Assembly (NCBI GenBank): GCA_023663285.1
Contig: JAMPHT010000010.1
Coordinates: 18,333 to 82,332 of the forward strand
Length of the DNA stretch: 64,000 bases
Direction of reading: 5' to 3'
Source of the DNA: Bacillota bacterium
GTDB lineage: Bacteria; Bacillota; Clostridia; Lachnospirales; Lachnospiraceae
Shown here one piece after another: positions 1-64,000 of the stretch; the first letter of the stretch is position 1; the number at the start of each line of letters is the position of its first letter. Position numbers and translations under genes: made by a program. The notes under the pieces were generated by a model that had not been told where the DNA came from, ran no database searches, and was given only the letters and a program-made list of their open reading frames with translations.

Positions 1-1503
1 GAGATCGAGGTCCGGGCACAGCAGATACGCATCTTAGCGGAGGCGGAGACGCCGCCCTTTCCCATTGAAGCGGATTCCAAAACAAAGGAGGAGCTGCGGC
101 TGAAATACCGCTATCTGGATTTGAGAAGACCGGATCTGCAGCGGAACCTGATGCTGCGCAGCAGGATCACCACCACTATCCGCACCTTTTTAAGCGAGGA
201 GGGCTTCCTGGAGATCGAGACTCCGATTTTGAATAAATCCACTCCTGAGGGAGCCAGGGACTATCTGGTGCCAAGCCGTGTCCATCCCGGCGCCTTTTAT
301 GCGCTGCCCCAGTCCCCTCAGATATTCAAGCAGCTGCTGATGTGTTCCGGCTATGATCGTTACTTCCAGGTGGCAAAGTGCTTCCGGGACGAGGACCTGC
401 GGGCGGACAGGCAGCCGGAATTTACCCAGGTGGATCTGGAGATGTCCTTTGTGGACGTGGATGATGTGATAGACGCTACCGAGAGAATGGTGGCAAAGGT
501 GTGCGAAGAGGCCATCGGTCTCAAGGTGCAGCTTCCCATTCGGCGCATGACCTGGGAGGAGGCCATGAACAGGTTCGGCTCCGACAAGCCGGATACCCGT
601 TTCGACATGGAACTGACGGATGTGTCAGAAACGGTCAAAAACTGCGGGTTCGGCGTGTTTACCAGCGCTCTGGAGGCAGGAGGAAGCGTCAGGGGCGTCA
701 ATGTAAAGGGCCAGGCGGAAATGCCCAGGAAAAAGATCGACGCCCTGGTGGAATTTGCAAAGGGCTATGGCGCAAAGGGACTGGCCTATCTGTCCGTGAT
801 GCCGGACGGTACTTATAAGTCCTCCTTTGCAAAGTTTATGACCGAGGAAGAATCAAAGGCGCTGGTGGAAGCCATGGGCGGTGAGCCGGGAGATCTGCTG
901 CTCTTTGCCGCAGACAGGCTGAAGATCGTGTGGTCTGTGCTGGGGGCATTGCGCTGTGAGCTTGCAAGGCAGCTGGACCTGATCGATAACGACAGATTTG
1001 ATTTCCTGTGGATCACCGAGTTCCCCCAGTTTGAGTGGAGCGACGAGGAGGAGCGGTTTGTGGCAATGCACCATCCCTTTACCATGCCTATGGAGGAGGA
1101 TCTGGACAGGCTGGAATCCGACCCCGGCAGCGTCAGGGCGAAAGCATACGATATCGTATTGAACGGCGTGGAGCTGGGAGGCGGCAGCGTCAGAATCTTT
1201 CAGAGCGACGTGCAGGAGAGAATGTTCCGGGCTTTGGGCTTTACGGATGAGAAGGCCCATGAGCAGTTCGGGTTCCTGTTGGACGCCTTTAAATACGGGG
1301 TTCCCCCTCATGCAGGGCTTGCCATCGGCCTGGACCGCTTTGTGATGCTGTTAGTGAAGGCGGAAAGCATCAGAGAGGTGATTGCCTTCCCCAAGGTAAA
1401 GGACGCGTCCTGCCTGATGTCTCAGGCGCCGGGAACGGTGGAGGAGAAGCAGCTGGAGGAACTGGGCTTGAAGCTTGCCCTGACGCAGGAGCGGGATGCA
1501 TGA
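1..1503 (+). CDS. aspS: Aspartyl-tRNA synthetase, 5' end cut by window
   Basis: Charges tRNA-Asp with aspartate in the cytoplasm. The frame is open from base 1, so the anticodon-binding N-terminus lies outside the window. Visible parts are the class II motif 2 region (CFRDEDLRADRQPEFTQVD), the bacterial-type GAD insertion domain in the middle (around bases 600-900), and motif 3 near the C-terminus (GLAIGLDRFVML). The GAD insert marks the long bacterial form rather than the archaeal one. The stop overlaps the ATG of the response regulator at 1500 (ATGA), so the two are probably translationally coupled. An internal TTG at 121 is not the start. Confidence 0.97.
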   Translation, partial: EIEVRAQQIRILAEAETPPFPIEADSKTKEELRLKYRYLDLRRPDLQRNLMLRSRITTTIRTFLSEEGFLEIETPILNKSTPEGARDYLVPSRVHPGAFYALPQSPQIFKQLLMCSGYDRYFQVAKCFRDEDLRADRQPEFTQVDLEMSFVDVDDVIDATERMVAKVCEEAIGLKVQLPIRRMTWEEAMNRFGSDKPDTRFDMELTDVSETVKNCGFGVFTSALEAGGSVRGVNVKGQAEMPRKKIDALVEFAKGYGAKGLAYLSVMPDGTYKSSFAKFMTEEESKALVEAMGGEPGDLLLFAADRLKIVWSVLGALRCELARQLDLIDNDRFDFLWITEFPQFEWSDEEERFVAMHHPFTMPMEEDLDRLESDPGSVRAKAYDIVLNGVELGGGSVRIFQSDVQERMFRALGFTDEKAHEQFGFLLDAFKYGVPPHAGLAIGLDRFVMLLVKAESIREVIAFPKVKDASCLMSQAPGTVEEKQLEELGLKLALTQERDA

Positions 1504-2213
1504 ATATAGCCATTGTGGAGGACGAGGCAGCACACAGCAGGCTGCTGCAGCAGTATATTCAGGCCTGGGCGGAGGCAGGGGGCAAAGCCGTTCATATCCT
1601 TTCCTATGAAAATGCCGAAAGCTTTCTGTTTGGCTTGGAGGATGGAGCGCCGGACGCCGTGTTTGCGGATATCCAGATGCCCGGAATGAACGGGATGGAT
1701 ATGGTGAGGAAGCTGCGGGAGAAGGACAGTGCCATACCGGTGATATTTACCACAGGGCTGTCCGATTATCTTAGAGAGGGCTACGAGGTGCAGGCCCTCC
1801 ACTATCTGATCAAACCTATATCGGCGGAAAAGGTAGCTGAATGCATGGACAGGGTGTGCAGCCGGAACAATGCCCGGAACCTGTTTATGGTTAGACATGA
1901 AGGCGGCATGGTAAGACTGGATCTGGGGGAGACGAATTACTGCGAGGCGGAGGGGCATTACACAAGGTTTGCCATGGCGGACAGGACCTCCATTCGGGTG
2001 CTGCGGAGTATTTCGGAGCTGGAGAAGGAGTTGCCGGGGAAGGCTTTTGCCAAATGCCATCGTTCTTATCTGTGCAATCTGGAGAATGTAAAACAAATCA
2101 TGCAGGATAGAGTTATCTTTGACAACGGGGAGTCCGTTCCGGTGAGCAGGAGGCTGTATCAGGAGTTTAACCGGAGGTTTATAGAGTTTTACAGGGGATG
2201 TGAAAAGGGATGA
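1500..2213 (+). CDS. LytTR-family response regulator
   Basis: 237 residues. The N-terminal receiver domain has the acidic pair at residues 7-8 and the phosphoacceptor Asp57 in FADIQMPGMNGMD. The C-terminal LytTR DNA-binding domain covers roughly residues 135-235 (NYCEAEGHYTRF, CHRSYLCNLENV). Proteins of this build (AgrA/VirR/LytR class) regulate peptide signalling, bacteriocin or cell-envelope genes. The start overlaps the aspS stop and the end overlaps the kinase start, so it forms a two-component pair with the next gene. The ABC exporter genes downstream are possible targets, but no LytTR operator was identified. Confidence 0.92.
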   Translation: MNIAIVEDEAAHSRLLQQYIQAWAEAGGKAVHILSYENAESFLFGLEDGAPDAVFADIQMPGMNGMDMVRKLREKDSAIPVIFTTGLSDYLREGYEVQALHYLIKPISAEKVAECMDRVCSRNNARNLFMVRHEGGMVRLDLGETNYCEAEGHYTRFAMADRTSIRVLRSISELEKELPGKAFAKCHRSYLCNLENVKQIMQDRVIFDNGESVPVSRRLYQEFNRRFIEFYRGCEKG

Positions 2214-2956
2214 TGATTCTTTGGATAGCAGCAGGGCTTCTTCTCTTCCTGGGGCTGCTGCTTGGGGGAAGGGTCTGGATCGGCAGGCTGGTGGACCGGC
2301 GGATCGGCCGCTATCAGAGCGATCTGCTTAAAAGGCACTGCGAGGAAGTGGAAAATATGTACAGGCAGACCAGGGGCTGGCGGCATGACTACCACAATCA
2401 TATCCAGACCATGAAAGCCTATCTGGCTTTTGGGGAGACGGACAAGCTTAAGAGTTATCTTGACAGGCTGGACGAGGATCTTACTACCGTTGACACCGTG
2501 ATCAAGACGGGCAATGTGATGATCGACGCGATCTTAAACAGCAAGCTGTCTCTGGCAAGGGAAAAACAGATCGCCGTGGAGGCTAAGGCCATCGTTCCTC
2601 CGCAGCTGGATATTTCCGAGGTAGACCTGTCGCTGATCATCGGGAACCTGATGGACAATGCCATGGAAGCCTGTCTTGGGATCGAGGAAGAAAGCCGACG
2701 GTTTATCCGGGTCTATATTGATACCATCAAGGGTCAGCTGTATATTTATGTCATGAATGCCGTGAACGGGCGGCCGGGGAAAAAGCGGGAGGAGAACCGC
2801 CAGGTCAGGTATCTGTCCACCAAGGACGGAAGGAATCATGGCTTCGGACTGATGCGGATCGATCGGGTGGTGGCAAGGTGTAAGGGATATATTGACAGGC
2901 AGGACGAGGAAAATGTATTTGCCACGGAGATCCTTCTGCCGTTGGTGCACGAATGA
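2210..2956 (+). CDS. GHKL-domain sensor histidine kinase
   Basis: 248 residues. One N-terminal membrane helix (residues about 3-20) is followed by a short linker, a phosphoacceptor helix with RHDYHNH (His59 region) and a GHKL ATPase domain (NLMDNAMEAC as N box, HGFGL as G box). The AgrC-like catalytic half is present, but the usual multi-pass sensor domain is missing, so the input signal is unclear. It may sense through the single helix or through a partner. It partners the LytTR regulator just upstream by genetic overlap. A terminator hairpin starts inside its last codons. Confidence 0.9.
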   Translation: MMILWIAAGLLLFLGLLLGGRVWIGRLVDRRIGRYQSDLLKRHCEEVENMYRQTRGWRHDYHNHIQTMKAYLAFGETDKLKSYLDRLDEDLTTVDTVIKTGNVMIDAILNSKLSLAREKQIAVEAKAIVPPQLDISEVDLSLIIGNLMDNAMEACLGIEEESRRFIRVYIDTIKGQLYIYVMNAVNGRPGKKREENRQVRYLSTKDGRNHGFGLMRIDRVVARCKGYIDRQDEENVFATEILLPLVHE

Positions 2957-2976
2957 GACCATTCGTGCATTTTTTG
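2946..2976 (+). terminator. Rho-independent terminator overlapping the kinase stop
   Basis: Perfect 10-bp inverted repeat TGCACGAATG / CATTCGTGCA with a 4-base loop, followed by six T. The left arm is coding sequence and includes part of the kinase stop codon. It separates the two-component genes from the ABC exporter operon. Confidence 0.9.
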
Positions 2977-3244
2977 TTTGTGGCGGCGAGAATGGTGCTA
3001 TGATAAGCCGGATGAAAGAGAAGAGCGAATGCCGGCAGAGTGTTTTCGCAGATGACCCGCAGGAAGGGCAGAGGACTGCAGCAGCGTGTAGGGGCGGAGG
3101 ACTGCGGCAGTGTACCCAAGGAGAGGAAACTGCCCGGCAGGAGGGCGTAAGGGGAACAGAGGCAGCAGGCCGGATAATGTGTGAGCTGAGCCGGGACATA
3201 TTTGCAGGCGGTACGTCAGAAAATGAGGTTGGAGGCGTAGAAAA

Positions 3245-5212
3245 ATGAAGCAGACGAAAACCAAAACAAAAGCGCAGACAGAAACAAAAGCGCAAGCGGA
3301 AACAAAAGCGCAAGCAGAAACAAAAGCGCAAGCAGAAACAAAAGCACAGACAGAAACAAAAGCGCAGACAGAAACAAAAGCACAGACAGGAACACAGTAC
3401 GAAAAGACCTACAATATCTTACAGAACATAGGCTATTATTTTACGCTATACAGGCGCACCATTCCCGTATTTTTGTGGCTGTGCCTTGCGGAGATCGTTT
3501 TTGGCGCCATACAGCCTCTTTTCGGTATTTATCTGCCCAAGCTGGCGGTGGATCTGGTGACGGAGGGAGTCACCTGGCAGCGGCTGCTCATTACGCTGGG
3601 GGTATTCGGGCTGCTGTACTTAAGCGTGCAGGTGGTAGAGACGGCCAGCGGGCACGGGAAATATTTTCTCTATAATAGCAGGCGGAACCTCCTGCTGGCC
3701 AACTTATTCTTAAAGAGCCTGCGGGTACCTTATCGCTATGTGGAGGAGGGAGCCGCCAAGGAGCTGTACTGGAAGGCGCTGGGGGTGGTGGACAGGGGAG
3801 ACTGGAGCGCTGTCTGTAAGATGACCTACGGCACCATCGACATTATTAAAAATGTGATCAGCTTCGCGTTGTACGGCACTGTGCTCAGCTTTTTAAGCCC
3901 CTGGGTGGCGGCGCTGCTGTTTACGCTGTCTCTGCTACAGTATGTCATCAGCCTCTCCAAAATCAAATATATGGAGAAATTCCGGGAAGAGGATGCGGAT
4001 CTGGCAAAGAAGAGGACCTATGTCTTTAACAATGCCATAGGAAACCGGAATGCAGCCAAGGACGTGAGGATCTTCGGGATGAAGGGCTGGCTGAACAAGC
4101 AAAAGGATATGCTGTTAGACAGGAGCAGAAGGCTGGAGAAGCGGAAGGGAATGGCGGAGTACCGTTACTGGCAGCTGGGCAGCCTGCTGACCTTGGCCAG
4201 AGATATATTTGCCTATGCTTATCTGCTGAAGCAGGTGTTTGACGAAAGCGTGGGTCCGGGAGAATTTGTGCTGTACTTTGGAGCTATTACCGGCTTTTCC
4301 GGATTCTTAGGAAGCATCATGGACGGATTGGCACAGCTGCGCAGCGGCTCCAGAGATACCAGCTTTTACAGGACCTATATGGATCTGCCGGAGGAGGACC
4401 TGCATATCGGAAACAGGCATATTTCGGAATTGGAGCAGCCGGTGTCCATAGAATTTCGGGATGTGTCCTTTTCCTATGACGACGGGGAGAGCAAAATCTT
4501 CGACCATTTTAACCTGAAAATAAACGCCGGGGAAAAGCTGGCCCTGGTGGGAGTCAACGGCGCGGGAAAGAGTACTCTGGTGAAGCTGCTCTGCGGGATG
4601 TACGATCCGGACGAGGGCGCCATCCTGATAGGGGGCGTGGACAGAAACGAATTTCCCAGAGCGGAGCTGTTTCAGCTGTTTTCCGCCGTTTTTCAGGAGG
4701 CGTTCCTGCTGCCTGTGACGGTGGCGGAAAATCTTACCTTTGAAAGTGAGTATGATGAGAAAAGAGCCTGGCAGGCATTGGAGGATGCAGGGCTTTCGGA
4801 GAAGTTCCGGGAAAAGGGCTTTACCATGGATACCTTTTTTGACAAGGACATGGACGAGAACGGGGCGGAGCTGTCGGGAGGAGAGACCCAGCGTTTCCTG
4901 CTGGCAAGGGCTCTCTATAAGGACGCGCCTGTGCTGGTGCTGGATGAGCCCACGGCGGCGCTGGACCCTATTGCGGAATCGGAGATCTATGACAACTATG
5001 CCCGATTTTCCGATGGTAAGACGGCGATCTTTATTTCCCACAGACTGGCCAGCACCCGGTTTTCAGACCGGATCGTGCTGCTTGGGGAAGGCGGCATTCT
5101 GGAGGAGGGAAGCCACCAGGAGCTGATGGACCGTAAAGGGGCTTACGCGGAAATGTTTGAGGTGCAGAGCCGTTACTATGCTAAGGATCGGCTGGAAAAG
5201 GAGGTGTTTTAA
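3245..5212 (+). CDS. ABC exporter subunit 1 (membrane + ATPase fusion) with repeat tail
   Basis: 655 residues. After a hydrophilic tail of KAQ(A/T)ET repeats (residues about 8-50) comes a six-helix exporter membrane domain (about 60-360). The ATPase domain has Walker A GVNGAGKST, signature LSGGE, Walker B VLVLDEPTAALD with the catalytic Glu, and the H-loop SHR. It probably exports a peptide or small molecule as a dimer with the next gene, which starts 2 bp downstream. The RDVRIFGMKGW segment resembles peptide-exporter families common in Lachnospiraceae. The substrate is unknown. The 288 bases upstream hold the kinase terminator and no convincing gene. Confidence 0.9.
   Translation: MKQTKTKTKAQTETKAQAETKAQAETKAQAETKAQTETKAQTETKAQTGTQYEKTYNILQNIGYYFTLYRRTIPVFLWLCLAEIVFGAIQPLFGIYLPKLAVDLVTEGVTWQRLLITLGVFGLLYLSVQVVETASGHGKYFLYNSRRNLLLANLFLKSLRVPYRYVEEGAAKELYWKALGVVDRGDWSAVCKMTYGTIDIIKNVISFALYGTVLSFLSPWVAALLFTLSLLQYVISLSKIKYMEKFREEDADLAKKRTYVFNNAIGNRNAAKDVRIFGMKGWLNKQKDMLLDRSRRLEKRKGMAEYRYWQLGSLLTLARDIFAYAYLLKQVFDESVGPGEFVLYFGAITGFSGFLGSIMDGLAQLRSGSRDTSFYRTYMDLPEEDLHIGNRHISELEQPVSIEFRDVSFSYDDGESKIFDHFNLKINAGEKLALVGVNGAGKSTLVKLLCGMYDPDEGAILIGGVDRNEFPRAELFQLFSAVFQEAFLLPVTVAENLTFESEYDEKRAWQALEDAGLSEKFREKGFTMDTFFDKDMDENGAELSGGETQRFLLARALYKDAPVLVLDEPTAALDPIAESEIYDNYARFSDGKTAIFISHRLASTRFSDRIVLLGEGGILEEGSHQELMDRKGAYAEMFEVQSRYYAKDRLEKEVF
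3266..3391 (+). repeat. Seven tandem 18-bp repeats in an ABC exporter N-terminus
   Basis: Seven head-to-tail copies of an 18-base unit (consensus ACAAAAGCGCARRCAGAA) encode a KAQ(A/T)ET hexapeptide repeat. The middle copies are almost identical. Being a multiple of three, copy-number change would keep the reading frame and only alter the length of the N-terminal tail. Confidence 0.92.
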
Positions 5213-5214
5213 GG

Positions 5215-7095
5215 ATGCTTGAGGAATCAAAACTTTTGGAAAAGCAGTCCTTTCGGCAGCAGCTTGACAATGTGCGGCAGGTGATGAAGCTGCTTGTGAG
5301 CCTTGATCGGGGCTATGTGCCGCTTAATCTGGTTTCCGTCCTTCTGGCGGTGGGCTTGACTTACGGGGGAATGCTGCTGTCTGCCTATGTGCTGAATCAG
5401 GTTGCAGGAGGGTTTGAATTTTCACAGCTGCTGGGGCAGGTTATTTTCGGCGTGGTATTTTTAAGCCTGGGAAGATCGGCGGAAAACATCCTGAATCGAC
5501 GGATAGACGTGAGAAGTCAGGTGCTTTCGGAAAGGCATCAGGCCCTGCAGCAGGAAAAGATCATGCAGCTGGACTTTTCGCTGCTGGACAGTCCCAGGCT
5601 GAAGGAGATACAGGAGAGGATACGGATGGACGGCAACTGGGGCGCCGGTATTTTCAGTATGCTCTGGCAGGGAAAGGGCGTATTGGGTAATCTGGTGGAG
5701 CTGGTGGCAGCGGTGATCATCGGAGCCCCTGTGTTTGCCTGGTTTGGAAAGAGCGACCTGGGATGGGTCTCTGCCATTCTGCTTCTGCTGTGTCTGTGTC
5801 TGGGAATCTGTATGAAGCTGTTTCGGTATTTCAGGAATAAGACTCTTTATGTCATGTTTCATGTGCCTGACAGGGAGGAGAAGAAGTTCCTGTGGAATTA
5901 TATATGGGATTTTGCCTACGGGTCCTGGCGTTACCGCTACGGCAACGGCAAGGATGTGAGGATCTACAACAGCTATGAGGTGATGAAGCGCTGGACCTAT
6001 GACAAGCTGCAGGGAAAGGAATGGAAGGATTATACGATAAAGCGGCCCGCAATCGGTGAGGGCGGCAGTGACGGAGTCTGGTCAGCCATGTATGTGCTTT
6101 CGGTCATAGGAGCCTATTGTATAGTGGCTCTGGCGGCATTGAAGGGGAATATGCCGGTGGGCTCTCTGGTCCTGTACGCCGGATGCCTTTCCAACATTCT
6201 GAATCAGGCGTTAAATGTTGTGCAGGGGTGCCGGGAGGTCAGCCTGACGGCCAGAAAGCAGATCGGGGTCATGGAGCTTTTGGAGCTGTCCGATGAGATG
6301 TACAAGGGCTCCCTGCCCATGGAGAAGCGCAGCGATAATGAATACCGCATTGAATTCAAGAATGTTTCCTTCAAATATCCGGGGAGCGAGACTTACGCCC
6401 TGAAGGATTTTTCCGTGGAGCTTAAGGTGGGGGAGCGGCTTGCCATTGTGGGCAGGAACGGTTCCGGGAAAACCACCATGATAAAGCTGCTGTGCAGGCT
6501 GTACGACCCGCAGGAGGGGGAGATATTGGTCAACGGCGTGGATATCAGGAAGTTCCGCCATGATGAGTATTCCAGGCTTTTTTCCGTGGTGTTTCAGGAC
6601 TATGTGCTCTTTGCCCTGATGCTGGCGGAAAATATTGCGGTAGACAAGGAGTATGACAGGGAAAAGGTGCAGCGGTGCCTTAAAGACGCAGGCTTCGGGG
6701 AACGGCTGGCGAAGCTGGGAGAGAAAGGGATCGAGAGTTACCTCTACAAGGATTACACGGACGAGGGGATAGAGATCAGCGGCGGGGAGGCCCAGAAGCT
6801 GGCCATTGCCAGGGCTATATACAAGGAGGCGCCCTTTGTGCTGCTGGATGAGCCAACGGCGGCGCTGGACCCCATTGCGGAGGCGGAGATCTACCACAAT
6901 TTTGACAAGATCGCCGGAGACAAGACTGCCATCTATATCAGCCACAGGCTGTCCTCCTGCCGGTTCTGTGACAAGATCGCCGTGTTTGACCAAGGAAGGC
7001 TGGTGCAGATGGGCAGCCACGAGGAGCTGCTGGCTCAGGAAGGGGGAGTCTATGCTTCCCTTTGGAGCGCGCAGGCGAAGTATTATGAGATGTAA
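5215..7095 (+). CDS. ABC exporter subunit 2 (membrane + ATPase fusion)
   Basis: 626 residues, same build as the preceding gene but without the repeat tail. The membrane domain is in the first 340 residues. The ATPase has Walker A GRNGSGKTT, signature ISGGE, Walker B FVLLDEPTAALD and SHR. Both partners keep the catalytic Glu, so both ATP sites should be active, unlike the exporter at 9821-13430. The start lies just after GGAGG in the end of the upstream gene, which implies translational coupling. The operon ends at the terminator at 7138. Confidence 0.9.
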   Translation: MLEESKLLEKQSFRQQLDNVRQVMKLLVSLDRGYVPLNLVSVLLAVGLTYGGMLLSAYVLNQVAGGFEFSQLLGQVIFGVVFLSLGRSAENILNRRIDVRSQVLSERHQALQQEKIMQLDFSLLDSPRLKEIQERIRMDGNWGAGIFSMLWQGKGVLGNLVELVAAVIIGAPVFAWFGKSDLGWVSAILLLLCLCLGICMKLFRYFRNKTLYVMFHVPDREEKKFLWNYIWDFAYGSWRYRYGNGKDVRIYNSYEVMKRWTYDKLQGKEWKDYTIKRPAIGEGGSDGVWSAMYVLSVIGAYCIVALAALKGNMPVGSLVLYAGCLSNILNQALNVVQGCREVSLTARKQIGVMELLELSDEMYKGSLPMEKRSDNEYRIEFKNVSFKYPGSETYALKDFSVELKVGERLAIVGRNGSGKTTMIKLLCRLYDPQEGEILVNGVDIRKFRHDEYSRLFSVVFQDYVLFALMLAENIAVDKEYDREKVQRCLKDAGFGERLAKLGEKGIESYLYKDYTDEGIEISGGEAQKLAIARAIYKEAPFVLLDEPTAALDPIAEAEIYHNFDKIAGDKTAIYISHRLSSCRFCDKIAVFDQGRLVQMGSHEELLAQEGGVYASLWSAQAKYYEM

Positions 7096-7137
7096 TGAAC
7101 CGGCCTATAACATCAAGGCATCTGAATAGTGTAAATC

Positions 7138-7172
7138 AAGCTCTCGTTTTTATTGAAAACGGGGGCTTTTGA
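7138..7172 (+). terminator. Terminator after ABC exporter operon
   Basis: Thirteen-pair stem (two G-U pairs) AAGCTCTCGTTTT / AAAACGGGGGCTT with a five-base loop and a short T run. It lies between the GC-rich exporter operon and the AT-rich restriction-modification pair. Confidence 0.8.
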
Positions 7173-7231
7173 TGTTAGAATGTATTTGAAAGAATTGAAA
7201 AGTCAGTATTAAATTTTGGAGAAGAATAAGT

Positions 7232-8107
7232 ATGATCGAGAAAGTATATATTCCACCGATAAAAATACAGGGCATCAAAACGAAAATCGTACCGTTGATT
7301 TCAGAAGTGGCTTGGATCGATGATGCTACGGTATGGATAGAGCCCTTTATGGGTTCGGGCGTTGTTGGGTTTAATCTGGCGCCTGAGAGGGCTGTATTTG
7401 CTGATACAAATCCTCATACGATAAAATTGTATAACGCTATAAAAGCAGGGGATATAACATCATATAGTGTCAGGGAATTTTTGGAAAGAGAAGGGAAAAA
7501 GCTGGAGGAGAAGGATGATAAATATTACTACTATATAAGAGACAGATTTAACGAAGAACAGAATCCGCTGGATTTTCTGTTTTTGAACAGAAGCTGTTTT
7601 AACGGTATGATTAGATTTAACCGCAACTATCAATTTAATGTACCATATGGGCATAAGCCGGAAAGATTTGCCAAGGCCTATGTTACAAAAGTTGTCAATC
7701 AGGTAAAAAGGCTGGAAACGATTTTCGCAGGCGCAGATTGGGAATTCAAATGTCAGTCATTTGAACAGACAATAGATGAAGCTGCCTGCAATTCGTTTAT
7801 ATATTGCGATCCGCCATATATAGGGAGGCATGTGGACTATTATGACAGTTGGGACGTAGAGCATGAAATAAGGCTGCATGATGCGTTGGTCAAGTCGGGA
7901 GCACATTTTATGCTGTCAACATGGGATAAAAATAAGTATAGAGAAAATGAATATATTGATACGATTTGGAAAGATTGTCATAAGGTAAATCAGGAGCATT
8001 TTTATCATGTGGGAGCGAAGGAGTCCAATAGAAACGCTATGCTGGAAGCACTGCTGATGAACTATGATCCCGCAGATATTCCATTGCGCGGGAAAAGGAC
8101 GGGATAA
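7232..8107 (+). CDS. EcoRV-type adenine-N6 DNA methyltransferase
   Basis: 291 residues, a D12/Dam-class alpha-type methylase. Visible motifs are the N-terminal PPIKIQGIKTK, the AdoMet site EPFMGSGVVGFNLAP, NRSCFNGMIRFN, and catalytic DPPY starting at Asp193. The start, the middle (PLDFLFLNRSCFNGMIRFN) and IGRHVDYY agree closely with M.EcoRV as I recall it. The expected activity is methylation of adenine in GATATC, protecting the host from the nuclease encoded 30 bp downstream. The start is set by GGAGAAG 7-8 bases upstream. Base composition is clearly more AT-rich than the flanks, suggesting transfer. The specificity is inferred. Confidence 0.93.
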   Translation: MIEKVYIPPIKIQGIKTKIVPLISEVAWIDDATVWIEPFMGSGVVGFNLAPERAVFADTNPHTIKLYNAIKAGDITSYSVREFLEREGKKLEEKDDKYYYYIRDRFNEEQNPLDFLFLNRSCFNGMIRFNRNYQFNVPYGHKPERFAKAYVTKVVNQVKRLETIFAGADWEFKCQSFEQTIDEAACNSFIYCDPPYIGRHVDYYDSWDVEHEIRLHDALVKSGAHFMLSTWDKNKYRENEYIDTIWKDCHKVNQEHFYHVGAKESNRNAMLEALLMNYDPADIPLRGKRTG

Positions 8108-8137
8108 GGCGGCAGATCAAAAAACAAAGGAGACGAT

Positions 8138-8992
8138 ATGGAATTAGATTTCATAGAGGTATTCAATAAGAAACTGGAAGAGAAAAATATTGATTGGGAG
8201 GTCAGCGCACTGATCTCGCCTGATGGCAGATTGTTTTCTCTTGGGAGTGACTCGAAGTTAATAGGGCGGATCTTTGAGTTGATTTGTTATAATATTTTAC
8301 AGGAAATCGCAGATGAAAATGGATTAATATTGCATCCTTCGGAAGCACAGACGGTATATCCTGATTTTACGCTTATGAGGAGTACGGATGATAAAAAGAA
8401 GATCGCTGTGGATATAAAAACTACATATAGAAAATTTTTAAAGAGCGGAGTGCCGTCCGGATATGTATTTACACTTGGTTCATATGCGTCCTATATGCGT
8501 GACGGCAAGAAGAATATATCATATCCCTACAACGAATATGCAAAGCATTATGTAATAGGATTTATATATACAAGGAATGAAAATGCTTCGGAAGGAAAAG
8601 TATTTAGCATTAACGATTTGAGTGAATTGCCTGTTCCATATAAGGATGTTGAGGTTTTTGTTCAGGAAAAATATAAAATAGCAGGAGACAGGCCAGGAAG
8701 CAGGAATACAGAGAATATCGGCTCATTTAAAACAAACCGGATAGATTATTTAGTCAATGGAGAAGGCCCTTTTTCGGAGCTTGGAATAGAAATATATGAA
8801 GATTATTGGCGCGGATTTAAGAAATACAGGGAAGAATCCAAATATACGTCTTTGGAAGGATACTTGGAGCTTCAGGAAGGTAGTAATGGAGAAGCTTTGA
8901 GAAAAATTTATGAGCTTTGGAAGGAGAAGCATTGCAAACTGAATAGCGTAGATCAAGCTGATAATAGCGGTATTGCAGGAGGATCGCCATAG
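8138..8992 (+). CDS. EcoRV-like type II restriction endonuclease
   Basis: 284 residues; EcoRV itself is about 245. The active site PD-(D/E)XK is visible as YPDFTL (Asp76) and VDIKTTY (Asp92, Lys94), with the same spacing as EcoRV Asp74/Asp90/Lys92. Other matching blocks are the LGSDSKL segment, SYASYMRDGKKNISYPYNEY, YVIGFIYTR, and AGDRPGSRNTENIGS in the position of the EcoRV recognition loop. It should cut GATATC bluntly as a homodimer. It follows the methylase by 30 bp on the same strand. No controller (C) protein gene is seen. The C-terminus is longer than in EcoRV. Confidence 0.92.
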   Translation: MELDFIEVFNKKLEEKNIDWEVSALISPDGRLFSLGSDSKLIGRIFELICYNILQEIADENGLILHPSEAQTVYPDFTLMRSTDDKKKIAVDIKTTYRKFLKSGVPSGYVFTLGSYASYMRDGKKNISYPYNEYAKHYVIGFIYTRNENASEGKVFSINDLSELPVPYKDVEVFVQEKYKIAGDRPGSRNTENIGSFKTNRIDYLVNGEGPFSELGIEIYEDYWRGFKKYREESKYTSLEGYLELQEGSNGEALRKIYELWKEKHCKLNSVDQADNSGIAGGSP

Positions 8993-8996
8993 AGGA

Positions 8997-9731
8997 ATGA
9001 AGATTTATCTTTTAAATATAGGGGAACTGATGCGGGAGGGCGCAGAACTTCAGGCCGAGTATCTGCTGGATAAAGTGGACGAGATCAGGCGGGAGAGGAT
9101 CCTTTCGGCAAAAACCAGGCAGGGAAAGGCGGTGGAGCTGGGGGCAGGGCTGCTGCTGCAAAAGGCGGTTCTGGACTGGCAGGCTGACGGCGGGCAGGGC
9201 GCGGAGGAGGAAAGCTTTGCGGACTATGCAGGGAAGGCGGCGTTGGCGGGGCCTGTCGGCCCGGCAGGAGGTAGCGACTTCAATGTATGCAGTATTCTTA
9301 CGCCGTCGGGACTTTTTTCCGAGCTGGATCGCCCCCTTCCCCTGACCTATCGGTACGGAGAGAAGGGAAAACCCTATTTTGAGAACATCCCCCTTTATTT
9401 TAACCTTTCCCATTCCGGGGAGTATGTGTTATGCGCGGCAGCGCTTCGGGAGGTGGGGGTGGATATTCAGAAGATCCAGTCAGTAGATGTGTGGAAGCTG
9501 GCAAAACGCTTTTTTTCGGAGCCGGAGCGCCGGGCCCTGGAACGCTGTGACGGCGGCGGGGAGCAGCAGAGGCTCTTTTTTGAGCTGTGGAGCCGGAAGG
9601 AAGCCTATGGAAAGCTGACGGGAGAGGGGATCGGGACGGTTCTGGGGAAGGATATACAGACTGTGGAGGCGCAGTGGCAGAGTGTTACACCACCTGAAGG
9701 GTACGCTATGGCAGTCTGTACCGAGATGTAA
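8997..9731 (+). CDS. Sfp-type 4'-phosphopantetheinyl transferase
   Basis: 244 residues from the ATG at 8997, which gives the typical MKIYLLNI start; an in-frame ATG at 8973 lies inside the nuclease gene and is less likely. The enzyme transfers phosphopantetheine from CoA to a serine on carrier proteins. The signature blocks are SHSGEYVLCAA, the metal-binding VGVDIQ, and FFELWSRKEAYGKLTGEG. GC content returns to the backbone level here, so the R-M insert ends at about 8992. No carrier-protein or synthase genes are nearby, so its client is unknown. Confidence 0.9.
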   Translation: MKIYLLNIGELMREGAELQAEYLLDKVDEIRRERILSAKTRQGKAVELGAGLLLQKAVLDWQADGGQGAEEESFADYAGKAALAGPVGPAGGSDFNVCSILTPSGLFSELDRPLPLTYRYGEKGKPYFENIPLYFNLSHSGEYVLCAAALREVGVDIQKIQSVDVWKLAKRFFSEPERRALERCDGGGEQQRLFFELWSRKEAYGKLTGEGIGTVLGKDIQTVEAQWQSVTPPEGYAMAVCTEM

Positions 9732-9820
9732 AGCAGCCTCAGCGGTTTTAAATGGCGGGCAGGATGTCCTGCGGCCGCCGCAGAGCTGTTGGCTCAGGAA
9801 ACAAAGAAATGAGGATGAAT

Positions 9821-11671
9821 ATGGGACGGTTGATGAAGTATCTGAAGGATTATAAAAAGGAAGCCGTGCTGGCGCCGCTTTTTAAGCTGCTGGAGGCTTT
9901 TTTCGAGCTGCTGGTGCCCCTTGTCATGGCAAATATCATCGACAGGGGAATTGAAAATTCCGATATGGGGTATGTGGGCAGGATGGGAGCCTGCCTGCTT
10001 GCGCTGGCGGCGGTGGGGCTGCTGTCCTCTGTGACGGCCCAGTTTTTCGCAGCCAGGGCGGCGGTGGGATTTTCCACCAAGCTGCGTCAGGCGCTGTTCG
10101 ATCATATTCAGGGGCTGAATTTTACCAATATAGACAGGGCGGGATCATCCACCATGATCACCCGCATGACAAGCGACATCAACCAGGTGCAGTCCGGTGT
10201 AAACATGGTGCTGCGCTTATTCTTACGCTCCCCGATCATTGTGTTCGGGGCCATGATCATGGCCTTCACCATTGACGTGAAGAGCGCGCTGATATTTGTG
10301 GTGACTATCCCTATGCTTACCGTCGTGGTGATCGGTGTTATGGCGTGGACCATGCCACTGTATAAAAAGGTGCAGGCAGGGCTTGACAGAGTGCTGGGCG
10401 TCACCAGGGAGAATCTGACCGGCGTCCGGGTCATCCGGGCTTTTCACAGGGAAGCGGAAGAGGAGGAAAAGTTCAGGGAGCACACAGAAAGCCTTGCTCA
10501 CAGCCAGACCTTTGTGGGTAAGATCAGCGCGGTCATGAATCCTCTGACCTATGTGATCGTGAATGCAGCCACCATGGCGCTGATCTATACCGGCGCTGTC
10601 CAGGTGGACGGCGGGGTACTGAGCAGAGGCGAGGTCATTGCCATTGTAAACTATATGTCCCAGGTGCTGGTGGAGCTGGTCAAGCTGGCAAATCTGATCG
10701 TCACTATCACCAAGGCTCTGGCCTGTGCGGATCGTGTGGCAGGGGTGTTTGAGATACAGAATGAGGAGCAGGGGACGCCTGATACGCCTTATGAGGAGAA
10801 AACAGGGGCGCCTTTCCTGGAATTTGACCATGTTTCCTTTACCTATGCGGGAGCCGGCGCTAAGACCCTGCATGATTTGAATTTTACGGTGGAAAGGGGA
10901 GAGACGGTGGGCATCATCGGCGGCACCGGCTCCGGCAAGTCCTCCCTTGTGAATCTGATTCCCGGCTTTTACCCTGCCACGGAAGGGGCAGTCCGGCTGG
11001 AGGGGCAGGATGTAAAAACCATGCCGGAGGCAGAGCTTCGGGGACGTATCGGCGTGGTGCCTCAGAAGGCGGTGCTGTTCAAGGGAACTGTCCGCAGTAA
11101 CTTACAGTGGGGTAAGCCGGACGCCACGGAGGAGGAAATGTGGCAGGCCATTGACACTGCCCAGGCAAGAGAAGTAGTGGAGGGCAAGAGCGGCGGGCTG
11201 GACGCAGCAGTTTCCCAGAACGGCAAGAACCTTTCGGGAGGACAGCGCCAGCGGCTGACCATTGCAAGAGCCCTGGTCAGAAAGCCGGAGATCCTCATTT
11301 TGGACGACAGCGCTTCCGCCCTTGACTATGCCACAGACGCAAAGCTGCGGGCGGCCTTAAAGGGGCTGGCGGGCAGCACTACTACCTTTATCGTCTCCCA
11401 GAGGGCTTCCACCATTCGGCACGCGGATAAAATACTGGTGCTGGACGACGGTGAACTGGCAGGGGCGGGAACCCATGAGGAGCTGCTGGCAGGCTGCGAG
11501 GTGTACCGGGAGATTTATTTCTCCCAATACCCGGAGGAGAGGCTGAAGGCGGCTCGGACGCATAGGGCGGAATCGGATTTCGGAGAACGGAGCGTACAGT
11601 CTGAAACGGAGGAAAATCGGTTCGGAGAGATTGGAAAGGATCTGCCCAAGGGAGGTGCGCAGAATGGCTGA
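9821..11671 (+). CDS. Heterodimeric multidrug-type ABC exporter, subunit A (degenerate site)
   Basis: About 616 residues from the ATG at 9821 (AGGA 5 bases upstream); in-frame ATGs at 9752 and 9809 are alternatives. Six-helix membrane domain, then an ATPase with Walker A GGTGSGKSS, signature LSGGQ, and a Walker B reading ILILDDSASALD. The catalytic glutamate is replaced by Asp, and the switch residue region reads SQR rather than SHR. Such changes define the inactive site in heterodimeric exporters of the BmrCD/TM287-288 type. A charged tail of about 45 residues follows the ATPase. The stop overlaps the next start by 8 bp. Confidence 0.9.
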   Translation: MGRLMKYLKDYKKEAVLAPLFKLLEAFFELLVPLVMANIIDRGIENSDMGYVGRMGACLLALAAVGLLSSVTAQFFAARAAVGFSTKLRQALFDHIQGLNFTNIDRAGSSTMITRMTSDINQVQSGVNMVLRLFLRSPIIVFGAMIMAFTIDVKSALIFVVTIPMLTVVVIGVMAWTMPLYKKVQAGLDRVLGVTRENLTGVRVIRAFHREAEEEEKFREHTESLAHSQTFVGKISAVMNPLTYVIVNAATMALIYTGAVQVDGGVLSRGEVIAIVNYMSQVLVELVKLANLIVTITKALACADRVAGVFEIQNEEQGTPDTPYEEKTGAPFLEFDHVSFTYAGAGAKTLHDLNFTVERGETVGIIGGTGSGKSSLVNLIPGFYPATEGAVRLEGQDVKTMPEAELRGRIGVVPQKAVLFKGTVRSNLQWGKPDATEEEMWQAIDTAQAREVVEGKSGGLDAAVSQNGKNLSGGQRQRLTIARALVRKPEILILDDSASALDYATDAKLRAALKGLAGSTTTFIVSQRASTIRHADKILVLDDGELAGAGTHEELLAGCEVYREIYFSQYPEERLKAARTHRAESDFGERSVQSETEENRFGEIGKDLPKGGAQNG

Positions 11672-13430
11672 CAAAGTGAAAAGCGGCGGAAGGCAGGGGC
11701 AGATGGCTACCCTTGGCAAGGTGCTGAATTATATCAGAAAATACTGGTTCCTGGTGGGGGCGTCCCTGATCCTGGCGGCCGTGACCGTGGTGCTGACCCT
11801 CTATGTCCCCATTCTGACGGGGGACGCGGTGGATCTGCTTTTAGGGAAAGGGAAGGTGGATTTCCCGGCGGTGTTTACCATATTGAAGAAAATCGGGATA
11901 GCCGTGCTTATTACGGCGGTGGCGCAATGGGTCATGAATACCTGCAATAATCATATCACCTACCATGTGGTGAAGGATATCAGGGAGGACGCTTTTCACA
12001 GGCTGGAGGAGCTTCCCTTAAAATATCTGGACGCCCATGCCTACGGGGATATTGTCAGCCGGGTGGTGGCGGATGTGGACACCTTTGCAGACGGCCTGCT
12101 CATGGGCTTTACCCAGCTGTTCACGGGAGTCCTTACCATTTTCGGCACCCTGATATTCATGCTGGTCACAAATGTGCCCATTGCTTTGGTGGTGGTCTGC
12201 ATCACCCCCGTGTCCTTCCTGGTGGCGAAATTTATTGCCACAAGGACTTATTCCATGTTCAAGCTTCAGTCGGAGACCAGGGGCGAGCAGACTTCCCTGA
12301 TCGAAGAGATGATAGGGAACCAGAAGGTAGTCAAGACCTTTTCCATGGAGGATGCGGTCAGGGAAGAGTTTGGCGAGATAAATGACAGGCTGGAAAAGTG
12401 TTCCCTGAAGGCAATCTTTTTCTCGTCCCTGACTAACCCCTGCACCCGCTTCGTCAACAGTCTGGTGTATGCGGGCGTGGGCATCTTCGGCGCGTTTGTG
12501 GCGATCCGCGGAGGTATCAGCGTGGGAAGGCTGTCCTGCTTTTTAAGCTATGCGAACCAGTACACAAAGCCTTTCAACGAAATTTCGGGCGTGGTGACGG
12601 AGCTGCAGAACGCCCTTGCCTGTGCAGCCCGTATCTTTGAGCTGATCGACGAGGAGCCCCAGACGCCGGAGGTGGAGAATGCAAAGGTATTGACCAATGC
12701 CAGAGGCAATGTGAAGCTGGAGAACGTGTATTTCAGCTATACGCCGGAAAAGAAGCTGATCGAGGATTTTAATCTGGAGGTGAAGCCGGGACAGCGGGTG
12801 GCTATTGTGGGACCTACGGGCTGCGGCAAGACCACAGTTATCAATCTGCTGATGCGGTTCTATGATGTAAACAGCGGACGGATATGTGTGGACGGCACGG
12901 ATATCCGGGAAATGACAAGGGGCAGCCTGCGCACCAGCTACGGCATGGTGCTGCAGGAGACCTGGCTTCGGGCGGGAACCATCCGTGACAACATCTGTAT
13001 GGGTAAGCCGGAGGCCACGGAGGATGAAATCATTCAGGCCGCAAAATCCGCCCATGCCCACAGCTTTATCAAGCGTCTGCCTAAAGGCTATGACACGGTG
13101 ATCACCGAGGACGGCGGCAGCCTGTCCCAGGGCCAGAAGCAGCTGCTGTGCATTGCCAGGGTGATGCTTTGCCTTCCGCCCATGCTGATCTTAGACGAGG
13201 CGACCTCATCCATAGATACCCGCACGGAGTTAAAGATCCAGAATGCCTTTGCCACCATGATGGAGGGGCGGACCAGCTTTATTGTGGCGCACAGGCTCTC
13301 CACCATCCAGGAGGCGGATATCATTCTAGTGATGCGGGACGGAAATATCATCGAGCAGGGCAGCCACGAAAGCCTGCTGGCGAAGGGTGGCTTCTATGCG
13401 AACCTGTATCATTCCCAGTTCGAGGGCTGA
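11664..13430 (+). CDS. Heterodimeric multidrug-type ABC exporter, subunit B
   Basis: 588 residues from the ATG at 11664, preceded by GGGAGG. Membrane domain of about 340 residues, then Walker A GPTGCGKTT, an altered signature LSQGQ, canonical Walker B MLILDEATSSID and AHR. It supplies the catalytic glutamate missing in subunit A, so the pair should have one active and one degenerate ATP site. It probably exports drugs or lipids; the substrate is unknown. It overlaps subunit A by 8 bp, indicating coupled translation. Confidence 0.9.
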   Translation: MADKVKSGGRQGQMATLGKVLNYIRKYWFLVGASLILAAVTVVLTLYVPILTGDAVDLLLGKGKVDFPAVFTILKKIGIAVLITAVAQWVMNTCNNHITYHVVKDIREDAFHRLEELPLKYLDAHAYGDIVSRVVADVDTFADGLLMGFTQLFTGVLTIFGTLIFMLVTNVPIALVVVCITPVSFLVAKFIATRTYSMFKLQSETRGEQTSLIEEMIGNQKVVKTFSMEDAVREEFGEINDRLEKCSLKAIFFSSLTNPCTRFVNSLVYAGVGIFGAFVAIRGGISVGRLSCFLSYANQYTKPFNEISGVVTELQNALACAARIFELIDEEPQTPEVENAKVLTNARGNVKLENVYFSYTPEKKLIEDFNLEVKPGQRVAIVGPTGCGKTTVINLLMRFYDVNSGRICVDGTDIREMTRGSLRTSYGMVLQETWLRAGTIRDNICMGKPEATEDEIIQAAKSAHAHSFIKRLPKGYDTVITEDGGSLSQGQKQLLCIARVMLCLPPMLILDEATSSIDTRTELKIQNAFATMMEGRTSFIVAHRLSTIQEADIILVMRDGNIIEQGSHESLLAKGGFYANLYHSQFEG

Positions 13431-13650
13431 TGCGGCTTGAGGGTTGACAGGGCGTAAGAAAGGCGACCAGGGTTTCCGGCGCTGGCGTTAGGTATGTCCG
13501 GCTTGGGAATTGACGAAAGGGCAGAAAGACGATCAAGGTTTCCGGCGCTGACGTTGGGTATGTCCGGCTTGAGAGGCTGACGAAAGGGCAGAAAGACAAG
13601 CGAAGTTTCCGGCGGCGGAGTCGGTGTATTATTGTGTCCGGCTTTAGGGC
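13431..13650 (+). repeat. Imperfect 66-67 bp tandem repeat
   Basis: Three copies of a unit containing GTTTCCGGCG (at 13472, 13538 and 13605) and GTCCGGCTT (at 13496, 13562 and 13635). A partial copy begins at the end of the exporter gene. The unit also includes TGACGAAAGGGCAGAAAGAC. It fills the gap between the exporter and the flavin-binding gene. No coding role was seen. Confidence 0.85.
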
Positions 13651-13679
13651 TGGCGGGAGACGGAGAGAGGAGAAAAGTC

Positions 13680-14144
13680 ATGGCGAGGGAAATGCGGCGT
13701 AAGGACAGGCAGCTGTCTGCGGAAGAGGCTATGGAAATTCTGACAAAAGGAGAATACGGTATCCTGTCAACCTTTGGAACGGAATACCCATACGGCATTC
13801 CGGTGAATTACGCAGTCGCGGATGATGCGATCTATATCCACGGCGCCTGCGAGGCAGGGCAGAAGGCGGAGAATATTGCCCTGAACGGCAATGTGTGCTT
13901 TACCGTGGTGGGAAGGACGGAGGTTCTCGCGTCGGCGTTCGCCTCGAAATACGAGAGTGTTATTGTCCTGGGAAAAGCGGAGAAAGCGGACGGAGAGGCA
14001 AAGGAGAGGGCGCTGGAGGCGCTGATAGACAAATACAGCCCGGACTTTCAGGAAGCCGGCATGAAATATATTCATGCCGCCAAAGACAAGACGGCCGTGT
14101 ATCGGATCGCGATCCACAGGATAACGGGAAAGGCCCGCAGATGA
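13680..14144 (+). CDS. Pyridoxamine 5'-phosphate oxidase-like flavin-binding protein
   Basis: 154 residues from the ATG at 13680, with GAGAGGAG upstream. The split-barrel FMN-binding fold of the PNPOx/NimA-like family is suggested by GILSTFGTEYPYGIPVNY, IYIHGACEAGQKAENI and VCFTVVG. Members reduce nitro-compounds or bind flavin or haem; some give nitroimidazole resistance. No substrate can be assigned here. It stands alone after the tandem repeat. Confidence 0.85.
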   Translation: MAREMRRKDRQLSAEEAMEILTKGEYGILSTFGTEYPYGIPVNYAVADDAIYIHGACEAGQKAENIALNGNVCFTVVGRTEVLASAFASKYESVIVLGKAEKADGEAKERALEALIDKYSPDFQEAGMKYIHAAKDKTAVYRIAIHRITGKARR

Positions 14145-14329
14145 AGGTATGTCATGAAAAGCAGATGGGAAAGGCATGAAATATGTAAATGCTCTTAAAA
14201 AGTATGCCGATATATAATATAACAGGCAAATTTGGGTTATTTTGAGCTGCGACTTTATGCATTTGTGCGGTGGGTGCAGTTTGTCTGCAGTTTATGGTAC
14301 AGGATAACGGTACATGGAGGTAAAGGCAT

Positions 14330-15187
14330 ATGAAGGTGAGCGATACAAATATTACTCTGTATGCAGGCGGACAGCCAGACAGCAGCAGGGCAATGGAGGG
14401 CACAGGCAGGGAGCAGGAAGAGAGAAAGACGGTCTTTGTGGGAAACCTTAATAATAACCGGGAGGGCACGCTTCGGGACAGGATCGCGGAGAGAAAGGCA
14501 AAAGCCCAGGAACAGGCCATGAAGGCGGTGGGAGAGGCTTTTCATGGCGATCTGGAAATCGACGAGGGCATGGAGGAAAGCCGTCAGCATATAAAGGAAC
14601 TGGCGGAAGAAAATAAAGAACTTCAGGGCGCACTGGAGGATCTGGACAGACGGGAGGACACGCTGGAGAGGGCAAAGGCTGACGGTGAGATCAGCGAGGA
14701 AGAGTATCGTCAGGAAAAGGAAGCCCTGCAGCAGGAGAGAAAGACCCAGGAGCAGAAGATGGCTCAGAATCAGGGGGCGATCCAGGGAGAAAACGCTTCT
14801 ATCCGCGGCGTCCGGCTGGAACGCCTGAAGCATCATCACATGGCGGACGCCAGGAACCAGGCGGATGCGATAATGGATGCTGCCGGGCAGGAAATTATCG
14901 GTATGGTCCAGCAGGAGGCCATGGACCATGTGGACGAAGAAGCGGAAAAGAGAGAAGAGCAGGCGGAGGAGATCAAGGAAGAGAGGGAAGAGCAGGAAAA
15001 GCTGCTGGAGAAGCAGAAAGAGAAGAGGGAAGAGGAAGAGGCGTGGCTGGAGGAGCTTAGTCCAGAAGAATTCGCCGACTTTACAAAGTCCTCGGAGGAT
15101 GTGCAGAAAGAGGTCCAGGATATGCTCAGGAAGATGAATCTTCTGGATGAGGATATCAAGGGCGCCGCAGTGGACGAGAGCGTATAG
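14330..15187 (+). CDS. Coiled-coil protein of unknown function
   Basis: 285 residues, preceded by GGAGG at good spacing. Apart from the first 40 residues it is almost entirely charged helix: long Glu/Lys/Gln-rich heptad-like stretches (about 75-150 and 195-245) and a His triplet near residue 165 (LKHHHMAD). There is no signal peptide, membrane segment or enzyme motif. I do not recognise a named family. It could be a structural or scaffolding protein. Confidence 0.8.
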   Translation: MKVSDTNITLYAGGQPDSSRAMEGTGREQEERKTVFVGNLNNNREGTLRDRIAERKAKAQEQAMKAVGEAFHGDLEIDEGMEESRQHIKELAEENKELQGALEDLDRREDTLERAKADGEISEEEYRQEKEALQQERKTQEQKMAQNQGAIQGENASIRGVRLERLKHHHMADARNQADAIMDAAGQEIIGMVQQEAMDHVDEEAEKREEQAEEIKEEREEQEKLLEKQKEKREEEEAWLEELSPEEFADFTKSSEDVQKEVQDMLRKMNLLDEDIKGAAVDESV

Positions 15188-15245
15188 GAGCAGATATGTA
15201 TGCTATATCAGAGGGAGCGTCACATATATTTTAATGATAATCAAG

Positions 15246-15274
15246 TAGACTTTATATTCTGATTGTGATATACT
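15246..15274 (+). promoter_or_regulatory. Promoter candidate for small coiled-coil gene
   Basis: TAGACT, 17 bases, TATACT, ending 23 bases before the start at 15298. The -10 is good and the -35 is weak. Confidence 0.5.
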
Positions 15275-15297
15275 TTTTTATGTGGGGGTACAAGCAT

Positions 15298-15519
15298 ATG
15301 ACGGATAATGAATTATTACTTGCTATATCTGAAATGATGGATACCAAGTTGAAATCAGAATTACAACCGCTGAAAAATGACCTGCAGGCTGTGAAAGAAG
15401 AAGTCCACCAAATAAAATTGTATCAGGAGAATAAAAAAATGGAGGCGGCCTTTGCTGACATTGAAATCATGAAAAAAGTGATTGCGGAGCATAGCGAAAG
15501 GCTGCAGAAATTGGCGTAA
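15298..15519 (+). CDS. Small coiled-coil protein
   Basis: 73 residues from the ATG at 15298, preceded by GTGGGGGT; in-frame starts further upstream overlap the promoter. The whole protein is predicted helix (SEMMDTKLKSELQPLKNDL, then EVHQIKLYQENKKM). Short proteins of this kind are common in Lachnospiraceae and have no known role. It is followed by a strong terminator. Confidence 0.75.
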   Translation: MTDNELLLAISEMMDTKLKSELQPLKNDLQAVKEEVHQIKLYQENKKMEAAFADIEIMKKVIAEHSERLQKLA

Positions 15520-15560
15520 GGTTTGGCCTTTAATTGTGTTTATATGATTATGAATAAGAA

Positions 15561-15598
15561 TGTGGCTGTCGGTTCGATAAAGCGACAGCCACATTTTT
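15561..15598 (+). terminator. Rho-independent terminator, possibly bidirectional
   Basis: Eleven-base perfect stem TGTGGCTGTCG / CGACAGCCACA, 11-base loop, then five T. It lies between convergent genes (15298-15519 forward, 15610-16716 reverse) and may stop transcription from both sides. Confidence 0.9.
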
Positions 15599-15609
15599 GC
15601 GTATAGGCT

Positions 15610-16716
15610 TCAGGCAGCGCCCTTCTGCACATCCTCACGTACCAGTCGGTAAAGGCAGGCGCTTAAGGGAACGCCTATCAGCATACCGCCGATGCCGCCG
15701 ATACCGCCGCCGATAATGACTGCCGCCAGTACCCAGATGCCGGGCAGACCAAGGGAAGTCCCCACCACCTTTGGATAGATGATATTGCCCTCCAGCTGTT
15801 GGAGGATCACCAGATACACTATGAACAAGACTGCTTTGAGTGGCGAGGAGGTAAGAATCAGCAGAAAGCCTACGGCGCCGCCGATGTAAGCCCCGGCAAC
15901 GGGAATGAGGGCGGTAAAGCCCACGGTAACGCCTACCACCGCCGCATAGGGGAAACGGAAGAGCAGCATCCCAAGCGTGCAGAGGGCGCCCAGGATCACG
16001 GCTTCCGTACACTGTCCCACAATATAGCGGTGAAAGCTGTCGTTTGCAATATCTTTCACATGAGAGAATTTTTCTATAAAGCCGGGCTTAAGATAACGGC
16101 TTGACAATTTGCCCAGCTGTCGCCCAAGCGTTTCCCTGCCGGATAAAATGTAAATGGAGAAGATAAAGGCCACCATCGTGTTTGCGGCGGTGGAAACGGT
16201 TCTGGAAACAAAGGTCACCGCATAGTCCCCCGCGCTTCCAAGGCCCCCTAAGACGGAGCCGACGATCTTGGAAAGGGTCTGGTGCCAGTTTATATCATTG
16301 AAAAATTCCTGAATATATTCGGAAAGCCAGGGAGCCTTGGCCAGGGAGTCTCCTATTTTTTCAAGAGCCGCGGGAACGCTGGTCAGCAGGAGCGTAACGC
16401 AGCTGCTCAGCTCCGGAATGACGATACGCAGCAGCAACAGTACGACGGCGATTATGCTTAAGAATGCCAGCAGCATACACACCGGCCTGCGGCTTTTGAC
16501 CACTGCGGTCTTTTGGCTTTTGGGAAAGTAATGCCGCTCAAAAAAGCTCATGGGAATATTGAAAATATAGGCGAATACACATCCCGTCAAAAGGGGGGCG
16601 GCCGCCGTAAAGAGCAGTCCCATCAGGTGGGCAAAGCTGTCCCAATAGTGAATACAGAGAAAAAGGATAAAGATACTGATACCTGCCTGCAGACAGGTTT
16701 TCCAGTGTGATTTCAT
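15610..16716 (-). CDS. AI-2E family membrane transporter
   Basis: 368 residues from the ATG at 16716, with GGGAG upstream; the open frame extends further but lacks a better start. Seven to eight hydrophobic segments are visible. The C-terminal block has the family's glycine-rich loop region (LQQLEGNIIYPKVVG, then GGGIGGIGGMLIGVPL). The family includes TqsA and sodium/proton antiporters, so export of AI-2 should not be assumed. It is a single gene, convergent with the small coiled-coil gene. Confidence 0.9.
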   Translation of the reverse strand: MKSHWKTCLQAGISIFILFLCIHYWDSFAHLMGLLFTAAAPLLTGCVFAYIFNIPMSFFERHYFPKSQKTAVVKSRRPVCMLLAFLSIIAVVLLLLRIVIPELSSCVTLLLTSVPAALEKIGDSLAKAPWLSEYIQEFFNDINWHQTLSKIVGSVLGGLGSAGDYAVTFVSRTVSTAANTMVAFIFSIYILSGRETLGRQLGKLSSRYLKPGFIEKFSHVKDIANDSFHRYIVGQCTEAVILGALCTLGMLLFRFPYAAVVGVTVGFTALIPVAGAYIGGAVGFLLILTSSPLKAVLFIVYLVILQQLEGNIIYPKVVGTSLGLPGIWVLAAVIIGGGIGGIGGMLIGVPLSACLYRLVREDVQKGAA

Positions 16717-16908
16717 TTCTGTTCTCCCTTCATTGCGTGGATCGCGACGGTATGCCGACTGAGCTGTTATCATTTTACCGCATCGGGGGCGGTTTGACAA
16801 CCGTTTTTCTTTACCATTGGATGTGAGATTTCATGGACTGGCACTTTTTTTTCTCTGCCGCATAAAAATATAACAAGTATGTATGTGAATTTATGTGGGA
16901 GGTGTTTT

Positions 16909-17442
16909 ATGGCATTGGTAGTCTTGGACGCCGGCCATGGCGGCGAGAACCCTGGCGCCACTTACAACGGAAGGCAGGAAAAGGATGACGCGCTGGCGCT
17001 TGTGCTGGCGATAGGATCCATACTGGAGGCAAACGGTGTAAATGTCTATTATACCCGCGACACAGATATCTATGAATCGCCCCGGCAGAAGGCTATGGAG
17101 GGAAACGCGGTGAATGCGGATTACTTTGTGTCCATTCATCGGAATGCCAGTCCCTACCCGAATCAATATACAGGGGTAGAAACACTGGTTTACAGCCGTT
17201 ACGGCGAAGCGGCAAGGCTGGCATATAATATCAATACCCGCCTGGAGGATGTGGGTTTTGTGAATCAGGGGGTCAACGAGAGGACCAATCTGGTGGTGCT
17301 GAACAGGACGGCAATGCCTGCGGTGCTGGTGGAGGTGGGATTTATCAACACAGATGCGGACAATCAGCTTCTGGACCAACGCTTTAACGAAACGGCACAG
17401 GCCATTGCGGACGGTATCCTGGCTACGATATGGAGCGCATGA
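16909..17442 (+). CDS. N-acetylmuramoyl-L-alanine amidase (Amidase_3)
   Basis: 177 residues from the ATG at 16909, with GGGAGGTG just upstream. It is a zinc amidase that cuts the bond between muramic acid and the stem peptide. Zinc/catalytic blocks are LDAGHGGENPG, a glutamate in the REKD-like region (RQEKDDAL), SIHRNAS, and VLVEVGFINTDADNQLL. The protein is the bare catalytic domain with no signal peptide, binding repeats or membrane helix, so how it reaches the wall is unclear. It overlaps the start of pstS. Confidence 0.92.
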   Translation: MALVVLDAGHGGENPGATYNGRQEKDDALALVLAIGSILEANGVNVYYTRDTDIYESPRQKAMEGNAVNADYFVSIHRNASPYPNQYTGVETLVYSRYGEAARLAYNINTRLEDVGFVNQGVNERTNLVVLNRTAMPAVLVEVGFINTDADNQLLDQRFNETAQAIADGILATIWSA

Positions 17443-18401
17443 GGACAGGGCGCATCACGCGTGCAGCGATATTCGCTGTCTGTGTACTGACCGCCCTGTT
17501 TGGACTTTACCATGGTAAAGGGCTTGGATTTGGCAGCGGCTTGTGGGGGAGCGGCGGCAAAGCTGTCGGCGATGGAAATAGTGTGGCTGATGACAGGATA
17601 TTTGGCAGTGAAAATGAGGCGGCTGGGAATATATTCAGTTGTGGGAGCAGGCAGCCGTTGTCCGGCAATATCCGTTTGGCGGGAAGCACCTCCATGGAAA
17701 AGCTGGCGGAGGGGCTGGCGGAAGGCTTTATGGAGAAGTATCCGGAGGTAAATGTGACCGTGGAGTTCGTAGGTTCCTCTGCCGGGATCCAGGCGGTGCT
17801 TTCCGGAACTGCAGATATCGGCAATTCTTCCAGAGACCTGAAAGAGGCGGAAAAGGCAAAGGGCGCGGTGGAGCATATCGTGGGGATCGACGGGATCGCG
17901 GTCTGCGCAAATCCGGCGGGAGGCGTAAGCAGCCTGACCAGGGAACAGCTGACGGCCATTTATACCGGGGCAGTCACAAGCTGGAGCCAGGTGGGCGGCA
18001 TGGAATTTCCTGTTGTGGTAGTGGGGCAGCAGGCAGGCAGCGGCACCAGAGAGGCATTTGAAAGACTTCTGGGTGTGGAAGATGCGTGTATCTATGCCAA
18101 CGAGCTGGGAAGCTGCGGCGCAGTGCTGGCAAAGGTTGCTTCTACCCCCGGCGCCGTCGGCTATCTGTCTCTGGAGGTCGTGGATGAAAGCATTGTCGTG
18201 CTTGCGTTGGATGAAGTGCTGCCCACAGCGGAAAGCATCAAGACAGGTGCTTATTTCCTCAGCAGGCCCTTTTTGATGGTGACAAAGGGAGAAATCGACC
18301 AACAAAGTCAATTAGTGCAGGCGTGGTTTGCCTATGTGCTGGGGGAGGAAGGGCGGACAGTGGTGGAAAGGCTGGGGGCAGTTACGACAGACAGTCGATG
18401 A
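17430..18401 (+). CDS. pstS: Phosphate-binding protein of Pst transporter
   Basis: 323 residues, or 320 from the ATG at 17439 that forms an ATGA overlap with the amidase stop. An N-terminal hydrophobic segment (about residues 9-25) gives a signal anchor or signal peptide; no clear lipobox is seen. Phosphate-binding motifs are LAGSTSMEKLAEGLAEGF, GSSAGIQAV, ADIGNSSRDLK and QQAGSGTREAF. It captures phosphate outside the membrane for PstCAB, encoded next. Confidence 0.92.
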   Translation: MERMRTGRITRAAIFAVCVLTALFGLYHGKGLGFGSGLWGSGGKAVGDGNSVADDRIFGSENEAAGNIFSCGSRQPLSGNIRLAGSTSMEKLAEGLAEGFMEKYPEVNVTVEFVGSSAGIQAVLSGTADIGNSSRDLKEAEKAKGAVEHIVGIDGIAVCANPAGGVSSLTREQLTAIYTGAVTSWSQVGGMEFPVVVVGQQAGSGTREAFERLLGVEDACIYANELGSCGAVLAKVASTPGAVGYLSLEVVDESIVVLALDEVLPTAESIKTGAYFLSRPFLMVTKGEIDQQSQLVQAWFAYVLGEEGRTVVERLGAVTTDSR

Positions 18402-18481
18402 AGCCTGATACCGGGGATGCTGTGGATAAAGCAGCACCGGTGGACGCAGCATAAAAAGGGAAAGGAGGTCCATGATCGTAA

Positions 18482-19504
18482 ATGGGATCGGCAGAAATAC
18501 ATAATAGTGCAGGAACTGCTACGAAAGCTTCGAGGCAGTCCTTTCGGAGCATTTTGATTGGCGAAAGGATTCGGGAGGAGGGGAACTGCATAAGGTTTCG
18601 CAGGGCAGCAGGCGGACAGCTGGCAGAGCAGGCGGCAGGGATCATCTTTCGTTTCTGCGGTCTTGCGGCAGTTTTGGGAGTTGCTTTTATCACCCTGTAT
18701 ATGATCATCAGCGGTACGCCGGCCCTGTTTAGAGTGGGGCTGAAAGAGATATTGTTCGGCAGGGTCTGGATGCCCACCGCGGAGGAACCGCGCTTCGGAA
18801 TCCTCTATGTGATTCTCACATCCTTCGGGGGGACGGCTCTGGCGGTGCTGCTTGGTGCGCCGGTGGGAATCCTGACAGCAGTGTTTCTGGCGGAAAAGGC
18901 TGATCGGCGGGCAGCAGAGATTTTTAAGTTCGCGGTGGAGCTGCTGGCCTGTATCCCCTCGGTCATCTACGGCCTGTTGGGGCTTTATCTGCTGAATCCG
19001 CTGATATACAGACTGGAGCTGCGGATATTCGCTGACTCGGAGAGTCATCGGTTTACCGGAGGATCAAATCTCCTGTCAGCGGTGATCGTGCTGGCCATTA
19101 TGATCCTGCCTACGGTCATCAGCGTCAGCGAGACTGCCATACGGGCGGTAGAGCCGGATATCAGAGCCGCCTCCCTGGCTTTGGGAGCTTCCCGGATGCA
19201 GACTGTATTTCGGGCGGTGCTGCCCGCGGCAAAGCCGGGGATCGTGACGGCGGTAGTGCTGGGGGTGGGGAGAGCATTGGGGGAAGCAACTGCCGTTACG
19301 CTGGTGTCCGGCGGCAGCGTTGACTTTCCGCTGCCCTTTCATTCGGTGCGTTTTCTGACCACTGCCATTGTCAGCGAGATGGGATACGCCCAGGGCGCCC
19401 ACAGGGAGATGCTTTTTACGATAGGGCTTGTATTGTTTTTGTTCAATATGGCAGTAAACATCGGGCTTAACCGGATACTTAAAGAGAGGGGCCGGGGCTT
19501 ATGA
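18482..19504 (+). CDS. pstC: Phosphate ABC transporter permease PstC
   Basis: 340 residues with about six membrane helices and the permease loop RAASLALGASRMQTVFRAVLP. The N-terminal cytoplasmic tail of about 50 residues is poorly conserved in appearance, so the start is uncertain. AAAGGAGG at 18461 is 14 bases from this ATG, while an out-of-frame ATG at 18472 lies closer. The gene overlaps pstA by 4 bp. Confidence 0.92.
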   Translation: MGSAEIHNSAGTATKASRQSFRSILIGERIREEGNCIRFRRAAGGQLAEQAAGIIFRFCGLAAVLGVAFITLYMIISGTPALFRVGLKEILFGRVWMPTAEEPRFGILYVILTSFGGTALAVLLGAPVGILTAVFLAEKADRRAAEIFKFAVELLACIPSVIYGLLGLYLLNPLIYRLELRIFADSESHRFTGGSNLLSAVIVLAIMILPTVISVSETAIRAVEPDIRAASLALGASRMQTVFRAVLPAAKPGIVTAVVLGVGRALGEATAVTLVSGGSVDFPLPFHSVRFLTTAIVSEMGYAQGAHREMLFTIGLVLFLFNMAVNIGLNRILKERGRGL

Positions 19505-20451
19505 GTGAGTATATCCGGCGCGAAATGTCAGAAAAGTACGGCAGGTCTGTAAAGTCCGAAAAAACAGGAAAGTCCGGGCAGATCCGGCTGTCGAGACGGC
19601 TTTCGGAAGCCTTTCTTTCATCTGTAGTTTACGGGGCTGCCGGTGTTTCCCTGCTTCTGCTGCTGGGAATGATGGGCTATGTGTTTTTCCGCGGATTCCG
19701 CACCCTAAGCTTTCGCTTTTTTACCACAGTGAGCAGCACCCTGAAGGGAACGGTAGGAATTGCCGGGAATCTGGTGAATACCCTGTACATGATCGTGATC
19801 ACCCTGCTGATCGCTGTGCCTGTGGGGGTGGGCGGTGCAATTTATCTCAGTGAATATGCCAGGCCGGGACGGCTGGTGCGGCTGATCGAGTTTGCCATGG
19901 ACATCCTCACGGGTATTCCCTCGGTGGTGTTCGGGCTGTTCGGTATGGTGTTTTTCGGAAATGTGCTGGGGCTGGGATATTCCGTTTTGAATGGAAGCTT
20001 GACGCTTTCGCTGATGGTGCTGCCCCTGATTGTGAGAAATACGCAGGAAGCGCTGCGCGCCACGCCGGAGGGCTATCGAAACGGCGCCCTGGGGCTGGGG
20101 GCGGCCAAATGGTATATGATACGCACGATTTTGCTGCCTTCCGCCATGCCGGGTATCCTGACGGGCGTTATCCTGGCTGCGGGGAGAATACTGGGAGAGT
20201 CCGCCGCACTTATTTTTACCGCAGGCAGCGCAAGACTCCTGCCCAGGCTTACGGGAGTCCTGGGAGAGGATCTGGAAAAGCTGGGACAAAAAATATGGGA
20301 GCCGGGGGGCACCCTTACCCTTGAGCTTTATCTCCAGGCGGAAAAAGGCCAATACAAAACGGCTTTCGGCATCGGCAGCGTTCTGATCCTCATGGCGTTG
20401 TTCATTGATCTGCTGCTGAAGCTGGCGGGAGGAAAAGTGGAGAGGACGTAA
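19501..20451 (+). CDS. pstA: Phosphate ABC transporter permease PstA
   Basis: 316 residues. Membrane helices include one near residues 40-65 ([21 protein letters not shown]). The permease contact loop is [21 protein letters not shown], and [15 protein letters not shown] is typical of PstA. It pairs with PstC to form the channel. The start overlaps the pstC stop as ATGA. Confidence 0.92.
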
Positions 20452-20499
20452 TACCGGAAAATATCCGCAGAATGAAGGACGCCATATCCCGGCAGATAA

Positions 20500-20537
20500 G
20501 CAGGCTATCCCAATGGCAGGCCAGCGGGATAGCCTGC
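20500..20537 (+). promoter_or_regulatory. Intergenic hairpin between pstA and pstB
   Basis: Perfect 12-bp inverted repeat GCAGGCTATCCC / GGGATAGCCTGC with a 14-base loop and no T run. It lies inside the operon, so an mRNA-stabilising or partial-attenuation role is more likely than termination. Confidence 0.75.
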
Positions 20538-20602
20538 GGAATGAAAAGCGGCGGAGCGTGATACAGGCGGAGAAAGCCGCAGGGAGATGGAGAACGAAGT
20601 GT

Positions 20603-21361
20603 ATGGAAATGAGCAAAATATCGGTGGAAGGGCTGCATCTGCACTATGGCGGGAACCATGTCCTTAAGGGGGTGAGCCTGGAGATCAAAAGCCATACCGT
20701 CACGGCGCTGATCGGTCCCAGCGGCTGCGGCAAATCCACCTTTTTGAAGTGCATCAACCGCATGAACGATCTGGTGGGGAATGTGCGGATCGAGGGCAGC
20801 ATTCTGATGGACGGCGAGGATATTTATGACAGAAGGGTGGACGTGACGCTGCTGAGGAAAAAGGCGGGCATGGTCTTTCAGCAGCCAAATCCCTTTCCGA
20901 TGAGTATTTACGACAATGTTGCCTACGGTCCCAGACTGCACGGCGTCAGAAACAGAGGGCGGCTGAATGAAATCGTGGAGAGCTCCCTGCGGGGAGCAGC
21001 CCTTTATGAGGAGGTAAAGGATTGTTTAAGGAAACCGGCCCTGGGACTGTCCGGCGGGCAGCAGCAGAGGCTCTGCATTGCCAGGGCGCTGGCGGTAGAG
21101 CCGGAGGTGCTGCTGATGGATGAGCCTACCTCCGCTCTGGACCCGGTTTCCACCTTGAAGATCGAGGAATTACTGAAACGTCTGAAAGAAAAATATACGG
21201 TGGTCATTGTGACCCACAATATGCAGCAGGCGGCAAGAGCTTCGGATGAAACCGCCTTTTTTTTAAACGGAGAGCTGGTGGAGTCCGGTCCTGCGGGGGT
21301 TTTGTTCTCCAGTCCCAGGGACAGGCGTACCGGAGACTATGTGACGGGACGGTTCGGATAA
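20603..21361 (+). CDS. pstB: Phosphate ABC transporter ATPase PstB
   Basis: 252 residues from the ATG at 20603, matching the family start ([14 protein letters not shown]); upstream in-frame ATGs would add an unlikely basic tail. Walker [10 protein letters not shown], the PstB-typical Q-loop [18 protein letters not shown], signature LSGGQQQR, Walker [13 protein letters not shown] and THN are present. It energises phosphate uptake. No phoU follows, although pst operons usually end with it. Confidence 0.95.
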
Positions 21362-21483
21362 AGCATAAAGTCCATAATTAAGTTGTAACGGCAGCGGTCA
21401 ATGAGGTATAATGATTCTACAGACGCAGAATCCAAGGCCGTAATAACAGCCTTGCCGCCGCTTGCTGAAATGTGGAGACAAAA

Positions 21484-21546
21484 ATGAGCACTTTGATTGA
21501 AAACATAGATAAGCTTCATACATTTGATCTTTTAAACTACAGCTAA
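21484..21546 (+). pseudogene. Possible N-terminal remnant of a DUF3781-type gene
   Basis: A 20-codon frame begins MSTLIENIDKLHT, which resembles the usual start of DUF3781 proteins as I recall them. It then loses similarity and stops. It probably marks a deletion or insertion junction. The match is short, so confidence is limited. Confidence 0.35.
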
Positions 21547-21580
21547 AGAAACTTGAGTATAATAAGAAAACGTTAGTGAA

Positions 21581-21609
21581 TTGAAATATAGATCCGCCTA
21601 TGGTAGAAT
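21581..21609 (+). promoter_or_regulatory. Promoter candidate for the defence operon
   Basis: TTGAAA, 17 bases, TAGAAT. It lies 96 bases before the broken XRE start and about 190 bases before the ATPase gene. It is the only clear sigma-A-like promoter seen upstream of the four-gene operon. Confidence 0.6.
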
Positions 21610-21704
21610 GATGACAATCGGGAGTTATGTAACCTTTCGGTAGGTACATAAAGCCCTGATAGTCGATGTCGATATGGATATAGAGAATTGAAGAGGTAAT
21701 GTAT

Positions 21705-21784
21705 ATGCCTGTATCTTATAATGGACTCAGAAAACTACTAATCGACAAAATATGAAGAAAGCAGATTTGTTGGAAAAGGTATAG
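21705..21784 (+). pseudogene. Frameshifted N-terminal remnant of an XRE-family regulator
   Basis: The frame from 21705 reads MPVSYNGLRKLLIDK and then stops at 21753. The next frame continues with MKKADLLEKV and stops at 21782. Together they match the usual start of small XRE regulators (MPISYNKLWKLLIDK-type). Restoring one A in the A run near 21747-21750 rejoins them. The rest of the gene is absent, and the defence ATPase begins 15 bases further on. Confidence 0.6.
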
Positions 21785-21799
21785 CAGGAGGCGATGAAA

Positions 21800-23071
21800 A
21801 TGTATTTAGAGAACGTCAATATAAAGAATTACAAGGGAATAGAAGAAATAGATATCGACTTGAAACCCGGTATCAATTTATTGATTGGAGATAATGGAGC
21901 CGGTAAGACATCTGTGTTGGAAGGAATAGCGGTCGCACTAAGCGGACTATTTGTAAATGTGGCAGGCGTAAGCACGAAGAACTTTGTAAAAGAGGATGTC
22001 CGTATGAGCATTGATCCACTTGGAGATGCCTCGACTTCTGTGACATATTGTGAACCGATTTCGGCAGGATGCAGTCTGAAAATCTGCGCGGGGGAAGAAT
22101 TTAAATGGAACAGAATCAAAGAAGAACTGTCATCAACCCATACAAAGATAGATGATAAAGCAGTGTGCATATGGATGAAGAAGCTTACCAATCAAACAGA
22201 TTCCATTCTTCCCTTGGTCAGTTTCCAGAGCGCTGCCAGAGCGTGGAAAGTGCGGCGTGGCGATTTCGGAACGGAATTACAGAAAAAATTAGATGACAGA
22301 AGATGCGGCTATATTGGATGTCTTGATTCTTCCATGGATGTGAAATCCATACAACAGTGGTGCATGAAGCAGGAAGTAATTGTAGTCCATAAAGGGAAGG
22401 TTCGTGAATACGAGACATTTAAGAATATTATTTCAACATTTATGAAAGAAATCAATGAGTTGGATGAATCACCGGAAGTTTATTATTCTCCACAATTTGG
22501 AGAGCTGGCGTATAAAGATAGTAGGGATGATATGGCAATTTCAAAATTAAGTGCCGGATACCAGTCACTTCTGTGGATGATCATGGATCTGGCATACAGA
22601 GTGTGCCTGCTTAATCCGGAATTGAGTGACAAATCACAGATAAAAGGAATTGTGCTGATTGACGAGATTGATATGCATCTGCATCCTAAGTGGCAATGGA
22701 ATATCATCAAGGCACTTAGTACAACTTTTAAAAATGTCCAATTCATTATTGCAACACATTCCCCAATTGTAATCTCCTCCGCAAAAAAAACAAATTTGAT
22801 TCTACTTGATGAAGAACAAGGTGTAGCTTATTTGCCGGAGTGTTATGGATATGCGGTGGAAGATGTGCTTTGCTACAGGCAAGAGAGTATGTCCAGACCA
22901 AAGAGTGTGAAAGTATTGATAGATCAAATCAATGAGTCTGTGGATGATGAGAATTTTAATGATGCTGAAAAAGTTTTGACACAACTTAAAAGTATTCTTG
23001 GAGAAGAAAATTCTGAGTTTAAGAAGATGGCAGGCGTTGTTGAAGATGCCAAATTGATTTGGGAGAGTTGA
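21800..23071 (+). CDS. Septu-like AAA ATPase (PtuA-like)
   Basis: 423 residues from the ATG at 21800, which sits 8 bases after AGGAGG; the in-frame ATG at 21794 is too close to it. It is an SMC/RecF-like ATPase with Walker A IGDNGAGKTSVLEG, signature-like LSAGYQSLLWMI, Walker B IVLIDEIDMHLHP and the histidine switch ATHSPIVISS. The C-terminal ECYGYAVEDVL segment is typical of Septu PtuA and retron-associated ATPases. With the HNH nuclease 3 bp downstream it forms the two-gene Septu layout. No reverse transcriptase is nearby, so a retron is not supported. Confidence 0.85.
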   Translation: MYLENVNIKNYKGIEEIDIDLKPGINLLIGDNGAGKTSVLEGIAVALSGLFVNVAGVSTKNFVKEDVRMSIDPLGDASTSVTYCEPISAGCSLKICAGEEFKWNRIKEELSSTHTKIDDKAVCIWMKKLTNQTDSILPLVSFQSAARAWKVRRGDFGTELQKKLDDRRCGYIGCLDSSMDVKSIQQWCMKQEVIVVHKGKVREYETFKNIISTFMKEINELDESPEVYYSPQFGELAYKDSRDDMAISKLSAGYQSLLWMIMDLAYRVCLLNPELSDKSQIKGIVLIDEIDMHLHPKWQWNIIKALSTTFKNVQFIIATHSPIVISSAKKTNLILLDEEQGVAYLPECYGYAVEDVLCYRQESMSRPKSVKVLIDQINESVDDENFNDAEKVLTQLKSILGEENSEFKKMAGVVEDAKLIWES

Positions 23072-23074
23072 TAC

Positions 23075-23818
23075 ATGATATATATACAAAAAGAAGGATT
23101 ATCCGATGATCTGAGCCGGAAGATTATTGAGATCCGAAAAAGTGAAGCATGGAAGGATATAGAAGAGGACAATGCGGAATCTATAAGACAGGTGTTTGAT
23201 AACGAATTTCCTAAGAGTGAGGTAAAAGCGGTTTTGATTCGTGAGCAGAGAGGATTATGTGCTTACTGTATGAAGAGGATCCGAATGGATTCACATTCCA
23301 GAATAGAGCACTTTATTCCGCTCAGTGCGGATAAAGAAAAGGCAATCGACTACGGCAATATGCTTGGCGTATGTGACGGTGGAGAAAAGATCATAGGGCA
23401 GCAGGGCCACATTTTATGCTGTGATGCTCATAAAAAGGAGACAGAGATCAGCACAAGTCCATTGAATAAGCTGCAGATGGATAAAATTGCCTATAAGCCC
23501 GACGGAACTATATTCACAGAGCCAAAGGATGTGGCAATGGAAAAAGACATAAATGAGACACTCCTGTTAAATGGGGCAAGAAAGCCGGATGGTTCTGTCA
23601 GGGATACATCAACAGAAATTTTAAAAGGCAGGCGGGATGCTTACGACAGAGCCCGCCGAATGATGGAAAATCTCAATAAGAGTGGAAAGTGTACTTCTGC
23701 AGCCGTGAAAAAGATTGTGGACAATCTGCTTGATCAAGAAGAGAGAGAAGAGTATGTTGGGGTAAAGTTGTATTATTTCGGGAAAAAGTATGATGCGTTG
23801 GTAAGACGGGGATTATAA
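23075..23818 (+). CDS. Septu-like HNH endonuclease (PtuB-like)
   Basis: 247 residues. The HNH core is CAYCMKRIRMDSHSRIEHFIPLS with NMLGVCDGG, followed by a second metal cluster element CCDAHKKE. This layout matches the TIGR02646-type HNH proteins that act as PtuB in Septu. It should cut nucleic acid when released or activated by the ATPase complex. GGGAGAG lies upstream. The gap to the ATPase stop is 3 bp. Confidence 0.85.
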   Translation: MIYIQKEGLSDDLSRKIIEIRKSEAWKDIEEDNAESIRQVFDNEFPKSEVKAVLIREQRGLCAYCMKRIRMDSHSRIEHFIPLSADKEKAIDYGNMLGVCDGGEKIIGQQGHILCCDAHKKETEISTSPLNKLQMDKIAYKPDGTIFTEPKDVAMEKDINETLLLNGARKPDGSVRDTSTEILKGRRDAYDRARRMMENLNKSGKCTSAAVKKIVDNLLDQEEREEYVGVKLYYFGKKYDALVRRGL

Positions 23819-23845
23819 TCAACAAAAGAAAGGTTTGAAAAGTTT

Positions 23846-26800
23846 ATGGACTTTTTGTATTCACTATATAAACAACCATCACCTCGCAAAGATTATGACA
23901 AGGTGGAAATCAGGCAGACAAAGGTTGATTCAAGATACCTTTCTCATTTGAAGAAAATCCCGGAAACGGACAACGAGTCTAAATTACGTAATAGAATTGT
24001 AAAAGAATTTCCGAATATAAAGTTACTATGTGAAATTGAAATCAATGATGACGAATACAAACTGCTGTGTGCTTATTTCAGGAAAAAATATCTGCAAATT
24101 AGTCGCAATATAGGAAAATCAGTTGTAGATATTATGTTTTCTATTGCATTAGTACAAATAGGAATTCGTAATTATGATGGAAATTTCTGGAAGCAAGTTG
24201 ATGATGTGTTAGGAATAAAAGTTCCTTTGACACATAGAACATTGATTGGCGGCACTCTAAGTAACACTTTAGTAGCTTTTGGAAAACCATTATTTAGTAA
24301 TCAAGAATATGTGACTAATATTCTTATGCATTGTTTTGTAACTCAATCTTTTTTGACAAGATTGTATGATTATCTTTTTCAATATTATAATTTAGATTTG
24401 CAACGAGATATGGCAGGCATGAGTGAGGCCGACTTGGATTTTTTGTGTTCAAGTATAAAAAACCCATTCGGAATGAGACAGCAATTGCTGTCAAATTATA
24501 CAGCTCTATCCCTGAAAGGAAATGAAGAGTATTGTAAGAATATTCTTTATAAAGCGTTACAATTGATTGATATGAGTTTCTGGAAGGAGTATTCAGCAGA
24601 GATTGTTTTACCAGAAAGATTCCAAAAGGAGTTTGAAGAATGGAAAAAGGTTTCAAGCTTTTATAAGAATGAGCAAAAACGAATGGAAGAAGTTTTGCTA
24701 TCAGGTAACAGAGAAAAAGTATATAGAAAACCTCATTTAAAATGTCATCTTGAGCAAGGGTTATTTGAAGTAGTCTTACCCCCGCAGATGGTAAGAGAAT
24801 CTAAAGAAGATGAATATCCGACGTTGACATGGCATATTTTTTCATCAAAAACTAAACGTGAGTTAAGATGTAGTTTGGAAGAAGGATATTCAGGATATAA
24901 AACTAAAGAACTTAAAGTTGAATTAGGATCTGAAGAAATATTTGAAGAAATTCAATTTCTTTTATTTAAGGATAATGATTTACTTAGAAAATTTTCGTGG
25001 GATAAACATATTATAAATTTTTTTGATGAGTCTGGAAATTGGACATCAGAAACTTCATTAGAAAGCGGAAATTATTTTGGTTTCACAGAAGTTGATACAG
25101 AAGTAATATCTAATGCATTATTAGCTGCTTCCATTAGAAATCATGTGAAATTTTGGGAGTTTAATTTTGTTGAAGGTGATCTTGTACAAATACGTGGTGA
25201 AAAGAGTTATTATGTAGGAGAAGTTCCTAATACCGGATTGACAAAAGAGTATTTAGTCAAAGATATAGAAGTTTTTACTGAACAAGGAGAGCGTCATCTA
25301 GTATACAATAGACTTCCAGCATATGTGATAGATATTCCTGTTAAACAATTTAATGGTACTGCAGTATATGTAAATGGAATGATTGAAAGACTATCAGAAA
25401 AGGATTTTGTCGATGTATGCCATGCTAAAGATAATGAAAAGAAATATTATTTTCTGAATTTAGATGGATTGGAAAATATAAGAACAGGTTTTAATGAAAT
25501 CATAATAGATATTCCTGGCAGTAATCGAAAATTACAGGAAAGGTTTATCTATATTCCGGATTTCAAATATATATTTGAGGATGCCCCATATGTATTTCAA
25601 AAAAGAGGAACATTGAGTTTAAATTGTAAGATAAACAATGGAATAGTTACAGATATTGTATGTGAAAATATGGAAAATTATGATTTTGCAATAGATGACT
25701 TAAATAGTGGTTATTTAGAGTTTTCCATTTTTTTTGAAGAAATAAAATATAAAATGGTTATTCATATTCCAGTGTTTATGTATAGTTGGGATATGAATAA
25801 TTGGATTGTACAAAAATCAGAAGATATATGGCATAATGAACTACAAAGCTATATTTATATAAAATACCCAGCAGAGAAAATTTCCCTTGGTGTGAGTGAT
25901 AGCAGTGATGTAGTGCAAGCTACATACGTCTACAATAAAAATGTAAATGATATTTTTGCCTGTGATTTGACAAAGTTGAAATCATACTTTTACGATGGAA
26001 CAATAGCAAAAAGAATTATATTGATAAGTGATGTGGAAGAATATGATGTTTTGCGTATTATTACCAGAAGTGACCTGCAAAATGTAGTATTGGAAGTGGA
26101 TTATGAAAAGGATCATGTAATATGGAGATTTGATATTAGTGGAAAAAATACATACTATGCAGATATCTTCTATAAAGATGAATGTATTTTAGAAAAAGAA
26201 AAGATTATTGATGGGAAAATCGAAACCCAAATACCAATTCACTCCGCCAAATATCTTGTAAAAGTATTTGAGACAGAGGATGAGTTTGGGTTTGATGAAG
26301 AATATGATTTTGTTGGACAATCAATTACAACTGTGATTAACCTAATGGAACTTACAAATAGTTGTATGAAACTTAATATGATTACAGAAATTGATAATTC
26401 CAAGAATGCCTTGGAGACGCAATACAGTTATTATATTTTTGTTCGTGGGACAGATGAAGATATGAAGAATGATAAGCACTATTATACCGGAATATTAGCT
26501 GGTATTTTCCATAATTCGGTAATGTGTGCTTCGAAAGTAAAAATATATATTCCAAATTTGAATGATATTTATCATGTATTTATAAGGTTTATAGATGAAT
26601 ACGGTGATAATTGTGAATTTTTGTATGACAGTTATACAAATAGTATTAATGAAGATGAAAACCCACGATTTACAAAATCCGAGGCATATAGGAGATATGA
26701 GGTGCTATGTACAGATATGTTTGTATGGAATGTAAAGTATGTAAGTAGTAATCATGACTTGGCCCAAAAGGCGCAGAGTTGGATAGAAACTCATAATAAT

Positions 26801-27031
26801 AAACAGAAAAAGCAATTTTGGAAATCCAATAATCGTGAATTGAAAAAGAACTCAATCGATAAATTGGAATTATCTACTCGAAGTTATAATTGCCTGAAGA
26901 GAGCGGGACTATTAATAGTCGAGCAAGTAGTGGCAGCATACAAAAGAGGTAATTTAATAAAGTTAAGGAATTTAGGTAAAAAAAATTACGAAGAAATATG
27001 TTCAAAGTTACGAAAACACAATTTGATTTAG
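23846..27031 (+). CDS. Large protein with C-terminal RNA polymerase alpha-CTD-like domain (DruH-like candidate)
   Basis: 1061 residues, soluble, low GC. The N-terminal 200 residues are helical (EYKLLCAYFRKKY, FSIALVQIGIRNYDGNFW). The centre (about 270-980) looks beta-rich and has no motif I recognise. The last 60 residues read SIDKLELSTRSYNCLKRAGL and then LRNLGKKNYEEI, the helix-hairpin-helix of the RNA polymerase alpha C-terminal domain. Size and position before a giant DUF1998 helicase fit DruH of type III Druantia, but sequence homology was not tested. Confidence 0.6.
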   Translation: MDFLYSLYKQPSPRKDYDKVEIRQTKVDSRYLSHLKKIPETDNESKLRNRIVKEFPNIKLLCEIEINDDEYKLLCAYFRKKYLQISRNIGKSVVDIMFSIALVQIGIRNYDGNFWKQVDDVLGIKVPLTHRTLIGGTLSNTLVAFGKPLFSNQEYVTNILMHCFVTQSFLTRLYDYLFQYYNLDLQRDMAGMSEADLDFLCSSIKNPFGMRQQLLSNYTALSLKGNEEYCKNILYKALQLIDMSFWKEYSAEIVLPERFQKEFEEWKKVSSFYKNEQKRMEEVLLSGNREKVYRKPHLKCHLEQGLFEVVLPPQMVRESKEDEYPTLTWHIFSSKTKRELRCSLEEGYSGYKTKELKVELGSEEIFEEIQFLLFKDNDLLRKFSWDKHIINFFDESGNWTSETSLESGNYFGFTEVDTEVISNALLAASIRNHVKFWEFNFVEGDLVQIRGEKSYYVGEVPNTGLTKEYLVKDIEVFTEQGERHLVYNRLPAYVIDIPVKQFNGTAVYVNGMIERLSEKDFVDVCHAKDNEKKYYFLNLDGLENIRTGFNEIIIDIPGSNRKLQERFIYIPDFKYIFEDAPYVFQKRGTLSLNCKINNGIVTDIVCENMENYDFAIDDLNSGYLEFSIFFEEIKYKMVIHIPVFMYSWDMNNWIVQKSEDIWHNELQSYIYIKYPAEKISLGVSDSSDVVQATYVYNKNVNDIFACDLTKLKSYFYDGTIAKRIILISDVEEYDVLRIITRSDLQNVVLEVDYEKDHVIWRFDISGKNTYYADIFYKDECILEKEKIIDGKIETQIPIHSAKYLVKVFETEDEFGFDEEYDFVGQSITTVINLMELTNSCMKLNMITEIDNSKNALETQYSYYIFVRGTDEDMKNDKHYYTGILAGIFHNSVMCASKVKIYIPNLNDIYHVFIRFIDEYGDNCEFLYDSYTNSINEDENPRFTKSEAYRRYEVLCTDMFVWNVKYVSSNHDLAQKAQSWIETHNNKQKKQFWKSNNRELKKNSIDKLELSTRSYNCLKRAGLLIVEQVVAAYKRGNLIKLRNLGKKNYEEICSKLRKHNLI

Positions 27032-27051
27032 TTCAGAAGGGAAAGATACAA

Positions 27052-30000
27052 ATGAAGTTTTCTCCAATCAAGGCATCAGAAACTATAACCGAAAAATACA
27101 AAAGGTATTTAAAAACGGCATTTGAAATTGCGGATTCAGATTATGCAAAACAATTTGATAAGGAGATTAATGCACAAGACCTTTTTGCGAAGGGTCCATA
27201 TTTAGATGTATTAGATTCCTTTAAAAAAGGAAGATCATTACGTGAATTAATGGACAAAGGAATTATATCAAAGTCCTTTGGTAAAGCTGGATTTCCGATG
27301 AAACGCACATTGTATTTACATCAGGAGGAAGCCATACGGAAGAGCGTAGCAGGTAATAATATTGTTGTATCAACAGGAACTGGTTCTGGTAAAACAGAAA
27401 GTTTCTTGATTCCAATTTTAGCAGAATTAGCAAAAGAAGATGAGATGGGAATACTATGTCCTGGGGTAAGAGCATTGATTATTTATCCAATGAATGCCCT
27501 TGCAAATGACCAGATGGAAAGGTTGAGAGAGATCCTTTCAGAATATCCCCAGATTACATATGGTAGTTATACCGGTCAAACAAAACAGGATAGAAAGAAG
27601 GCATTACAGGAGTATAGGGTATTAAATGGTGGTAAGGAGCCAAAATGTAATGAGTTGATTTGCCGGGATGATATGATAAAAAATCCTCCGCATATTTTAA
27701 TTACAAACTATGCAATGCTGGAATATTTAATGATTCGTCCGACAGAAAATACTTTCTTTAATGGTCTGTATGCTAAATACTGGAAGTTTATAGTTTTGGA
27801 CGAAGCGCACGTATACAGTGGATCAACAGGAATAGAAGTCTCAATGTTATTAAGACGATTAAAGAGTTGTTTACCGGTCGAGGATGTCCAATATATTCTA
27901 ACTAGCGCTACTTTAGGAAGTGAGGAACAAAACGCGGAAGTGGCAGAATTTGCAACACGTTTGTGTAATAGTCCTTTTACTGAGAAGAATATTATTAGAG
28001 CAGAGCGTCAAAGTCCAAGACAAGATAGCGCAAATACCGTTAAAAGAGAATTTTTTGAATATGGAAACATAGCAAAAGCAATTAACGATGAAGATGAGAG
28101 AGCCATTCTGGATGAAATTAAGAATTTAGCAAAAATTGACGACAACGAAGACATTCATGCTCAAGTGTATGATTTGATTTTGGGTGATCAAAATTATTGG
28201 AATATTAGAAAACTGCTTCAAGAAAAGCCACGAACTATATATTATTTGGCTAATACTATGGGGTGCTCAGTAGAAGAAATAGAAGATTTTGTTACGGTTG
28301 CGGCGTTTGCAGAAAAAAATAGTACACAGCTTTTGGATGCGAAGTACCATATGTTCATTAAGGCCTGTGATAGTGCGTTTGTAACCTTGGGAAAATCTAA
28401 AAAGCTCATGCTTAATCGTAATAAGCAGATTTATGATAATGGACTGGAATATGCTGTTTTTGAAATCGCAGTCTGTACATTTTGTCATAAGATTTATCTT
28501 ATCGGTAAAATAAGTCCGGAAGGTTATTTTCAACAAAAGAGTATGTATGATAGTTTTGATGAGAAGGAAATTCTGTATTTGGGTGAGACTATTTCAGATG
28601 AGGATGAAGAACATAGTTTAGAAGATGAAAATATGAAGGTCGAAGAATATAAATTATGTTCAAGATGTGGTAAGCTGATGATCCCAAACGCATCTAGTAA
28701 TGAATGCTGCGAGCATAGGGAAGAAGAGTATGTTACGGTTTATCGCGTTATTAAGTCAAAGCAGGAATTGACAAAATGTGTTGTATGCGAAAATACAAAT
28801 AATAAAGGTGTATTAAGACAGTTCTTTGCGGGTCAGGAAGCTGTAACCAGTGTAATAGGCACAGCACTTTTTGAAGCGTTGCCATCTTACAAGATAGTTA
28901 AAGAAAAAGTGGAATTTCAAGATGATTTTTTGTTTGATGAGGAAGAAGAAAGTTCATTTGAAAAAACATATACAGAAGAGAGTGCAAAGCAATTTATAGC
29001 ATTTTCAGATAGCCGTCAAGCCGCGGCCTTTTATGCAAGTTATTTAGAAAAAACATATACGACAATTTTATATAAGAGGCTTATCGTTGAGGCTATCAAA
29101 AGCAGGGAATTCCAAGGGAATGTGGAACAGTTTGTAAGTGTATTGGAAGCGGAATTTGAAAAAAAGAATGTACTAAAAGATGAAGGATTGTCTGCTGAAA
29201 AGGAAGCGTGGAAGGCTGTTTTAAACGAGATGGTAGATAGTTTTTCAGGAAATGCTTTGCAAAATCTTGGATTTTATGAATTGACTGTAGATAGAGCTGA
29301 TGTGCCTGGCATAAGTAAAGTGGGATTGTCCTCTGACGATGTGGCAAATATTATTAACTTATGTTTGCAAACAATGATGTTAGAAGCTGCCATTGCATAT
29401 CCGATTCCACTAAACAAAACGGATAAGGAATTTTTCACATATAATGGACATGAAGGGGGCTTTACTTTATCTGATGGTGGCAAAAATGGATCATGCAAAT
29501 CGTTTATTCCGACTAAGGCGAATGGATTAAATAAAAGAGTTGATTTTGTTGAGAAGATTATTGAGTATACACTGCCAGATCAGAGCAGAGATTATGCAAT
29601 ACGTCTATTAGTTGATATTTGGAAATTGCTAATCAAAAGAGAAATAATTGTTAATGAAGGCATTGAGTACAAGGTTAATACCAAAAAAATCCAAATAAAT
29701 TCTCATGCAAAGTTTTATCAATGCCCGGTATGCAAAAAAATCACATCATATAATGTTAAGGGGGTGTGTCCGACATATAAGTGTAAAGGTGTACTGCAGG
29801 GGATTGACTTGCATAAAACATTGGAAGAGAATCACTATTATCGTATGTATCAAGAACTGGAAATCAGAGGTTTGCGTGTAGTAGAGCATACTGCACAATT
29901 AAATAAAGAAAAAGCGTATATATATCAGAACCTTTTTAAAGAAAAGAAAGTCGATATTTTAAGTTGTTCAACAACGTTTGAAATGGGTGTTGATGTCGGT

Positions 30001-32121
30001 AGCTTAGAAACTGTGTTCATGAGAAATATGCCACCTTCCCCTGCAAATTATGCACAGCGAGCAGGACGAGCAGGACGCAGTTCTAAATCGGTAGCATTTG
30101 CATTAACATTTTGCAATAAAGGCAGCCATGACTTTATGTATTTCAATAATCCAGAATCAATGATAAGAGGCAGTATTAAGCCACCAATTTTCAAGGTTGA
30201 GAACGAAAAAATTGCTATTCGTCATGTGTTTGCATCTGCATTTGGTTTTTTCTGGAGAAAGCATCCAGAGTACTTTTCAGATGTTGAGACATTAATTGAG
30301 CAAAAAAATGGTCAGAGTGGTTTTGAAATATTGTCACAATATTTGACTGAAAAACCAGACAATTTAAAAGAATACCTTAATGATTTCTTACCTGAACAAC
30401 TACATGGACGATTTGACATTGAAAACTATGGTTGGACTATGAAATTATTGAGTGATCAAGGGGTATTGACAAGAGCTGCAAAAGAATATTTTTATGAAAT
30501 TGGAATACTTGAAAAATCGTTACAGGAAGCGCTTAATAATAATGGTAGAGTTGATTATTTGAGATGGAGAATCAACAATTATAAGAAGGAAAGTGTTATT
30601 TCATTTCTATCCAAGAAAAGCATCTTGCCCAAATATGGTTTTCCGGTAGATACAGTCGAATTGGCAATATGGGATTCGAAAGCAACAAACAAATTGGAAT
30701 TAGATTTACAACGTGATTTAGCGATGGCTATTTCAGAGTATGCTCCGGGTTCACAAATTGTAGCAGATGGGAATCTAATTACAAGCCAATACATTAAAAA
30801 AATGCCTAATATGGATTGGCGAATGTTCGACTATGCATACTGTGAGTGTAATACATTAAATATCGAGCCACATATTGAATACGAGGATGAAGAACATTTA
30901 AGGACTTGTAAAGTATGCGGAAAGGATCTGGATAAAAGTCATAACTATACATTTATTGTGCCTGAATTTGGCTTTGAAGCGGGCATGGTTACAAAAGCTG
31001 GATTAGTCAAACCGAAACGTACATACAATGGAGAGGTTGCATATGTTGGATATAGAAATGAAGTCAAGTATAATGTTTTTCAATTGAAAAATAGGAAATA
31101 CGAGATTGCATTTAGTCCAAATGATGAGATGGCAGTATTAAACAGGTCAAATTTTTATGTATGTAATACTTGTGGTTATACGCATTTGGCAACTACTGGT
31201 TTTCAAAGCATTTTTCCAAAATTGCACAAAAAATCCAATGGTGCAAAGTGTGAGAACGAAAAATTGAAGAGGTACTCTTTAGGGTATCGATTTGATACAG
31301 ATGTTGTTCAGATTAGATTTTGTTGGCCGCAATTAAAAACATATGAACAGGCATTGTCAGTTTTGTATGCTATAATGAAAGGGACCTGTGCTTATCTGAG
31401 TATTGAAGAAAATGATATTGCAGGATGTCTTCAATATTTTTATAACCGGGATACTAAGAGCGGCAGTTTTACAATAATCCTATATGACAAGACACCTGGA
31501 GGTGCTGGGCATGTTAAACGTTTGAATGATCCGAATATTTTTGAGGCTGTTTTGAATGAAACCAAGCGAATTATAGAAAATTGTACTTGTGGAAATGAAC
31601 AAAAAGATACATCTTGCTATAATTGCCTTAGAAGTTATTCCAATCAGCGAGTGCATGATATTTTACAAAGGAGGTATGTACTAGAATTTTTGGAGGATTT
31701 CTTTGATGAAAATTTGAATGGTGTAGATACATTTGTTGATTATTCAATAGAAAACAATGAAACAAAAGACAATGTAAAGAGTACTTGCTTTTCAGAGCAA
31801 TTTGAATTATTGTTAAAAAATTCCGAGAGTGTTCTTAATGAAAAGCAACGTTTTATTGGCTTGTTAAAAGATTATTTATATAGGTATCCGAAACAGTTAA
31901 ACTTAGTTATTAGCTTGTATCAGATGAATATTCAAAAGGATATATTGCAAACAGGTTACATCAATGATATTTTTGCAGATAGATTTGAAAAGCGGCTGGT
32001 TAATGATATGGGAATCAGTGCAGAAAATGCTAGGTGGGCGGTTTCGGCTTGGTGTGTGATTTATGGGAAGCAAGTCTTGAATAAACCTTGTGATATCGAA
32101 TTTGAAGAAATGATGGTTTAG
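27052..32121 (+). CDS. Giant DEAH-box helicase with DUF1998-type C-terminus (DruE-like)
   Basis: 1689 residues from the ATG at 27052, which has GGGAAAG upstream and avoids the 34-bp overlap of the ATG at 26998. Helicase motifs are STGTGSGKTESFLIP (I), VLDEAHVYSGS (II), LTSATLGS (III), TTFEMGVDVG (V) and YAQRAGRAGRSS (VI). Several zinc-type Cys pairs follow (CPVCKK, CKVCGK, CNTCGY), and the end carries the DUF1998 cluster CTCGNEQKDTSCYNCLRSY. This is the build of Druantia DruE. DISARM splits these domains between DrmA and DrmB, and MrfA is much shorter. Confidence 0.8.
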   Translation: MKFSPIKASETITEKYKRYLKTAFEIADSDYAKQFDKEINAQDLFAKGPYLDVLDSFKKGRSLRELMDKGIISKSFGKAGFPMKRTLYLHQEEAIRKSVAGNNIVVSTGTGSGKTESFLIPILAELAKEDEMGILCPGVRALIIYPMNALANDQMERLREILSEYPQITYGSYTGQTKQDRKKALQEYRVLNGGKEPKCNELICRDDMIKNPPHILITNYAMLEYLMIRPTENTFFNGLYAKYWKFIVLDEAHVYSGSTGIEVSMLLRRLKSCLPVEDVQYILTSATLGSEEQNAEVAEFATRLCNSPFTEKNIIRAERQSPRQDSANTVKREFFEYGNIAKAINDEDERAILDEIKNLAKIDDNEDIHAQVYDLILGDQNYWNIRKLLQEKPRTIYYLANTMGCSVEEIEDFVTVAAFAEKNSTQLLDAKYHMFIKACDSAFVTLGKSKKLMLNRNKQIYDNGLEYAVFEIAVCTFCHKIYLIGKISPEGYFQQKSMYDSFDEKEILYLGETISDEDEEHSLEDENMKVEEYKLCSRCGKLMIPNASSNECCEHREEEYVTVYRVIKSKQELTKCVVCENTNNKGVLRQFFAGQEAVTSVIGTALFEALPSYKIVKEKVEFQDDFLFDEEEESSFEKTYTEESAKQFIAFSDSRQAAAFYASYLEKTYTTILYKRLIVEAIKSREFQGNVEQFVSVLEAEFEKKNVLKDEGLSAEKEAWKAVLNEMVDSFSGNALQNLGFYELTVDRADVPGISKVGLSSDDVANIINLCLQTMMLEAAIAYPIPLNKTDKEFFTYNGHEGGFTLSDGGKNGSCKSFIPTKANGLNKRVDFVEKIIEYTLPDQSRDYAIRLLVDIWKLLIKREIIVNEGIEYKVNTKKIQINSHAKFYQCPVCKKITSYNVKGVCPTYKCKGVLQGIDLHKTLEENHYYRMYQELEIRGLRVVEHTAQLNKEKAYIYQNLFKEKKVDILSCSTTFEMGVDVGSLETVFMRNMPPSPANYAQRAGRAGRSSKSVAFALTFCNKGSHDFMYFNNPESMIRGSIKPPIFKVENEKIAIRHVFASAFGFFWRKHPEYFSDVETLIEQKNGQSGFEILSQYLTEKPDNLKEYLNDFLPEQLHGRFDIENYGWTMKLLSDQGVLTRAAKEYFYEIGILEKSLQEALNNNGRVDYLRWRINNYKKESVISFLSKKSILPKYGFPVDTVELAIWDSKATNKLELDLQRDLAMAISEYAPGSQIVADGNLITSQYIKKMPNMDWRMFDYAYCECNTLNIEPHIEYEDEEHLRTCKVCGKDLDKSHNYTFIVPEFGFEAGMVTKAGLVKPKRTYNGEVAYVGYRNEVKYNVFQLKNRKYEIAFSPNDEMAVLNRSNFYVCNTCGYTHLATTGFQSIFPKLHKKSNGAKCENEKLKRYSLGYRFDTDVVQIRFCWPQLKTYEQALSVLYAIMKGTCAYLSIEENDIAGCLQYFYNRDTKSGSFTIILYDKTPGGAGHVKRLNDPNIFEAVLNETKRIIENCTCGNEQKDTSCYNCLRSYSNQRVHDILQRRYVLEFLEDFFDENLNGVDTFVDYSIENNETKDNVKSTCFSEQFELLLKNSESVLNEKQRFIGLLKDYLYRYPKQLNLVISLYQMNIQKDILQTGYINDIFADRFEKRLVNDMGISAENARWAVSAWCVIYGKQVLNKPCDIEFEEMMV

Positions 32122-32236
32122 ATTTATTGTTCAAGTTCTTATGCTTATCTTGCAGTATTCTAGAGGTTCTTGCGCAGAGGAATATGTGAGGAGGCATAGA
32201 ATAAAATACCAACTGGTGTAGTAGGGAGGTATTACC

Positions 32237-32536
32237 ATGGATCAGATCACCCACGATGTCAGACGTTCCAACTGGCTGAACAGCATCCAGCAGTACCAGA
32301 GCCGCCCGGAGGGCATGACTGCCAAGCAGTGGATGGCAGATAACGGCATCCGTCCAAAATCGTACTACTACTGGCTCAGAAGATTCTGGAAAGAATCCTA
32401 TGAGCTGATGCATCCTCACAATGATATCGCATTTCATGAGGTGCCGTTCCCGGTTCCATCACAGGAGCCTGCCCCTGCGGTCGCCGCAGTGTCTCCAGGG
32501 AACGAACGGCTGCGGCTGTCTGACAGACTGGTTTAA
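32237..32536 (+). mobile_element. Truncated IS66-family accessory gene tnpA
   Basis: 99 residues. The helix-turn-helix region WLNSIQQYQ, then MTAKQWMADNGIRPKSYYYW, is typical of IS66 TnpA-like accessory proteins. The C-terminus ends early (NERLRLSDRLV). No tnpB or tnpC transposase follows; the next gene is degV on the other strand. It is therefore an insertion-sequence remnant at the right edge of the defence island. GC content is back to the backbone level. Confidence 0.8.
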
Positions 32537-32579
32537 ATTATGCGCCGATTATGAGGGGGCGGAATACAGAGCAGATCCC

Positions 32580-32612
32580 TCAAAAAGGGAACCGTCACAG
32601 AGTACGGTTCCC
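32580..32612 (-). terminator. Terminator of degV overlapping its stop
   Basis: On the minus strand GGGAACCGT, 8-base loop, ACGGTTCCC, then five T. The stop codon of degV lies in the loop. It also shields degV from the defence operon reading toward it. Confidence 0.88.
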
Positions 32613-33467
32613 GAAAAAGATGACGGCTGCCATGCCGGGGCCGGTATGGGCTCCGATAATGGGGCAGAGCAGCATTTTTGTGATGTCTGCCTGTGGATTG
32701 ACGGCCTTCACCAGCTGTTCCAGTTCATCCGCATGGTCGGGGCAGTCCCCGTGGACGATATAGACGCGGTTCCTGCTTTCATCCCTGGCGGCGGCATATT
32801 TTCCTGCCAGCTCCTTTAAGGCCAGCTTGTAGCCCCGCCTTTTCTCCAGGGTGATCAGATGTCCTTCCCCGTCGATCTTAAGTAAGGGCTTGATGTTTAA
32901 GGCGGTGCCCAGAACGGCGGTGGTGGCGGGGATCCTGCCGCCCCGCTTCAGGTACATCAAATCGTCCACCATAAACCAGTGTACCACGTCCTGCCTGTGT
33001 TCGTTCAGCCAGGCGGCATTTTCATCAATGGAAAGTCCCGTCTCACGGTTTTCGGCCGCCGCCTCCAGGATAAGTCCCATACCGCCGGTGGCGCAGAGAG
33101 TATCTACAGCCACTACCTTTGCGTCGGAATACTCCTCGGCAAGCTCCGCCGCAGCCAGGTTCACAGAGTCGAAGGTCTTTGTCAGGCCGCTGGAGAGGGA
33201 CAGGTACAGAACGGATCTCCCCTCCGCCAGCAGCGGGGCGAAGGTCTCCATATAGGAGTGGGGCGTTATCTGGCTGGTGTGGGTCTCCTTTCCGGCCCGC
33301 TGGGCGTCGTAGAATTTCTTTAAAAATTCAGGGCTTTCCAGATTGGCGCACAGCCGCTCTTCCTCGCCCACGGTATAGTGCATGGCTACAAAACGGATGT
33401 CATATTTTTCAATGACGGCAGGGTCGACGTCTGCGGAAGCATCCGTATAGATCAGATAATCATTCAT
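32595..33467 (-). CDS. DegV family fatty-acid-binding protein
   Basis: 290 residues from the ATG at 33467, with AGGAG upstream. DegV proteins bind a fatty acid and present it to the FakA kinase. Family marks are YTDASADVD at the start, SQITPHSYMETF, LYLSLSSGLTKTFDS, VVAVDTLCATGGMG, and YLKRGGRIPATTAVLG. Single gene with its own terminator. No fakA partner is in the window. Confidence 0.92.
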   Translation of the reverse strand: MNDYLIYTDASADVDPAVIEKYDIRFVAMHYTVGEEERLCANLESPEFLKKFYDAQRAGKETHTSQITPHSYMETFAPLLAEGRSVLYLSLSSGLTKTFDSVNLAAAELAEEYSDAKVVAVDTLCATGGMGLILEAAAENRETGLSIDENAAWLNEHRQDVVHWFMVDDLMYLKRGGRIPATTAVLGTALNIKPLLKIDGEGHLITLEKRRGYKLALKELAGKYAAARDESRNRVYIVHGDCPDHADELEQLVKAVNPQADITKMLLCPIIGAHTGPGMAAVIFFGNRTL

Positions 33468-33505
33468 TGCATATTCTCCTTTTTTCGGGCTTACCCGCAT
33501 ACTGC

Positions 33506-34813
33506 TCATTTGGCGTCTGTATCATCCTCGGTCTCATCACTGTCGGGGGCTTCCTGCTCTGCAGGCTCCTCAGGCAGTGTCATCAGTACCTTTTTGATGC
33601 GGTTCTGTTCGATACCCTGTACCTTTAAACGGATGCCGCTCTCTAAAAGTACCTCTTCTTCATCCTCCGGCAGCCGGTTCAGGCTTTCAATGATAAGGCC
33701 GCTGATAGAATCATAGTCCTCGCTGTCCAGCTTAGTGCCAAGCTCATCGTTGATGTCGTCCAGCTTCATGCTGCCCTCTACCAGCCAGGTGCGCTCGCCC
33801 TTTTCCTGGATCAGTTCCTCCTCGTCGGCGTCATACTCATCCCGGATCTCTCCCACGATCTCTTCCAGCAGATCCTCCAGAGTAATCATTCCCACAGTAG
33901 CGCCATATTCATTCAACACAAATGTGACGCTGGTGGTTTTTTCCCGCACCTCGATGAGCAGATCGGCCACCTTTTTAAATTCATATGTATAATGAGCGTC
34001 CCGCAGAATATCCGTGACCTGAAAATGTTCCTGATCCTCGGTGAGAATGAAGTCCTTGATATTGATGATGCCGATGATATTGTCCTGGTCGTCCCGGTAT
34101 ACGGGAAGCCGGGTGTACATGGACTCCCGAAAGACCTGAAGGACCTGTTCATAGGAATCGGTCACGCTGACAGTCACCATATTGATCCTTGGAACCATGA
34201 TGTCCTTTGCCAGAGCGTCGGAAAAGTCAAACACATTGTAGATCATCTCCCGCTCCTCGGACTCGATGACGCCGTCCTCGTGGCTGACCTCCACATAGGT
34301 GCGCAGCTCCGCCTCGGTCATGGTAGAGGTTTTCTTATTCGGGTCGATACCCAGCAATCGTAAGAATACGCCTGCCAGCTTGTCCAGCAGGAAGATCACG
34401 GGAGTCATAAGCTGCATAAGTCCGTAGATAACGCCGCTGTAGATAAGCGAGAGCTTTTCCGAGCTGTACATGGCCCAGGTCTTGGGAACGATCTCTCCGA
34501 AAATCAGGACTACAAGTGTCAGAATACCGGTGGCGATTCCCACGGCCAGATTCACACGGGCCGCCAGGGTGGTTGCCAGCGAAGCAGCCGACAGGTTTAC
34601 GATATTGTTGCCGATCAGGATGGCACTCAGCATCTTGCTGTAATTATCCAGTATTTTGTTGACTCTGGCGGCGCGCTTGTTTCCTTCCTCTTCAAGGCTG
34701 CGCATCCGCACACGGTTCACCGTGGTCAGGGCCGTCTCCGCAGAAGAGAAAAAGCCTGACAGAATGACAAGGACAAACAGTATCACAAGTTGTATGGCAC
34801 CTGGGGTATCCAA
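33506..34813 (-). CDS. CNNM/CorC (HlyC-type) membrane protein with CBS domains
   Basis: 435 residues from a TTG at 34813, chosen because AAAGGAG lies 8 bases upstream; the frame extends to an ATG at 34888 inside the promoter. The N-terminal CNNM membrane domain (about 1-190) starts with LVILFVLVILSGFFSSAETAL. A CBS pair follows (about 205-335, including MVPRINMVTV and LPVYRDDQDNIIGIINIKD), then a CorC_HlyC domain. Relatives move magnesium or other divalent ions; haemolysin activity should not be assumed. It is divergent from the small membrane gene at 34950. Confidence 0.88.
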   Translation of the reverse strand: MDTPGAIQLVILFVLVILSGFFSSAETALTTVNRVRMRSLEEEGNKRAARVNKILDNYSKMLSAILIGNNIVNLSAASLATTLAARVNLAVGIATGILTLVVLIFGEIVPKTWAMYSSEKLSLIYSGVIYGLMQLMTPVIFLLDKLAGVFLRLLGIDPNKKTSTMTEAELRTYVEVSHEDGVIESEEREMIYNVFDFSDALAKDIMVPRINMVTVSVTDSYEQVLQVFRESMYTRLPVYRDDQDNIIGIINIKDFILTEDQEHFQVTDILRDAHYTYEFKKVADLLIEVREKTTSVTFVLNEYGATVGMITLEDLLEEIVGEIRDEYDADEEELIQEKGERTWLVEGSMKLDDINDELGTKLDSEDYDSISGLIIESLNRLPEDEEEVLLESGIRLKVQGIEQNRIKKVLMTLPEEPAEQEAPDSDETEDDTDAK

Positions 34814-34858
34814 AAAAACCACTCCTTTTATAATAGCGTTCACAAGTATAATATATAT

Positions 34859-34888
34859 AATATACATGATGGGAAAAGCGGTTGTCAA
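34859..34888 (-). promoter_or_regulatory. Promoter candidate for the CNNM/CBS gene
   Basis: On the minus strand TTGACA, 18 bases, TATATT. It lies about 45 bases upstream of the TTG start, which supports that start over the further ATG. Confidence 0.65.
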
Positions 34889-34949
34889 GTTTACCGTGGT
34901 CGCCGCATATTCTTTAATAGAAAATCAGTGCACGGATAGGGAGAGGATC

Positions 34950-35327
34950 ATGGAACAATCGCCTAAAGCCGGTAAGATACCGGTGGCTTTTCTGCTGAAA
35001 AGTCTTTTATTTTCTTACATATTGACAGGAATTTTTCTGGCGCTTTTATCTTTTCTGCTGTATAAGCTGGGGCTGGGGGAGAAGGTGGTGGCGATCGCGA
35101 TCATTGGGATATATGTGGCGGCTACCTTCTTTGCAGGGTTTCTGGCGGGGAAAAAGGCGCAGAACCGGAAATTTTTGTGGGGGCTGCTGGAGGGGGCCGC
35201 GTATTTCCTGATACTGGCGGTGATCTCCGCCATTGCGGGGGAGGAGGGCGTCACCTTCGGGAAATCCTTTTTTACCACGCTTGCCCTCTGCACCGGCGGA
35301 GGAATGCTGGGAGGGATGCTAAGCTGA
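34950..35327 (+). CDS. Small four-helix membrane protein (TIGR04086-like)
   Basis: 125 residues from the ATG at 34950, with AGGGAGAGG upstream; the longer frame back to 34656 runs over the opposite gene. Four hydrophobic segments with small-residue motifs (AATFFAGFLAGKKAQNRKF, CTGGGMLGGML) match the TIGR04086 family of Firmicutes membrane proteins. Function unknown. It is often found near SCIFF/SecDF genes in Clostridia, as here. Confidence 0.8.
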   Translation: MEQSPKAGKIPVAFLLKSLLFSYILTGIFLALLSFLLYKLGLGEKVVAIAIIGIYVAATFFAGFLAGKKAQNRKFLWGLLEGAAYFLILAVISAIAGEEGVTFGKSFFTTLALCTGGGMLGGMLS

Positions 35328-35359
35328 AGCTTACTCAGCTAAACTTTTCCAAAAAGTAT

Positions 35360-35388
35360 TTTACAGAAACGAAATTATGTGATATACT
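35360..35388 (+). promoter_or_regulatory. Promoter of the SCIFF gene
   Basis: TTTACA, 17 bases, TATACT, 49 bases upstream of the SCIFF start. It is close to the sigma-A consensus. Confidence 0.75.
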
Positions 35389-35437
35389 AGGTTTGCTTGT
35401 GAGTTCGTAAGGAATGAAGGATAAGGAGGCAAGTACT

Positions 35438-35581
35438 ATGAAGCACATCAAGACTTTGACAACGAGGAACCTGAAGGAGTCCATGAAGAAGGGCGGCTGT
35501 GGCGAATGCCAGACCTCCTGCCAGTCTGCATGCAAGACGTCCTGTACAGTGGGAAACCAGAGCTGTGAGAAGATTAAATAA
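35438..35581 (+). CDS. SCIFF ribosomal peptide precursor
   Basis: 47-residue peptide starting MKHIKTLTTRNLKESMKKGG and ending SCEKIK, with AAGGAGG 7 bases upstream. Six cysteines (residues 21, 24, 28, 32, 36, 43) fit the 'six cysteines in forty-five residues' family found almost throughout Clostridia. The conserved leader precedes the Cys-rich core. The radical SAM enzyme encoded 77 bp downstream is known in this family to make a thioether link from a Cys to a Thr. The biological role of SCIFF is not settled. Confidence 0.95.
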   Translation: MKHIKTLTTRNLKESMKKGGCGECQTSCQSACKTSCTVGNQSCEKIK

Positions 35582-35606
35582 GTGACAGTGAGATCATTTG
35601 ACCGGG

Positions 35607-35634
35607 GCAAGCAGCGATTCATGTCGCTGCTTGC
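35607..35634 (+). terminator. Hairpin between SCIFF and its maturase, likely attenuator
   Basis: Eleven-bp perfect stem GCAAGCAGCGA / TCGCTGCTTGC with a 6-base loop, followed by the weak T tract TCTTTG. It may end most transcripts after the peptide gene and let some pass to the maturase. Confidence 0.75.
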
Positions 35635-35658
35635 TCTTTGTGGAAAGGAAATACATCT

Positions 35659-37059
35659 GTGATACATCAGTATAAAAGTAACGGGTACAATATCATAATG
35701 GATGTAAACAGCGGTTCCGTCCATGTGGTGGACGATATCGTCTATGACATGATCCCGCTGGTGGAGCCTCTGGTAAACGAAGGAATCAAGGATAGAGACA
35801 CTATCAAGGCGGCAGTTTTAAATCTTGCCCATATCCCCTATCCCCAGGAGGAGATCGCGGAGGCGGTGGACGAGGTGCTGGAGCTGGAGGCGGCAGGACA
35901 GCTGTTTGCCCCTGATATTTATGAAAATTATGTGTTTGATTTCAAAAACAGGCAGACTGTGGTAAAGGCGCTGTGCCTGCATATTGCCCACGACTGCAAT
36001 CTCGCCTGCAAATACTGTTTCGCGGAGGAAGGGGAATACCACGGCAGAAGGGCGCTGATGAGCCTGGAGGTAGGAAAGAAGGCCCTGGATTTCCTGGTGG
36101 CGAATTCCGGGAACCGGGTGAATCTGGAGGTGGACTTCTTCGGAGGAGAGCCGCTGATGAACTGGCAGGTGGTAAAGGAGCTGGTGGAGTATGGCAGAAG
36201 CCTGGAGGCGCCCTTTCATAAGAGGTTTCGTTTCACCCTCACCACCAACGGCGTGCTGTTGAATGATGAGATCATGGAGTTTGCAAATCGGGAGATGGCA
36301 AATGTGGTCTTAAGCATCGACGGGCGAAAGGCAGTCAATGATAAGATGCGTCCCTTCCGGGGCGGACAGGGCAGCTATGATCTGATCGTGCCCAAATTTC
36401 AGAAGGTGGCCGAGAGCCGGGGACAGACTGCTTATTATGTGCGGGGCACCTACACCCACAATAATCCGGATTTCGCGGAGGACGTCCTTCATCTGGCGGA
36501 TCTTGGCTTTCAGCAGATCTCTGTGGAGCCGGTGGTGGCGAAGCCGGAGGATCCCTATGCCATCCGGGAGGCGGACGTGCCCGGACTGAAGGCTGAGTAC
36601 GACCGTCTGGCGGCGGAGATGATCAAGAGAAAAAAGGAAGGAAGGGGTTTCAATTTCTTCCACTTTATGATAGATTTGGAGGGTGGGCCCTGTGTGGCAA
36701 AGCGGCTGTCCGGCTGCGGCTCCGGTACGGAGTATCTGGCGGTGACCCCCTGGGGGGATCTTTACCCCTGTCATCAGTTTGTGGGCAATGAGGATTTTCT
36801 CATGGGAAACGTCTTTGACGGCATCACCAGAGAGGATATCCGGGACCGGTTCAAATGCTGCAATGTCTATGCCAAGGAGAAGTGCAGGAAGTGCTTTGCG
36901 AAGTTTTACTGCAGCGGCGGCTGTGCAGCCAACTCCTACAATTTCCACGGAAACATCAACGATGCCTACGATATAGGCTGCGAGCTCCAGCGGAAGCGGA
37001 TAGAATGCGCCATCATGCTGAAGGCCGCGGAGATGGAGGAGCAGGAGGACATATTTTAA
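35659..37059 (+). CDS. SCIFF radical SAM thioether maturase
   Basis: 466 residues from the GTG at 35659 (AAGGAA upstream), giving the typical start IHQYKSNGYNIIMDVNSGSV. The radical SAM cluster is CNLACKYC. The C-terminal SPASM part has the paired cluster cysteines CGSGTEYLAVTPWGDLYPC, CNVYAKEKCRKC and YCSGGC. An N-terminal peptide-recognition-like domain of about 90 residues precedes the barrel. It makes a Cys-Thr thioether on the SCIFF peptide using AdoMet. The next gene is secDF, 118 bp on. Confidence 0.95.
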   Translation: MIHQYKSNGYNIIMDVNSGSVHVVDDIVYDMIPLVEPLVNEGIKDRDTIKAAVLNLAHIPYPQEEIAEAVDEVLELEAAGQLFAPDIYENYVFDFKNRQTVVKALCLHIAHDCNLACKYCFAEEGEYHGRRALMSLEVGKKALDFLVANSGNRVNLEVDFFGGEPLMNWQVVKELVEYGRSLEAPFHKRFRFTLTTNGVLLNDEIMEFANREMANVVLSIDGRKAVNDKMRPFRGGQGSYDLIVPKFQKVAESRGQTAYYVRGTYTHNNPDFAEDVLHLADLGFQQISVEPVVAKPEDPYAIREADVPGLKAEYDRLAAEMIKRKKEGRGFNFFHFMIDLEGGPCVAKRLSGCGSGTEYLAVTPWGDLYPCHQFVGNEDFLMGNVFDGITREDIRDRFKCCNVYAKEKCRKCFAKFYCSGGCAANSYNFHGNINDAYDIGCELQRKRIECAIMLKAAEMEEQEDIF

Positions 37060-37177
37060 GGAGAGCGGGAGCCGGAATGAGGCGGAGGCAGGAAGCTGAC
37101 CAGCGGAAGGCAGAAGCTGAAAGCGGCAGACAGGATCAAAATATAGAAAGCAAGACAACAGAAAGGACGAAAGAAAC

Positions 37178-39454
37178 ATGAAAAAGAACAAAGCCATTGT
37201 GATACTGCTTTGTATTTTGCTGCTCCTGGTGGGCGTGACTTACGTGGATATATTCGGCGTCAACGCAGCGGGGGACGGCAGCGCATCCACCATCAAGCTG
37301 GGGCTTGACCTTGCAGGGGGCGTCAGCATCACCTACCAGGTGGTGGGGGAGGAGGCTCCCAGCTCCACCGATATGGCGGACACCATAGCCAAGCTCCAGA
37401 AGCGTGTGGAGCAGCGCAGTACGGAGGCCATTGTATATCAGGAGGGCGCGGACAGGATCAATATTGAGATCCCTGGGGTCACGGATGCAAACGAGATACT
37501 CCAGGAGCTGGGACGGCCCGGCGCTCTGTATTTTATCGCGGAAACGGATTCCCAGGGGAACACGAACTATGCCAGCCAGATGGTGCAGAATTCGGACGGC
37601 TCTTACGGCTATACCTATGTGATGTACAAGACCATTGACGAGCTGCTTTCGGACGGCTCCGTGCTGCTGACGGGTACGGATGTGCAGGACGCCCAGGCCA
37701 CCAGCATGAGGGATCAGCAGCTGGGAAATGTGGAGTATGCGGTAAGCCTTACCATGACCGATGAGGGCAGGCAGAAATTTGCGGACGCCACCCAGAATGC
37801 TTTGAGCAAGAGAGAGTCCCTGGGAATTTATTACGACGGAAGCATTATCAGCGCCCCCAGGGTACAGGTGGTCATCAATGACGGAAATGCCGTGATCTCC
37901 CCTATGGAGTCCTATGAGCGGGCGGAGAACCTGGCTTCCACCATCCGAATCGGCGGCCTGAAGCTGGAGCTGGAGGAACTGCATTCCAAGGTGGTGGGCG
38001 CTCAGCTGGGCGTGGATGCCATTTCCACAAGCTTAAAGGCGGGATTTATCGGCCTGTGCCTGGTGATCCTGTTTATGATCGTTGTTTACCGGATACCCGG
38101 ACTCAGCTCCGCTATCGCCCTGCTGGCCTATACGGCGCTGGTGGTGCTGCTGCTGAAGGGCTTTGATATGACCCTGACCCTGTCCGGCATCGCAGGTATC
38201 ATCCTGTCCATCGGTATGGCGGTGGACGCCAACGTCATCATCTTTGCCCGTATCAGGGAGGAGCTTGCCACAGGCAAGACTGTGCGGAATGCCATCAAGA
38301 TTGGATTCGACAAAGCCCTGTCCGCCATTGTGGACGGCAATATCACCACTCTGCTGGCGGCAGGGGTGCTGCTGCTCTTAGGACCCGGCTCCGTGAAGGG
38401 CTTTGCCCAGACCCTTGCTCTGGGCATTGCGGTATCCATGTTCACGGCCTTGGTGGTGACAAGATACATTCTCTATGCCTTTTATGCCATCGGCTTGAAG
38501 AGCGAGAAGCTCTACGGCGTCGGCAAAGAGCATAAGACCCTGGATATTCTCTCCAAAAAGGGACTCTTTTTCGGCATTTCCCTGGCGCTGATCGTGGCGG
38601 GCTTTGTGGTCATGGGCGTGAGCAAGGCGCAGACCGGAGACGCTTTGAATTACAGCCTGGAGTTTAAGGGCGGCACCCAGACCACGGTAATGTTTAACGA
38701 GAAGATAGATCTGGAGACGGCCAATGAAAAGATCGCGCCCCGGATCGAGAGCATCACGGGAAGCGCCGTACAGATCCAGACGGTACAGGATTCCAACGAG
38801 GTCATCTTCAAGACAGGCAGCCTGACCGTGGAGCAGAGGGAGGCGGTGAACGAGATGCTGACGGCTGAATGGGGCATTGAGGAGCGGCAGATCACCTCCG
38901 AGACCATCAGCTCCACCATCAGCGACGAGATGAAGTCGGATACCATCATTGCAGTGGCGGTGGCGATCGTCTGTATGCTGATCTATATCAGGATCCGATT
39001 CAAAGACCTTCGGTTCGGTATCAGCAGCATCCTGGCCCTGCTTCATGACGTACTGATCGTGCTGGCTTTCTATGCGGCGGCAAAGGTGTCCGTCAGCAAT
39101 ACCTTCGTAGCGTGTATGCTGACCATTGTGGGCTACTCCATCAACGCCACTATCGTTATCTTTGACCGCATCAGGGAGAATATGGCTGTGATGTCGGCGA
39201 AGGATGATTTGAAGGACATTGTAAACAGGAGCATCACCCAGACCATGTCCAGAAGCATTTTCACCTCCCTGACTACCTTTATCATGGTGGCGGTACTGTA
39301 TATCCTGGGCGTGACCAGTATTCGTGACTTTGCCCTGCCTCTGATGGTGGGCATCGTCTGCGGCACCTATTCCTCCATCTGCCTGGCAGGGGGTATGTGG
39401 TATCTGTTTAGGATAAAGATACAGCCGAAGCAGCAGGCTAAGAAACAGCAGTAA
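37178..39454 (+). CDS. secDF: Fused protein-export membrane protein SecDF
   Basis: 758 residues. The SecD half (about 1-440) has the N-terminal helix, GLDLAGGVSITYQV, the large external domain, and GMAVDANVIIFARIREEL. The SecF half (about 460-750) has LEFKGGTQTTVMF and VGYSINATIVIFDRIREN. SecDF uses ion flow to pull secreted proteins through SecYEG. Fused forms are normal in Firmicutes. The start has GAAAGGA upstream. Its position next to SCIFF genes is a known Clostridia arrangement. Confidence 0.96.
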   Translation: MKKNKAIVILLCILLLLVGVTYVDIFGVNAAGDGSASTIKLGLDLAGGVSITYQVVGEEAPSSTDMADTIAKLQKRVEQRSTEAIVYQEGADRINIEIPGVTDANEILQELGRPGALYFIAETDSQGNTNYASQMVQNSDGSYGYTYVMYKTIDELLSDGSVLLTGTDVQDAQATSMRDQQLGNVEYAVSLTMTDEGRQKFADATQNALSKRESLGIYYDGSIISAPRVQVVINDGNAVISPMESYERAENLASTIRIGGLKLELEELHSKVVGAQLGVDAISTSLKAGFIGLCLVILFMIVVYRIPGLSSAIALLAYTALVVLLLKGFDMTLTLSGIAGIILSIGMAVDANVIIFARIREELATGKTVRNAIKIGFDKALSAIVDGNITTLLAAGVLLLLGPGSVKGFAQTLALGIAVSMFTALVVTRYILYAFYAIGLKSEKLYGVGKEHKTLDILSKKGLFFGISLALIVAGFVVMGVSKAQTGDALNYSLEFKGGTQTTVMFNEKIDLETANEKIAPRIESITGSAVQIQTVQDSNEVIFKTGSLTVEQREAVNEMLTAEWGIEERQITSETISSTISDEMKSDTIIAVAVAIVCMLIYIRIRFKDLRFGISSILALLHDVLIVLAFYAAAKVSVSNTFVACMLTIVGYSINATIVIFDRIRENMAVMSAKDDLKDIVNRSITQTMSRSIFTSLTTFIMVAVLYILGVTSIRDFALPLMVGIVCGTYSSICLAGGMWYLFRIKIQPKQQAKKQQ

Positions 39455-39579
39455 GATTTTTTTAAGGGTTTTTAAGATTTAGATTAGAAAATAGACACAC
39501 TTTGGACACATTTCCCGGTTAATATGTATTTCAGATAGTTGATGAACTCACTATCTCCCCCTCATAAGAAAAGCGAAAG

Positions 39580-39610
39580 AGTCTCGGCTTCAAGCCGGGG
39601 CTTTTTCGTT
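39580..39610 (+). terminator. Terminator downstream of secDF
   Basis: Ten-pair stem with G-U pairs AGTCTCGGCT / AGCCGGGGCT, 3-base loop, then TTTTTCGTTTTT. It isolates secDF from the SGNH hydrolase gene. Confidence 0.75.
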
Positions 39611-39675
39611 TTTCCAAGGACAATCGGCAAAAGGACGCGTCAGCCGTCACTTTGTAACAAGGCTGAACGATCATC

Positions 39676-39704
39676 TTGTGAAAAAACGCTCTTTGTGGTA
39701 CACT
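39676..39704 (+). promoter_or_regulatory. Promoter candidate for the SGNH-murE-priA run
   Basis: TTGTGA, 17 bases, TACACT, 29 bases before the SGNH hydrolase start. Confidence 0.6.
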
Positions 39705-39733
39705 GTGGTAATGAAAGTTACGGAGGAACTCAT

Positions 39734-40630
39734 ATGGATTTGAATGACAGGAAGCAGAAGCAGGAAAGCGGCGGCCTGTACGGGTACATCTGCGGCGTGG
39801 TGGCGGCGCTGCTGTCGCTTTTGCTGTTTCTGTTTATCCTGAAAACGGTGCAGGGACAGCCGGGAGAGCAGAAAGTGCAGATCGTTGTTTTCGGCGACAG
39901 CGTCATGGGAGAAGTCAGGGACGAAACGGCGGTGCCCGCGCTGCTGGAGACATTGCTGGGTAAAAGCGTTTTCAATGCCGGGTTTGGCGGCACCTGCGCC
40001 TCCAGGTCAGAGCAGGGCAGGACGCTGGACTATACCAGGGGGACCTTTTCGCTGGTGGCGCTGGCAAAGGCGGTGGAGGCGGATGATTTCGGTGTGCAGC
40101 AGTCTGTCATTATGCGTGAGAGCAATACAGAGTATTACGCCGGGGTGATAGACGAACTGGAAAAGCTGGACTTTTCCGGGGTGGATATTTATCTGATACA
40201 GCATGGCCTGAATGATTATCAGGTGGGAGTGCCCATAGACGATCCGGAGGATCCTTATGACGAGCATTCTTTTCTGGGAGCCCTGCGTGTGACGGTGAGA
40301 GCGCTTAAAAGCAGAAGCCCGGAGGCGCGGATCGTGCTGGTGTCGCCCCTCTTTACCTGGTACACGGATGAGCGGCAGGAGACCTGCGAGGCGGCGGACC
40401 ATGGCGGAGGGGTCCTGGAGGATTATGTGAATGCGGAGCTCTCCCTGGCCGGGGAGTTGGGTGTGGAGGTCCTGGACATATACCATGATTTTTTCCCTCA
40501 TGAGGAGTGGGAGGACTGGAAGCTTTACAGCAGGGACGGAATGCATCCCAATGAGGCGGGCAGGGAGAAAATGGCCCGGCGGATCGCGGAATATCTGGAA
40601 CAGGAAATATTTGAAGCAGGAATAAAATAG
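39734..40630 (+). CDS. Membrane-anchored SGNH/GDSL-type hydrolase
   Basis: 298 residues from the ATG at 39734 (CGGAGGAA upstream). One N-terminal membrane helix (about 18-38, YGYICGVVAALLSLLLFLFI) puts the catalytic domain outside the cell. The nucleophile block is VVFGDSVMGE, the Gly block FNAGFGG, the Asn block QHGLNDY, and the Asp-x-x-His block DGMHPNE. Relatives remove acyl groups from sugars, lipids or wall polymers. Its substrate is unknown; the murE gene 23 bp downstream hints at envelope work. Confidence 0.87.
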   Translation: MDLNDRKQKQESGGLYGYICGVVAALLSLLLFLFILKTVQGQPGEQKVQIVVFGDSVMGEVRDETAVPALLETLLGKSVFNAGFGGTCASRSEQGRTLDYTRGTFSLVALAKAVEADDFGVQQSVIMRESNTEYYAGVIDELEKLDFSGVDIYLIQHGLNDYQVGVPIDDPEDPYDEHSFLGALRVTVRALKSRSPEARIVLVSPLFTWYTDERQETCEAADHGGGVLEDYVNAELSLAGELGVEVLDIYHDFFPHEEWEDWKLYSRDGMHPNEAGREKMARRIAEYLEQEIFEAGIK

Positions 40631-40653
40631 TCAGGAAAGGTATGGTTATTGTT

Positions 40654-42132
40654 ATGAAGTTGGCGGAATTATTTGAAAAGCTGGAATACGAATGCGTACA
40701 GGGCAGCATGGACAGAGAGGTGGGCGCGGTGGTGAACGACTCCCGCAGGGTGGTTCCGGGCAGCCTTTTTATCTGCATAGAGGGAGCAAACTTCGACGGG
40801 CACAGGTTTGCGGCAGAGGTGGCGGGGAAGGGAGCCGTGGCGCTTCTGGTCTCAAAGGAAGTGGGCAGCCAGATCGGGGAAAAGGATATCACTGTCATTA
40901 AGGTGGAAAATACCAGATATGCCATGGCGTTTGTCTCGGCAGCCTGGTTCGGGCATCCTGCCAAGAAGCTGAAAACCATAGGGATCACGGGAACCAAGGG
41001 CAAGACCACCACCACGTACCTGGTGAGGTCGATCTTACAGAACGCCGGGATCAAATGCGGGCTGATCGGCACCATTGAGACCATCATCGGCGACGAGGCG
41101 GTACACGCGGACAATACCACGCCGGAGTCCTATGTTTTGCAGGAGACCTTTGCAAGGATGGTGGACGCGGGTATGGAGGCAGTGGTGATGGAGGTGTCCT
41201 CCCAGGCCCTGATGCTGCACAGGACCCAGGGCTTTGTGTTTGACTACGGTATTTTCACCAACCTGGAGGCGGATCATATCGGGCCAAACGAGCACGCCAG
41301 CTTTGAGGAATATGCAGCGTGCAAGGGGATGCTTTTTAAGCAGTGCAGAGTGGGCATTGTGAACGGGGACGACGTTCATGTGGAAAGCATTGTGCAGGAT
41401 CACACCTGCCAGCTGGAGACCTACGGGCTGGGGGAGAAAAATATGCTGCGTGCCACCGGGATCCGGCGGGTCTATATGCCCGGCGCCCTGGGGGTGGATT
41501 TCAGGACGGAGGGGCTGCTGGAGCTGGATGTGAAGGTTCCCATGCCGGGGAGATTCAGTGTCTATAACGCGCTGTGCGCCATTTCCATCTGCCGCCATTT
41601 TCAGGTAAACGAGGCGGTGGTATGCCGGGCGCTGCTGGGAGCTAAGGTGAAGGGGCGCATTGAAAAGGTGGAGGTTTCCGACAAATTTATCGTACTCATA
41701 GATTATGCTCATAATGCCATGGCGCTGGAGAGCCTTCTGACTACGCTGAAGGAGTATCACCCCCACCGTCTTGTGTGTCTGTTCGGCTGCGGGGGCAATC
41801 GGGCGAGGATGCGCAGGTTTGAAATGGGAGAGGTCAGCGGGAGGCTGGCGGATCTGACGATCATCACCTCGGATAATCCCAGGTTTGAGGAGCCCTTAAG
41901 CATTATGGAGGACATTAAGACGGGAATCAGTAAGACCGACGGGACTTATAGGGAGATCTGCGACAGGCGGGAGGCCATTGCTTTCTGCATTTCCCATGCG
42001 GAGGAGGGGGATATCATCGTCCTGGCAGGCAAAGGCCATGAGGACTATCAGGAGATCAAGGGGGAGAAATACCCTATGGATGAGAGAGTCATTATCAGGG
42101 AGCTGCTGGAGGGCGGCCTGCAGCACATCTGA
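40654..42132 (+). CDS. murE: UDP-MurNAc-tripeptide synthetase MurE, meso-DAP type
   Basis: 492 residues from the ATG at 40654, the usual MKLAELFEKLEY start; an in-frame ATG at 40642 sits 1 base after AGGAAAGG. It adds the third residue of the peptidoglycan stem peptide. Motifs are the ATP loop GITGTKGKTTTTYLV, TTPESYVLQ, EVSSQALMLHR, and the substrate-selecting SDNPRFEEP. The DNPR form predicts meso-diaminopimelate rather than lysine. It is followed by priA after 72 bp. Confidence 0.95.
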   Translation: MKLAELFEKLEYECVQGSMDREVGAVVNDSRRVVPGSLFICIEGANFDGHRFAAEVAGKGAVALLVSKEVGSQIGEKDITVIKVENTRYAMAFVSAAWFGHPAKKLKTIGITGTKGKTTTTYLVRSILQNAGIKCGLIGTIETIIGDEAVHADNTTPESYVLQETFARMVDAGMEAVVMEVSSQALMLHRTQGFVFDYGIFTNLEADHIGPNEHASFEEYAACKGMLFKQCRVGIVNGDDVHVESIVQDHTCQLETYGLGEKNMLRATGIRRVYMPGALGVDFRTEGLLELDVKVPMPGRFSVYNALCAISICRHFQVNEAVVCRALLGAKVKGRIEKVEVSDKFIVLIDYAHNAMALESLLTTLKEYHPHRLVCLFGCGGNRARMRRFEMGEVSGRLADLTIITSDNPRFEEPLSIMEDIKTGISKTDGTYREICDRREAIAFCISHAEEGDIIVLAGKGHEDYQEIKGEKYPMDERVIIRELLEGGLQHI

Positions 42133-42204
42133 GAGCGGTCTGCAGGTCTGTGGGCAGCGGCTTGGAAGAGGCAAAAGGCAGACAGCGGAGGACTGAGGAG
42201 AAAA

Positions 42205-44496
42205 GTGGCGGAGCTTTATGCGGACATCATTGTGGATGTCTCACACGAAAAACTGGATAGACCCTTTCAGTACCGAGTGCCGGAGCGTCTGCAGGGCGTC
42301 CTGGAGACGGGGATGTGCGTGGCGGTCCCCTTTGGAAACGGCAACCGGCAGATGAAGGGATATGTCATCGGCATGGGGGAGGAGTGTAAGTTCGACAGGG
42401 AGCGGACGAAGGAGATCCTGGGCATTGTGCAGAACGGCGTGGGGGTGGAGGACAGGATGATCGCCCTGGCCGGATGGATACGGAAAAATTACGGCTCTAC
42501 CATGATACAGGCGCTGAAAACGGTGCTTCCCGCAAAGCAGTCCGTGCGGAAGCTGGAGCACCGCACGGTGCAGCGTATCCTGGGGAAAGAGGAGATCATA
42601 TCCCTTTTGGGGGAGAGCAGGCGGAAAAAGCAGGTGGCCAGGGAAAGGCTGCTGCAGGAGCTGGTGGAGCAGGAGACCATTCCCTACGAGTGGGTGACGG
42701 GAAAGCTGGGAGTATCCGCCCAGACGGTGAAAAGCCTGGAAAAATCCGGCGCTGTGCGGGTGGTAAGCAGAACGAGCCTGCGGAATCCGGTGAGCTTAAG
42801 AGGCGGGGAGTTCGGGGCAGGGGACCTTAAGTCCGGCAGCTTTGATCCCGGCCGGGAACCGGACTCAGACCCGGAGAGCGGCGCTGCCGGACGAATGACG
42901 CTGAGTCCCGCCCAGCGGCGGATCGCGGAGGAGGTCCTGGCGGATTACGACGCAGGGAAGCCGGGTACATACCTGATCCACGGCATCACGGGAAGCGGCA
43001 AGACTGAAGTTTATCTGCAGATCATTGAGGAGATGGTAAAACGGGGAAAGCAGGCGATCATGCTGATCCCGGAGATCGCCCTGACCTATCAGACCCTGCT
43101 TCGCTTTTACAGGCGGTTTGGGGACAGGGTCAGCGTCATGAATTCCACCCTGTCTCCGGGGGAGAAATACGACCAGTGCCAGAGAGCGAAAAACGGTGAG
43201 ATCGATGTGATCATCGGGCCCAGATCCGCCCTTTTTACCCCCTTTCCCAATCTGGGGGTCATCGTCATGGACGAAGAGCATGAAGGCAGCTATAAAAGCG
43301 AGTCGGCTCCAAAGTATCATGCAAGGGAGACGGCCGGTGAGGCGGCAAGGCTGCAGGGATCCTGCCTTGTGCTGGGTTCCGCCACGCCTTCCCTGGAGGC
43401 GTACTTTCGGGCCAGTACAGGGGAATATAAGCTGTTTCAGCTGAATGAGAGGCTGACGGGCGGGCGTCTGCCCACTGTCTATACGGTGGATCTGCGTCAG
43501 GAGCTGAAGGAGGGAAACCGTTCCATTTTCAGCATAAAGCTCCAGGAGCTTCTGGCCGACAGGCTCAAGAAGCAGGAGCAGAGCATCCTGTTTTTGAACC
43601 GGAGAGGCTATGCGGGGTTTATCTCCTGCAGATCCTGCGGCCATGTGATGAAGTGTCCCCACTGTGATGTGTCTCTCTCAGAGCATAAGGACGGCAGGCT
43701 CATCTGCCATTACTGCGGCTACAGCGAGCCCAGGGTCAGGCTGTGCCCCAAATGCGGCTCTAAATATATCAGCGGCTTTAAGGCGGGGACCCAGCAGATA
43801 GAAGAGAAGCTGCAGGCCATGTTTCCCGGAGTGCGCACTTTGCGGATGGATGGGGACACCACCAGGACAAAGGGCAGCTATGAGAAGATTCTCTCAGCCT
43901 TTGCCAACAGGGAGGCAGATGTGCTCATCGGCACCCAGATGATCGTGAAGGGCCATGATTTTCCCGGAGTGACCCTGGTGGGAGTGCTGGCGGCGGATCT
44001 GTCCTTAAGCCTGGGAGACTACCGCGCCGGGGAGAGGACCTTCCAGCTGCTGACCCAGGCGGTGGGCAGAGCGGGGCGGGGCAGCCTTCCCGGAGAGGCG
44101 GTGATCCAGACCTACCAGCCGGAGCATTATGCGATAGTCTGCGCGGCGAATCAGGATTATGAGAGCTTCTACCGGAAGGAGATAGCGTATCGCGAACTGG
44201 GGGATTATCCTCCTGCGGCCCATATGCTGGCGGTACAGATCTATGCCGGGGAGGAAGGGCGCGGCGCAGAGCTGGCGGAGTCCCTGGCGGAAGCTGTGAG
44301 GAAGTCAGGGGAAAATATACGGGTCATCGGGCCCGCGCCTGCGGCCATTGGAAGAATTAATGATATTTTTAGATTTGTGTTCTATGTGAAAGCCTCAAAA
44401 TATGGTAAACTGGTAGAGATAAAGGATCTGCTGGAGGAGAGCATAGAGAAGCGGCAGCTTCGGACAGAGGCTGTGCAGTTTGATTTTGCAGTTTAG
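42205..44496 (+). CDS. priA: Primosomal replication restart helicase PriA
   Basis: 763 residues from a GTG preceded by GAGGAG. It reloads the replicative helicase at stalled forks. Visible parts are the N-terminal DNA-binding domain (DIIVDVSHEKLDRPFQYRVP), Walker A GITGSGKTEVYL, the DEEH box VIVMDEEHEGSYK, LGSATPSLEA, zinc-binding cysteines (CRSCGHVMKCPHCD, CHYCGYSEP, CPKCGS), and QAVGRAGR. A Pro/Gly/Asp-rich stretch of about 40 residues (around 200-235) separates the N-terminal part from the helicase and is longer than I would expect. The def gene follows after 26 bp. Confidence 0.96.
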   Translation: MAELYADIIVDVSHEKLDRPFQYRVPERLQGVLETGMCVAVPFGNGNRQMKGYVIGMGEECKFDRERTKEILGIVQNGVGVEDRMIALAGWIRKNYGSTMIQALKTVLPAKQSVRKLEHRTVQRILGKEEIISLLGESRRKKQVARERLLQELVEQETIPYEWVTGKLGVSAQTVKSLEKSGAVRVVSRTSLRNPVSLRGGEFGAGDLKSGSFDPGREPDSDPESGAAGRMTLSPAQRRIAEEVLADYDAGKPGTYLIHGITGSGKTEVYLQIIEEMVKRGKQAIMLIPEIALTYQTLLRFYRRFGDRVSVMNSTLSPGEKYDQCQRAKNGEIDVIIGPRSALFTPFPNLGVIVMDEEHEGSYKSESAPKYHARETAGEAARLQGSCLVLGSATPSLEAYFRASTGEYKLFQLNERLTGGRLPTVYTVDLRQELKEGNRSIFSIKLQELLADRLKKQEQSILFLNRRGYAGFISCRSCGHVMKCPHCDVSLSEHKDGRLICHYCGYSEPRVRLCPKCGSKYISGFKAGTQQIEEKLQAMFPGVRTLRMDGDTTRTKGSYEKILSAFANREADVLIGTQMIVKGHDFPGVTLVGVLAADLSLSLGDYRAGERTFQLLTQAVGRAGRGSLPGEAVIQTYQPEHYAIVCAANQDYESFYRKEIAYRELGDYPPAAHMLAVQIYAGEEGRGAELAESLAEAVRKSGENIRVIGPAPAAIGRINDIFRFVFYVKASKYGKLVEIKDLLEESIEKRQLRTEAVQFDFAV

Positions 44497-44522
44497 CGGG
44501 CAGGAAAGGTGTGGGTATTCAA

Positions 44523-44999
44523 GTGGCAATCAGAAACATACGTGAAATCGGAGAGGAAGTACTTACCAAAAAATGTAAGGAAGTGACGGAAATGACTCCC
44601 CGTGTCAGGGAATTGATCGAGGATATGCTGGAGACAATGTATGAGGCAAACGGCGTGGGCCTGGCGGCGCCCCAGGTGGGAGTATTAAAAAGGATCGTGG
44701 TCATAGACACCACGGGGGAAGATCCTCATATTCTGATCAACCCCAGGATCGTGGAGACCTCCGGGGAGCAGACCGGCCAGGAGGGATGCTTAAGCGTACC
44801 CGGAAAATCGGGCCAGGTCACCAGGCCGAATTATGTGAAGGCAGTGGCTATGGATGTGAATATGAAGCCCTTTGAGCTGGAGGGGACGGAGCTTCTGGCA
44901 AGAGCCATCTGCCATGAGCTGGATCACCTGGAGGGCCACCTTTATGTGGAGAAGGTGGAGGGAGAGCTTATGGACGTGAAGCCGGAAGAAAGTGCGTAA
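44523..44999 (+). CDS. def: Peptide deformylase
   Basis: 158 residues from the GTG at 44523 (AIRNIREIG start); a GTG at 44511 adds four residues. It removes the formyl group from nascent proteins. All three family motifs are present: GVGLAAPQVG, EGCLSVP and the metal-binding HELDHLEGH. It sits between priA and fmt as in Bacillus, so formylation and deformylation genes are expressed together. Confidence 0.96.
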   Translation: MAIRNIREIGEEVLTKKCKEVTEMTPRVRELIEDMLETMYEANGVGLAAPQVGVLKRIVVIDTTGEDPHILINPRIVETSGEQTGQEGCLSVPGKSGQVTRPNYVKAVAMDVNMKPFELEGTELLARAICHELDHLEGHLYVEKVEGELMDVKPEESA

Positions 45000-45028
45000 A
45001 GTGTCTTCGGAAAGGTATGGTTGTTGGT

Positions 45029-46021
45029 ATGAAGCTTGTTTTCATGGGTACGCCCGACTTTGCGGCGGGCGCATTGCGGGCGCTGATAGCGGCGGGACAT
45101 GAGATCGCCGCGGTGGTGACTCAGCCGGACAAGGCGAAGGGCAGGAGCAGGGAGCCGGTCCCTTCCCCTGTAAAGGTCTGTGCGCTGGAGCATGATATTC
45201 CGGTTCTGCAGCCTGAGCGGGTGAAAGCGCCAGAGGCGGTGGAGGCGCTTAAAGCGCATCCGGCGGACATTTATATCGTTGCCGCCTACGGACAGATCCT
45301 GTCTCAGGAGATCCTGGATATTCCCAAACATGGCTGTCTGAATATACACGCTTCCCTGCTGCCCAAATACCGGGGGGCCTCCCCTATTCAGCACGTTATC
45401 ATTGACGGGGAAGAGCGGACGGGCGTCACTGTCATGCAGATGGACGCCGGACTGGACACAGGGGATATGCTTTATAAAAAGGAAACGGCCATTGGGCCGG
45501 AGGATACCTATGAGACCCTGCATGACAGGCTCATGGAGCTTGGGGGAGAGGCCATCACGGAGGCGCTTTCACTGCTGGAGCAGGGGAAGCTTACACCGGA
45601 AAAACAGGATGACAGTCAAAGCTGTTACGCGCCGCTGATCGGGAAGAGCATGGGAGAGATCGATTTCTCCAAAACAGCGGCGGAGATCGACAGGCTGATA
45701 CGGGGGATGACGCCCTGGCCCAGCGCCTATACTTATCTTCGAGGCAGGCAGCTGAAGGTCTGGAAGGCGGTCCCGGACGGGGAGCGGGATGTGTCCGGCC
45801 ATAAGCCGGGGGAGATATTGAGTGTGGATAAGGAATCCCTGACGGTGGCAACAGGCAGGGGGACGTTACAGCTGCTGGAGCTTCAGATGGAGGGTAAAAA
45901 GCGGATGAGCGCCCATGACTTTCTGCTGGGTGTGAAGCCGGAACAGGGAGAGATACTGGGGACCGCCGGACGACCGGAGGCAGCGGATATTCCGGCGGCT
46001 GTCCACACCGGCAGGCCGTAG
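45029..46021 (+). CDS. fmt: Methionyl-tRNA formyltransferase
   Basis: 330 residues from the ATG at 45029 (MKLVFMGTPDFA start); an in-frame ATG at 45017 adds four residues. It formylates initiator Met-tRNA using 10-formyl-tetrahydrofolate. Motifs are FMGTPDFAAGAL, VVTQPDKAKGR, NIHASLLPKYRGASPIQ and MDAGLDTGDML. The C-terminal OB-like domain binds tRNA. The last residues run into the 21-bp repeat array. Confidence 0.95.
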   Translation: MKLVFMGTPDFAAGALRALIAAGHEIAAVVTQPDKAKGRSREPVPSPVKVCALEHDIPVLQPERVKAPEAVEALKAHPADIYIVAAYGQILSQEILDIPKHGCLNIHASLLPKYRGASPIQHVIIDGEERTGVTVMQMDAGLDTGDMLYKKETAIGPEDTYETLHDRLMELGGEAITEALSLLEQGKLTPEKQDDSQSCYAPLIGKSMGEIDFSKTAAEIDRLIRGMTPWPSAYTYLRGRQLKVWKAVPDGERDVSGHKPGEILSVDKESLTVATGRGTLQLLELQMEGKKRMSAHDFLLGVKPEQGEILGTAGRPEAADIPAAVHTGRP

Positions 46022-46109
46022 CCGGATATCGACTGATCACAGCCGGATATCTTCCGATTACAGCCGGGTATTGCCCAACCACAGTCGGGCATCGCCCGAT
46101 CACAGCGGG
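46018..46109 (+). repeat. 21-bp tandem repeat array after fmt
   Basis: Four 21-base copies (46018, 46039, 46060, 46081) with consensus ACAGCCGGRTATC plus about 8 variable bases, and a partial fifth. The first two copies contain GATATC. The array starts at the fmt stop codon and ends just before the ribosome-binding site of the zinc peptidase gene. Confidence 0.88.
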
Positions 46110-46129
46110 CGGGAAAGGAGATCAATATT

Positions 46130-46828
46130 ATGCCATATTATTACTATGATTTCACTTATATTCTTGTCATTATCGGCATGGTGCTCTGTCTGGGCGCCAG
46201 CTTCCGAGTGAACAGCGTTATGAAAAAGTATGCTAAGATCGGAAACTCCACCGGAATGACCGGCGAGGAGGCGGCAAGGCAGATACTGAACAACGAGGGA
46301 CTGTACAATGTGCAGATCGAGTGTCTGCAGTCGGAGGACGGAGACCATTACGATCCCAGGACCAATACTGTGCGGCTGTCTTATAATAATTATAACGGGG
46401 CCACCGTCACTGCCGTGGGAGTGGCGGCCCATGAGTGCGGCCATGCCATCCAGCACGCCAAGGGATATTCCCCGCTGAATTTCCGGTCGGCGCTGGTCCC
46501 GGTGGTGAATATCGGCAGTAAGCTGGGAATGCCTCTTATCATACTGGGCATTATTTTGAGCTGGAACAACGTGCTGATCCAGATCGGCATCTGGGCGTTC
46601 TCGCTGTCGGTCCTGTTTCAGCTGGTGACCCTTCCGGTGGAGTTCAACGCATCCGCCAGAGCCATTGCAAAGATCGACCAGTACGGCCTGGTGAGCGCAG
46701 AGGAGAACAGGGGCTGCAAAAAGGTGCTGAGTGCGGCGGCCATGACTTATGTGGCGGCAGCGGCCTCCTCCATCCTCCAGCTGCTTAGGCTGATCCTGCT
46801 GTTCGGCAACAACAGAAGGAGAGACTGA
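46130..46828 (+). CDS. Neutral zinc metallopeptidase, YugP-like
   Basis: 232 residues with AAGGAG upstream. The zinc site is AAHECGHAIQHAKGY (HExxH form HECGH). Hydrophobic segments lie at the N-terminus (YILVIIGMVLCLGASF), in the middle (about 135-175) and at the C-terminus, so it is membrane-bound. The family (COG2738) is widespread in Firmicutes and its substrate is unknown. It is inserted between fmt and rsmB, which are adjacent in Bacillus. Confidence 0.9.
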   Translation: MPYYYYDFTYILVIIGMVLCLGASFRVNSVMKKYAKIGNSTGMTGEEAARQILNNEGLYNVQIECLQSEDGDHYDPRTNTVRLSYNNYNGATVTAVGVAAHECGHAIQHAKGYSPLNFRSALVPVVNIGSKLGMPLIILGIILSWNNVLIQIGIWAFSLSVLFQLVTLPVEFNASARAIAKIDQYGLVSAEENRGCKKVLSAAAMTYVAAAASSILQLLRLILLFGNNRRRD

Positions 46829-46830
46829 CG

Positions 46831-48267
46831 GTGGCTGAGAAGCAGAAAAGGGGCACGGAGAGGGCTGCGGGCGGAGCCGGCAGGGAGATCGCATTGGAGA
46901 TCCTGCTTACCCTGGAGCGGGAGAAGCAGTATGCCAATCGTCTGATCAAGGCTGCGCTGGACAAGTATGATTATTTTGACAGCCGGGATAAGGCATTTAT
47001 CAAGAGAGTGACGGAGGGGACCCTGGAGAGGCAGCAGGAGCTGGATCATTATCTGGACGCCTTTTCTTCCCTTCCGGTGAAAAAGATGAAGCCCTTTATC
47101 AGGTGCCTTCTGCGCATGAGCGTCTATCAGATATTGTACATGGAAGCCGTGCCGGACAGCGCGGTGTGCAACGAAGCCTGCAAGCTGGCGGCAAAACACA
47201 GCTTTGGTTCTCTCAAGGGCTTTGTCAACGGCGTCCTGCGGAGCATATCCAGGAATAAAGGGAATCTGCCGCTGCCGGAGGAGAGCGCAGAGCCGATAAA
47301 GTATCTGGCGGTGAAATATTCCGTGCCGGAATGGCTGGTGCAGTTCTGGCTGGAGGAATACGGCGGGGAGATCACAAGGACGATGCTGGCGGGGCTAAAG
47401 GAGATCCATCCCGTCTCCCTGCGGTTCAGTGAAAGGCTTTCCCCGGAGGAGATCAGGCAGCTTTCAGAAGAGATCGCGGACAGGGGGGCAGTCCTAAGGG
47501 AGAGCCCCTATCTGTCCCGTGTCAGGCTGCTGGAGCATGGAGACGGAATCGTGGGACTGCCGGGATTTGCCGAGGGAAAGTGGACAGTGCAGGATGTGAG
47601 CTCCGCCCTGGCGGTGGAGCTGGCGGGAATCAGGGAGACGGATCTTGTGATGGATGTCTGCGCCGCGCCCGGAGGCAAAAGCATTTTTGCGGCGGAGAAG
47701 GCAATGAAGGTGCTGAGCCGGGATGTGTCGGAGGAAAAAACAGGTCTGATCCGGGAAAATATTGCCCGTATGGGATCGAAAAATATTGAAGTCCGGACCT
47801 GGGACGCCACCTGCCTTGACCGGGCGTATGAGGGCAAAGCGGATGTGGTGCTGCTGGATGTGCCCTGCTCCGGGCTGGGAGTCATGGGCAGGAAGCGGGA
47901 CATAGGGCGTCATGCCAGCAGAGAGGGCATGGAGAGTCTGAGCGCATTACAGCGGGAGATCGTCCGGGTGTGCAGCAGATATGTAAAGCCCGGAGGAACG
48001 CTGCTCTACAGCACTTGTACCATAGATCCGGCGGAAAATGAGGAAATGGTCCGGTTTCTGGCGGAAGAGCTGGGAATGGAGCCTCTGTCGCTGGAGGAGA
48101 GCCTGCCGGAGCTGCTTTTGCAGCAGAAGAGAGCCACGGAAGCTCTGCGGGAGAAAGAGGGAAAGGATCACGGCCTGACGGCTGCGGAGCGCAGGGCGTG
48201 TATCCAGCTTCTGCCCGGATATATGGAGGCGGACGGCTTCTTTATCGCAAGGTTTAAGCGGAAGTGA
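46831..48267 (+). CDS. rsmB: 16S rRNA m5C967 methyltransferase RsmB
   Basis: 478 residues from a GTG 2 bp after the peptidase stop. The N-terminal NusB-like RNA-binding domain (about 15-155) is followed by the methyltransferase: QDVSSALAV, AdoMet loop DVCAAPGGKSIFAAE, VPCSGLGVMGRK and STCTIDPAENEEMV. Both cysteines of the two-Cys mechanism are present. Confidence 0.94.
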   Translation: MAEKQKRGTERAAGGAGREIALEILLTLEREKQYANRLIKAALDKYDYFDSRDKAFIKRVTEGTLERQQELDHYLDAFSSLPVKKMKPFIRCLLRMSVYQILYMEAVPDSAVCNEACKLAAKHSFGSLKGFVNGVLRSISRNKGNLPLPEESAEPIKYLAVKYSVPEWLVQFWLEEYGGEITRTMLAGLKEIHPVSLRFSERLSPEEIRQLSEEIADRGAVLRESPYLSRVRLLEHGDGIVGLPGFAEGKWTVQDVSSALAVELAGIRETDLVMDVCAAPGGKSIFAAEKAMKVLSRDVSEEKTGLIRENIARMGSKNIEVRTWDATCLDRAYEGKADVVLLDVPCSGLGVMGRKRDIGRHASREGMESLSALQREIVRVCSRYVKPGGTLLYSTCTIDPAENEEMVRFLAEELGMEPLSLEESLPELLLQQKRATEALREKEGKDHGLTAAERRACIQLLPGYMEADGFFIARFKRK

Positions 48268-48369
48268 GGCGGGCAGTCGGAGAACCCGGCCTTCATCCGC
48301 CGAAGAGCGTCTTTGAGGTTTTGACAGGTAAAACACAAAGAGCATCAGGATATGGAGCGTCATAGGAAT

Positions 48370-49419
48370 ATGGAAGAAAAGAAGGATATCAAATCCATGA
48401 CATTGCCGGTGCTGACGGAGGAACTGACGGCAATGGAGGAGAAGCCCTTTCGGGCGAAACAGCTGTATCAGTGGATGCATGAAAAGCTGGCGGGGGGCTT
48501 TGAGGAGATGACCAACCTTCCCGCCCGCCTGCGGGGGCAGTGTGCTTTGAAGTATATTTACACACTGCCGGAGGTGGTGCAGATACAGGAGTCAAAGCTC
48601 GACGGAACCAAAAAGTTCCTGTTCCGCTTAGATGACGGCAATGTGGTGGAGAGCGTGTGGATGAAATATAAGCACGGCAACAGCGTCTGCATTTCCTCAC
48701 AGGTGGGCTGCCGGATGGGATGCAGCTTCTGCGCCTCTACCCTGGGGGGCCTGGAGCGCAGTCTGCTGCCCTCGGAAATGCTGGAGCAGGTCTACTCCAT
48801 TCAGAGAATAACGGGAGAGCGGGTCTCCAATGTGGTGGTGATGGGTATCGGGGAGCCATTGGATAATTATGAGAATCTGCTGACTTTTCTGAAAATATTG
48901 ACGGATGAGAACGGCCTCCATATCAGCCAGAGGAGCGTGACGGTGTCCACCTGCGGCATTGTGCCCCGCATGAGACAGCTGGCGGACGAGAAGCTGCAGA
49001 TCACCCTGGCACTGTCTCTCCACGGGACCACAGACGAGAAGCGGCGAAGGCTGATGCCAATAGCGAACAAGTACAGCATAGACCAGCTGATGGACGCCTG
49101 CGCCTATTATTTCAAACAGACAGGCAGAAGGATCACCTTTGAGTACAGCCTGGTGGGTGGTGTGAACGATTCCGGAGAGGACGCGGAGCAGCTTGCCGCC
49201 CTTGCGGCGCCTCTCGCCTGCCATGTGAATCTGATCCCTGTGAATCCTGTCAGGGAGCGGGGGTATACCGGACCTGCGGGCAGTCAGGTGAGGGCGTTTC
49301 AGAACAGACTTGAAAAAAACAGGGTGAATGTCACGGTCAGAAGGGAGCTGGGCAGGGACATCGACGGAGCCTGCGGGCAGCTGCGGAACCGGTATGGAGA
49401 AACAATAAATAACGCATGA
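48370..49419 (+). CDS. rlmN: Dual-specificity rRNA/tRNA C2-adenine methyltransferase RlmN
   Basis: 349 residues from the ATG at 48370 (MEEKKDIKSMTLPVL start); the ATG at 48352 adds six residues. It is a radical SAM enzyme methylating A2503 of 23S rRNA and A37 of some tRNAs. The iron-sulfur motif is CRMGCSFCAST. GIGEPLDNYEN and SLHGTTDEKRR are family blocks, and the C-terminal Cys region GACGQLR supplies the methylated cysteine. A terminator follows at 49490. Confidence 0.95.
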   Translation: MEEKKDIKSMTLPVLTEELTAMEEKPFRAKQLYQWMHEKLAGGFEEMTNLPARLRGQCALKYIYTLPEVVQIQESKLDGTKKFLFRLDDGNVVESVWMKYKHGNSVCISSQVGCRMGCSFCASTLGGLERSLLPSEMLEQVYSIQRITGERVSNVVVMGIGEPLDNYENLLTFLKILTDENGLHISQRSVTVSTCGIVPRMRQLADEKLQITLALSLHGTTDEKRRRLMPIANKYSIDQLMDACAYYFKQTGRRITFEYSLVGGVNDSGEDAEQLAALAAPLACHVNLIPVNPVRERGYTGPAGSQVRAFQNRLEKNRVNVTVRRELGRDIDGACGQLRNRYGETINNA

Positions 49420-49489
49420 TATTTTGCTGCGAACTGCGATTATTACGTAAAGATACAGATATAATATATTAAACAGGACAAAGAACACA

Positions 49490-49525
49490 GGCAGGCGTCA
49501 TGTTGTGGCTTGCCCTTTTCTTTTT
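49490..49525 (+). terminator. Terminator after rlmN
   Basis: Seven-pair stem (one G-U) GGCAGGC / GCTTGCC with an 11-base loop and the tail CTTTTCTTTTT. It lies between rlmN and the phosphatase gene. Confidence 0.7.
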
Positions 49526-49590
49526 AGTATGCTAAAATACTTTAATGGTAAGATTTAGAAAAGAAATCGAACTTTGGAGGAAACTAAAGC

Positions 49591-50322
49591 GTGATCAAGA
49601 CGTTTTCTGTAACCAATATCGGCAGAAGGAGAAAACTGAATCAGGATTTTGTATATACCTCTGAGAAGCCGGTGGGACATCTGCCGAATCTGTTCATTGT
49701 GGCGGACGGTATGGGAGGCCATAATGCGGGGGACTATGCCTCAAAGCTGGCCGTTGAAACTATGGTGGAGGAAATAGCTTTGTCTGCGGAGTATGAGCCG
49801 GAGGCTGTCCTGCGGATGGCTGTGGAGAAAGCGAACGCCATGGTAAACGGAAGCGCCAAAAAGGCGCCGGAGCTTGAGGGAATGGGAACTACGGTGGTTG
49901 CGGCAAGCTGTGAGGGCAGAAGCCTTTCCGTGGCAAATGTGGGAGACAGCAGGCTGTATGTAGTGAGCGGCCATGAGATCAGGCAGATCACCAGAGATCA
50001 CTCCTGGGTGGAGGATATGGTCAGAAGCGGCGGAATGGACAGGGAAGAGGCCAGGAACCATCCGGATAAAAATGTGATCACCAGGGCAGTGGGTGCGGAG
50101 GACACTGTAAAGACAGACTTTTTCAGTGTAACGCTGGGCGAGGGAGATATGGTCCTCATGTGTACGGACGGGCTGACTAATATGCTGAGCGACGAGGAGA
50201 TCCGTATGGTACTGGACGGCGCCAGGGATATTGTGGAGAAGGCGGAGGAGCTTGTGCGCAGAGCCAATGAGAACGGCGGCAGAGATAACATCAGTGTGAT
50301 ATTGATTGAACCCGGCCGGTGA
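49591..50322 (+). CDS. prpC: PP2C-family Ser/Thr protein phosphatase
   Basis: 243 residues from a GTG with GGAGG upstream. Metal-binding blocks of the bacterial PP2C family are TNIGRRRKLNQDF, FIVADGMGGHNAG, VANVGDSRLYVV, TRDHSWVEDMV, LMCTDGLTN and GGRDNISVIL. It reverses phosphorylation by the PASTA kinase encoded next. The pair controls growth and wall synthesis in Firmicutes. Confidence 0.95.
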   Translation: MIKTFSVTNIGRRRKLNQDFVYTSEKPVGHLPNLFIVADGMGGHNAGDYASKLAVETMVEEIALSAEYEPEAVLRMAVEKANAMVNGSAKKAPELEGMGTTVVAASCEGRSLSVANVGDSRLYVVSGHEIRQITRDHSWVEDMVRSGGMDREEARNHPDKNVITRAVGAEDTVKTDFFSVTLGEGDMVLMCTDGLTNMLSDEEIRMVLDGARDIVEKAEELVRRANENGGRDNISVILIEPGR

Positions 50323-50380
50323 GGAGATTCGGACCGGGAGCGGCAGCCGCCCGGACAGGATGGTTGAATGGAGAGCATAT

Positions 50381-52582
50381 ATGGTTAAAATCGGAATGAT
50401 GATAGGCGACCGGTACGAGATACTGGAAAAGATCGGAACCGGCGGTATGTCAGATGTATATAAAGCAAAGTGCCATAAGCTGAACCGCTTTGTGGCAGTG
50501 AAGGTCTTAAAGCAGGAATTCAGCGAAAACGCAAATTTCGTTTCAAAATTCCGCATCGAGGCCCAGGCAGCAGCAGGGCTGATGCACCCTAATATAGTCA
50601 ACGTATACGACGTGGGGGAAGAAAACGGTATTTATTATATTGTGATGGAGCTTGTGGAGGGGATCACCCTCAAAAAATATATTGAAAAAAAGGCGAGACT
50701 GTCCTACAAGGAGGCGGTCAGCATTGCTATACAGGTGGGCATGGGGATCGAAGCCGCCCACAACAATCATATCATTCACCGGGACATCAAGCCCCAGAAT
50801 ATCATTATTTCCAGGGACGGCAAGGTGAAGGTGACGGACTTCGGCATTGCGAAGGCGGCCACCAGCAATACCATCACCTCCAATGTCATGGGTTCTGTGC
50901 ATTATACCTCGCCGGAGCAGGCCAGAGGCGGTTACAGCGATGAAAAGAGCGATATTTATTCCTTAGGCATCACCATGTTTGAGATGCTTACGGGGAGAGT
51001 GCCCTTCAACGGTGAGACGACGGTTGCCATCGCCATAAAGCATATCCAGGAGGAGCTGCCTTCCCCCAAGGATTTTGTGCCGGAGATCCCCGGCGTGGTG
51101 GAAAGCATTGTGCTGAAGTGCTGTCAGAAGTCTCCGGACCGCAGGTATCAGAGCGCTCAGGAGCTGATTGCGGATCTGAAGCAGTCGCTGATGAATCCCG
51201 ACGAGGATTTTGTGGTGCAGAATGATGTGGAGATGGACGGGGACACCCGGATGATCACCGAGAGCGAAGTGGAGCAGATCAAGAGGCGGACCGCTTATCA
51301 GGAGGAGTATCCGGAACGGGAAGAGATGATGCGCCTTCGCTCCGACACGGAGGCTATGTATGAAAATGAGGAGGAGCCGGAGGACGGGGATGATTACGAC
51401 TATAACCCAAGGATGGAGAGGGTGACCACTATCCTGGCCGTGGTGGCGGGGATCGTTATTTGTATCATTCTGATCATCCTGGTGATAAATGTCATAAACG
51501 GGATCGGCGCAGGCTCCGGAGATCGCGACCGGGGCGAAGGACCTATCCGGACGGAGGAAGCCTCCGGTGAGAGCTCCGGCGGGGAAAGCACCCAGGAGCC
51601 TGCATCGGAGGAAACGACCTATGTACCGATGCCAAACGTCAGGGGAAAGACCGTGGAGGAGGCAAGAAACGAGCTGAAAGCCTTGGGTCTGGAGTCCCAG
51701 GTGGATTATGAGGAGTCTGATACTCTGGAAGCGGGAACCGTTATCGGCGCGGAATTTCAGGGAAGTCTTGTGAAGGAAGGTACGGACATACCGGTGGGAA
51801 GCACCGTGATCCTGACGGCCAGCGCCGGCCCCAGGGGGGATGTGGTGCCCTCGGTTGTGGGGCGGACTTATGATAATGCATATAATATACTGCTGGACGG
51901 AGGCTTTACGGTGACGAAGCTGGAAGCTTATTCCGACACGGTGGAGGCGGGCATTGTGGCTATGCAGTCCCCTGCGGCGGACAGCAAGGTGGCAAAGGGC
52001 AGCGAGATCGTCCTGACGGTGAGCCTGGGTAAGGAGAGCATAAAGACAAAGGTGCCAAAGCTGCTGGGGCTTACAGAGATGGATGGGATCGTGGTGGCTA
52101 ACGAGGCAAAGCTGCAGGTGGGAACGGTGAGCTATGAATACAATACTGCCTATGGGGAGGGCTTGATCTGTTATCAAAGCTATTCCCAGGATCTGGAGGT
52201 AGATCAGGGAACGATTATCCAGATCACGGTGAGCCGGGGACCGGAGCCTACCCCGGAGCCATCGCCCACGCTTTACAGGTGCAATGCAGGTATTGCTGCG
52301 CCTACACTGGAAGAAGCGCCGGACTATGTCACCGGATCCACTGTGACTCTGAAGTTGGTTGCGGATGACGGGGTGGTGATCCTGGAGACAAGGACATCCA
52401 GCTTCCCCTATTCTACAAACCACAATAACCTGACCTCATCTGCCGGAACGCTCACCGTGACCTACACGGTGACCACGCAACCTGAGTTTGATACGGATGA
52501 GAACGGTAACCAGGTGGAGGTAAAGCCTGGGACTACAGAGGAAAAATCCTTTACCAGAAGGATAGAATTTACGCCGCAATAG
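50381..52582 (+). CDS. prkC: PASTA-domain Ser/Thr protein kinase (PrkC/Stk1)
   Basis: 733 residues from the ATG at 50381 (GGAGA upstream). The cytoplasmic kinase domain (about 10-275) has GTGGMSDVYKA, catalytic HRDIKPQNIII and DFGIAKA. A charged juxtamembrane region, one membrane helix (about 372-394) and a Ser/Glu-rich linker follow. Three external PASTA repeats (about 430-640) bind peptidoglycan fragments. A C-terminal Cys-containing domain of about 100 residues after a Pro-rich linker is extra to the PASTA repeats and unassigned. The next gene, rsgA, starts 10 bp on. Confidence 0.95.
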   Translation: MVKIGMMIGDRYEILEKIGTGGMSDVYKAKCHKLNRFVAVKVLKQEFSENANFVSKFRIEAQAAAGLMHPNIVNVYDVGEENGIYYIVMELVEGITLKKYIEKKARLSYKEAVSIAIQVGMGIEAAHNNHIIHRDIKPQNIIISRDGKVKVTDFGIAKAATSNTITSNVMGSVHYTSPEQARGGYSDEKSDIYSLGITMFEMLTGRVPFNGETTVAIAIKHIQEELPSPKDFVPEIPGVVESIVLKCCQKSPDRRYQSAQELIADLKQSLMNPDEDFVVQNDVEMDGDTRMITESEVEQIKRRTAYQEEYPEREEMMRLRSDTEAMYENEEEPEDGDDYDYNPRMERVTTILAVVAGIVICIILIILVINVINGIGAGSGDRDRGEGPIRTEEASGESSGGESTQEPASEETTYVPMPNVRGKTVEEARNELKALGLESQVDYEESDTLEAGTVIGAEFQGSLVKEGTDIPVGSTVILTASAGPRGDVVPSVVGRTYDNAYNILLDGGFTVTKLEAYSDTVEAGIVAMQSPAADSKVAKGSEIVLTVSLGKESIKTKVPKLLGLTEMDGIVVANEAKLQVGTVSYEYNTAYGEGLICYQSYSQDLEVDQGTIIQITVSRGPEPTPEPSPTLYRCNAGIAAPTLEEAPDYVTGSTVTLKLVADDGVVILETRTSSFPYSTNHNNLTSSAGTLTVTYTVTTQPEFDTDENGNQVEVKPGTTEEKSFTRRIEFTPQ

Positions 52583-52592
52583 GACGGGAAAT

Positions 52593-53483
52593 ATGCAGGG
52601 AAAGATCATAAAAGGTATTGCGGGATTCTACTATGTACACTGCCGGGAAGGGGCGGGAGGATCCGAAACTTATGAATGTAAGGCAAGGGGCATATTCCGA
52701 AAGGATAACCGGAAGCCGCTGGTAGGGGATGATGTGGAGTTGGATGTGCTGGATAAGGAGAAGGCGCTGGGAAATATCAGGGAGCTGCTTCCCAGGCGCA
52801 GCGAGTTGATCCGCCCGGCGGTGGCCAATGTGGATCAGGCGTTGGTCATATTTTCCATCGTGAAGCCAAAGCCGAATTTTAATCTGCTGGACAGATTCCT
52901 GATCATGATGGAACAGCAGAAGGTGCTCTGCATCATCTGCTTTAACAAACAGGATATAGACATGGAAAACGAGGGCGCGGCATATCGGGAGATCTATGAA
53001 AGCTGCGGTTACCGGACATTGTGCGTCAGCGCTGAGCAGGGTACGGGGATGCAGGAGCTGAAAGAGCTTCTGGCGGGGAAAACTACCACGGTAGCAGGCC
53101 CCAGCGGCGTGGGCAAATCCTCTCTGGTGAACCGGCTTCAGTCGGGGACCGTCATGGAGACGGGACAGATCAGTGAAAGGATCGAGAGAGGGAAGCATAC
53201 CACCAGGCATTCCGAGCTGATCGCCATGGGAGAGGACGCCTATATTCTGGATACGCCGGGATTCAGTTCCTTAAGCCTGTTTGACCTGGAGAAAGAGCAG
53301 CTTGCCGGGTATTATCCGGAATTTGGGGAATATGAGAAATATTGCAGATTCGGAGGCTGCTCCCATGTGGCGGAAAGAGAATGCGGCGTCCGGGAGGCGG
53401 TGGAGCAGGGAAAAATCAGCAGGCTGCGGTATGGAAACTATTGCCTGCTGTACGGGGAACTGAAGGACAGGAAGAGATTTTGA
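52593..53483 (+). CDS. rsgA: Ribosome small-subunit GTPase RsgA
   Basis: 296 residues. It is a circularly permuted GTPase that assists 30S maturation. An N-terminal OB domain precedes the G4 motif FNKQD, P-loop GPSGVGKSS, the G2/G3 stretch TTRHSELI and LDTPGFSS, and the zinc site CRFGGCSH with HVAERECGV. The prpC-prkC-rsgA order is that of Bacillus. Confidence 0.96.
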   Translation: MQGKIIKGIAGFYYVHCREGAGGSETYECKARGIFRKDNRKPLVGDDVELDVLDKEKALGNIRELLPRRSELIRPAVANVDQALVIFSIVKPKPNFNLLDRFLIMMEQQKVLCIICFNKQDIDMENEGAAYREIYESCGYRTLCVSAEQGTGMQELKELLAGKTTTVAGPSGVGKSSLVNRLQSGTVMETGQISERIERGKHTTRHSELIAMGEDAYILDTPGFSSLSLFDLEKEQLAGYYPEFGEYEKYCRFGGCSHVAERECGVREAVEQGKISRLRYGNYCLLYGELKDRKRF

Positions 53484-53556
53484 GGCAGATGGTAAGCGAG
53501 ACGGCAGGACCCTTTGGGGTGGAAAGAAGCGGCCGACGCTTCGGTGATGTGATTTT

Positions 53557-53586
53557 GGGGCAGCTTTAAAAGGCTGCCCCGTTTTT
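53557..53586 (+). terminator. Terminator of the priA-rsgA region
   Basis: Perfect 8-bp GC-rich stem GGGGCAGC / GCTGCCCC, 8-base loop, then GTTTTT. It closes the long forward run of housekeeping genes. Confidence 0.92.
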
Positions 53587-53676
53587 AATGCATGGCCCGT
53601 GCGCCGCTTTATTCCCGCGAGCAAAATGTGTCTTTCAGACACATAGGCCAAGTCATTGACTTTGTGCCGGTGCATA

Positions 53677-53696
53677 AAGCCGACAATGGTTGGCTT
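53677..53696 (-). terminator. Weak hairpin after the Cys-rich gene
   Basis: On the minus strand AAGCCAAC / GTCGGCTT (one G-U pair) with a 4-base loop and only TTTATG after it. It lies 5 bases beyond the stop and could be a terminator for the reverse gene. Confidence 0.4.
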
Positions 53697-53701
53697 ATTG
53701 A

Positions 53702-54676
53702 CTATGCCGTTGTGTCTGTGGAAGGTGTGGTCTGGGCGTCGGGCGTCGCAGGCGTAGTTGTGGTAGTGGTGGTGGTGAGTATTGTGTCATCCACCGCCCC
53801 TGTGCCGCAGGTGGTGCGGCCGCAGCTTTCCTTCAGCAGCTCCTCACATTTGGGAGGCCCCAGCTCCAGGGGCTTGATGGCAAGATCCAGCAGCTCTCCC
53901 GCTACAAACTGCAGGCAGCTTGTGTTGTCGGGGGTCACCAGGCTTCCCTTGGGGGTGTTGATCCTGACAGCGTTTGCCAGGCTGTAGCCCGCATAGTAAA
54001 TGCTCTGGAGTATCAGCGTAAGTCCTACGGTGATAGTATCATCATCCGTATCAAAGTTAAGGGCTTTTCCAATACCATAGAAATTAAGACCCTGCCTGAC
54101 AGAGTTATTTGCGGACTCGAAGCCCAGATAGTTGAGCACAGGCGTCAGATCTGCGGCAGTGGCGCCGGCAGTATAGCTTACCCCGTAAGGCGCAAAGATC
54201 TCAAGCTCCACAGAGGAAGGATTGGTGTCCTCGTCATAGGTGGCCGCCGTGTCAGCCGGCAGATAATCCGCCACGGGATAAATGGTGCCAAGGAGCCTGC
54301 AGTTTTCGTCGTAAAGCTTTACGGCGAAGGTCACTGACAGATTTGCAAGGGTCACAACATAGCAGTTCGGCCTGCCTGCGATCTGCGCGATCTCCACATT
54401 TGTATCTCCGTAATCGTAAGCGATGTTCACGACCTGTGCCGTAGCAGAGACAGCAGTCGGATATGCTGTGGAAATATCTGTGCCCAGTGGGAAGGTGGCG
54501 CAGAGATTTATGCCGATCTCGTCATAAATGACGGGCGCCATAATGCTTAACATCTCCGGTGAGCCGTATATGGGAGTGCTGCACACGTCGGTACAGCAGC
54601 TTCCCTGCATATTCTGAACCGTGCTGCTGACGATCCTCGCCCTGCATCCACATTTACCAGATTTACATTTAGCCAT
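53702..54676 (-). CDS. Cys-rich, Thr-tailed protein of unknown function, possible spore-surface protein
   Basis: 324 residues from the ATG at 54676 (GAGGAA upstream). The start is basic and Cys-rich (AKCKSGKCGCRAR, then GSCCTDVC). The middle 250 residues look beta-rich, and a CEELLKESCGRTTCG cluster precedes a Thr-rich tail with eight Thr in a row. There is no signal peptide or membrane helix. I do not recognise a named family. The Cys clusters, low-complexity tail and sporulation-like promoter suggest a spore coat or exosporium protein; this is inference. Confidence 0.7.
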   Translation of the reverse strand: MAKCKSGKCGCRARIVSSTVQNMQGSCCTDVCSTPIYGSPEMLSIMAPVIYDEIGINLCATFPLGTDISTAYPTAVSATAQVVNIAYDYGDTNVEIAQIAGRPNCYVVTLANLSVTFAVKLYDENCRLLGTIYPVADYLPADTAATYDEDTNPSSVELEIFAPYGVSYTAGATAADLTPVLNYLGFESANNSVRQGLNFYGIGKALNFDTDDDTITVGLTLILQSIYYAGYSLANAVRINTPKGSLVTPDNTSCLQFVAGELLDLAIKPLELGPPKCEELLKESCGRTTCGTGAVDDTILTTTTTTTTPATPDAQTTPSTDTTA

Positions 54677-54705
54677 ATTTTTTTCCTCATCAAAAATATT
54701 TGTTA

Positions 54706-54733
54706 TATCATATGAAATTTTTGCCTGTTTGTG
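54706..54733 (-). promoter_or_regulatory. Sporulation-type (sigma E/K-like) promoter candidate
   Basis: On the minus strand CATATGATA matches the mother-cell -10 form CATAnnnTA, with CACA 15 bases upstream as a sigma-K-like -35. It lies about 30 bases before the start of the Cys-rich gene. No sigma-A-type promoter is obvious there. Confidence 0.5.
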
Positions 54734-54805
54734 CCATATAATTACAAAAGACCATTGACGGATGCGCGTCCGTAAAGCCGGGGCGTCCTGACAGGGGGAA
54801 ACCAT

Positions 54806-55603
54806 ATGGGAACTGTTTATCCGCTGGATGCAGGAAGAAACCTTATTATTTATGAGAGCGGGAACACGCTTTATATCAGAACCACCATAGGCGAGGGCAT
54901 TACCCGTCCGGTCACGCTGTGTACGGATTTTGCAGGGGAGCTTTCAGATACCGTATATAACGGCACGGTATATTACTGCTACAGGAATACGGGCCGGGAC
55001 ATAGTGGTGAAGAGCATTACGGATCTGCAGGAGCTGTACAAAATAGAGAGCCGCGATACGTCAGACTGTCTGAGCCCGCGTCTGGTGGGCTTTCGGGACA
55101 CGCTGCTGCTTTTTTATGTGATCCAGAATCCTATCAGTGACGCTTATTGCCTGAAGGCGCTCTTTCCCTTTGAGCCTCAGCGGCATATCATACTTCCGGA
55201 AAAATGCTTTGACAGCCGCCCAGAGATAAATGCTGTAAATTCTGAAAACAATATGCTGGTGTGTGCGGAGGATGGGGCGTCCCGGCTGACACTCTATTTT
55301 GACAGGGACATCCGCTGTTCTGTGCTGGAAAGCGCAGAGGAGTGGAAGCAGGCGCTTGCCGAAAGGGAGGAGAAAGCGGCGAAGCTGGAGCAGGCGCTTG
55401 CCGGCTGTGAAGAGAGAGCGGCGGAGGTAAAGCGGAGGCTTGCCGACCGGGACAGCGTCATTGAGAATATAAAAGCCCAATATGAAGAGCTGATGAACAC
55501 TGCCCTGAAATATAAAGAGGAGGCGGCCAGGTGGTATGAGATCGCCCATAAAAGGGACGCCCGCCCCATACCGGGAGAGCATCTGATAACAGACAGCTGG
55601 TAA
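54806..55603 (+). CDS. Unknown protein with beta-rich N-terminus and coiled-coil tail
   Basis: 265 residues, with GGGGGAA upstream. The first 175 residues contain short beta-like repeats (YESGNTLYIRTTIG, DTVYNGTVYYCYRNTG, SPRLVGFRDTLLLFY) that could form propeller blades. The rest is a charged coiled coil (about 178-245). No signal peptide or known motif. It is divergent from the Cys-rich gene and shares the 129-base gap with it, so the two may belong together. Confidence 0.75.
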   Translation: MGTVYPLDAGRNLIIYESGNTLYIRTTIGEGITRPVTLCTDFAGELSDTVYNGTVYYCYRNTGRDIVVKSITDLQELYKIESRDTSDCLSPRLVGFRDTLLLFYVIQNPISDAYCLKALFPFEPQRHIILPEKCFDSRPEINAVNSENNMLVCAEDGASRLTLYFDRDIRCSVLESAEEWKQALAEREEKAAKLEQALAGCEERAAEVKRRLADRDSVIENIKAQYEELMNTALKYKEEAARWYEIAHKRDARPIPGEHLITDSW

Positions 55604-55629
55604 GGGCAGCCGGCAAGGGGTTTTGGCTG

Positions 55630-55658
55630 TTTCAAAATCACCGGCGGTATGGTAAAAT
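55630..55658 (+). promoter_or_regulatory. Promoter candidate for the XRE regulator operon
   Basis: TTTCAA, 17 bases, TAAAAT, 74 bases upstream of the regulator start. Confidence 0.5.
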
Positions 55659-55732
55659 AGATTTAAGAAAACGGCCGCTGCGCGTCTGTCGCGCATTGCG
55701 CCCGAAGCTTGAACGGGAGGAGCATACAAAGG

Positions 55733-56473
55733 ATGCTGTTGATTGGAGCAAAAATACAGGAATATCGAAAAAATGCCGGTCTCAGCCAGGAAGAATTCGC
55801 CGCAAGGATCGGCGTGACGAGACAGGCAGTGTCCAAGTGGGAGCTGGATAAGGCATATCCGGATCTGGACAAGCTGGTGGACATATGCGATATTTTTCAA
55901 ATCAGCATTACGGAGCTGCTTTACGGCAAAACAGTTTCCGCAGCTGAGGAAGCCGAAGCCGCCGGGGAAGCCGATTCGAGAGAAGCCCTAGAAATGAGAG
56001 TGCTGTCTGCGGAAAAGGCGCGGAAAGGGGGAGCCCGTCTGCGTCTTTTTGTCATGCTGACGGCCCTTGGCGCATTGTTTTTATTCTGCGGCGTACTGTT
56101 GGTGACAACGCTTTTTCATTATTCCTGGAAACAGGATCCGGGGCAGCTTAAGCAGGCCAGAGTGGAGCGGGTGTATCAGCAGTACACGAAGGCGGATATT
56201 TGCTTTTATGATGATGTTTCCCGCAGAGTGATGCAGACGGTATGGATCGACACGGACGGTATCAGGGAAGGAGATTATATTGAGGGCTACACGGATAAGG
56301 GGCAGCGGAGGCTCTACTATGAATATCATGGAAGGACGCTGATCGCGCTGGCGGCGGTCACAGGCGTACTCCTGATCCTGGTTTTGCTGTGTGCCGCGGA
56401 GCTGCGCATGGGTATTGAACCTCGCGGGAACGAGCGGCGTGTTCAAATAGAGGAAGAAAGGGAGCAGACATGA
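55733..56473 (+). CDS. XRE-family regulator with membrane anchor
   Basis: 246 residues from the ATG at 55733 (GGGAGGAG upstream). The N-terminal helix-turn-helix is KIQEYRKNAGLSQEEFAARI, then VTRQAVSKWE. Two membrane helices follow (about 104-127 and 203-223) with an external or loop segment between them. Membrane-tethered XRE regulators can respond to envelope signals. The stop overlaps the next gene as ATGA, so it probably controls or works with that gene. Confidence 0.87.
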   Translation: MLLIGAKIQEYRKNAGLSQEEFAARIGVTRQAVSKWELDKAYPDLDKLVDICDIFQISITELLYGKTVSAAEEAEAAGEADSREALEMRVLSAEKARKGGARLRLFVMLTALGALFLFCGVLLVTTLFHYSWKQDPGQLKQARVERVYQQYTKADICFYDDVSRRVMQTVWIDTDGIREGDYIEGYTDKGQRRLYYEYHGRTLIALAAVTGVLLILVLLCAAELRMGIEPRGNERRVQIEEEREQT

Positions 56474-57684
56474 GGGAACGAAAGACAGGGGGCCGGATAG
56501 CGGCGGTGGTCTGGATAGCGGCGGTGGTCTGGCTGGCCGCAGTTTTTCTGGGACTGTGGTTTGCAGGCGTTTTTTCACCTGCCGCCGAGAAAGCTGCGGA
56601 GACGGGAGCGCCGGAGACAGAAGCATCGGAGGCGGAAGAACCGGAGACGGAAACGTCGGAGACAGAAGCATCGGAGGCAGAAGAACCGGAGACGGAAGCA
56701 CTGGAGACAGAGGAAGTATGGGAGATCGTTTTTTCGGGAATGCGGTTTACCATACCGCAAAAGGGAAAAGCTCTGGTTCATGCAAGCGGCTGTCTTAATA
56801 TAAGACAAAACGATTGTTATTTAATTCAGATCACGGCAGGGGACGGCACTGTTGACGAAATGTGGGAAGGTATGGAGCGGAAGCAGGAGTCTCTGACGGA
56901 GGCCGGCTACCGCATGGAGAAGGAAGGGGAAAGGCTGAGGGGAGGCGGACGAGAGCTTATCCGTTATGTGATCAGTATGGAAGGAGAGCGGGGAAGCGTT
57001 TATGACCGCTCCTATACCCAGGTGGTGCTTGCGCCGGCGGACGAGGGGCGGCACCTTTTGGCGGTCATCCGGTATGACGGAGTGGATGTGGACGCGCTGG
57101 ACGAGGGGGAGCGGAGCAGTGTATATGAGGAAAGCCTTGCTGCTGCGGAGGCGATCCTGAGTACGGCACAGCCCACGGATGAGCCGGATGATGAGGCGGG
57201 AAGCGGCTGGATAGAGGATGTGAGCCTTGCGTCTTACAGCTCCGAGGACAGTATTGTATACGGTGACGGGCGTTATCAAATATCCTACCGGGTGCCGGAG
57301 GGCTGGACACTGACCGGGGACGATATTGCGGGGAAGAACTATCTGAATGAGGACAACAGGGTGAACATTCGGGCAAATGTGCTGAAATATACCTGGCTGT
57401 CGGCGGCGGATATGGCGGAAGGCGGTGCGGAAAGTCAGCTTTCGCGCATTCATGCTGCGGGAGAGACTGTGGTAAACGGCAGGACATTTTACTATTATTC
57501 TTATTCTGTCAGGGAATACGGGGAAGAGGAAAGCACGATCCATTATTCCTTCGCTGCCTACTGTGACCTGGAGGATGGAAGTATTTTTTCCATTTCCGGC
57601 TATGGGGATGATTTCCCTGAGCTATTGGAGGAGACCTATTATCTTGACTGGATGGATCTAAGCTTTTCCCAAAGCGGAAACTGA
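56470..57684 (+). CDS. Membrane-anchored protein with Glu/Thr-rich repeats
   Basis: 404 residues. One N-terminal membrane helix (about 10-35) is followed by an acidic linker built from a 15-residue repeat (ETEASEAEEPETETS form) at about 48-80. Two similar external domains follow, each with a SLTEAGYRMEKEG- or IRANVLKYTWLSAADMAEG-like segment; they resemble folds seen in PsbP/MOG1-like lipoproteins, but this was not tested. No function assigned. It is translationally coupled to the XRE regulator. Confidence 0.75.
   Translation: MRERKTGGRIAAVVWIAAVVWLAAVFLGLWFAGVFSPAAEKAAETGAPETEASEAEEPETETSETEASEAEEPETEALETEEVWEIVFSGMRFTIPQKGKALVHASGCLNIRQNDCYLIQITAGDGTVDEMWEGMERKQESLTEAGYRMEKEGERLRGGGRELIRYVISMEGERGSVYDRSYTQVVLAPADEGRHLLAVIRYDGVDVDALDEGERSSVYEESLAAAEAILSTAQPTDEPDDEAGSGWIEDVSLASYSSEDSIVYGDGRYQISYRVPEGWTLTGDDIAGKNYLNEDNRVNIRANVLKYTWLSAADMAEGGAESQLSRIHAAGETVVNGRTFYYYSYSVREYGEEESTIHYSFAAYCDLEDGSIFSISGYGDDFPELLEETYYLDWMDLSFSQSGN
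56614..56715 (+). repeat. 45-bp tandem repeat in coding sequence
   Basis: Two nearly identical 45-base copies (56614 and 56659) and a short partial third, starting GAGACAGAAGCATCGGAGGC. They encode the acidic linker of the membrane-anchored protein and keep the frame. Confidence 0.88.
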
Positions 57685-57708
57685 TGGTTGCGCTCCTGCA
57701 ACCAGATT
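57685..57708 (+). terminator. Weak hairpin after the repeat protein gene
   Basis: Stem TGGTTGC / GCAACCA with a 6-base loop and a short GATTTT tail, right after the stop codon. It could be a weak terminator. Confidence 0.4.
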
Positions 57709-57783
57709 TTGCTTGTGGAAAGCAGACTGTTTTCCTCATAATCACTATGATGATCTATTTCAGAAAGGAGAATGAGGATAAAC

Positions 57784-58695
57784 ATGAAACTAATGAAAAA
57801 AGGAATAAAGCAGGCCGGAGTGGTCCTGATTGCGGCAATGCTGGTGTGCGGGCTGACAGCCTGCGGCGGAAGCGACAAGGACAGAGAGAGGGAAGGCGGG
57901 ACAGCCGGCGGTCGAACCTCGGAATATCAGGATTTCCTGCAGGATAGCAGCTCGGAGGATCCGGAACAGAGCGGCAGCCGGGACGGCGGATCGGACAGGG
58001 AGACTGAGGCAGGAGAGGATGGCGGATCGGATGGCGCGTCAGGGGGCGGAGAAAGCGGGGCCGGAGAGGACGGCGAAGCAGACGGCGCATCAGGAGGCGA
58101 AGAAAGCGGGGCCGGAGAGGACGGCGGATCGGATGGCGCGTCCGAAGCCGGACAGGAACAGGCGCGCAGCCGGGAGGACTATGATTTTTCCTCTGACGAC
58201 TGGAAAACATTGGAGTTTGCCCTGGACGGCACTGTTTACAGCTTCCCGTTGACATGGGCCGATGTGGAGGCTATGGGGTATCAGCTGGATGAAGCATATC
58301 GGGAAGAGGAGCTGAAGCCTTATTATTACACTATGGTGGGTGTAGATGTGGAAAATGAAGAGGCAGGAAAGCAAATCCGCGTGCTGTTTAAGAATTTCGC
58401 GGAGGAGACCCGGAAAATACCGGACTGCGATATATACAGAATCGCATTTGAACTGTTCTCCTGGCGGGATGTGAATGTGGACGTCATGCTGTGCAACGGC
58501 GTGAGATTTGGCATGACGCCGGAGGAAGTCATAGCGATCATGGGGGAACCCCAGAATGACAGCGGAGATACCGAAGTGGACTATTCCTACGGAAAAATGG
58601 AATATGTGGACCAGGGAGAGGACTATAAAAACTCTGTTACGATCGAATTCTGGGATGGTGCAGTGGATGGAATCACCATCACAGACGGGAGATAG
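57784..58695 (+). CDS. Lipoprotein with Gly/Asp/Glu repeats and a BamE-like C-terminus
   Basis: 303 residues from the ATG at 57784. The signal peptide ends in the lipobox LTAC (GLTACGGSDKD), so it is a lipid-anchored surface protein. A low-complexity linker carries a 17-residue repeat (EDGGSDGASGGGESGAG). The C-terminal 170 residues form a folded domain with FGMTPEEVIAIMGEP, a segment like the BamE/SmpA fold. Similar lipoproteins are common in Lachnospiraceae and lack a known role. A 15-bp-stem terminator follows. Confidence 0.82.
   Translation: MKLMKKGIKQAGVVLIAAMLVCGLTACGGSDKDREREGGTAGGRTSEYQDFLQDSSSEDPEQSGSRDGGSDRETEAGEDGGSDGASGGGESGAGEDGEADGASGGEESGAGEDGGSDGASEAGQEQARSREDYDFSSDDWKTLEFALDGTVYSFPLTWADVEAMGYQLDEAYREEELKPYYYTMVGVDVENEEAGKQIRVLFKNFAEETRKIPDCDIYRIAFELFSWRDVNVDVMLCNGVRFGMTPEEVIAIMGEPQNDSGDTEVDYSYGKMEYVDQGEDYKNSVTIEFWDGAVDGITITDGR
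58015..58149 (+). repeat. 51-bp tandem repeat in lipoprotein gene
   Basis: Two full copies (58015, 58066) and a partial third (58117) of a 51-base unit starting GAGGATGGCGGATCGGATGG. The length keeps the reading frame, so copy number can change the linker length only. Confidence 0.88.
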
Positions 58696-58715
58696 ATTTT
58701 TTTTACCGAGAGCAG

Positions 58716-58764
58716 GACGGCAGGAACGGAAGCAAAGCATTACGGCTTATCCGTTCCTGCCGTC
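58716..58764. terminator. Bidirectional terminator hairpin
   Basis: Perfect 15-bp stem GACGGCAGGAACGGA / TCCGTTCCTGCCGTC with a 19-base loop, between the convergent lipoprotein and merR-type genes. T-rich runs lie on both sides (TTTT at 58774 forward; A run at 58696-58704 read as T on the minus strand). Confidence 0.75.
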
Positions 58765-58768
58765 TGTC

Positions 58769-59503
58769 TTATCCGTTTTGTTCTGCCTTTTCGGCACAGG
58801 TCTCCACACAAAAGCCCCTGTGACCGCAGCAGGTACAGGTCAGCCTGCGGAGCGTGGGCGTGTGTTTTGCAAAAAAAGCTTCTTTGATGCGGGGTATAAA
58901 TACCTTGTGGCATTCGGGGCAAATATAAGCCACATTCCTGAAATAATACCTGCTGACACAGATCCCATAGGGAATCATGACCGCTATCCAAAGGATAAAA
59001 GGCTGCCATATTCCGGTCACGATCCACAGTATGATGGAGCCCCACTGCAAAATACTCATCGGAATACCGGTCAACAGCATTGTTCGATGGATCTTTCTCA
59101 GTTTCTGTCTGCCTGTCATAATTGTCGCTATGTCACCAATGGATTCAACCGAGAATTGCTCTACACTTTTAAGACTGCGCCGAATATCCTCGATCATATT
59201 CAATTTTTTCTGCATTTCGGTCAACTCCTCATGAAGCGTCTTTTCCTGCTGCGCCAACAGGACCCCTATCACCTTTTCAGGGTGTTCGTCATGGAGAAGT
59301 AATTCAATACTGTTGATAGGCAGACCCGCTTCACGCAGAAAGCAGATAATGCGCATACGCTGGAGGTCGTCGTCGGAGTAAAGCCTTCTTCCTCCCTCGG
59401 ACAGCTCGCTGGGCACAAGAATATTTCTCGTATCATAATATTGTACCGTTCGGACGGTCACGCCGCAGAGCTTTGCGATTTCTCCTGTTGTGTATTTTGA
59501 CAT
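58769..59503 (-). CDS. MerR-family regulator with membrane helices and zinc ribbon
   Basis: 244 residues from the ATG at 59503, which has AAGGAGG upstream; a GTG at 59512 would overlap that site. The N-terminal MerR winged helix is YTTGEIAKLCGVTVRTVQYY, followed by the dimer coiled coil (about 70-115). Instead of a small-ligand domain it has two hydrophobic helices (about 140-180) and a zinc ribbon (CPECHKVF and CTCCGHRGFC). It may be a membrane-tethered sensor of metal, redox or membrane state. It is probably autoregulated through the operator at 59519-59558. Confidence 0.87.
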   Translation of the reverse strand: MSKYTTGEIAKLCGVTVRTVQYYDTRNILVPSELSEGGRRLYSDDDLQRMRIICFLREAGLPINSIELLLHDEHPEKVIGVLLAQQEKTLHEELTEMQKKLNMIEDIRRSLKSVEQFSVESIGDIATIMTGRQKLRKIHRTMLLTGIPMSILQWGSIILWIVTGIWQPFILWIAVMIPYGICVSRYYFRNVAYICPECHKVFIPRIKEAFFAKHTPTLRRLTCTCCGHRGFCVETCAEKAEQNG

Positions 59504-59518
59504 AGCCTTCACCTCCTT

Positions 59519-59558
59519 ACGCTGCTCATTTTACAGCATTACGCAGCGTCACAAGCAA
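59519..59558 (-). promoter_or_regulatory. MerR-type promoter/operator of the regulator gene
   Basis: On the minus strand TTGCTT, 19 bases, TAAAAT: the overlong spacer typical of MerR-controlled promoters. The spacer holds the palindrome ACGC-T-GCGT. A wider inverted repeat ACGCTGC / GCAGCGT (59519-59525 and 59543-59549) spans the -10. Confidence 0.65.
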
Positions 59559-59728
59559 TACCATATGCAGGGTGATCCTTGAAAATCTCAGATTTCTATC
59601 ATTGGTGTCTGCAAGCTTTAGTATACAGGTTGATCCGCAAGATTGCAAATGCGGGGTTCTTGAAGTCGCGGGCTCCGTGGGATCAGGTGGTGGCAAATGG
59701 AATGATTTAAAATATTGTCCCAAAACAA

Positions 59729-59757
59729 TTGACATATGTCCCACACTCAAGTATAAT
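59729..59757 (+). promoter_or_regulatory. Consensus promoter of the AAA+/subtilase operon
   Basis: TTGACA, 17 bases, TATAAT: a perfect sigma-A consensus, 38 bases before the AAA+ gene. GTCCCA occurs at 59717 and again at 59739 within the spacer, a possible repressor site. Confidence 0.88.
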
Positions 59758-59794
59758 ATAAAAACACGAAGAGAGAGTATGGAGGGATTTTGCC

Positions 59795-60838
59795 ATGAAG
59801 AAACAAAATATTATCAATCTCGTGAAATACCACACTGAACAGAATAATGCAGCTTTTGTTTCGGAAGTGTCTGAAATAGCCAGAGAGTTTGATAAGTGCG
59901 GTGATTATGAGGTGGCACAGTACTTGATGGATTTAGTTTCAAATGCAAATGTTTATATACCGCAGGCTAATTATCGTAATCTTCAGTTCTTGGAGAAACT
60001 TGAGTACTCATCTAATCCCCTTATGCTTCCTAATATCATTGAAGAAGATGTTATTGGAATTGCACGGACAATCAAGAATAAGAGCGGTATGTCTAAATTC
60101 CTTTTCCATGGGGCACCGGGTACAGGAAAAACAGAGTCTGCTTTTCAAATAGCCCGTTTACTTGAAAGAGATATTCTTTCGGTGCATTTGGAGCAGTTGA
60201 TCGATAGCAGATTAGGAGAAACTTCAAAAAATGTAACCAGACTATTTGATGAGATAAATCATTTAATGTATAGCAAGGCTATTGTTATATTTGATGAATT
60301 GGATGCCTTAGTTTTAAACAGGAGCAGCGCAAATGATCTTCGTGAGATGAGCAGAGTGACGTCAACATTTTTAAGAGAATTGGATACTTTAAGTGATCAG
60401 ATCGTCGTGATCGCTACGACAAATTTATTTGAAAGTTTTGATAAGGCATTATTAAGAAGGTTTGATGCTATTATTTCGTTTGACAGATATTCAAAGAAAG
60501 ACCTTATTGAAGTTGCAGATGCCATGTTGACCTCTAGCATAAAAAAGGCAGTTAATTCAAGTCAGGATATGAGATTATTCCATAAGATATTAAATAAGCT
60601 GCCTGAGATTCCATATCCCGGAGATATGAAGCAGATCATAAAGACTTCTATTGCTTTTAGTGATGAAACGAGCAAATATGACTACCTGAGAAAAATCTAT
60701 CTTGCTTTAAATAATAATCCACAAACTGTCGATATTCAAAAGCTTTCGGAGCAGGGCTTTACCACAAGAGAGATAGAGATCCTTGCCAGAGTTCCTAAAA
60801 GCAGTGTGTCACGCAAACTCAAGGGAGGGAATGTCTGA
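59795..60838 (+). CDS. AAA+ ATPase of a subtilase defence pair (IetA-like)
   Basis: 347 residues, with GGAGGGA upstream. Classic AAA+ motifs: Walker A FHGAPGTGKTES, Walker B IVIFDELDAL, sensor 1 VVIATTN, arginine finger LLRRFDAII. The C-terminus (TTREIEILARVPKSSVSRKL) looks like a small helix-turn-helix. The gene overlaps the next by one base (TGATG). An AAA+ ATPase followed by a subtilisin-like protease is the layout of IetAS, known as a plasmid-stability pair and later as an antiphage system. Low GC suggests transfer. Confidence 0.85.
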   Translation: MKKQNIINLVKYHTEQNNAAFVSEVSEIAREFDKCGDYEVAQYLMDLVSNANVYIPQANYRNLQFLEKLEYSSNPLMLPNIIEEDVIGIARTIKNKSGMSKFLFHGAPGTGKTESAFQIARLLERDILSVHLEQLIDSRLGETSKNVTRLFDEINHLMYSKAIVIFDELDALVLNRSSANDLREMSRVTSTFLRELDTLSDQIVVIATTNLFESFDKALLRRFDAIISFDRYSKKDLIEVADAMLTSSIKKAVNSSQDMRLFHKILNKLPEIPYPGDMKQIIKTSIAFSDETSKYDYLRKIYLALNNNPQTVDIQKLSEQGFTTREIEILARVPKSSVSRKLKGGNV

Positions 60839-63105
60839 TGAATAATTTGCTTGAGGTAAAGGTTCGGTACAATCATAGAAAACGAGATAAAGGACTTATT
60901 TTTGTAAACCTTAGAAAAAATGGGGAAACGGATGTCAGAAGGATTGAACAATTGCAAGAAAATTTAAAGGCAATAGTCAGATATTATGAATCAATTCCTA
61001 AATATTTGAAAGGTTATTTGATTGATGTTAATTATAATGATATTATTGCAAAATCTATGAGAATAAGCGAAGTGCTTAAACCCAGCGGGAAACAGACGAA
61101 TGATGTTGTGGTAGGGGCTCGCTTCTCAGATGCTTCTGAAGGCCAGGAAAATCATATTATCACATATTATGTGGATGAGGAAACTATTAAGCAAACGCTT
61201 GAGAAATTAGAGGAAGCAAAGAGATTTTTAGTAGAGGAATTGGATGGCAGGGCGGTGCCGGAGAACTTTAATGAAACAAAAGAAAAAAAGCCTGATTTAG
61301 ATTATAAAAGTTATTCTTCCAAAAACATTATTCGTAATTTGATCGTTGACTGTTCTGTAGTAGAATCCCTGTCAGTTCCCCATGTGACTGCAGATGTACA
61401 GAAGGAATCCTTTTTGTTGACATTTTTTCAGACAGAATACTCGTTATCGGAAATGTTGGAACAACTTAAAATAGACCGATATTTGTATCCTTACGCATTT
61501 TATGGAAAAGATACTATCTCAGTAAGCTGGGATCTGTATCAAATTCTTCAAGATAAGGTTCCATACATGATTTCAATGATTTCTTCGGATCTATCACAAG
61601 TAACATTAGAGGCTGTTGATAAATCAAAACAAAAGTATAAAAGAGATATTCCTAAACCATCAAATGAGCCTACCATAGGTGTGATAGATAATTTATTTGA
61701 TGAAGAGGTTTACTTTTCCGAGTGGGTCAAGAATACAGATTATCTTGATGAGTTTGAATCCATTAACGGAAGAGATGTTTCCCGTGATCATGGCACAGAG
61801 GTAACATCTATTATTGTAGATGGGCCTGGTTTGAATCCATGGCTTGATGACGGCTGCGGCAGATTTAAGGTGCGGCATTTTGGTGTGTGTGTTGACAGGA
61901 TTTCTGTTCCGCGGTTAGTAAATAAAATCAGAAACATAGTGAATGATAATCCTGATATCCACGTATGGAATTTATCGCTTGGGACAGACGATGAAGTGTC
62001 GAAAAACTTTATCTCATATGACGGTTCCGCACTGGATGAGTTGCAGGCAAGTAAAAATATTATCTTTGTTGTATCGGGAACAAATGATAATCGCAGTCAA
62101 AGAGAGGGTATGCTGCGCGTTGGCTCTCCGGCAGATTCCCTGAATGCAGTAGTTGTCAATTCGGTAAAACGCAATGGACTGCCCGCTTCCTACACCAGAA
62201 AAGGAACCATTTTATCTTTCTTTAATAAGCCGGATGTTTCTTATTATGGAGGAGATTATGAGGAAAGTGAACGTATAAAAGTATGTTCCTCCAAAGATAT
62301 TGAAGCGGTATACGGGACATCTTTCGCAGTCCCCTGGATAGCAAGAAAGCTCTCATTTTTAATCGATATTATGGGATTTCCCAGAGAAGTAGCAAAAGCA
62401 TTGATCATAGATTCAGCGGCTGGGTGGGAGTTTAAGACATCTACATATAAAATTCAGAATCAGATTGGCTATGGTATTGTTCCAATCAAAATATCAGACA
62501 TTCTGGAATCGGATAATCAGGAAATAAGATTTGTTTTGTATGGCACGGCAAGTTCGTACATTACTTCAAATTATTCCATACCCGTTCCGAGAGATTCTGA
62601 TAATAAGTATCCTTTTATCGCACGAGCAGCATTGTGTTATTTTCCACAGTGTTCCAGGGTACAAGGTGTAGATTATACATCCAGAGAATTATCTTTGAGA
62701 TTTGGACGTGTGAATAGAAAAGGTGAAATCGATGATATCAACGAAAATACTCAGGATGAAGAGGGGGTTGCTGTTGATGAACGTAAGTCGCGCAGGGATT
62801 TTAGAAAATGGGAAAATACGAAGTTTATATCTAAGATCCTGAAAAAAAATCGGGCATTGAATTCTTATGACGAGCGTTTATGGGGGATATCTATTGTATC
62901 AAAGGAACGGTTGACGAATGCTATGACTTCCGATTTAAATTTTGGGGTAGTTATCACACTGCGGGAAATCAATGGCGTGAATAGAATACAGGATTTTATT
63001 ACGGCTTGTACTTTAAGAGGCTGGATCGTAAATGAGATCAAGATTGAAAACAGGTTGACGCTTTATAATAAGAATCAAGAGGAAATAACATTTGACGAGA
63101 CGTAG
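60838..63105 (+). CDS. Subtilisin-like S8 protease of the AAA+ pair (IetS-like)
   Basis: 755 residues. About 270 N-terminal residues of unknown fold precede the S8 domain. The catalytic triad is visible: Asp284 (GVIDNLF), His318 (SRDHGTEV) and Ser495 (YGTSFAVPW), with the oxyanion Asn in VVSGTNDN. No signal peptide, so it acts in the cytoplasm, where the AAA+ partner probably keeps it inactive or feeds it substrates. About 240 residues follow the protease domain. It is translationally coupled to the ATPase. Confidence 0.87.
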   Translation: MNNLLEVKVRYNHRKRDKGLIFVNLRKNGETDVRRIEQLQENLKAIVRYYESIPKYLKGYLIDVNYNDIIAKSMRISEVLKPSGKQTNDVVVGARFSDASEGQENHIITYYVDEETIKQTLEKLEEAKRFLVEELDGRAVPENFNETKEKKPDLDYKSYSSKNIIRNLIVDCSVVESLSVPHVTADVQKESFLLTFFQTEYSLSEMLEQLKIDRYLYPYAFYGKDTISVSWDLYQILQDKVPYMISMISSDLSQVTLEAVDKSKQKYKRDIPKPSNEPTIGVIDNLFDEEVYFSEWVKNTDYLDEFESINGRDVSRDHGTEVTSIIVDGPGLNPWLDDGCGRFKVRHFGVCVDRISVPRLVNKIRNIVNDNPDIHVWNLSLGTDDEVSKNFISYDGSALDELQASKNIIFVVSGTNDNRSQREGMLRVGSPADSLNAVVVNSVKRNGLPASYTRKGTILSFFNKPDVSYYGGDYEESERIKVCSSKDIEAVYGTSFAVPWIARKLSFLIDIMGFPREVAKALIIDSAAGWEFKTSTYKIQNQIGYGIVPIKISDILESDNQEIRFVLYGTASSYITSNYSIPVPRDSDNKYPFIARAALCYFPQCSRVQGVDYTSRELSLRFGRVNRKGEIDDINENTQDEEGVAVDERKSRRDFRKWENTKFISKILKKNRALNSYDERLWGISIVSKERLTNAMTSDLNFGVVITLREINGVNRIQDFITACTLRGWIVNEIKIENRLTLYNKNQEEITFDET

Positions 63106-63153
63106 CAGATGGCGCTCAAAACAGTTATAACTTAACAGGAAGAGAGACCGGCT

Positions 63154-63539
63154 ATGGATATTTTAAAAAACTTAAACCACAGATTAACTTTTGCAGAAGG
63201 GGAGGCAAGTTATGGAGGGGGAGATGAAATAAAGCAGGTTTTAAGGGAATCACCAATACAATTGCCGGAAGATTACATTGATTTTTTGAGACAAATATCC
63301 GGTGGGGACAGCCTCGGATTATCTTTTCAGGTAGACAATAGCAAAAAGAAAATTTTTTTCAAAATGCATGGCTCATAGGATGTGATGTAGGGGATTTGGT
63401 TTATTGTTATGGAAAAGGAAAAGAGGGATTTGGTATTTATAGAACCGGGGGTAGTAGTTTATGTTTTGATGACATGACTGATAAGATAGTTGCTTTAGGA
63501 GCAGTGTGGAGGAATACAGAAGTCAAGGTGCAACTGTAG
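63154..63539 (+). pseudogene. Frameshifted SUKH/SMI1-KNR4-like immunity gene
   Basis: The frame from 63154 (GGAAGAG upstream) carries the SMI1/KNR4 core PIQLPEDYIDFLRQISGG and stops at 63379 just after a run of seven T (63353-63359). One frame over, the sequence continues as AWLIGCDVGDLVYCYGKG, then FDDMTDKIVALGAVW, and stops at 63539. One extra T in the run would restore a protein of about 128 residues. Such proteins neutralise toxins of rival cells. It may be a true pseudogene, a phase-variable gene or a sequencing error. Confidence 0.7.
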
Positions 63540-63574
63540 ATTTGTGGTAGCGTAGCTTAGAGAGGATCCAATAA

Positions 63575-64000
63575 ATGGATGAGAATAAAATTTCAAGCGT
63601 AAAAGCATTGCTGTATGATACTGATAATGATGAAGTAAAAAGAACTATTTTTCAGACAAAAGACCAGGAAATCCTATATGTCTATGCATATAATTATAAT
63701 TGGAATAATGGCTTTGATATTCCACAAACACTTTTAGATAATGAGAAATGTGACTTAAGTACGGCATTATTGATTTTTTATAGGGTTGAGGGATCAAGTT
63801 ATTTGACCGACAAATCTGATAATGTAAATTTACTGCAATGGTATTCTTTTATAAAAAGATTATATGATTCTATATTAACAGGGAAATATCAAAGAGGAAA
63901 AATTGAATTTAAAGTGCCGCTGTCAAAAGTTCAGCTTTTTCTACTTAAAATGGTTGATTATCTCAAAAAAGCCTTGATTTACGGGCATACAAGCAGGATT
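63575..64000 (+). CDS. DUF4274-like protein, cut by window end
   Basis: Open from the ATG at 63575 (GAGAGGAT upstream) to the last base, 142 codons so far. The segment YNWNNGFDIPQTLL, then CDLSTALLIFYRVEG, resembles the DUF4274 family as I recall it. Members occur in clusters with SUKH and other immunity-type genes, as here. The 3' end is outside the window, so length and completeness are unknown. Confidence 0.7.
   Translation, partial: MDENKISSVKALLYDTDNDEVKRTIFQTKDQEILYVYAYNYNWNNGFDIPQTLLDNEKCDLSTALLIFYRVEGSSYLTDKSDNVNLLQWYSFIKRLYDSILTGKYQRGKIEFKVPLSKVQLFLLKMVDYLKKALIYGHTSRI

Follow-up and report, generated by a model that had tools for sequence, protein, structure and literature searches.

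We wondered whether four tightly packed genes in a Lachnospiraceae genome make up one defence system or two. In the window (the whole 64,000-nucleotide stretch of DNA that was analysed), coordinates confirmed the four same-strand open reading frames that an earlier note had described, their order, and their gaps of 3, 27 and 20 bp; that note had taken them for either a stacked island or a true composite system. A genome of the same genus, G1058, shows an empty site in which the upstream ABC-transporter ATPase gene directly abuts degV; window position 21362 corresponds to L113:12050 and window position 32594 to L113:12046, meaning that all four genes lie within one insertion of about 11.2 kb (21363..32593, no strand assigned, boundaries to within a few bp) that adjoins degV and has the ABC-transporter ATPase gene on its other, upstream flank. 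The reading we favour, and consider probable, is that this insertion next to degV holds two independent systems head to tail: Septu, and then a Druantia-III-like pair whose first member, gene 3, is a proposed sensor and anchor.

Both ends of the insertion carry presumed remnants. At the left end, near 21705, is what we take to be the truncated start of a regulator-like gene; at the right end, a 99-aa open reading frame (32237..32536, + strand), for which Pfam gave no match, presumably resembles a remnant of an IS66 accessory gene, judging by its sequence. These remnants might be read as signs that the whole island has decayed and no longer functions; the four open reading frames are, however, full length relative to their homologues and keep the motifs tested, and we regard such decay as very improbable.

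Judged by sequence, the first two genes are an ordinary Septu PtuA/PtuB pair, alike in both proteins, their adjacency and their motifs, with no notable differences, and the earlier description of them as Septu-like stands. The ptuA frame opens at 21794, yet four of five homologues align from its third residue, which is the second ATG and has AGGAGG at the usual distance; we accordingly place the gene at 21800..23071 (+ strand). Its product, the Septu ATPase, matched the PADLOC PtuA model over residues 3-424 of 425 (520 bits, 1.2e-156) and the solved PtuA structure 8ee4 (E 7.8e-33), and carries the Walker A motif GDNGAGKT together with LSAGY and VLIDEI. The HNH nuclease gene ptuB (23075..23818, + strand) begins 3 bp downstream; its product has EHF and CxxC motifs and matched the PADLOC PtuB model at 133.6 bits (2.1e-39), while the NCBIfam PtuB match was weak (74.6 bits, below the cut-off of 150). 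No retron reverse-transcriptase gene was seen beside ptuA, the upstream gene being that of the ABC transporter ATPase; there was no open reading frame of at least 80 aa on that strand between the two, and an Rfam search returned no matches.

Gene 4 (27052..32121, + strand) encodes a YprA/DruE-like SF2 helicase with an MZB zinc domain. Its frame opens at 26998, and most homologues begin at residue 19 of that frame. Pfam found DEAD, Helicase_C and MZB (PF09369, formerly DUF1998), and PADLOC matched DruE1 at 583 bits (5.3e-175) and DruE3 at 551 bits (2.6e-165). In a tree of 20 rows, the 11 gene-3-linked helicases grouped as a single clade with 100/100 support that excludes E. coli DruE3, and gene 4, by this phylogeny, falls in a helicase clade separate from canonical DruE. 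The alignment of gene 4 with E. coli DruE stops at residue 1736 of 2114, so that the final ~380 residues of the E. coli protein have no counterpart. Canonical DruE has PLD nuclease domains in its C-terminal region according to PMC13192584; gene 4 thus appears to lack the canonical PLD region, where the identity of the missing part as PLD comes from that paper and not from this E. coli sequence. A regular expression for the PLD motif was also negative on E. coli DruE3, so the case for a missing nuclease in gene 4 is based on Pfam and on how far the alignment reaches; for other members of the clade it is judged from length alone. Gene 4 ends instead in a 136-aa tail (31711..32121, + strand) that had no relatives in the sets searched, with no Pfam match, only its own copy among 61 genomes, and no match in the phage collection.

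Searching a viral contig collection with the helicase gave eight distant loci, four of them labelled putative ARMADA in the tree by size and gene layout; at none of the eight did blastp (E<=1e-3) find a relative of gene 3, PtuAB or E. coli DruH. A single-protein helicase scan of genome contigs confirmed no relative.

Gene 3 (23846..27031, + strand), confirmed as a protein of 1061 residues, stands in the position of DruH and is known from 14 related loci. PADLOC gave it no match, its DruH3 models returning none at E<=1, in comparison with 1829 bits for E. coli DruH as a control; an ordinary DruH was thereby ruled out at model level. A profile comparison between DruH and the gene-3 alignment supplemented with three distant relatives reached 58% probability and a score of 53.0, collinear over 485 columns; 30 column-shuffled controls scored no higher than 21.9, and the reversed control scored 14.5. 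Other comparisons were weak, whether made with the gene-3 family alone (1.5%), a single DruH (0.1%) or the N-terminal part only (19.5%), as were those of the DruH alignment with P0019 (0.4%) and P0011 (0.0%) and of the DruH HMM with P0018 (E 0.84) and P0019 (E 0.4). On this one profile comparison, gene 3 is likely, but not proven, to be a remote DruH homologue; a solved-structure profile search with it gave no matches.

The C-terminal tail dominates searches with gene 3: the tally with the tail included, 286/299, is largely RpoA, and among the matches listed only its own genome and G268 match outside the tail. With the tail removed, matches were confined to its own genome among 392 genomes of the order and to nine of 398 genomes of the phylum, its own included. 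Tblastn against plasmids (16 records) and phages (8) matched only within residues 900-1060, and no gene-3 relatives were found in the viral contig collection.

The gene-3 loci allow the two halves of the island to be followed separately. A helicase lies alongside gene 3 at 12 of the 14 other loci, a Ruminococcus phage included; of the other two, L049 has none and L047 stops at a contig edge. PtuAB was near gene 3 at none of the 14, of which 12 show at least 5 kb upstream (the contigs of L056 and L058 end 528 and 424 bases upstream), and PtuA (E<=1e-10) was not found in any of the nine other numbered gene-3 genomes. Conversely, genes 3 and 4 were near PtuAB at none of five loci (the best four of 15 other PtuB-match genomes and one phage-collection record), at three of them 8 kb or more of sequence follows ptuB, and the contigs of L089 and L091 end 607 and 182 bases after it. 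The four-gene order therefore recurred at none of the 14 gene-3 loci and none of the five PtuAB loci, 12 and 3 of them having enough sequence on the relevant side. In G152 (L087), a 68%-identical PtuAB pair stands without genes 3 and 4. Helicase matches occurred in three of the 15 PtuB-match genomes (G162, G110 and G036), always on a contig other than that of PtuB; relatives of gene 3, PtuAB and DruH were all absent from the surrounding 14 kb of the G162 helicase locus. The viral contig collection gave no match to PtuA.

Base composition also divides the halves. The earlier statement that all four genes share the same low GC failed (ptuA, 0.39; ptuB, 0.42; gene 3, 0.30; gene 4, 0.35), and GC3 was 0.404 in PtuAB versus 0.267 in genes 3 and 4 (Fisher p 7.6e-12). 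A common transcript for both halves is nevertheless possible from the layout: they share a strand, the gap between them is 27 bp, and no terminator-like site was found at 23818-23846. That genes 3 and 4 use the Septu promoter while the halves keep separate functions, which is compatible with our favoured reading, seems to us an even call; a promoter scan gave 55 promoter-like matches against 49.0 +/- 7.7 in shuffles, a chance level that locates no promoter either way.

The same junction, the single insertion and a helicase without the canonical nuclease region, for which a borrowed nuclease would make sense, might also fit a true composite in which PtuAB provides the missing nuclease and the task of opening or exposing DNA falls to the helicase pair; Druantia III has been reported to act with the nuclease of a second system, ZorE (PMC13192584). 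The mutual absence of the halves from each other's loci (limited by contig ends at two loci on each side), their differing GC3 and the occurrence of same-clade helicases without PtuAB argue against such cooperation, and we consider it very unlikely. On the distribution of the halves we rejected the four-gene composite; as far as the loci reach, the halves occur apart in relatives, and of the two options first proposed it is the stacked island that holds.

The tail of gene 3 is an RNA polymerase alpha C-terminal domain (alpha-CTD; residues 996-1056, 26831..27013, + strand), matching Pfam RNA_pol_A_CTD (PF03118) at 57.2 bits against a cut-off of 23.8. The earlier note had overlooked it. In RNA polymerase this domain binds the A/T-rich minor groove, through DNA-contact positions defined in E. 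coli. The gene-3 copy shares 48% identity with the RpoA of its own genome. It preserves the host stretches RSYNCLKRAG and RNLGKKxxEE nearly unchanged, which speaks against a module that serves dimerisation or protein-protein contact and plays no part in DNA binding. An alpha-CTD is also present in four of 14 gene-3 relatives; the copies of P0007 and P0015 have lost RpoA residues, and the clade member P0016 has no alpha-CTD, as such a module would allow. We hold that reading to be possible, though unlikely. A more doubtful one is that the domain is a working copy of the host's, serving as bait or tracker by which the pair senses phage proteins attacking or taking over the host alpha-CTD, or finds strong phage promoters, with the helicase then loaded there.

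We found no report of an alpha-CTD in Druantia in the main-text literature searched, and the term 'RNA polymerase' is absent from the available main text of PMC12458937. An alpha-CTD-like domain has been described in another defence protein, PglW of BREX type 2, in the accessible part of PMC12839542; PglW, a kinase/nuclease protein, belongs to another system. The PADLOC PglW model matched the tails of the gene-3 relatives P0006 (1e-8) and P0007 (4.5e-5) and gave no match to gene 3 of the window.

Genes 3 and 4 are, by gene order and domain content, a Druantia-III-like two-gene pair with no nuclease domain recognised. E. coli Druantia type III likewise has a large protein followed by a YprA/DruE helicase, with the probable remote and collinear DruH similarity in gene 3, and the earlier likening to it survives for layout and helicase family. 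It does not extend to gene 3, which has an alpha-CTD tail and to which no DruH model responded, while those for PtuA, PtuB and DruE matched their genes, nor to gene 4, which belongs to a clade of its own, is ~425 aa shorter than its E. coli counterpart and ends before the canonical PLD region. The pair also resembles, by description, the 'Druantia Type III-like' or III-B branch, whose Druantia-lineage helicases most often have no nuclease domain and for which GIH50614.1 is the reference named (PMC12458937, in the text available). M. smegmatis Druantia III, again compared by description, comprises two genes with a DruE of 1667 aa and is active though both of its proteins lack a canonical nuclease domain; in contrast to gene 3, no alpha-CTD is mentioned in the available text (PMC13316683). 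Its authors suggest DNA degradation, and nuclease activity in vitro has been reported for E. coli DruH (PMC13192584); 'no nuclease' here therefore means only that none was recognised.

From these features we infer how the pair may act, including any anti-phage activity of the island. Gene 3 would serve as the sensor and as the anchor on DNA: recognition of infection would fall to its large N-terminal part, and its alpha-CTD, a helix-hairpin-helix DNA-binding domain, would hold the complex on DNA, probably in the minor groove of A/T-rich stretches, as the domain does in RNA polymerase. Gene 3 would load or license the gene 4 helicase, which would engage exposed single-stranded phage DNA and stop replication or circularisation, as reported for M. 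smegmatis DruH-DruE (PMC13316683). The DNA might be cut as well, perhaps by gene 3.

The apparent four-gene 'composite' is thus most likely two modules joined in one insertion, a caution that tight packing does not amount to one system. Druantia-like helicase systems gain a lineage whose partner protein can bear an RNA polymerase alpha-CTD, and through this domain the way in which the pair may find phage DNA can be tested directly.

Four co-directional genes lie with gaps of 3, 27 and 20 bp between them: ptuA (21800-23071; PADLOC PtuA, 1.2e-156), ptuB (23075-23818; PtuB, 2.1e-39), the gene for a 1061-residue protein in the DruH position (gene 3, 23846-27031; no PADLOC match) and a YprA/DruE-like helicase gene (gene 4, 27052-32121; DruE1, 5.3e-175; DruE3, 2.6e-165). 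This confirms the arrangement described in an earlier note, and PtuA, PtuB and DruE were recovered by defence models, gene 3 being the exception; the low GC that the note took all four to share, however, differs between the halves (GC3 0.404 in the ptu half versus 0.267 in genes 3-4; Fisher p 7.6e-12). A sequence scan found no terminator-like site between ptuB and gene 3, and promoter-like matches were no more frequent than chance. The window also holds a low-GC type II restriction-modification pair of D12-class adenine methylase and EcoRV-family restriction enzyme (7232-8992) and, as a third defence module, an AAA ATPase-subtilase pair matching PADLOC IetA and IetS (59795-63105).

The note had left two readings of this packing, a stacked island or a composite in which PtuAB and genes 3-4 work as one four-gene system. 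We compared 14 other gene-3 loci (one from a family search, eight from a phylum search, four from genome contigs and one from a Ruminococcus phage record) and five PtuAB loci (PtuA identity 72, 68, 53, 38 and 37%). A helicase relative adjoins the gene-3 relative at 12 of the 14; none lies beside it at locus L049, and L047 stops 0.8 kb past a truncated gene 3. By tblastn of the fetched stretches, neither PtuA nor PtuB was found near gene 3 at any of the 14, 12 of which have at least 5 kb of upstream sequence (less than 0.6 kb is available at L056 and L058), and PtuA was not found in the nine other numbered genomes bearing gene 3 (E<=1e-10). Neither gene 3 nor the helicase was seen at the five PtuAB loci; beyond ptuB, three of these extend for at least 8 kb downstream and the other two for less than 0.6 kb. 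The four-gene order thus recurs at none of the 14 or the five loci, 12 and three of them informative; the halves are found apart, which favours the stacked island and leaves the composite unsupported. The ptu half and genes 3-4 look like separate modules brought together at this site.

The phage gene-3 relative, which adjoins a helicase homologue, resembles another relative (E 2.8e-18) more strongly than the window's own gene 3 (E 1.7e-4, weak); the two phage genes lie near an endolysin gene (L053, PV036439.1, 5263-12686). Another YprA/DruE-like helicase, of 1732 aa, is encoded in a genome that also bears PtuB (L135, G162:C86, 213-10640), behind three large same-strand ORFs, none of which matches gene 3, DruH or PtuAB.

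In G1058, a genome of the same genus with 82-85% DNA identity to the window across both flanking genes, the upstream ABC-transporter ATPase gene directly adjoins degV with no insert between. Relative to G1058 the window carries ~11.2 kb of extra DNA (21363 to about 32593), so the four genes came in one segment or accumulated inside one. The leader of this insertion, just before ptuA (21363-21799), holds a short truncated frame that we take to resemble the start of an XRE-type regulator; at its right end is what is presumably a transposon-like ORF, with no Pfam match. At L114 and L115, in two further same-genus genomes, a gene we assume to be PhoU-like follows the ATPase gene; it is missing there in the window (21361) and in G1058.

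Gene 4 retains Walker A, DEAH, QRAGRAGR and cysteine pairs, with Pfam DEAD, Helicase_C and MZB domains; the note's Druantia-III-like label is right for the helicase family. Its alignment to E. coli DruE stops at residue 1736 of 2114; according to PMC13192584, the helicase part of DruE is followed at the C-terminus by two PLD domains. In a 20-row tree, on which the tool flags long branches, all 11 gene-3-linked helicases included form one clade with 100/100 support. Outside it lie E. coli DruE3 together with a Chryseobacterium relative, two cyanobacterial proteins and rows labelled ARMADA from gene layout only. Excluded from the tree were the broken helicase genes at L045 (12480-18654) and L033 (3505-8629), one broken by reverse-strand ORFs and one split across two frames. 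Judged by the alignment, gene 4 lacks the DruE C-terminal region, and length alone (1558-1731 aa) suggests the same for the rest of the clade. This agrees with M. smegmatis DruE (PMC13316683) and with a Druantia Type III-like branch reported to be mostly without a nuclease domain (PMC12458937). The last 136 aa of gene 4 (31711-32121) had no relatives in the sets searched.

The DruH half of the pair found no direct match: PADLOC DruH models did not hit gene 3 or eight relatives at E<=1, and at E<=0.1 they missed P0018 and P0019 as well, so that the scans covered all relatives but P0013 and P0015-P0017; E. coli DruH scores 1829 bits. Compared with an alignment of nine DruH sequences, the gene-3 family alone gave a weak probability of 1.5%, the N-terminal part by itself 19.5%, and two distant relatives compared one at a time 0.4% (P0019) and 0.0% (P0011); a DruH HMM gave E 0.4-0.84 for P0018 and P0019. 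With three distant relatives added, the family reached 58% (score 53.0, versus 14.5 reversed and at most 21.9 for 30 column-shuffled controls), collinear across 485 columns from the N-terminus. The weak comparisons speak against the link, and a remote common origin of gene 3 and DruH is likely rather than proven. P0011 (L051:9086-13051) is also a nearly full-length match to PADLOC candidate C3a139 ('HKD+Snf2').

Gene 3 ends in a C-terminal domain of the RNA polymerase alpha type (alpha-CTD; residues 996-1056; 57.2 bits against a cut-off of 23.8), 48% identical to RpoA of the same genome. It retains ELSxRSYNCLKRAG and RNLGKKxxEE stretches, which we take to cover six of seven DNA-contact positions of E. 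coli alpha. An RpoA profile built from sequences of this study found the domain in five of 16 scanned proteins, the window's and four relatives (two copies each in P0006 and P0015, one each in P0007 and P0017); it was not found in nine other full-length relatives, truncated P0013 or DruH. Three of those four have helicase partners in the tree, all within the window's five-member clade, whose fifth member, P0016 (Ignavibacteriae), lacks the domain. Non-RpoA proteins with alpha-CTDs occur elsewhere in four of eight genomes searched. Two related proteins, of 644 and 536 aa (L133:6048-7982, L134:5849-7459), carry two and one alpha-CTDs respectively, followed by what resembles, by eye, a sigma region 4. 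Together with the alpha-CTD-like domain described for PglW of BREX type 2 (PMC12839542), this indicates a reusable module. As far as our literature searches go, its presence in a Druantia-like pair is new.

Septu is an HNH nuclease controlled by an ATPase. For genes 3-4 we infer each functional step: gene 3 would sense infection and hold DNA via its alpha-CTD, and the helicase may engage single-stranded intermediates, halting replication or circularisation. The analogues are E. coli Druantia III, with DruH the likely sensor and DruE favouring 3' tails (PMC13192584), and M. smegmatis DruH-DruE, which is triggered by a minor tail protein and blocks circularisation and replication of phage DNA (PMC13316683). 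The same papers also point to DNA cleavage, since E. coli DruH and DruE cut DNA in vitro (PMC13192584) and the M. smegmatis authors suggest DNA degradation (PMC13316683); no nuclease domain was recognised in genes 3-4.

Our confidence is slightly reduced by the loci that stop at contig ends and by the nuclease activity reported for DruH, and we still consider it probable that the locus is a stacked island of an ordinary Septu and an independent Druantia III-like pair working as proposed. That pair represents a new Druantia III-like variant, distinguished by the alpha-CTD at the end of gene 3 and by a helicase that lacks the C-terminal region of canonical DruE.
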